DNA of 20,171 nucleotides from Streptomyces alboflavus. Its GTDB lineage: Bacteria; Actinomycetota; Actinomycetes; Streptomycetales; Streptomycetaceae. Location: NCBI RefSeq assembly GCF_000716675.1, contig NZ_JNXT01000098.1, forward strand, positions 1-20,171, written 5' to 3'. This document shows positions 1 to 20,171 of the stretch, one piece after another. The notes beneath the pieces were generated by a model. That model saw nothing but the letters and a program-made list of their open reading frames with translations, made no database searches and was not told the origin of the DNA. Both the position numbers and the translations under genes were made by a program. Position 1 is the first letter of the stretch, and each line of letters starts with the position of its first letter.

Positions 1-34
1 GGGGAGGGCTGGGGGAGGGCTGGGGGAGGGCTGG
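1..34. repeat. G-rich 11-bp tandem repeat, about 3 copies
   Basis: The unit GGGGGAGGGCT occurs about three times in a row; the first copy lacks one G because the window begins there. The tract holds six runs of three or more G, so a G-quadruplex could form on this strand. It is cut by the window edge, so the true copy number is unknown. No coding role is visible. Confidence 0.85.
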
Positions 35-36
35 CC

Positions 37-89
37 TTGCGGAGAGGTTCTCCGTATCGTACTCCGCAAGTAACCGGAGAAGTTCTCCG
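37..89. promoter_or_regulatory. Two TetR-type palindromic operators and a candidate promoter
   Basis: Two near-identical 15-bp palindromes are present: CGGAGAGGTTCTCCG at 40-54 and CGGAGAAGTTCTCCG at 75-89. Their centres are exactly 35 bp apart. A further inverted pair, TTGCGGAG (37-44) and CTCCGCAA (62-69), interleaves with them. A weak promoter reading is TTGCGG (37-42), a 17-nt spacer, then TACTCC (60-65), which would place the first palindrome inside the spacer and the second after the start point. This architecture is typical of a TetR-family repressor site. The regulator is not in the window; a divergent gene just to the left would be the usual place. The symmetry is directly visible; the TetR assignment is inference. 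Confidence 0.6.
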
Positions 90-110
90 TTAAGGGATGA
101 GGGGTGCGGG

Positions 111-1046
111 ATGAGTGACCTCCAAGGAGACGTCGGGCTCGGTCAGGGAGCCGACGGGCCCGGGCGGGCGGGGATCTGGACTTTCGCCTTCGAGGGACAG
201 CCCGCGGGGCGGGTGCGCGAAGCGGCCGTGGAGATCGAGGAGTTGGGGTACGGGGCGATCTGGTACGGGGAGGCGTTCGGGCGTGACACGCACGGGCAGG
301 CGTGGCTGCTGCTGTCCGCCACCCGGCGGATCGTCGTCGCGTCCGGCATCGCCAACATCGCGTACCGGGAACCCCTCGCCATGGCCAACGCCGAGCGGAC
401 GCTCGGCGAGGCCTTCCCCGGCCGCTACGTCCTGGGCCTGGGCGGGCACCGGGTCGGCGACACCGCCACGGAGGTGGACGGCTACGAGCTGCCCGCGCGC
501 GGGCGGGCGGTCGCGACCATGCGGGGCTACCTGGACGCCATGGACGCGGCGCCCGCGTACGGCCCGGTGCCGGACCGCGCCCCGCGTCGCCTCCTGGCCG
601 CGCTCGGGCCGAAGATGCTGGGTCTCGCGGGCGAGCGCACCTGGGGCGCGCATCCGTACTTCGTGCCGGTGGAGCACACCGCGCGGGCGCGGGACATCCT
701 GGGGCCCGATTCGTTCCTCGGGGTCGAGCAGGCCGTCGTCCTCGACACGGACCGAGCCCGGGCCCGCGAGGTGGCCACGGAGCACGTCGTCGGGTACCTG
801 CGGGCGCCCCACCAGCTCGCGAATCTGCGGCGGCTCGGCTTCCAGGAGGAGGCCGACAGCGGTGAGCCGAGCCGACGTCTGGTGGACGCGATCGTCGCCT
901 ACGGAGACGTCGACGACATCCACGCGCGCGTGGCGGAGCATTTCGCGGCCGGAGCGGACCACGTCTGCGTACAGGTCCTGACGGCCGACCCCGGCGAGCT
1001 GCCCCTGCGGCAGTGGCGGGAGCTGGCGCCGGTGCTCACCCGCTGA
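111..1046 (+). CDS. LLM-class F420-dependent oxidoreductase
   Basis: A 311-residue protein of the luciferase-like monooxygenase superfamily, the (beta/alpha)8 proteins that use F420H2 or FMNH2. Family-like stretches are GIWTFAFEG near the N-terminus, the ELGYGAIWYGEAFGRD segment (residues about 44-59), the IVVASGIANI strand, a LGEAFPGRYVLGLGGH segment (about 98-113), and a C-terminal AEHFAAGADHVCVQVL segment. Length and motif order fit the subgroup annotated as probable F420-dependent oxidoreductase. The ATG at 111 is preceded by GAGGGG with a 6-nt gap. The substrate cannot be read from the sequence. Two TetR-type palindromes upstream suggest ligand-controlled expression. The gene converges on erm with only 38 bp between them. 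Confidence 0.88.
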   Translation: MSDLQGDVGLGQGADGPGRAGIWTFAFEGQPAGRVREAAVEIEELGYGAIWYGEAFGRDTHGQAWLLLSATRRIVVASGIANIAYREPLAMANAERTLGEAFPGRYVLGLGGHRVGDTATEVDGYELPARGRAVATMRGYLDAMDAAPAYGPVPDRAPRRLLAALGPKMLGLAGERTWGAHPYFVPVEHTARARDILGPDSFLGVEQAVVLDTDRARAREVATEHVVGYLRAPHQLANLRRLGFQEEADSGEPSRRLVDAIVAYGDVDDIHARVAEHFAAGADHVCVQVLTADPGELPLRQWRELAPVLTR

Positions 1047-1054
1047 CCGCCGCC

Positions 1055-1076
1055 GAGCCCTCCTGCCGCCAGGCTC
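1055..1076. terminator. Small hairpin between convergent genes
   Basis: GAGCC (1055-1059) and GGCTC (1072-1076) can pair around a 12-nt loop in the 38-bp gap between the oxidoreductase and erm. It is weak and lacks a U tract, which is common for Streptomyces terminators. It could serve either strand. Confidence 0.35.
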
Positions 1077-1084
1077 TCAACCGC

Positions 1085-1858
1085 CTATCCCCGCCCCCGC
1101 ATCCCGAACAGCTCCGCCCACTCCTCCACGCCGAGGTCCCTGGGCAGGAGTGCGGCGCTGTGGCCGCCTCGCCGCGCCCACTCCTGGATCCTGTGCCGGG
1201 GCAGGTCGGGAGCCGCTGAGGCAAGGATCTGGGGCAGTCCTCGGCCCCGTCCGGTGAACACCCGGCGTACGAAGTCCTGGTACTCCTGCCGCCGCGCGGA
1301 CGCGACCAGGGGCCGCTCCCGACGGGCGATCGTCATCAGGCCGCCGTCGACGTTGGGGCGCGGCCGGAACGCCGCCGCTGGGACGCGGCCTTCGAGGCCG
1401 AACGCGTACCAGGGCCACCACTGGGCCGTCATCAGCGTCGCCCCGCCGACTCCGGCGCGACGGCGGGCGACCTCCCACTGGACGAGCAGGACGGCGTCGG
1501 TCCAGCCCGTCGAGCGCAGGATGCGGCGCAGCATGGGGGTCGTCTCGTGGAAGGGGAGGTTGCCGACCAGGACGTGTGGCTCCGGCGGGGTGCGATAGCG
1601 CAGGAAGTCGGCGGTGACGATCGTCGTCGAGGGGGCGGTGCGCCGCCGCAGGCGTTCGGCCCGGCGGTGGTCGATCTCGATGCCCGTGAGGCGTCGGCCC
1701 AGGCGTTGCAGGGGGAGCGTCAGAGCCCCGTCCCCGGTGCCGATCTCGACGATCGGGCCGTGGGTGCGGCCCACGAGGTCGACGAACGTGCCGATGGTGG
1801 AGCGGTCGGTGAGGAAGTTCTGGCCGAACTCATGGCGGCCATGGTGGTGCGTACGCAC
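1085..1858 (-). CDS. erm: Erm-family 23S rRNA (adenine-N6)-methyltransferase
   Basis: A 257-residue SAM-dependent rRNA methyltransferase of the Erm/KsgA family. By family it methylates A2058 of 23S rRNA and protects against macrolides, lincosamides and streptogramin B. Visible motifs are the N-terminal FGQNFL (residues 11-16), SAM motif I EIGTGDGALT (38-47), acidic motif II GIEID (59-63), TADF with Asp84, catalytic motif IV NLPF (100-103), and FRPRPNVD (164-171). The NLPF form and length match the actinomycete Erm branch rather than KsgA. The start is GTG at 1858, with GGAG (1868-1865) six bases upstream. The upstream leader suggests inducible translation. Whether it mono- or dimethylates cannot be told. 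It could be self-resistance of a producer or intrinsic resistance; no antibiotic cluster is in view. Confidence 0.93.
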   Translation of the reverse strand: MRTHHHGRHEFGQNFLTDRSTIGTFVDLVGRTHGPIVEIGTGDGALTLPLQRLGRRLTGIEIDHRRAERLRRRTAPSTTIVTADFLRYRTPPEPHVLVGNLPFHETTPMLRRILRSTGWTDAVLLVQWEVARRRAGVGGATLMTAQWWPWYAFGLEGRVPAAAFRPRPNVDGGLMTIARRERPLVASARRQEYQDFVRRVFTGRGRGLPQILASAAPDLPRHRIQEWARRGGHSAALLPRDLGVEEWAELFGMRGRG

Positions 1859-1860
1859 AG

Positions 1861-1979
1861 GTGTCTCCGCGGCTTCGAGGTAAGCCGGGCAGCACGAAGT
1901 GCCGCTCGGCGCTTACGCGTGGAAGCGGCGGGGCGTTCCAGAGTGGGATGAGGTCGGCCCGCCGCTAGGCGCGGCGGAT
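1861..1979 (-). promoter_or_regulatory. Putative erm translational attenuator
   Basis: Four segments of the erm leader mRNA can pair in two mutually exclusive ways. Segment 1 (1977-1971, CCGCCGC, inside the last codons of the leader ORF) pairs perfectly with segment 2 (1965-1959) around a 5-nt loop. Segment 2 (GCGGCGGG, 1965-1958) also pairs perfectly over 8 bp with segment 3 (1932-1925). Segment 3 (1931-1922) can instead pair with segment 4 (1876-1867) through 4+5 bp with one C-C mismatch, covering two G of the erm GGAG. A strong hairpin (1915-1881) sits inside the 3:4 loop. A ribosome stalled late on the leader would mask segment 1, favour 2:3 and free the GGAG. This matches the known erm attenuation logic; pairing was worked out by eye, without folding energies. 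Confidence 0.65.
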
Positions 1980-2012
1980 CCTCGTGATTGCGGCAGCTGC
2001 GAATGCGCACAT
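1965..2012 (-). CDS. Putative erm leader peptide, 15 residues
   Basis: A short ORF encoding MCAFAAAAITRIRRA ends 106 nt before the erm GTG, in the same transcript direction. It has no Shine-Dalgarno sequence, but a candidate -10 (TACGCT, 2025-2020) ends only 7 nt before its ATG, so its mRNA probably begins at or next to the ATG (leaderless translation). The tail contains R11-I12-R13, matching the known +X+ macrolide-arrest motif (Arg/Lys-X-Arg/Lys) found in several erm leader peptides. Codons 13-14 coincide exactly with attenuator segment 1. Most annotation pipelines would miss it. Function is inferred from position and motif. Confidence 0.65.
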   Translation of the reverse strand: MCAFAAAAITRIRRA

Positions 2013-2019
2013 GGGAGGC

Positions 2020-2059
2020 AGCGTACGGGGCGGCCGGGGCCTATAGGCAAGTGATTTTT
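2020..2059 (-). promoter_or_regulatory. WhiB7-like promoter of the erm leader
   Basis: Reading the minus strand: an AT tract AAAAAT (2059-2054), three bases, a -35-like TTGCCT (2050-2045), a 19-nt spacer, and a -10-like TACGCT (2025-2020). An AT-rich tract about 3 bp before a -35 is the recognised signature of promoters activated by WhiB7/WblC, the actinobacterial antibiotic-response factor that controls erm-type genes. The tract stands out in this very GC-rich region. The 19-nt spacer is slightly long, so exact hexamers are uncertain. Confidence 0.55.
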
Positions 2060-2078
2060 CGCCGGGACCGGAGCAGGC

Positions 2079-2177
2079 CGTACCTGCAACCCGGAGCCGT
2101 ATCGGCAGCTCTGGAGACGTATCAGCAGCCCTGGAGATGTACCGGCAGCCCCGGAGGCGTACCGGCACCCCTGGAGA
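2079..2177. repeat. 20-bp tandem repeat, 5 copies
   Basis: Five consecutive units start at 2079, 2098, 2118, 2138 and 2158. The first is 19 bp and the others are 20 bp. The approximate consensus is CGTAyCgGCAgCcCtGGAGa, with a few substitutions per copy. The array fills the gap between the DUF6104-type gene (stop at 2184) and the erm leader promoter. It is not in a convincing reading frame. Function is unknown: it may be a passive minisatellite, an array of protein sites or part of an mRNA end. Confidence 0.85.
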
Positions 2178-2183
2178 TGACGA

Positions 2184-2366
2184 TTACTCGTCCTCGTCCT
2201 CGTCGTCCAGGCGCGCGAGCCACGTGGCGAGCCGCTCCACCGGGACCTCGAAGTCCGGGTTGAGGTCCACGAAGGTGCGGAGCTGCTCGGCGAGCCACTC
2301 GAAGGTGACCTCCTCCTCGCCGCGCCGCTTCTCCAGCTCCTCGATGCCACGGTCGGTGAAGTACAA
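2184..2366 (-). CDS. DUF6104-type small acidic protein
   Basis: A 60-residue protein beginning MYFTDRGIEELEKRRGEEE, with a FEWLAEQLRTFVDLNPDFEVPVERLATWLARLD core and the acidic tail DDEDEDE. I recognise it as the small conserved actinobacterial family (DUF6104) often found beside the oxoglutarate dehydrogenase gene; its function is unknown. The start codon is TTG at 2366, supported by AGGAG six to seven bases upstream. Start-codon rules favouring ATG or GTG would shorten or miss it. It lies downstream of kgd on the same strand, separated by a strong hairpin, so it may have its own promoter. Confidence 0.8.
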   Translation of the reverse strand: MYFTDRGIEELEKRRGEEEVTFEWLAEQLRTFVDLNPDFEVPVERLATWLARLDDEDEDE

Positions 2367-2424
2367 CTCTTGCTCCTGGTGCGGGCCGGACCCGGGCCGG
2401 TGGCCGGGCTGCGTTCCGTTTCAT

Positions 2425-2438
2425 CGTACGGCCGTACG
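2425..2438. promoter_or_regulatory. 14-bp perfect palindrome
   Basis: CGTACGGCCGTACG is a perfect 14-bp palindrome 59 bp upstream of the TTG start of the small acidic protein gene. It may be an operator or part of that promoter. No cognate regulator can be named. Confidence 0.4.
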
Positions 2439-2440
2439 CC

Positions 2441-2488
2441 GGTGGGCCCGGTCCCAAGTCCCGTACAGGACGCGGAGCCGGGCCCACC
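2441..2488 (-). terminator. Probable kgd terminator
   Basis: GGTGGGCCCGG (2441-2451) and CCGGGCCCACC (2478-2488) form a perfect 11-bp stem around a 26-nt loop, starting 31 bp past the kgd stop codon. No U tract follows. It likely ends or processes the kgd transcript before the small downstream gene. Confidence 0.6.
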
Positions 2489-2519
2489 CGACGTGCCGAA
2501 CGGCGGTGACCGCCGCGGA

Positions 2520-5500
2520 CTAGGCCTCGAAGACCTCGTTCAGGAGCTGCTCCTGCTCCTGCTCGTGGCGCTTCTTGGAGCCGACCGCCGGGGACGAGCC
2601 GTGCGGCCGCGAGATGCGGCGCAGACGCTCGTCGTGCGGGATGTCGGCGCCGACCGCCAGGTCCAGGTGGTCGATCAGGTTGAGGGCGATGAAGGGCCAC
2701 GCACCCTGGTTCGCCGGCTCCTCCTGGGCCCACAGGTACTTCTCGGCGTTCGGGAACTTGGCGATCTCCGCCTGGAGCTCGGCACCCGGCAGCGGGTACA
2801 GGCGCTCGATGCGGATGATCGCCGTGTCCGTGACGCCGCGCTTCTTCCGCTCGGCCTCCAGCTCGTAGTAGAGCTTGCCGGCGCAGAAGACGACCTTGCG
2901 GACCGCGTTGACGTCCACCGAGTCGTCGCCGATGACCGGGCGGAAGCCGCCCGTCGTGAACTCCTCCGTCTTGGAGGCCGCGGCCTTGAGGCGCAGCATC
3001 CACTTCGGGGTGAAGACCACCAGCGGCTTGTGGTGCGGGTTGTGCACCTGCCACCGCAGGAGGTGGAAGTAGTTCGACGGGAGGGTCGGCATCGCGACCG
3101 TCATGTTGTTCTGGGCGCAGAGCTGCAGGAAGCGCTCCGGGCGGGCCGACGAGTGGTCGGGGCCCTGGCCCTCGTAGCCGTGCGGAAGCAGCAGGGTGAC
3201 GCCGGACGTCTGGCCCCACTTCTGCTCGGCCGACGAGATGAACTCGTCCACGACCGTCTGCGCGCCGTTGACGAAGTCGCCGAACTGCGCCTCCCACATC
3301 ACGAGGGACTCGGGACGCGCGAGGGAGTAGCCGTACTCGAAGCCCATGGCCGCGTACTCGGAGAGCAGCGAGTCGTAGGCGTTGAAGCGGGCCTGGTCCT
3401 CGGAGAGGTACAGCAGCGGCGTGTAGTCGTCGCCCGTGTTGCGGTCGATCAGGACCGCGTGGCGCTGGCCGAACGTGCCGCGGCGGGAGTCCTGGCCCGC
3501 CAGGCGCACCGGGGTGCCCTCCAGGAGGAGGGAGCCGATGGCCAGGGTCTCGCCCATGCCCCAGTCGATCGTGCCGTCCTCGACCATGGCCGCGCGGCGC
3601 TGCAGCTGGGGCAGCAGACGCGGGTGGACGGTGACGTGGTCGGGGATGTTGACCTGGGACTCGGCGATGCGCTTGACGACCTCCTGGGAGATCGCCGTGC
3701 TGACCGCCACCGGGAACTCGGCCTGCGGCTCGGGGACCTCCGCCGGGGCGGGCTGCGAGGTGGCTTCACGGACCTCCGTGAAGACCTTCTCCAGCTGGCC
3801 CTGGTAGTCCTGGAGGGCCTGCTCGGCCTCTTCCAGGGTGATGTCGCCGCGGCCGATCAGGGACTCGGTGTACAGCTTGCGGACCGAGCGCTTCTTGTCG
3901 ATCAGGTCGTACATCAGCGGCTGCGTGAACGCCGGGTTGTCGGACTCGTTGTGTCCGCGGCGGCGGTAGCAGATCAGGTCGATGACGACGTCCTTGTTGA
4001 ACGCCTGGCGGAACTCGAAGGCGAGCCGCGCGACGCGGACGACGGCCTCCGGGTCGTCGCCGTTCACGTGGAAGATCGGCGCTTCGATCATCCGGGCCAC
4101 GTCCGTGGAGTACATCGACGAACGCGACGACTCCGGAGCGGCCGTGAAGCCGACCTGGTTGTTGATGACGACGTGGACCGTGCCGCCGGTGCGGTAGCCC
4201 CGCAGCTGCGACATGTTCAGGGTCTCCGCGACGACACCCTGGCCCGCGAAGGCCGCGTCTCCGTGGAGGGCCACCGGCAGGACCGTGAAGTCCGTGCCGC
4301 CCTTGTTGATGATGTCCTGCTTGGCGCGGGCGATGCCCTCCAGGACCGGGTCGACCGCCTCCAGGTGGGAGGGGTTCGCGGCCAGGGAGACCTTGATCTG
4401 CTCGCCGTCCAGGCCCGTGAAGGTGCCCTCGGCGCCCAGGTGGTACTTGACGTCTCCGGAGCCGTGCATCGACTTCGGGTCGAGGTTGCCCTCGAACTCG
4501 CGGAAGATCTGGGCGTACGACTTGCCCACGATGTTGGCGAGGACGTTCAGGCGGCCGCGGTGGGCCATGCCGATGACGACCTCGTCCAGGCGGGACTCGG
4601 CCGCACTGTCGATGACCGCGTCCAGGAGCGGGATGACGGACTCGCCGCCCTCCAGGGAGAAGCGCTTCTGGCCGACGTACTTCGTCTGCAGGAAGGTCTC
4701 GAAGGCCTCGGCGGCGTTCAGCCGGCGCAGGATGCGCAGCTGCTCCTCGCGCTCCGGCTTGGAGGCGTGCTGGCGCTCGATGCGGTCCTGCAGCCACTTG
4801 CGCTGCTTGGGGTCCTGGATGTGCATGAACTCGACGCCGGTGGTGCGGCAGTACGAGTCGCGCAGGACGCCGAGGACGTCGCGCAGCTTCATCATCGACT
4901 TGCCGGCGAAGCCGCCGACGGCGAACTCGCGCTCCAGGTCCCAGAGCGTCAGGCCGTGCTCGGTGATGTCCAGGTCGGGGTGCTTGCGCTGCTTGTACTC
5001 CAGCGGGTCCGTGTCGGCCATGACGTGGCCGCGGACGCGGTAGGAGTGGATCAGCTCGAAGACCCGGGCGGCCTTGGTGACGTCGTCGTCGTGGCTGGCG
5101 TCGATGTCCTTGAGCCAGCGGACCGGCTCGTAGGGGATGCGCAGGGCCTCGAAGATCTCGTCGAAGAAGCCGTTCTCGCCGAGGAGGAGGTTCGCGACGA
5201 TGCGCAGGAACTCGCCGGACGCCGCACCCTGGATCACGCGGTGGTCGTACGTCGAGGTCAGCGTCATGACCTTGGAGATGCCCAGCTTGTTCAGGGTGTC
5301 CTGGGACGTGCCCTGGAACTCCGCCGGGTAGTCCATCGAGCCGACGCCCATGATGACCGACTGGCCGGGCATCAGACGCGGCACGGAGTGGACGGTGCCG
5401 AGGCCACCGGGGTTGGTCAGGGAGACCGTGACGCCGGTGAAGTCGTCCATGCCGAGCTTGCCGTCGCGGGCGCGCCGGACGATGTCCTCGTAGGCCTGCC

Positions 5501-6332
5501 AGAACTCGAAGAAGTTCAGGGTCTCGGCCTTCTTGATGCCCGCTACAACCAGTTGGCGGTCGCCGTTGGGCTTCACCAGGTCGATGGCGAGGCCGAAGTT
5601 GATGTGCTCCGGCTTGACCAGCGTCGGCTTGCCGTCCTTCTCCACGAAGGAGTAGTTCATCGACGGCATGGCCTTGATGGCCTGCACCATCGCGTACCCG
5701 ATGAGGTGCGTGAAGGAGATCTTCCCGCCGCGGGCACGCTTCAGGTGGTTGTTGATGACGATGCGGTTGTCGAACAGCAGCTTCACCGGGACCGCGCGCA
5801 CGGACGTGGCCGTGGGCACCTCCAGGGAGGCGTTCATGTTCTTCGCCACGGCTGCGGACGGGCCGCGCAGCGGGACGTACTCGGGACCCGCCTTCTCGTC
5901 GGCGTCCGCCGCGGCCTTGGCGGGCTCCGCCTTCGCGGGCGCGGCCTTGGCGGCCGCGGGCTTCGCGGCTGCGGGCTTCGCGGGGGCGGGAGCCGGGGCC
6001 TGCGTCGCCGGAGCGGCCGCGGGCTTCGCTGCGGGAGCGGCCGGGGCTGCGGGCTTCGCGGCGGCCGGGGCGGGGGACGTGGTGGACGCGACCCCCGCGG
6101 CCGCGTCACCCGCCGGCTTGGCCGGTGTGGCGGCGACAGAGGCGCCCACGCCCGGCTTGTAGTCGGCGAAGAAGTCCCACCAGGCACGGTCGACCGAATT
6201 CGGGTCCTGGAGGTACTGCTGATAGATCTCGTCGACGAGCCACTCATTGGGACCGAACGCGGCAGCAGGGTTCTTGCCCTGCGCTTCTTGGTCGGTCGAA
6301 GTGCTCGAGTTACTGGGGGACTGTGGCGACAC
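2520..6332 (-). CDS. kgd: Multifunctional 2-oxoglutarate dehydrogenase E2-E1 fusion (Kgd)
   Basis: A TCA-cycle enzyme joining an E2 succinyltransferase domain and a thiamine-diphosphate E1 in one chain, the actinobacterial KGD/OdhA arrangement. It oxidatively decarboxylates 2-oxoglutarate together with dihydrolipoyl dehydrogenase. From a GTG at 6332 (MSPQSPSN...) it has 1270 residues: an E1o-type N-terminal segment ([16 protein letters not shown]); a long Ala/Pro/Lys linker (about 60-145) with no obvious lipoyl domain; an E2 catalytic domain from about 165 with DHRV near 362; then E1 with AHRGRLN near 589, the ThDP/metal motif from GDDPEA near 756, and [13 protein letters not shown] near 787. 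GAGGG lies 11 nt before this GTG. An in-frame GTG at 6359 would add nine residues but has no ribosome binding site. In relatives an FHA protein (GarA/OdhI) inhibits the E1; no such gene is in this window. Confidence 0.96.
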
Positions 6333-6490
6333 GGCGGCAACCGCCCTCTTCCGCTTCACAAGGTGATGGACAGCGGAAATAAAGGCTACGCCTCCAAGGA
6401 CGCGCAGTGCAGACCGGGCCGGTCATCCGTCGCGTAAGTCACACCGGGAAGCTGGTTTCGGGGCTGTAAATGGCGGGAAACAAGCGAAGT

Positions 6491-6544
6491 TCGCCTACGG
6501 CGAGGCGCCGCGTGGAGCCCTGGTGGGGACGTCTGTGCACGTCC
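6491..6544 (-). terminator. Hairpins downstream of the sensor kinase
   Basis: GGACGT (6527-6532) pairs perfectly with ACGTCC (6539-6544) around 6 nt, and TCGCC (6491-6495) with GGCGA (6499-6503) around 3 nt. Both lie in the 298-bp gap between the kinase stop codon and kgd. One may end the kinase transcript. I see no clear -10/-35 pair for kgd in this gap, although its promoter should be here. Confidence 0.3.
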
Positions 6545-6630
6545 TGGGTACGTCGACACGCGGCTGCGACCCGTCCGGCGCACCGTGCGCGCGCCCAGAG
6601 GTCGCTTCCGCTTCGAACCTTACGTCAACT

Positions 6631-7863
6631 TCAGTGTTCGGGCAGACCCGGAAGAGTGACCTGAATTCGGCAGCCCCGAGTCGATTCGGCCACGCCGATG
6701 TGCCCGCCGTGCAGATCGACCGCCCAGCGCGCGATCGCGAGCCCGAGGCCGGTGCCGCCGTCGCTGCCCGGCGGGACGCCGACGTGCGCGCCCCGGTTGA
6801 AGCGCTCGAAGACGCGGTGCCACTCCGACTCCGGGATGCCGGGACCCTCGTCGAGGACCTCCAGGTCCAGGGACTCCGGGTGCGGGCCGCGCCGGGCGAG
6901 CACCGTCACCCGGCCGTGCGGCGGGCTGTGCTTGACCGCGTTGTCGATGAGGTTGGCGACGACCTGGTGCAGCCGCTCGGCGTCCGCGTGGGCGGTCAGC
7001 TCCGGAGGCGACACGTCCAGGTGCAGATGCACGTCCGTACGGGTGTGACTGCCGGAGCCCGACGTCATCCCTTTGCGCGCGGAGGCCACCATGTTGGCCT
7101 CCTTCAGGACACCCGACAGATAGGGCCACACTTCGAAGCGCCGCGCCTTGAGCGGAACGACGCCGTTGTCCAGGCGCGACAGATCGAGCAGGGTCTCCAC
7201 CAGGCGGCCGAGGCGCTCGGTCTGCTTCAGGGCGGTGCGCATGGTCTCCGGGTCGGCCGCCGAGACGCCGTCGACGACGTTCTCCAGGACGGCGCGCAAC
7301 GCGGCGATGGGCGTGCGCAGCTCGTGCGAGACGTTGGCGACGAGCTCCTTGCGCTGCTGGTCCTGCGCCTCCAGATCGTCCGCCATGCGGTTGATCGTCA
7401 TCGCCACGTCGCCCAGCTCGTCGCGGCGGTCGGCTCCCTGCACGCGCCGCGTGTAGTCGCCGTGCGAGACCGCGCGGGCCACCGAGTTCATCTCGTCGAG
7501 GGGCGCGGTGAGGCTGTGGGCGACGAACTGCGTGATCAGCAGCGTCGCGATCACGGAGAAGACCGTGATGAAGCGGAGCTCGGTCTCCGTCTCCATGGCC
7601 ACCATCAGCAGCCCGGTGGTGATGAAGACCGAGACGACCACCAGGGTGCCGAGCTTCGTCTTGATGGAGAACGGCCGCACACCCGCGAACGGGCCGTTCA
7701 GGCCGATGCTCCCGCCCCGGTCGCAGCGCCACTTCCGGACCGTGCCCCGCTCGGCGTCCGCAGCGCCGCCGGGGGTGCCGCCCGGGGTGCCGTGCGCACT
7801 GCCCGGGGTACCGCTCAGGGCGCCGCGAGCCGTCCCGCCGGCGGCGCCCGGGTCCGCCGTCAT
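6631..7863 (-). CDS. Two-component sensor histidine kinase
   Basis: A 410-residue membrane kinase. Residues 1-65 form a Gly/Thr/Pro-rich cytoplasmic tail. TM1 spans about 70-90 and TM2 about 98-118, with only some seven residues (ETETELR) between them. A HAMP domain (about 115-168) is followed by the H-box VSHELRTP with phosphoacceptor His180, an N-box NLIDNAVKHS, G1 LDEGPGIPE and G2 GGTGLGLAIA. The ATG at 7863 overlaps the regulator's stop codon (ATGA), so translation is coupled and the two form a cognate pair. The nearly absent outer loop suggests sensing within the membrane or through an accessory protein; the stimulus is unknown. An upstream in-frame extension is just read-through of the regulator region. 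Confidence 0.93.
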   Translation of the reverse strand: MTADPGAAGGTARGALSGTPGSAHGTPGGTPGGAADAERGTVRKWRCDRGGSIGLNGPFAGVRPFSIKTKLGTLVVVSVFITTGLLMVAMETETELRFITVFSVIATLLITQFVAHSLTAPLDEMNSVARAVSHGDYTRRVQGADRRDELGDVAMTINRMADDLEAQDQQRKELVANVSHELRTPIAALRAVLENVVDGVSAADPETMRTALKQTERLGRLVETLLDLSRLDNGVVPLKARRFEVWPYLSGVLKEANMVASARKGMTSGSGSHTRTDVHLHLDVSPPELTAHADAERLHQVVANLIDNAVKHSPPHGRVTVLARRGPHPESLDLEVLDEGPGIPESEWHRVFERFNRGAHVGVPPGSDGGTGLGLAIARWAVDLHGGHIGVAESTRGCRIQVTLPGLPEH

Positions 7864-8600
7864 GGCGTCGGGGTCTCCAGGGCGTACCCGACCCCGTGGA
7901 CCGTACGGATGCGTTCCGCACCGATCTTGCGGCGCAGCGCCTTGATGTGGCTGTCGACGGTGCGGGTGCCGGACGCGTCGGCCCAGTCCCACACCTCGGC
8001 GAGCAGCTGCTCGCGCGAGAGCACCGCGCGCGGGGTGTTGGCGAGGCACACCAGGAGGTCGAACTCCGTGGGCGTCAGATGGACGTCCTCGCTGCGCACT
8101 CGCACACGCCGCTGCGCGTGGTCGATCTCCAGCTCGCCCAGGCGCAGGATGCCGCTGCGCGGCGTCGTGGCGGCCAGCGCGGCCCGCTCGACCCGGCGCA
8201 GCAGGACGTGCACGCGCGCGGCGAGCTCGCGCATCGAGAACGGCTTGGTCATGTAGTCGTCGGCGCCGACGCCGAGCCCGACCAGCATGTCCGTCTCGTC
8301 GTCCCGCGCGGTGAGCATCAGTACCGGTACCGGCCGCTGGGCCTGCACGCGTCGGCAGACCTCCAGACCGTCGAATCCCGGCAGCATGATGTCGAGGATC
8401 AGCAGATCCGGCTGCCATGCCTGTGCCGTGTCCACCGCCGCCGGGCCGTCCGCCGCCGTTTGCACGACGAAACCCTCGGCGCGCAGCCGGGCGGCGATGG
8501 CGTCGACGATCGTCGGGTCGTCCTCGACCACCAGAACCCGGCGCTGGGCGCCCGGCATCGCTGCCGTGGCGCTGTTGTGGGAGGTGTGTGTCTGCTCCAT
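7860..8600 (-). CDS. OmpR/PhoB-family response regulator
   Basis: A 246-residue regulator with a receiver domain (about 21-135) and a C-terminal winged helix (about 150-243). The acidic pair Asp27/Asp28 (VVEDD), phosphoacceptor Asp70 (LLILDIMLPG) and Lys118 (TKPF) are all present. The DNA-binding domain shows LTPTEFDLLVCLA, REQLLAEVWD, the recognition-helix region RTVDSHIKALRRKIG and the wing RTVHGVGYAL. It overlaps the kinase gene by four bases. The ATG at 8600 follows a G-rich AGGGGCGGGG stretch. The 66-bp gap to the upstream gene on the same strand could hold a promoter or simply be an operon spacer. Targets are not deducible. Confidence 0.95.
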   Translation of the reverse strand: MEQTHTSHNSATAAMPGAQRRVLVVEDDPTIVDAIAARLRAEGFVVQTAADGPAAVDTAQAWQPDLLILDIMLPGFDGLEVCRRVQAQRPVPVLMLTARDDETDMLVGLGVGADDYMTKPFSMRELAARVHVLLRRVERAALAATTPRSGILRLGELEIDHAQRRVRVRSEDVHLTPTEFDLLVCLANTPRAVLSREQLLAEVWDWADASGTRTVDSHIKALRRKIGAERIRTVHGVGYALETPTP

Positions 8601-8666
8601 CGCCCCGCCCCTGACGTGATCGCTTGGTGTCCGGTCAGCAGAGTACGGGGCGTGACGGCACCTCGG

Positions 8667-9371
8667 CTACGCAGCCCTTGTCGCGAGATGAACCACGTCC
8701 GGTACGCCCCGGGCAACGGGGATCTCTTCCGTACGTACCTGTTGGAACCCGGCATTCCGTAGAGCGGAGTCGAAAGCGGGTGAGGGCTGCGCGGACCACA
8801 CGGCGAGGACTCCGCCGGGGTTGAGACGTGCCTGGCAGGCGGCGAGACCGGCGGGGGAGTAGAGGCTCTCGTTGTCCTCGGTGACGGTCCAGTCGGGACC
8901 GTTGTCGATGTCGAGGCACAGGGCGTCGTAGGTGCCGGAGGGGGTGTTGGCGCCTGCGAATGAGCCATTGACATATGCGAGCAGGTCGGTGTGCAGGATC
9001 TCCGTGCGCGGGTCCGCGAGCGCCTCCTGCGACAGCTCCGACAGCGGTCCTTCGAGATGCCAGTCGATGATGGCCCGCTCGCGCTCGACCACGGAAATAC
9101 GGCCCCAGCGCGGGTCCTTGGCGGCGTGGGCGAGCGAGAAGCCGACGCCCAGACCACCGATGAGGACGCTCGGCCGCGGCCTTCCGTCCAGGGCGTCGTA
9201 CGCCGCGTCGACGAGGAGTCGCTCGGAGCGGCCGTCCGAGGTGTCCATCAGGAACATGCCGTTGGCAATGATCTGCAACAGGTCTCCGTGGCGGCGCAGC
9301 ACGACTTCGCCGTAGGGGCCTTCGTGCCGGTCGAGAACCACGGGGGGATCGGGTCGGTACGGGGTGTGCAT
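8667..9371 (-). CDS. Spermidine-synthase-like, SAM-methyltransferase-fold protein
   Basis: A 234-residue protein with the nucleotide-binding loop VLIGGLGVGFSLA, an acidic motif II VVERERAIIDWH, and YDALCLDIDNGPDW where spermidine synthases carry their catalytic Asp. The C-terminal half has LNPGGVLAVWSAQPSPAF. This is the fold of spermine/spermidine synthases, which transfer aminopropyl groups from decarboxylated SAM. It is a stand-alone, soluble form without membrane segments. Many actinobacterial members are annotated this way without a proven reaction, so polyamine synthesis is not certain. The ATG at 9371 has no obvious Shine-Dalgarno. It is divergent from the rhomboid-like gene and lies upstream of the two-component pair on the same strand. 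Confidence 0.8.
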   Translation of the reverse strand: MHTPYRPDPPVVLDRHEGPYGEVVLRRHGDLLQIIANGMFLMDTSDGRSERLLVDAAYDALDGRPRPSVLIGGLGVGFSLAHAAKDPRWGRISVVERERAIIDWHLEGPLSELSQEALADPRTEILHTDLLAYVNGSFAGANTPSGTYDALCLDIDNGPDWTVTEDNESLYSPAGLAACQARLNPGGVLAVWSAQPSPAFDSALRNAGFQQVRTEEIPVARGVPDVVHLATRAA

Positions 9372-9444
9372 CGGCCCATTTTGCTGCCGCCTCGCGGGCG
9401 TGTGCTGCGGGACGCCGGGGAATGGTGTGGGGTTGCTGTGAGTT

Positions 9445-9566
9445 CCTGTGAGTCGCGTCTCACGTGGCGTCGGTCATAGACAGCAGGGGAAAGATCGGTG
9501 AAGCGTGATCCCGTGATCTTTCTGTGATGGAAGATCAGTGAAGCCGTGATGGAAGGAGCGCCTCAG
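9445..9566 (+). promoter_or_regulatory. Repeat-rich region upstream of the rhomboid-like gene
   Basis: Two imperfect 19-20-bp direct repeats lie at 9491-9509 and 9531-9550 (AAGATCgGTGAAGC.GTGAT), 40 bp apart. GTGAT recurs at about 9505, 9513, 9524 and 9546. A hairpin GTGAG-N6-CTCAC lies at about 9449-9464. AAGGAG (9553-9558) then sets the GTG start at 9568. The repeats look like clustered protein sites or an mRNA leader element; no regulator can be named. Confidence 0.45.
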
Positions 9567-9567
9567 C

Positions 9568-10560
9568 GTGGACCGGTCTGTGCGGGTTTCGGGCGGGGGC
9601 GCCGCCGTGGGTGAGGACGGCGGCGGGGCGGCGACTGAGGGCGCTGGGGGTGCCGCGGGTGCTGCGGACGCCGGAGGTGTCGTGGGTCTGCCGGTGGCCG
9701 TGGGCGCGGAGGCGCTGCTCGGGACCGCGGGGCTCGTGACGCTGGACGCGGTGCCGAGCCAGGCCGGTGGGTCGGGCCAGGCCGGTGGGTCGGGCCGGGC
9801 GGGCGTCGCGGACCGGGCGAGCGGGGTGGGTCTTGCCGCCGGGCCGGTGCCGGGGGTGCCCGACGAGGCGGCCCAGGGTGCGGGTGCCGGGGCGAGTGCC
9901 GGGGCCTGCGCCGTGCGGGCGGGGCTTCGGGGGCTGCGCGGGCTGCGGCCCTGGCGGTTGCTGCCGACGCCGACCGGTACGCCCTTCACCTTCGGTTACG
10001 CCGTCGTCCTCCTCCTGACCTCGCTCTTCGCCGAGTACGGCGACCCCTCCCTCATCTCCTCCCTGCATCAGGGTTCGAGCACGGACGTGGCGCACCTCGC
10101 GGACCGGCCGATGTTCGTCCTCGTCGCCAGCGCGCTGTGGATCGCGGGCGGGATCACGTCGCCGTACGCCATCGTGTTCCTGCTGGTCCTCACCGCGCTG
10201 GAGCGCCGCGTGGGCGGGCTCCGCACTGCCGGCGTCTTCCTGCTCGGGCACGCCGTCGCCACGCTGGCCACCGAGGTCCCCGTCGGGCTCTCGGTCCTGG
10301 CCGGCCACCTGCCCAGCAGCTCCGTCTACCGCCTCGACTACGGCATCAGCTTCGGCGTCGCCGCCAGTGTCGGCGCGCTCGCCGGGCTCCTCGCGCCATG
10401 GCTGCGCTGGGCCGTCCTCGCCGGGTTCGGCTGGATGCTGGTCCAGGACCTCATCGCCTTCACGGACCCGATGACCAACTGGGGCCACCTGCTCGCGCTG
10501 GTCGTGGGGGTCGCGACGTGGCCGCTGCTGCGGGGGCACGGGCGGGGCGCTTCCGCTTAG
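9568..10560 (+). CDS. Rhomboid-like integral membrane protein
   Basis: A 330-residue protein. The first ~140 residues are Gly/Ala-rich and low in complexity, including an in-frame 18-bp duplication (9760-9795) giving QAGGSG twice. About six hydrophobic segments follow from residue ~150. YGISFG places Ser261 where rhomboid proteases have GxSG, and NWGHLL places His307 in the last membrane segment, as in the Ser/His dyad. The second Gly of GxSG is replaced by Phe (GISF), so activity is doubtful. The GTG start at 9568 has AAGGAG nine bases upstream. It matches actinobacterial proteins annotated as rhomboid-like. The substrate is unknown. Confidence 0.75.
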   Translation: MDRSVRVSGGGAAVGEDGGGAATEGAGGAAGAADAGGVVGLPVAVGAEALLGTAGLVTLDAVPSQAGGSGQAGGSGRAGVADRASGVGLAAGPVPGVPDEAAQGAGAGASAGACAVRAGLRGLRGLRPWRLLPTPTGTPFTFGYAVVLLLTSLFAEYGDPSLISSLHQGSSTDVAHLADRPMFVLVASALWIAGGITSPYAIVFLLVLTALERRVGGLRTAGVFLLGHAVATLATEVPVGLSVLAGHLPSSSVYRLDYGISFGVAASVGALAGLLAPWLRWAVLAGFGWMLVQDLIAFTDPMTNWGHLLALVVGVATWPLLRGHGRGASA

Positions 10561-10593
10561 GTCGTCCGCGCAGCCGCTCGGCCGGGTTCTCTG

Positions 10594-10616
10594 CCGTCAT
10601 ATACGCGGAGTGACGG
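10594..10616 (+). terminator. Weak hairpin after the rhomboid-like gene
   Basis: CCGTCA (10594-10599) and TGACGG (10611-10616) form a perfect 6-bp stem with an 11-nt loop, 34 bp past the stop codon and just before the PadR promoter. Confidence 0.3.
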
Positions 10617-10631
10617 TCTCCGGATAAATGT

Positions 10632-10667
10632 CTTGCGGTGCAAGGTACTTCGCGACTATCTTGTACC
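10632..10667 (+). promoter_or_regulatory. padR promoter with overlapping PadR-type operator
   Basis: A good promoter is visible: -35 TTGCGG (10633-10638), 18-nt spacer, -10 TATCTT (10657-10662). The palindrome CTTGC-GGT-GCAAG (10632-10644) overlaps the -35. It runs into GGTAC (10644-10648), which has an inverted partner GTACC at 10663-10667 just past the -10. PadR repressors typically bind such TTGC/GCAA-centred palindromes in their own promoters, so autorepression is likely. The expected start point (~10669) allows a very short leader. Confidence 0.6.
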
Positions 10668-10690
10668 GCATGACAAAGGAACTGTCCGCG

Positions 10691-11086
10691 ATGCACGACC
10701 AGCGTCGCAGTCAGTTGCTGCGCGGGGTGCTCGACCTGTGCTTGCTCGCGCTCATCGGCGAACGCCCCCGGTACGGGTACGAGTTCGTGGAGGCCCTCAC
10801 CGAGAGCGGCCTCGACCTGGTGAGCGAAGGCAGCATCTATCCCTTGCTCGCCCGGATGGAGAGAGCAGGGCTGGTCGACTCCTACCGCGCCCCGTCCGCA
10901 GCGGGCGGGGCGCCGCGCAAGTACTACCGCCTCACGGACGCGGGCACGGCCGAGCTGGCCGCGGGCCGCGCCACCTGGGGCACCTTCACGGTGGCCGTCT
11001 CCAGGACCTTGGAAGGCCAGGGCGGCGCACAGAACAGCGACACGGGGGACGCGGGGGCACGGCATGACACAGCAGGCGACCAATGA
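10691..11086 (+). CDS. PadR-family transcriptional repressor
   Basis: A winged-helix regulator with the PadR core QLLRGVLDLCLLALIGERPRYGYEF, the recognition and wing segment SEGSIYPLLARMERAGLVDSY, and RKYYRLTDAGTAEL, followed by a short tail. From ATG 10691 it has 131 residues; AAAGGA (10675-10680) precedes this start by 10 nt. In-frame ATGs at 10670 and 10628 exist. The first would fit a leaderless transcript; the second lies upstream of the predicted transcription start and is unlikely. The gene overlaps the next one by 23 bp. PadR genes followed by small membrane proteins are a common module that senses envelope or drug stress. The ligand is unknown. Confidence 0.9.
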   Translation: MHDQRRSQLLRGVLDLCLLALIGERPRYGYEFVEALTESGLDLVSEGSIYPLLARMERAGLVDSYRAPSAAGGAPRKYYRLTDAGTAELAAGRATWGTFTVAVSRTLEGQGGAQNSDTGDAGARHDTAGDQ

Positions 11087-11675
11087 GGCGACCGAGAGCA
11101 TGCCCGGTGAGGCGGAGCGCGCCCGCGTGCTGGCGGTCTGCCGGAGCAACTGGGAGTACCGAGGCATCGACGACGCCTCCGTGCGCGAGATGCTGGCCGA
11201 GCTCTCCGAGCACCTGGAGGAGGCCGCGTCGGCGGGCCGCTCCCCGAAGGACGTGGTGGGCGCGGACGTGCCGGGCTTCGCCGCCTCCTGGGCCCGGGCG
11301 CGCACACCCCTGCGCCTGCGGGTGCTGCGGATGGCCGCACTGATCCCGTTCGCCCTCGCTGTGCTGCTGCTCCTCACGCACCTGATCGACCGGACCCTCG
11401 CGCTGCCCGTCGAGGCCCCGCGCATAGCGTTCTACGCCGTGATAATCGCCGTCGGTGTCGCGCTGGAGCTGCGGCGGGGAAGCCTCGGTTTCCTGAGGTG
11501 GCTGCTGGTCGGACTGATAGGCATCGGAATCGCGCAGCTCACCACCTGGCTCGTGGGCGACGGCACGCTCTTCCGGCTGCCCCTGTGGGCGACGCTGCTC
11601 CTGATGCTGCCCGGGCTTCCTTACGCCTACGGGGACATACGAGCGAGGAAGGCCGTGGCTGCGGCGGCCGAGTAG
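11064..11675 (+). CDS. Four-TM membrane protein with HAAS/DUF1700-like N-terminus
   Basis: A 203-residue protein. The N-terminal ~80 residues are soluble and helical (NWEYRGIDDASVREMLAELSEHLEEAASAGRSPKDVVG), resembling the HAAS/DUF1700-type domain of membrane proteins encoded next to PadR genes. About four hydrophobic segments follow, near residues 93-110, 120-136, 143-165 and 170-188. Its ATG lies 23 bp inside padR, so the two are co-transcribed and probably translationally coupled. No catalytic residues are apparent. A role with PadR in envelope-related signalling is inference from synteny. Confidence 0.75.
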   Translation: MTQQATNEATESMPGEAERARVLAVCRSNWEYRGIDDASVREMLAELSEHLEEAASAGRSPKDVVGADVPGFAASWARARTPLRLRVLRMAALIPFALAVLLLLTHLIDRTLALPVEAPRIAFYAVIIAVGVALELRRGSLGFLRWLLVGLIGIGIAQLTTWLVGDGTLFRLPLWATLLLMLPGLPYAYGDIRARKAVAAAAE

Positions 11676-11681
11676 CGGCCG
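11665..11681. terminator. Hairpin at a convergent gene junction
   Basis: CGGCCG (11665-11670) and CGGCCG (11676-11681) form a 6-bp stem; the stop codon of the membrane protein lies in the 5-nt loop. The GNAT gene converges from the other side with only 19 bp between stop codons. Confidence 0.4.
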
Positions 11682-11694
11682 AGCGATCGGGGGC

Positions 11695-12393
11695 TCAGGC
11701 CTCCTCCGGCCCCTTCCGGCGTGCGCTCGTCAGGCCGGCGACCACCCGCCACCCCAACGACTCGTAGAGGGCGCGCCCTTCCGGAGTCCCGGCCAGTACG
11801 CCGATCTCCGCGCCTTCGTCCACGGCGGCGACCGCGAGGGTGCGCATGACCAGGCTGCCCAGGCCCTTGCGGCGGTGCTGCGGGGATGTCTCGATCTGGT
11901 CGGCGACGGCTGTGCGGCCGGTCGGGGCGATCTGGCCGCGTGCCGCCCAGTGCCCGTCGGCGGTGGTGACCATCGCGCGGAAGACGCCGCCCCGCGACCA
12001 GGTGCGGAGCCGGTAGCCGTCCGGGACGACCAGGTGGTTCGGGGGGACCGGGGCGAGCGGCACGGTCATCAGGAAGCCGTCCTCGGGGTCGACCCACCAC
12101 TCGGGGCCGAGCCAGGGCGCGACGCGGTCCGGGAAGTCGAAGACCTTCAACCAGACGTCGGCGCCGGTCACCGACGAGGCCACCTTGCGTACGTCCGCCT
12201 CCTGGACGTCCGCGCCGGTGGCGCCGAGGACGTACCGGTACGGATGCTTGATCTGGCCGACGTCGATCGTGAAACCCCAGGGCTCCACGGCGGGCGGGGC
12301 GGCACCGCGCGAGACGCCCCAGCCGTCGATCCAGGCCCGGACGGCGTCGCGGCCCGTGAGGGGGGTTCCCTCTGCTCCCTGTGTCCCGCGCAT
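11695..12393 (-). CDS. GNAT-family N-acetyltransferase
   Basis: A 232-residue protein with a C-terminal GNAT domain. AVADQIETSPQHRRKGLGSLVMRTL contains the acetyl-CoA pyrophosphate loop (RRKGLG), and the end LAGTPEGRALYESLGWRVV is the typical last helix and strand. The N-terminal ~120 residues, including DVWLKVFDFPDRVAPWLG and a WWVDPEDGFLM stretch, are less typical and could bind substrate. The ATG at 12393 follows GAAGGGG with about 6 nt spacing. The acceptor (amine, protein or drug) cannot be deduced. It is divergent from lon across a 179-bp gap. Confidence 0.85.
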   Translation of the reverse strand: MRGTQGAEGTPLTGRDAVRAWIDGWGVSRGAAPPAVEPWGFTIDVGQIKHPYRYVLGATGADVQEADVRKVASSVTGADVWLKVFDFPDRVAPWLGPEWWVDPEDGFLMTVPLAPVPPNHLVVPDGYRLRTWSRGGVFRAMVTTADGHWAARGQIAPTGRTAVADQIETSPQHRRKGLGSLVMRTLAVAAVDEGAEIGVLAGTPEGRALYESLGWRVVAGLTSARRKGPEEA

Positions 12394-12480
12394 GGGGTAC
12401 CCCTTCAGCTGACGATCGACGTGTAATGGCTGCTAATGCTTAGAGAACCTTACGTAGAGGGGTTTCGGCGGCGACAGAGG

Positions 12481-12498
12481 TGATCGCTGACAGCGAAC
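12481..12498 (+). promoter_or_regulatory. ClgR operator upstream of lon
   Basis: TGATCGCTGACAGCGAAC matches every specified position of the published actinobacterial ClgR consensus as I recall it, WNNWCGCYNANRGCGWWS. ClgR is the activator of clp and lon protease genes in Streptomyces and relatives. The site lies 33 bp upstream of the HAIR-like element and 75 bp before the lon ATG, a suitable place for an activator. Confidence 0.8.
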
Positions 12499-12530
12499 AA
12501 GTCCGGGGGAACATTCAGAGGCTCACAAGC

Positions 12531-12551
12531 ATTGAGTCGGTATAGCTCAAC
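12531..12551 (+). promoter_or_regulatory. HspR-binding HAIR element over the lon promoter
   Basis: The HAIR consensus is CTTGAGT-N7-ACTCAAG. Here ATTGAGT (12531-12537), seven bases, then GCTCAAC (12545-12551) match 11 of 14 positions with spacing preserved. It overlaps a -10-like TATAGC (12541-12546), so a bound repressor would block transcription. Streptomyces lon is a known HspR/HAIR regulon member, which supports the call. Confidence 0.75.
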
Positions 12552-12572
12552 TTGAATGCCGAAGGGGAGATC

Positions 12573-14990
12573 ATGGCTGCTGAGTCCACGTCGTACACAT
12601 CGCTCGCTCTGCCCGTGCTGCCGCTCGATGACGAGATCGTGCTGCCCGGCATGGTGGTGCCGTTCGACCTGTCCGATGCCGAAGTACGAGCCGCGGTGGA
12701 GGCCGCGCAGGCCGCCGCGCGGTCCAGTGGAAGCAGCAGCAAGCCGAAGGTGCTGCTTGTTCCGCGGATCGACGGGACATACGCGGGCATGGGCGTGCTC
12801 GGCACGGTCGAGCAGGTCGGACGGCTCGCGGACGGGGATCCGGGGGCGCTGATCCGCGCTCGTGGGCGGGTGCGCATCGGTGCGGGCACGACCGGTCCCG
12901 GCGCGGCGCTGTGGGTGGAGGGCACGCGGGTCGACGAGACCGTGCCCGACCCGCTGCCCGGTGCCACCGCCGAGCTGGTCAAGGAGTACAAGGCGCTGGC
13001 GACGAGCTGGCTGAAGAAGCGCGGGGCCTGGCAGGTGGTCGACCGTGTGCAGCAGATCGACGACGTGTCGGCGCTCGCGGACAACTCCGGTTACTCCCCG
13101 TTCCTCACCACCGAGCAGAAGATCCAGCTCCTGGAGACCGAGGACCCGACGGCGCGCCTGAAGCTGGCCACCGAGCAGCTGCGGGAGCACCTGGCCGAGC
13201 AGGACGTGGCCGAGTCCATCGCCAAGGACGTCCAGGAGGGTGTGGACAAGCAGCAGCGCGAGTTCCTGCTGCGGCGCCAGCTGGAGGCGGTGCGCAAGGA
13301 GCTGCGCGAACTGGACGGCAAGGAGGGCGAGGAGGAGTCCGACGACTACCGCGCCCGGGTCGAGGCCGCCGACCTGCCGGAGAACGTACGGGAAGCGGCG
13401 CTGAAGGAAGTCGAGAAGCTGGAGCGCGCGAGCGACCAGTCGCCCGAGGGCTCCTGGATCCGCACGTGGCTCGACACGGTCCTGGAACTGCCGTGGAACG
13501 AGCGCACCGAGGACGAGTACGACATCAAGGGCGCCCAGGAGATCCTCGACGCGGAGCACGCGGGACTGCAGGACGTGAAGGAGCGCATCACCGAGTACCT
13601 GGCGGTGCGCAAGCGGCGCTCGGACCGGGGCATGGGCGTCGTGGGCGGACGGCGCGGTGGCGCGGTCCTGGCCCTGGTCGGCCCGCCCGGAGTCGGCAAG
13701 ACCTCGCTCGGGGAGTCCGTGGCGCACGCCATGGGACGCAAGTTCGTGCGGGTCGCGCTCGGCGGTGTGCGCGACGAGGCGGAGATCCGCGGTCACCGGC
13801 GTACGTACGTGGGTGCGCTGCCCGGGCGGATCGTGCGGGCCATCAAGGAGGCCGGGTCCATGAACCCGGTGGTGCTGCTCGACGAGATCGACAAGGTCGG
13901 CTCGGACTTCCGGGGCGACCCGGCGGCCGCGCTCCTCGAAGTGCTCGACCCGGCGCAGAACCACACCTTCCGCGACCACTACCTGGAGGTCGAACTCGAC
14001 CTGAGCGACGTGGTGTTCCTGGCGACGGCCAATGTGCTCGAAGCGATCCCGGAGGCGCTGCTCGACCGCATGGAGCTGGTCAGGCTCGACGGGTACACGG
14101 AGGACGAGAAGGTCGTCATCGCCCGGGACCACCTGCTGCCGCGACAGCTGGAGCGGGCCGGGCTCGGCGACGGCGAGGTGACGATCGACGAGGGCGCGCT
14201 GCGCAAGCTGGCGGGGGAGTACACCCGCGAGGCGGGCGTGCGCAATCTGGAGCGTTCCGTCGCCCGGCTGCTCCGCAAGGTCGCGGCGCAGCACGAACTG
14301 GGTGAGCGGGAGCTGCCGTTCACCGTGGGCGCGGACGAGCTGCGCGGGCTGATCGGGCGGCCGCACCACGTGCCGGAGTCCGCGCAGGACCCGGCCGAGC
14401 GGCGGACCGCGGTGCCCGGTGTGGCCACGGGGCTCGCGGTCACCGGAGCCGGTGGTGACGTGCTGTTCGTGGAGGCGTCGCTGGCCGACCCGGAGACGGG
14501 CGCGGCGGGGCTGACGCTCACCGGACAGCTCGGTGACGTGATGAAGGAGTCCGCGCAGATCGCGCTGTCCTTCCTGCGTTCGCGCGGCGCCGAGCTGGAG
14601 CTGCCCGTGGGTGACCTGAAGGAGCGGGGCGTGCACATCCACTTCCCGGCGGGCGCCGTGCCGAAGGACGGGCCGAGCGCGGGCGTCACGATGACGACGG
14701 CGCTGGCGTCGCTGCTCAGCGGCCGCCTGGTCCGTACGGACGTGGCGATGACCGGTGAGGTGTCGCTGACCGGGCGGGTGCTGCCCATCGGCGGTGTCAA
14801 GCAGAAGCTGCTCGCCGCGCACCGGGCCGGGATCACCACCGTCGTGATCCCCAAGCGGAACGAGCCGGACCTGGACGACGTCCCGGCCGAGGTCCTGGAG
14901 AAGCTGGACGTGCACGCGGTGACGGACGTCCGCCAGGTCCTGGAGCTGGCGCTCGCGCCGGCGGAGGTGAGGGTGCCGGCGGCGGCGTGA
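12573..14990 (+). CDS. lon: ATP-dependent Lon protease
   Basis: An 805-residue AAA+ serine protease that degrades misfolded and regulatory proteins in the cytoplasm. It has an N-terminal substrate-recognition domain (LPVLPLDDEIVLPGMVVP at the start), a central coiled-coil region, Walker A GPPGVGKTSL near 370, Walker B VVLLDEIDK, and a C-terminal protease domain with Ser702 in PKDGPSAG and Lys745 in GGVKQK, 43 residues apart as in E. coli Lon (S679/K722). The N-terminal domain carries a 13-residue polar insert (ARSSGSSSKPKVL) compared with compact Lons. I prefer ATG 12573, with GGGGAG just before it (12564-12569, a short 3-nt gap). A TTG at 12552 would add seven residues but abuts the HAIR element. 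Confidence 0.97.
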   Translation: MAAESTSYTSLALPVLPLDDEIVLPGMVVPFDLSDAEVRAAVEAAQAAARSSGSSSKPKVLLVPRIDGTYAGMGVLGTVEQVGRLADGDPGALIRARGRVRIGAGTTGPGAALWVEGTRVDETVPDPLPGATAELVKEYKALATSWLKKRGAWQVVDRVQQIDDVSALADNSGYSPFLTTEQKIQLLETEDPTARLKLATEQLREHLAEQDVAESIAKDVQEGVDKQQREFLLRRQLEAVRKELRELDGKEGEEESDDYRARVEAADLPENVREAALKEVEKLERASDQSPEGSWIRTWLDTVLELPWNERTEDEYDIKGAQEILDAEHAGLQDVKERITEYLAVRKRRSDRGMGVVGGRRGGAVLALVGPPGVGKTSLGESVAHAMGRKFVRVALGGVRDEAEIRGHRRTYVGALPGRIVRAIKEAGSMNPVVLLDEIDKVGSDFRGDPAAALLEVLDPAQNHTFRDHYLEVELDLSDVVFLATANVLEAIPEALLDRMELVRLDGYTEDEKVVIARDHLLPRQLERAGLGDGEVTIDEGALRKLAGEYTREAGVRNLERSVARLLRKVAAQHELGERELPFTVGADELRGLIGRPHHVPESAQDPAERRTAVPGVATGLAVTGAGGDVLFVEASLADPETGAAGLTLTGQLGDVMKESAQIALSFLRSRGAELELPVGDLKERGVHIHFPAGAVPKDGPSAGVTMTTALASLLSGRLVRTDVAMTGEVSLTGRVLPIGGVKQKLLAAHRAGITTVVIPKRNEPDLDDVPAEVLEKLDVHAVTDVRQVLELALAPAEVRVPAAA

Positions 14991-15030
14991 CACGGCTTCC
15001 CGTCGCGGCGTGACGGGCGCGGCGGGGAAG

Positions 15031-15068
15031 GGCGGGGCCCGGATCCCCAGGAGGGTCCGGGCCCCGCC
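15031..15068. terminator. Strong bidirectional terminator hairpin
   Basis: GGCGGGGCCCGGA (15031-15043) and TCCGGGCCCCGCC (15056-15068) form a perfect 13-bp stem with a 12-nt loop, 40 bp after the lon stop codon. The GH25 gene converges from the right, so it may serve both genes. Confidence 0.8.
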
Positions 15069-15115
15069 GCTCACCCGTACGGCGTCTGCTGCCTGGTGGG
15101 CGGCGCGCGCCTGGC

Positions 15116-15183
15116 GGGTGGGAGTGGGCGCGCGGGAGGCGTGCCCGGTGGGTGGGAGTGGGCGCGCGGGAAGCGTGCCCGGT
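15116..15183. repeat. 34-bp direct tandem duplication
   Basis: Unit 15116-15149 is repeated at 15150-15183 with a single G-to-A difference. Both begin GGGTGGGAGTGGGCGCGCGG. It lies between the lon terminator and the GH25 stop codon, in non-coding DNA. It looks like a recent slippage duplication and may vary between strains. Confidence 0.85.
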
Positions 15184-15220
15184 GAGTGGTGATGTGCTCG
15201 TGGGCGGGAGAGGGGCCCGG

Positions 15221-16060
15221 TCAGCCGCTGGCCAGGGCCTGGACCCTGTCGTAGGCGCCGTTGAACTTGTTGTGGTCGCCGACGATGGGACCGGTCGAGG
15301 TGTACTGCCACATGGTGTGGAAGCCCCAGCCGGCCGGGAGTTCGCCGGGGCTGGTGTTGTAGCGGGCGATCCACAGGGGGTTGGTGCTGCCGAAGCCGCC
15401 GTAGTTGCCGGTGCACTGCTTCCACCAGCTGGTGGCGGTGTAGATGACGGCGTCACGGCTGGTGCGCGCCTTGTAGGTATTGAGGAAGTCGCGGATCCAG
15501 GCGACCATCGCGGACGGGGACTTGCCGAAGCAGGCCGCGCCGTAGGGGTTCCACTCGATGTCGAGGGCGCCCGGCAGGGTCTTGCCGTCGCGGGACCAGC
15601 CGCCGCCGTTGCTCGCGAAGTAGTTGGCCTGGGCGGCGCCGCTGGAGGTGTCGGGGGTGGCGAAGTGGTAGGCGCCGCGGATCATGCCGATGTTGTACGA
15701 GCCGTTGTACTGCTGGGTGAAGTACGGGTTCTTGTAGGAGGTGGACTCCGTCGCCTTGACGTAGGCCCACCGCACGCCGCTGTTCCACAGGGCCTGCCAG
15801 TTGACGTTGCCCTGGTGGCTGCTGACGTCGACGCCCTCGGTCTGGACGGCGTCGCCGCCGCTGGGCCGACCGCCCTGGCCGTCGTGTTCCAGGACGCCCA
15901 TGCCCATGCGGGCGGAGCCGCGCGGCGGGACGTCGTCACCGTCGGCGGCCGACGCGGCGCCGGGCAGGGTGATGAGGAGGGCGAGGGCGGAGAGGACGGC
16001 GAGGAGAATGCCGGCCGCGGGGTGGGCGCGGCGGGCGGTACCAGGTCTGTGCACGGGCAT
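15221..16060 (-). CDS. Secreted GH25 lysozyme (N-acetylmuramidase)
   Basis: A 279-residue secreted muramidase that cleaves the beta-1,4 MurNAc-GlcNAc bond of peptidoglycan. A twin-Arg-containing N-terminus (TARRAHPAAG) precedes a hydrophobic core and a probable cleavage after ASA (about residue 38). A linker with MGMGVLEHDG follows, then the GH25 domain: GVDVSSHQGNVNW (Asp78), MIRGAYHFA, and ALDIEW with catalytic Asp167/Glu169, ending with a WQYTSTG segment. There is no extra cell-wall-binding repeat after the catalytic domain. GGAGG lies six bases before the ATG. The two Arg do not form a clear TAT motif, so Sec export is as likely. It is divergent from a MarR gene, which may control it. Confidence 0.93.
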   Translation of the reverse strand: MPVHRPGTARRAHPAAGILLAVLSALALLITLPGAASAADGDDVPPRGSARMGMGVLEHDGQGGRPSGGDAVQTEGVDVSSHQGNVNWQALWNSGVRWAYVKATESTSYKNPYFTQQYNGSYNIGMIRGAYHFATPDTSSGAAQANYFASNGGGWSRDGKTLPGALDIEWNPYGAACFGKSPSAMVAWIRDFLNTYKARTSRDAVIYTATSWWKQCTGNYGGFGSTNPLWIARYNTSPGELPAGWGFHTMWQYTSTGPIVGDHNKFNGAYDRVQALASG

Positions 16061-16185
16061 GGCGTGCCTCCGAATGGCCTCGTGGAGTCGCGTGCGCAGG
16101 CGCGCCGTTTCCGTACGCGGGGTTCATGGTTCCCACGTCGTACGGAGGGCGTGCGGTGGGTACGGGACTCGGTGGGGGGACCTGT

Positions 16186-16233
16186 CGACATGTCGCTGGT
16201 GTGAACATGTCATCAATGACGCTACGCACGTAG
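16186..16233. promoter_or_regulatory. Cluster of three palindromes between GH25 and marR
   Basis: Three perfect palindromic elements lie within 48 bp of the 288-bp divergent intergenic region: CGACATGTCG (16186-16195), GTCATCAATGAC (16209-16220) and CTACGCACGTAG (16222-16233, arms of five). ACATGT also recurs at 16205-16210, 17 bp from the first. The arrangement suggests operators, plausibly for the adjacent MarR protein. The rest of this intergenic region shows no further structure I can support, and no clean -10/-35 pair. Confidence 0.5.
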
Positions 16234-16348
16234 ACCCCGAAGGGGAAGAGGCACTCGCGCCCGCCGTTGGTCTACGCCTGCGAAATACTGGTCGAGCTGC
16301 GGTGATGGCCGTGGTCGGCGGAAACTTTCAGGATCGGAAAAGTGTGGC

Positions 16349-16855
16349 ATGGGTGCTGACATGCGCGAGGGCGCGGGCCGCGGCGAGGGCGCCGGGGTGG
16401 GCCGGGCCGGGTCCGGCGGTGGTGTGGACCACGAGTTTCTGGCCCTGGAGCGGGAGTTGACGCTGCTGCTTCGCCGGGCGCGGGCCTCGTCCGGGGAGAT
16501 GGCCCGGCAGGTGCATCCGGACCTGGAGCCGGCCGCGTACGGGCTGCTGGCGTTCCTGGACGAGTCGGGGCCGCGGCGGGCCACCGATCTCGCCGCGTTC
16601 ATCGGGGTCGGCAAGGCGACGATGAGCAGGCAGCTGCGGGGGCTCGAGCAGTTGGGGCTTGTCGCGCGTGAGCCAGACCCCGCCGATGGCAGGGCCTGGC
16701 TCGTGCGGCTCACGGAGGAAGGGCGTGAGCGGTTCTGGACGGTTCGGGGGGCCCGGCGGGAGCGGTACGTCCGGCAGCTCGCCGGGTGGGACCGGGGGGA
16801 GGTGGCCGAGCTTGCCCGGTTGCTGGGGAAGCTCAATTCTGGCGCGGAGGCCTAG
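16349..16855 (+). CDS. MarR-family transcriptional regulator
   Basis: A 168-residue winged-helix regulator. After a Gly-rich N-terminal ~25 residues come the dimerisation helix, LEPAAYGLLAFLDESGPRRATDLAAFIGV, the recognition helix GKATMSRQLRGLEQLGLVAREPDPADGRAWLVRLTEEG (wing Asp-Gly-Arg), and a C-terminal helical segment. This is the standard MarR order and length. The ATG at 16349 has only a weak ribosome binding site; an in-frame ATG at 16361 is an alternative. It is divergent from the GH25 lysozyme across a palindrome-rich region, so it may regulate itself and the lysozyme. The ligand is unknown. Confidence 0.9.
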   Translation: MGADMREGAGRGEGAGVGRAGSGGGVDHEFLALERELTLLLRRARASSGEMARQVHPDLEPAAYGLLAFLDESGPRRATDLAAFIGVGKATMSRQLRGLEQLGLVAREPDPADGRAWLVRLTEEGRERFWTVRGARRERYVRQLAGWDRGEVAELARLLGKLNSGAEA

Positions 16856-16899
16856 GGTGGGGTGTGTGCCGCCCGCTTCGCGGCGGATTTGTCCCACCC
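16855..16899. terminator. Two-tier hairpin between marR and the lipoprotein gene
   Basis: The outer stem GGGTGGG (16855-16861) with CCCACCC (16893-16899) is perfect over 7 bp. The inner stem CCGCC (16869-16873) with GGCGG (16882-16886) stacks inside. It starts at the last base of the marR stop codon and faces the convergent lipoprotein gene. Confidence 0.6.
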
Positions 16900-16990
16900 G
16901 CTCCACCCGTTTACCCCGCGCCGGATGGTGGGCGTTGCGCCCCGAGCGTCCCCATGGACGTCCTGCGTGCGCTGCGGGTCCGTTCGGGGA

Positions 16991-18346
16991 CTACTTCTCC
17001 CCGAACACCACCGCCAGCGGCTGCGGCGTCTTGTACACCGTCGACGGTTCCGTCACGTGGTCCGCGCCCAGGTAGAGGCGGCCGCCCGCGTAGAGGGCGC
17101 GGCGGTCGGACTCGAAGCGGGACTCCATCTCGTAGCTGTCCGACGGGTTCTGGAGGATCTGCCGCGCCTTGAGGGTGCCGGGGTCGGCCTGCCAGACGCC
17201 GCCGCCCTCCTCGCGGGCGATGTTCGCCTCCTGGTACGCGATGACCTTGCCGGAGTCGTCGAGGCCGATCGGCACCAGACGGCCCGAGTCCGAGCCGGGC
17301 GTCCGGTGCAGCTGCTTGCCGGTCCTCAGGTCGAAGGACACCAGGTCGTTCCTGGCCTCGGACGAACTGCTGGCGGGGTCCGAAGTGCCCAGGTACAGCG
17401 CGTTCTTCTCCTTGCTGACCGCCAGCTGGGCGCAGCCCGTGACCTCGGTCGCCGGGCAGTCGGCCTCGTACTTGCCGTGCTTGCCGCCGCCCGCGGGGAT
17501 CGTGCTCAGCTCCTTGCCCCGCGCCGCGCTGTCGTCGACGGTGACGAACCGCGAGATTCCGGAGCCGCCCTGCGACTTGCCGTCGTCGGCGGCGAGCACC
17601 AGCGGGTCGACGGCGACCACATGGACGTACTCCGTGCCCTGCGGCAGCTTGTACGTGGACTTCGGCGCGCGCGTCGCCGGGTCGACCGTCTCCACCTGGA
17701 GCTTGGGGTCGTCGGTGTCGCCGCAGTCGCGGACCACGACCAGCTTGGTGTCGTCGCCCGCGTGGCCTACCGTGTCGCAGGTTTCGTCGGACGGCTTCCA
17801 CAGGGGGGTGCCGTCGAGCTTCCAGCCCGCGCTCGCGCTGGTGCCCGCCGCGGCGACCGTGCCGCCGCCGACCGCGATCTCGTCGAACATCTCGGCACTG
17901 CCGTATTCATTCACGGCCTGCTTGTGCCAGAGCAGCTTTCCCTTGTTGATGTCGACGACGCCGATCTCCGTGCAGACGGACGGGTCCTTATTGTCGTTCT
18001 GGAAGACGACGGCGACCTTTCCGTCCTTGGTGGGCGTCTGGGACGACCAGCAGACCTCGCCGGTGAGCGGGACCTCCCACTCGGCCTTTCCGCCGGCCAG
18101 GGGATAGCCGGATATCTTCTTGAGCCCGGCCTTGACGAAATTCTTGTCCGTCGCCCACATGCCCATGGCACCGGCCATCTCACCGACCTTCGGCTGCGCC
18201 ACCTCGGCGAGCACCTTCGCCTCGGCCCCGGCCGAACCCGAACCGCCCTCCTTGCTGTCGCCGTCGTCGTCGTCCGAACCACAGCCGCTGAGCACCAGCG
18301 CGGCCGCGAGTACCGAACCCGCGATGACCGCCATGCGCCGGGACAT
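16991..18346 (-). CDS. PQQ-propeller-like lipoprotein
   Basis: A 451-residue exported lipoprotein. The signal peptide MSRRMAVIAGSVLAAALV ends in the lipobox LSGC with Cys22; a low-complexity Asp/Ser/Gly spacer follows. The rest shows repeated beta-strand blades typical of PQQ-like beta-propellers, for example AEWEVPLTGEVCWSSQ, IGVVDINKGKLLWHKQ and LVSFDLRTGKQLHRT. It lacks the residues of a real PQQ dehydrogenase, so a binding or scaffold role on the outer membrane face is more likely. AAGGAG precedes the ATG by 7 nt. Several Cys residues may form disulfides. The specific function is unknown. Confidence 0.85.
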   Translation of the reverse strand: MSRRMAVIAGSVLAAALVLSGCGSDDDDGDSKEGGSGSAGAEAKVLAEVAQPKVGEMAGAMGMWATDKNFVKAGLKKISGYPLAGGKAEWEVPLTGEVCWSSQTPTKDGKVAVVFQNDNKDPSVCTEIGVVDINKGKLLWHKQAVNEYGSAEMFDEIAVGGGTVAAAGTSASAGWKLDGTPLWKPSDETCDTVGHAGDDTKLVVVRDCGDTDDPKLQVETVDPATRAPKSTYKLPQGTEYVHVVAVDPLVLAADDGKSQGGSGISRFVTVDDSAARGKELSTIPAGGGKHGKYEADCPATEVTGCAQLAVSKEKNALYLGTSDPASSSSEARNDLVSFDLRTGKQLHRTPGSDSGRLVPIGLDDSGKVIAYQEANIAREEGGGVWQADPGTLKARQILQNPSDSYEMESRFESDRRALYAGGRLYLGADHVTEPSTVYKTPQPLAVVFGEK

Positions 18347-18432
18347 TCAATTCTCCTTCGTGCGCGGGCACATGACCGGATGTGGCCATGCGTTCCCCTC
18401 GCCCGCTGATCCTTCCCTGTTGCCGAACCGAA

Positions 18433-18472
18433 TTTCAACAGGCAATTCCTGATCTCTGCTTCAGTTGAAATG
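18433..18472 (-). promoter_or_regulatory. AT-rich inverted repeat upstream of the lipoprotein gene
   Basis: ATTTCAA (18433-18439) and TTGAAAT (18466-18472) are a 7-bp inverted pair. GATCT (about 18452-18456) and AGATC (about 18480-18484) form a second pair that interleaves with it. This AT-rich patch is unlike its surroundings and probably holds the lipoprotein promoter. No confident -35/-10 was found. Confidence 0.35.
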
Positions 18473-18564
18473 TTCCCGAGATCAGTTCGCCGCGACTGCG
18501 GGAATGGATGAATTGAATTGTTCTCTATTTGTCCCGGCCGGTGGGTGCCGAAACGCATGCAGGG

Positions 18565-19410
18565 CTACAACTCCGCGTACACCACCGCCGCGTCGTCGTG
18601 CCGCTTCCCCCGCGGGAACAGCGCGCCCTCCGGGTCGGCCCGCTCCAGCTCCCGCACCCGGTCCACCAGGGCCTGCGGCCCGCTCTTGCGCAGCAGCGCG
18701 AAGCAGTCCGCCCAGTCGCCCTCGCGGAACGTCTCGACCCAGCGCCCGGCGCCGTCCGTCAGGGCCGCGAGCGCGGTGACGGCGGAGCGGGGCCGTTCGC
18801 CGGTGACCGCGAGCGCCGCCACCGCCGGATCCGCCGCCGCCGTGAAGAAGCCGCCCTCGGCGTTCCGCAGCGCCTCGACCGCCGCCGCGTACCTGCGCCC
18901 CTCGGCCTGCCGCTCCGCCGAGCCGCGCGGCAGCGCCCGTACGGCGTCGCGCTGCCTGCGGACCGCGTCCGGGAGCTGGTCGAGCCGCGGGTCGAGGACC
19001 GCCTCCACCTCGCCGTCGGCGTCCGCCACGAGCAGCGCGGAGTCCGACAGGACCAGGTGCTCGACGCGCTCCGCGTCCCACCGGGCGAGGACCACCGTCG
19101 CCTGCGGGGTGCGCGGGTGAGAAAGGTCACAGGTGTCACGGTGGGTGTCCGCGGTGCGTGCGATGGCCGTCGCGAGGATCTCAGACAGCGTCAGATCCCG
19201 CCGTGAAACGGACAGTTCACCCAGGGCGCCGCCCAGCCGTGCGGTGAACCAGGGGACGGTGTGCGAACAGCCGGCGTCGCCGGACGGAGGGGTCACCCCG
19301 TCCAGGAGCACCAGTGATCCGCCCTGTCCGGACGCGGGGAGCGCCACGGACGCGTAGTCCTCGTCGGGGCGGTCCGGGTCGCCGGGTTCGGTGGTCAGTT
19401 CGATGCGCAT
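18565..19410 (-). CDS. PP2C-like phosphatase-fold protein
   Basis: A 281-residue protein resembling the PP2C (PPM) Ser/Thr phosphatase fold. Metal-site-like motifs occur in the expected order: an early DEDYASVAL, LVLLDGVTPP (Asp37-Gly38), a LVLSDSALLV strand mid-protein, and HDDAAVVYAEL at the C-terminus. Typical PP2C has SDG where this has SDS, and several classic motifs are weak, so catalytic activity is not assured. I start it at ATG 19410 (MRIELTTEPG); the longer in-frame reading to 19560 adds residues that look non-coding. No clear Shine-Dalgarno is seen, and leaderless translation is possible. The substrate and partner kinase are not in the window. Confidence 0.65.
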   Translation of the reverse strand: MRIELTTEPGDPDRPDEDYASVALPASGQGGSLVLLDGVTPPSGDAGCSHTVPWFTARLGGALGELSVSRRDLTLSEILATAIARTADTHRDTCDLSHPRTPQATVVLARWDAERVEHLVLSDSALLVADADGEVEAVLDPRLDQLPDAVRRQRDAVRALPRGSAERQAEGRRYAAAVEALRNAEGGFFTAAADPAVAALAVTGERPRSAVTALAALTDGAGRWVETFREGDWADCFALLRKSGPQALVDRVRELERADPEGALFPRGKRHDDAAVVYAEL

Positions 19411-19655
19411 TCGGCCAGTCTGCCCGAGGCGCGTGTGTACCCCCGGGGCGGACGGTGCGGGCGGCCACAGAGGGTGAGTCGGCAGGTCAGGCGCCGGATT
19501 TCGGCCGGAATGATCAACTCCGACGTCGGTGTGGCGGCGCATCCTGCCAAAGCCGCCCACAGACGTCCAACTGGCACACCGCGCGCGGCCCGCACGACAC
19601 GCAGGGTGACTTGCTCACCAACTCCCTGCCGATGTTCACTCCTTCAGGTGGCCAG

Positions 19656-19700
19656 GCAGACGATGCTCGACTGCCGCGCTCCGGCACTGGAATCGTCTGC
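19656..19700. other. Inverted repeat in a 365-bp non-coding gap
   Basis: The stretch 19411-19775 has no gene I can support. It holds a 9-bp perfect inverted repeat, GCAGACGAT (19656-19664) and ATCGTCTGC (19692-19700), around a 27-nt loop. GCAGACGA occurs a third time at 19760-19767, by the start of the next gene. It may be an operator set or a structured leader. Confidence 0.45.
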
Positions 19701-19732
19701 GAAGGTCGGGAACCGTGCCGGGAGCGCTCGCG

Positions 19733-19761
19733 TTGACGGATCGTCACCTGGGCCCTAGGGC
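19733..19761 (+). promoter_or_regulatory. Candidate promoter of the last gene
   Basis: -35 TTGACG (19733-19738), 17-nt spacer and a -10-like TAGGGC (19756-19761). A start point near 19768 would give an mRNA leader of under 10 nt before the ATG at 19776. Confidence 0.4.
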
Positions 19762-19775
19762 AGACGAAAACAGGA

Positions 19776-20171
19776 ATGCGAGCACCGGTGCAAGAGATGC
19801 GGCCTCGGCGCGAAGGCAGGCAGAAGGCCCCGGCAGACGACTCGCCGGGCGCGACCCCTCCCGCGGAGCGCGGGCCCGACGCCGCGGAGGGCACGCCGGA
19901 GCCCGGCGCGGGCACGGCTGCGTCGGCGGGTTCGCCCATGACGGGTGCGGCTTCTTCCACGACGGGTGCGCCTTCGTACGCGGCTTCTTCCACGACGGGG
20001 ACGGCCCCGTCCACGACGGATGCGCCTTCGTCCACGGCTTCGCCCATGACAGGTACGGGCCCGTCCGCGACCTCGTCCACGACAGGCACAGCTTCGCTCA
20101 CGACGCCCCCGGCCGCTCCGGCCTCCCCGACGGCCGGGGGCGTCGTGAGCGAAGCTGTGCCTGTCGTGGAC
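19776..20171 (+). CDS. Partial CDS, Ser/Thr/Ala/Pro-rich N-terminus, function unknown
   Basis: An ORF from ATG 19776 stays open for 132 codons to the window edge. It begins MRAPVQEMRPRREGRQKAPADD and continues as a disordered Ala/Pro/Gly/Thr/Ser stretch with recurring S-[ST]-T-[TA]-[GDS] blocks. This resembles the unstructured N-terminus of a large actinobacterial regulator or kinase, but no domain is reached and I do not recognise it. From about 20132 the composition changes to AGGVVSEAVPVVD, which is the right arm of a perfect inverted repeat and may not be genuine. The minus strand is also open here and encodes Val/Glu/Ala-rich repeats, so the strand assignment is not certain. A TTGACG promoter and AGGA immediately before the ATG favour the plus strand. 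Confidence 0.5.
   Translation, partial: MRAPVQEMRPRREGRQKAPADDSPGATPPAERGPDAAEGTPEPGAGTAASAGSPMTGAASSTTGAPSYAASSTTGTAPSTTDAPSSTASPMTGTGPSATSSTTGTASLTTPPAAPASPTAGGVVSEAVPVVD
20075..20171. repeat. Perfect 40-bp inverted repeat at the window end
   Basis: The left arm 20075-20114 and right arm 20132-20171 are exact reverse complements over 40 bp, with a 17-bp spacer. The right arm stops at the last base given, so its true length is unknown. It lies inside the last open reading frame. It may be a real large cruciform sequence or a fold-back artefact at a contig end. Confidence 0.9.

Follow-up and report, generated by a model that had tools for sequence, protein, structure and literature searches.

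The erm gene in the window, the whole 20,171-nucleotide stretch of Streptomyces alboflavus DNA analyzed here, is probably controlled by a drug-induced translational attenuator, built as a relay of six RNA segments and preceded by a WblC-type promoter that would give a leaderless start. The element belongs to the known +X+ kind of erm attenuators, with putative drug sensing, and the original prediction was partly supported, holding in its essentials and requiring correction in its RNA scheme. As far as the searches show, its actinobacterial reach, the probable leaderless WblC-type start, the six-segment relay, and the reuse of the module before homologues of other resistance genes are new. The features of the locus are as follows.

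2054..2059, minus strand: WblC/WhiB7-type box AAAAAT, differing at one position from the consensus GAAAWY and separated by 3 bp from the −35 element downstream
2045..2050, minus strand: −35 element TTGCCT, with a 19-bp spacer to the −10 element
2020..2025, minus strand: −10 element TACGCT, whose end lies 7 nt upstream of the leader ATG
1965..2012, minus strand: leader ORF MCAFAAAAITRIRRA with stop codon TAG, read from the sequence; ribosomes presumed to stall at R11-I12-R13, with the P site at Ile12
1971..1977, minus strand: segment A, CCGCCGC (segment 1 of the original prediction), spanning both Arg codons and the final base of the Ile codon before them
1959..1965, minus strand: segment B, GCGGCGG (segment 2), starting at the last base of the stop codon
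1925..1931, minus strand: segment C, CCGCCGC (segment 3), proposed partner B (ON) or D (OFF)
1899..1910, minus strand: segment D, GCCGAGCGGCAC, proposed partner D' (ON) or C (OFF)
1884..1895, minus strand: segment D', GTGCTGCCCGGC, proposed partner D (ON)
1888-1882, minus strand: 3' half of D' plus the next two bases, CCGGCTT, proposed partner E (OFF)
1865..1875, minus strand: segment E, AAGCCGCGGAG (segment 4), with the erm Shine-Dalgarno GGAG at 1868-1865
1085..1858, minus strand: erm, 257 aa, GTG start, from the ORF and NCBIfam

The erm product scored 262 bits against the NCBIfam model Erm23S_rRNA_broad (cutoff, 212), and the best-scoring named Erm models were Erm46, Erm55, and Erm38, each below its own cutoff. 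The genome also contains a second Erm match (L002, contig C44) with 34% identity, possibly RsmA/KsgA. Rfam produced no matches at the gathering score in the whole window. Upstream of erm, the 15-codon ORF ending in R-I-R-R-A was found exactly as predicted on the minus strand (2012-1965), with ATG at 2012, TAG at 1967-1965, and the peptide M-C-A-F-A-A-A-A-I-T-R-I-R-R-A.

Relatives were collected in one scan of genome contigs, from which the best 80 of 112 coding stretches were kept; together with the window, these formed 81 loci spanning Streptomyces, Saccharothrix, Amycolatopsis, Actinomadura, Nocardia, Rhodococcus, Gordonia, Dietzia, Corynebacterium, mycobacteria, and others. Leaders were readable in 79 loci, the two exclusions being L059, where the contig begins at the leader stop, and L067, where a promoter and leader start are present, erm starts ~30 nt after the leader start, and the attenuator is absent. 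The C-terminal arrangement [R/K]-x-[R/K]-x-x-stop occurred in 73 of the 79 leaders, among them that of the window, a putative +X+ leader ORF upstream of erm; the remaining six (L025, L031, L044, L046, L048, and L082) did not have this register. Orthologs were checked for loss of the short ORF and of R-X-R, and both were retained, with the same register in those 73 leaders, as the predicted +X+ leader and its geometry relative to segment 2 had implied. The first basic position was R or K in 75 of 79 leaders, encoded by AGG, CGG, CGC, CGT, CGA, or AAG; codon-column shuffles of this residue gave a mean of 65.5 R/K, and 75 was reached in none of 5,000. The first basic residue is under coding constraint and has been kept despite codon changes. 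AGG served as the first basic codon in 40 of the 79 leaders (1982-1980 in the window) and made up 3 of the 344 Arg codons in four window ORFs.

The register also fixes the position of the stop codon: with x in the P site, the stop starts 12 nt beyond the first base of x. The distance from the P site to the front edge of the ribosome is usually 15 to 16 nt, and because of this distance a stalled ribosome would end at about the stop codon and leave B free, and a terminating ribosome would cover B. This constant spacing in 73 leaders is what a stalling mechanism would need. Leader positions were initially set by a rule involving basic residues, with exceptions placed by hand, a bias that is offset by an automatic layout rule ([RK]x[RK]xx-stop, a start codon 6 to 8 nt after TAnnnT, and GCGG after the stop) applied to the 81 loci and to controls. 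Of the 81 regions preceding erm, 69 had this layout; the controls, comprising 81 reverse complements, two sets of 78 stretches from farther upstream, and 79 downstream stretches, gave no match. The comparative evidence for the layout is far stronger than the single-sequence folding signal, in which the 155-nt leader region alone was modestly more stable than its shuffles (z = −2.06; 7 of 200 shuffles as stable). One architecture is found across many actinobacterial genera, with natural variation sufficient for covariation tests of the pairings.

The promoter layout of the window, AAAAAT-CAC-TTGCCT-19-TACGCT-7-ATG, fits the WblC-type consensus with one mismatch in the box. In the cited passages of PMC7157823, WblC-activated promoters consist of GAAAWY, 3 bp, TKGMNN, a spacer of 16 to 19 bp, and TANNNT, and start sites in the WblC regulon lie mostly 7 or 8 bp after the −10 element. 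A rule for such promoters, allowing a gap of 2 to 4 between box and −35 element and a spacer of 16 to 20, matched 32 of 81 loci with no box mismatch and 54 of 81 with at most one, and matched nothing in four control sets. Of 80 tabulated entries, 63 had exactly 7 nt and 73 had 6 to 8 nt between the −10 element (TAnnnT) and the leader start, where the TAnnnT closest to 7 nt was taken among those 4 to 10 nt upstream of each leader and where L012 (added without measurement), L059, L068, and L078 were entered as "none." The promoter was not found by a plain sigma-70 consensus scan of 1800-2100. Because the −10 element ends 7 nt before the ATG and most start sites in the WblC regulon lie 7 or 8 bp after it, transcription is predicted to start at or beside the leader ATG, and the leader mRNA is probably leaderless. 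The leader is likewise probably under a WblC/WhiB7-type promoter, with presumptive WblC dependence. Two-layer control is suggested, in which WblC would raise the transcript and the leader would decide erm translation; stalling on a leaderless mRNA is a further point raised by the module and is easily testable.

The four complementary segments of the original prediction were present in the window, as CCGCCGC (1977-1971), GCGGCGG (1965-1959), CCGCCGC (1931-1925), and AAGCCGCGGAG (1875-1865, with GGAG). Segment 1 had been equated with the Arg13-Arg14 codons, both of which it contains, along with the last base of the Ile codon. The earlier scheme had no D/D' hairpin (1910-1899 and 1895-1884), no leaderless WblC-type start, and no sharing with homologues of other resistance genes. 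Sixty of the 79 elements were aligned (left out were 11 compact mycobacterial members and L012, L046, L052, L061, L062, L066, L072, and L074), and the cores were near-invariant, with 95.2% of cells paired for A:B and 99.0% for B:C. Column shuffles showed a small excess for B:C (2 of 500 as high) and a chance level for the A:B core (259 of 500), and column-count covariation of the cores was dropped as a test, the cores being too invariant. Because the cores hardly vary, covariation was assessed by partner exchange of flanking and outer stems. Native partners were compared with exchanged partners in 42 elements <80% identical, with 5,000 permutations, a design that does not fully remove shared ancestry.

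Beyond its core, B:C favored native partners (z = −4.2; 1 of 5,000 as low), in agreement with the predicted pairing of segments 2 and 3, and C:D (z = −6.0; 0 of 5,000) and D':E (z = −7.7; 0 of 5,000) did so more strongly. In the Streptomyces-type class (24 loci), the z values were −3.4 for B:C, −3.4 for C:D, and −3.2 for D':E; in the other 18 loci, they were −2.4, −4.6, and −5.1, respectively. The signal for D:D' was weak (z = −2.1; 116 of 5,000), at 0.0 within the Streptomyces-type class and −3.1 in the other loci, and D:D' was rejected as a covarying helix and is claimed only as a stable hairpin. The predicted pairing of segments 1 and 2 held, less firmly, when A:B was taken with its flanks (z = −4.6 in 50 nonredundant erm leaders and −2.3 in seven mycobacterial leaders); its 7-bp core alone did not covary, the short version gave a weak swap signal (z = −2.2), and six exporter-class leaders gave none (z = 0.1). 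The D':E pairing is rebuilt in other letters from genus to genus, as CCGGCUU/AAGCCGCGG in the window, CCGGGC/GCCCGG in L042, and CCGGAU/AUCCGG in L070, with an equivalent, CUCAGAG/CUCUGAG, in the exporter class (L126). Pairings that appear to be mutually exclusive, namely, B:C, C:D, and D':E by partner swap and A:B with its flanks, thus run from the leader to the erm ribosome-binding site, and the partner-swap results point to a chain A-B-C-D-D'-E in which neighbors would compete and GGAG lies in E.

In the proposed mechanism, the OFF state would consist of A:B, C:D, and D':E, and the ON state would consist of B:C and D:D', with the erm Shine-Dalgarno free. Transcription from the WblC/WhiB7-type promoter would begin at or beside the leader ATG, and the leader would be translated from a leaderless mRNA. 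With no drug, ribosomes would reach the stop codon, B would be covered or, after release, paired to A, C would be free for D, and D' would take E and enclose the erm ribosome-binding site. A ribosome with a bound ketolide or macrolide would stall at R11-I12-R13, with Ile12 in the P site and its front edge at about the stop codon. It would then cover A and expose B, allowing B:C to form, D to be released to D', and E with its GGAG to become free for erm translation.

Folding of the RNA had been suggested as a check on the original prediction and, beyond the modest stability signal of the leader region, gave a predicted switch in part of the family. In the lowest-energy fold of the free window RNA, B:C and D:D' were formed and E was bound to codons of the leader, where a ribosome would sit; the OFF state would therefore have to be kinetic. 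Partition functions for a ribosome edge placed at the stall were compared with those for an edge at the stop, and changes in GGAG openness of >0.1 were counted. Openness rose in 17 of 80 loci, fell in 9, and was unchanged in 54, and among 800 shuffles it rose in 8.8% and fell in 12.4%. Stalling opened GGAG in 9 of the 11 compact mycobacterial members and lowered it in none, and the other 69 loci, including the window's class, showed no net switch (8 up and 9 down); for the window itself, openness was 0.40 against 0.31. Equilibrium folding was set aside as proof of the switch, as it fits the mycobacterial members only and in the window's class counts as evidence against. A switch in the window's class, if real, would be kinetic or aided by unmodeled factors.

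The original prediction envisaged an ermC-type switch with four segments. In its OFF state C would be joined to E without an intermediate, and the D:D' hairpin, added here, would stand unchanged inside the loop. The duplex energy of C:E in the window (−15.9 kcal/mol) is indeed stronger than that of D':E (−12.7 kcal/mol), and the 11 compact mycobacterial members, which lack D and D', pair C with E once B is covered, closing the start region wholly or partly; the four-segment switch fits these members. In the window's class, however, the pairing of segments 3 and 4 was not borne out, as C:E had no clear swap signal in the 42 loci (z = −1.4; 454 of 5,000 as low) or in the two subclasses (−1.5 in the Streptomyces-type class and −0.9 in the other loci) and, with 76.4% of cells paired across 60 sequences, showed no compensatory pair. 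For this class the six-segment relay is favored, and direct C:E pairing is unlikely.

Control might also be exerted on transcription, with the OFF hairpins causing premature termination, intrinsic-like or Rho-dependent, that a stalled leader ribosome would prevent. In the cited passages, PMC8546547 reports such attenuation for the Streptomyces gene lmrC, and PMC10727445 describes it for whiB7. Here, however, the last hairpin takes in part of the erm GGAG and is followed directly by the start codon, with no T run, and a scan of 1800-2100 found no intrinsic terminator; attenuation of transcription is judged quite unlikely. The promoter evidence raises another alternative, that WblC/WhiB7 transcription alone induces erm and the leader is a passive remnant; a WblC-type promoter is present in most loci, and WblC raises lrm (erm(O)-type) mRNA in S. 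coelicolor, according to the cited passage of PMC7157823. Transcription alone would not account for a leader register that is fixed, for a first basic residue that is constrained in its coding, or for pairings that covary, and this alternative is improbable.

The best-studied erm attenuators are those of Firmicutes, and older papers on ermSF, ermSV, erm(39), and pikR2 reportedly describe leaders or attenuation. In the cited passages of PMC8298421, telithromycin- and erythromycin-stalled ribosomes on ErmDL were located at R6-L7-R8, the P site holding codon 7, and the RLR motif was critical for telithromycin and dispensable for erythromycin; alternative RNA pairings of the ermC type that expose the erm start are described in the cited part of PMC10219788. 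The window module resembles this ErmDL or "RLR" (+X+) class (ermD and ermC type) in its short R-x-R leader before erm and its alternative pairings. It differs, in a comparison with ermD and ermC by description, in its probable leaderless WblC-type start, its proposed relay of six segments rather than four, and its stop codon at a fixed 12 nt after the first base of x. The leader of L072 (Piscicoccus) has RLR in the register of the window. The Erm(X) leader of corynebacteria, also compared by description, shares an actinobacterial erm, a short leader, and proposed translational attenuation, and the cited passage contains no segment model (PMC3350403). In the cited passage of PMC4128351, erm(37) of Mycobacterium tuberculosis is named as an erm gene that falls outside uORF control.

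A further likeness is to the lmrC, tiaA, and are5sc uORFs of Streptomyces ABC-F resistance genes, for which the cited passages of PMC8546547 and PMC12421871 propose or show attenuation mediated by the ribosome; each of the three genes has a terminator/antiterminator model there, which the tiaA transcriptional reporter did not fit. The are5sc and tiaA uORFs (MLV and MVGDDDISG) are described there as stalling at the start codon, unlike the ABC-F leaders with erm-type architecture found here. The whiB7/wblC uORF, as the source passages present it, is likewise an antibiotic-responsive uORF from the same bacteria and the same stress circuit, in which a rho-independent terminator controls a regulator gene, whereas the window would have a translational relay on the resistance gene itself. 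No description of the actinobacterial module was found in the passages retrieved from the open-licence PMC literature.

A search model (R1) was built from the 60 erm elements, and matches were accepted at E ≤ 0.001, with stricter filters in large samples. The element is uncommon: among 396 genomes sampled across the phylum, R1 under the strict filters matched two, G253 and the genome of the window. Among Streptomyces, 11 of 199 genomes, including that of the window, yielded 12 matches, all of which preceded resistance-gene homologues. Three were before erm (L083, which is the window, L085, and L086), five were before LmrA-like MFS exporters (L087, L088, L090, L092, and L093), and four were before ABC-F genes (L089, L091, L094, and L095). 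NCBIfam was applied to L087, whose exporter best matched LmrA below the curated cutoff, and to L094, which matched a ribosomal-protection ABC-F model and then TlrC/CarA/OleB/SrmB, all below curated cutoffs; the remaining exporter and ABC-F loci were classed by their similar N termini. The window's own genome contained a single element at E values up to 5.

A search for ABC-F genes in 150 Streptomyces genomes produced 30 loci, and all six at ≥62% identity carried the module (three already being R1 matches). The ABC-F leaders MARGIWSQKVRSAR and MSFIAKPWSRR had the erm-type architecture. At 56 to 59% identity, the leaders of four loci (L102 to L105) were of another kind, short and hydrophobic, and directly followed a −10-like box (MQYLFFL, MSYVLYL, MSYVFYI, and MRSFYFL), and at ≤45% identity none of 20 loci were flagged by the module filter. 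When the exporter element was used in a DNA search, 14 of 199 genomes gave matches, and twelve exporter-class leaders were read from them (L126 to L137; MSAASCAAACAAVTRTxR and variants), with none in L138 and L139 and with L140 outside the count. The exporter start was placed for nine of the twelve, and five of these nine were R1 loci. Only 1 of the 12 leaders had +X+ (11 of 12 were without it) and long A:B hairpins were retained in several, and therefore the arrest signal in this class must differ. The LmrA family search was uninformative, with MFS transporters in 21 of 21 genomes and 14 of 14 controls and none over the cutoff.

These occurrences raise, at about even chances, the view that the window element is a copy of a drug-sensing cassette of actinobacteria that can be transplanted between genes. 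It would consist of a WblC-type promoter, a leaderless leader ORF, and a six-segment relay, and evolution would have placed it before at least three unrelated MLS-type resistance genes (erm, the LmrA-like exporter, and the TlrC/CarA-like ABC-F), each with its own tuned leader peptide, among them a possible new arrest motif, [K/R]-P-W. The same architecture with different leader peptides before different resistance homologues offers a natural comparison of peptide versus drug sensed. KPW or RPW stood in place of +X+ in two erm loci (L046 and L048) and two ABC-F loci (L100 and L101), in the contexts TRPWSAV..., SKPWGE, AKPWSRR, and MKPWFRR, and may be a second arrest motif common to the two gene classes.

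The 2-oxoglutarate decarboxylase/dehydrogenase gene, in the region 2203-6359 of the window, occurred upstream of erm (≤3 kb) only in the window and in L003 to L009 among the 81 loci, and the wider module is therefore independent of this genomic place. A small ORF (2370-2203) between the erm region and this gene had no Pfam or NCBIfam match. A tandem promoter-plus-leader pair was observed in L031, about 480 to 100 nt upstream of erm, with the first leader ending in ARTRRP and the second in TELRRF, without +X+. In the window, a tandem array of five copies of a 20-bp unit (2079-2177; 78% matches) adjoins the promoter on its upstream side.
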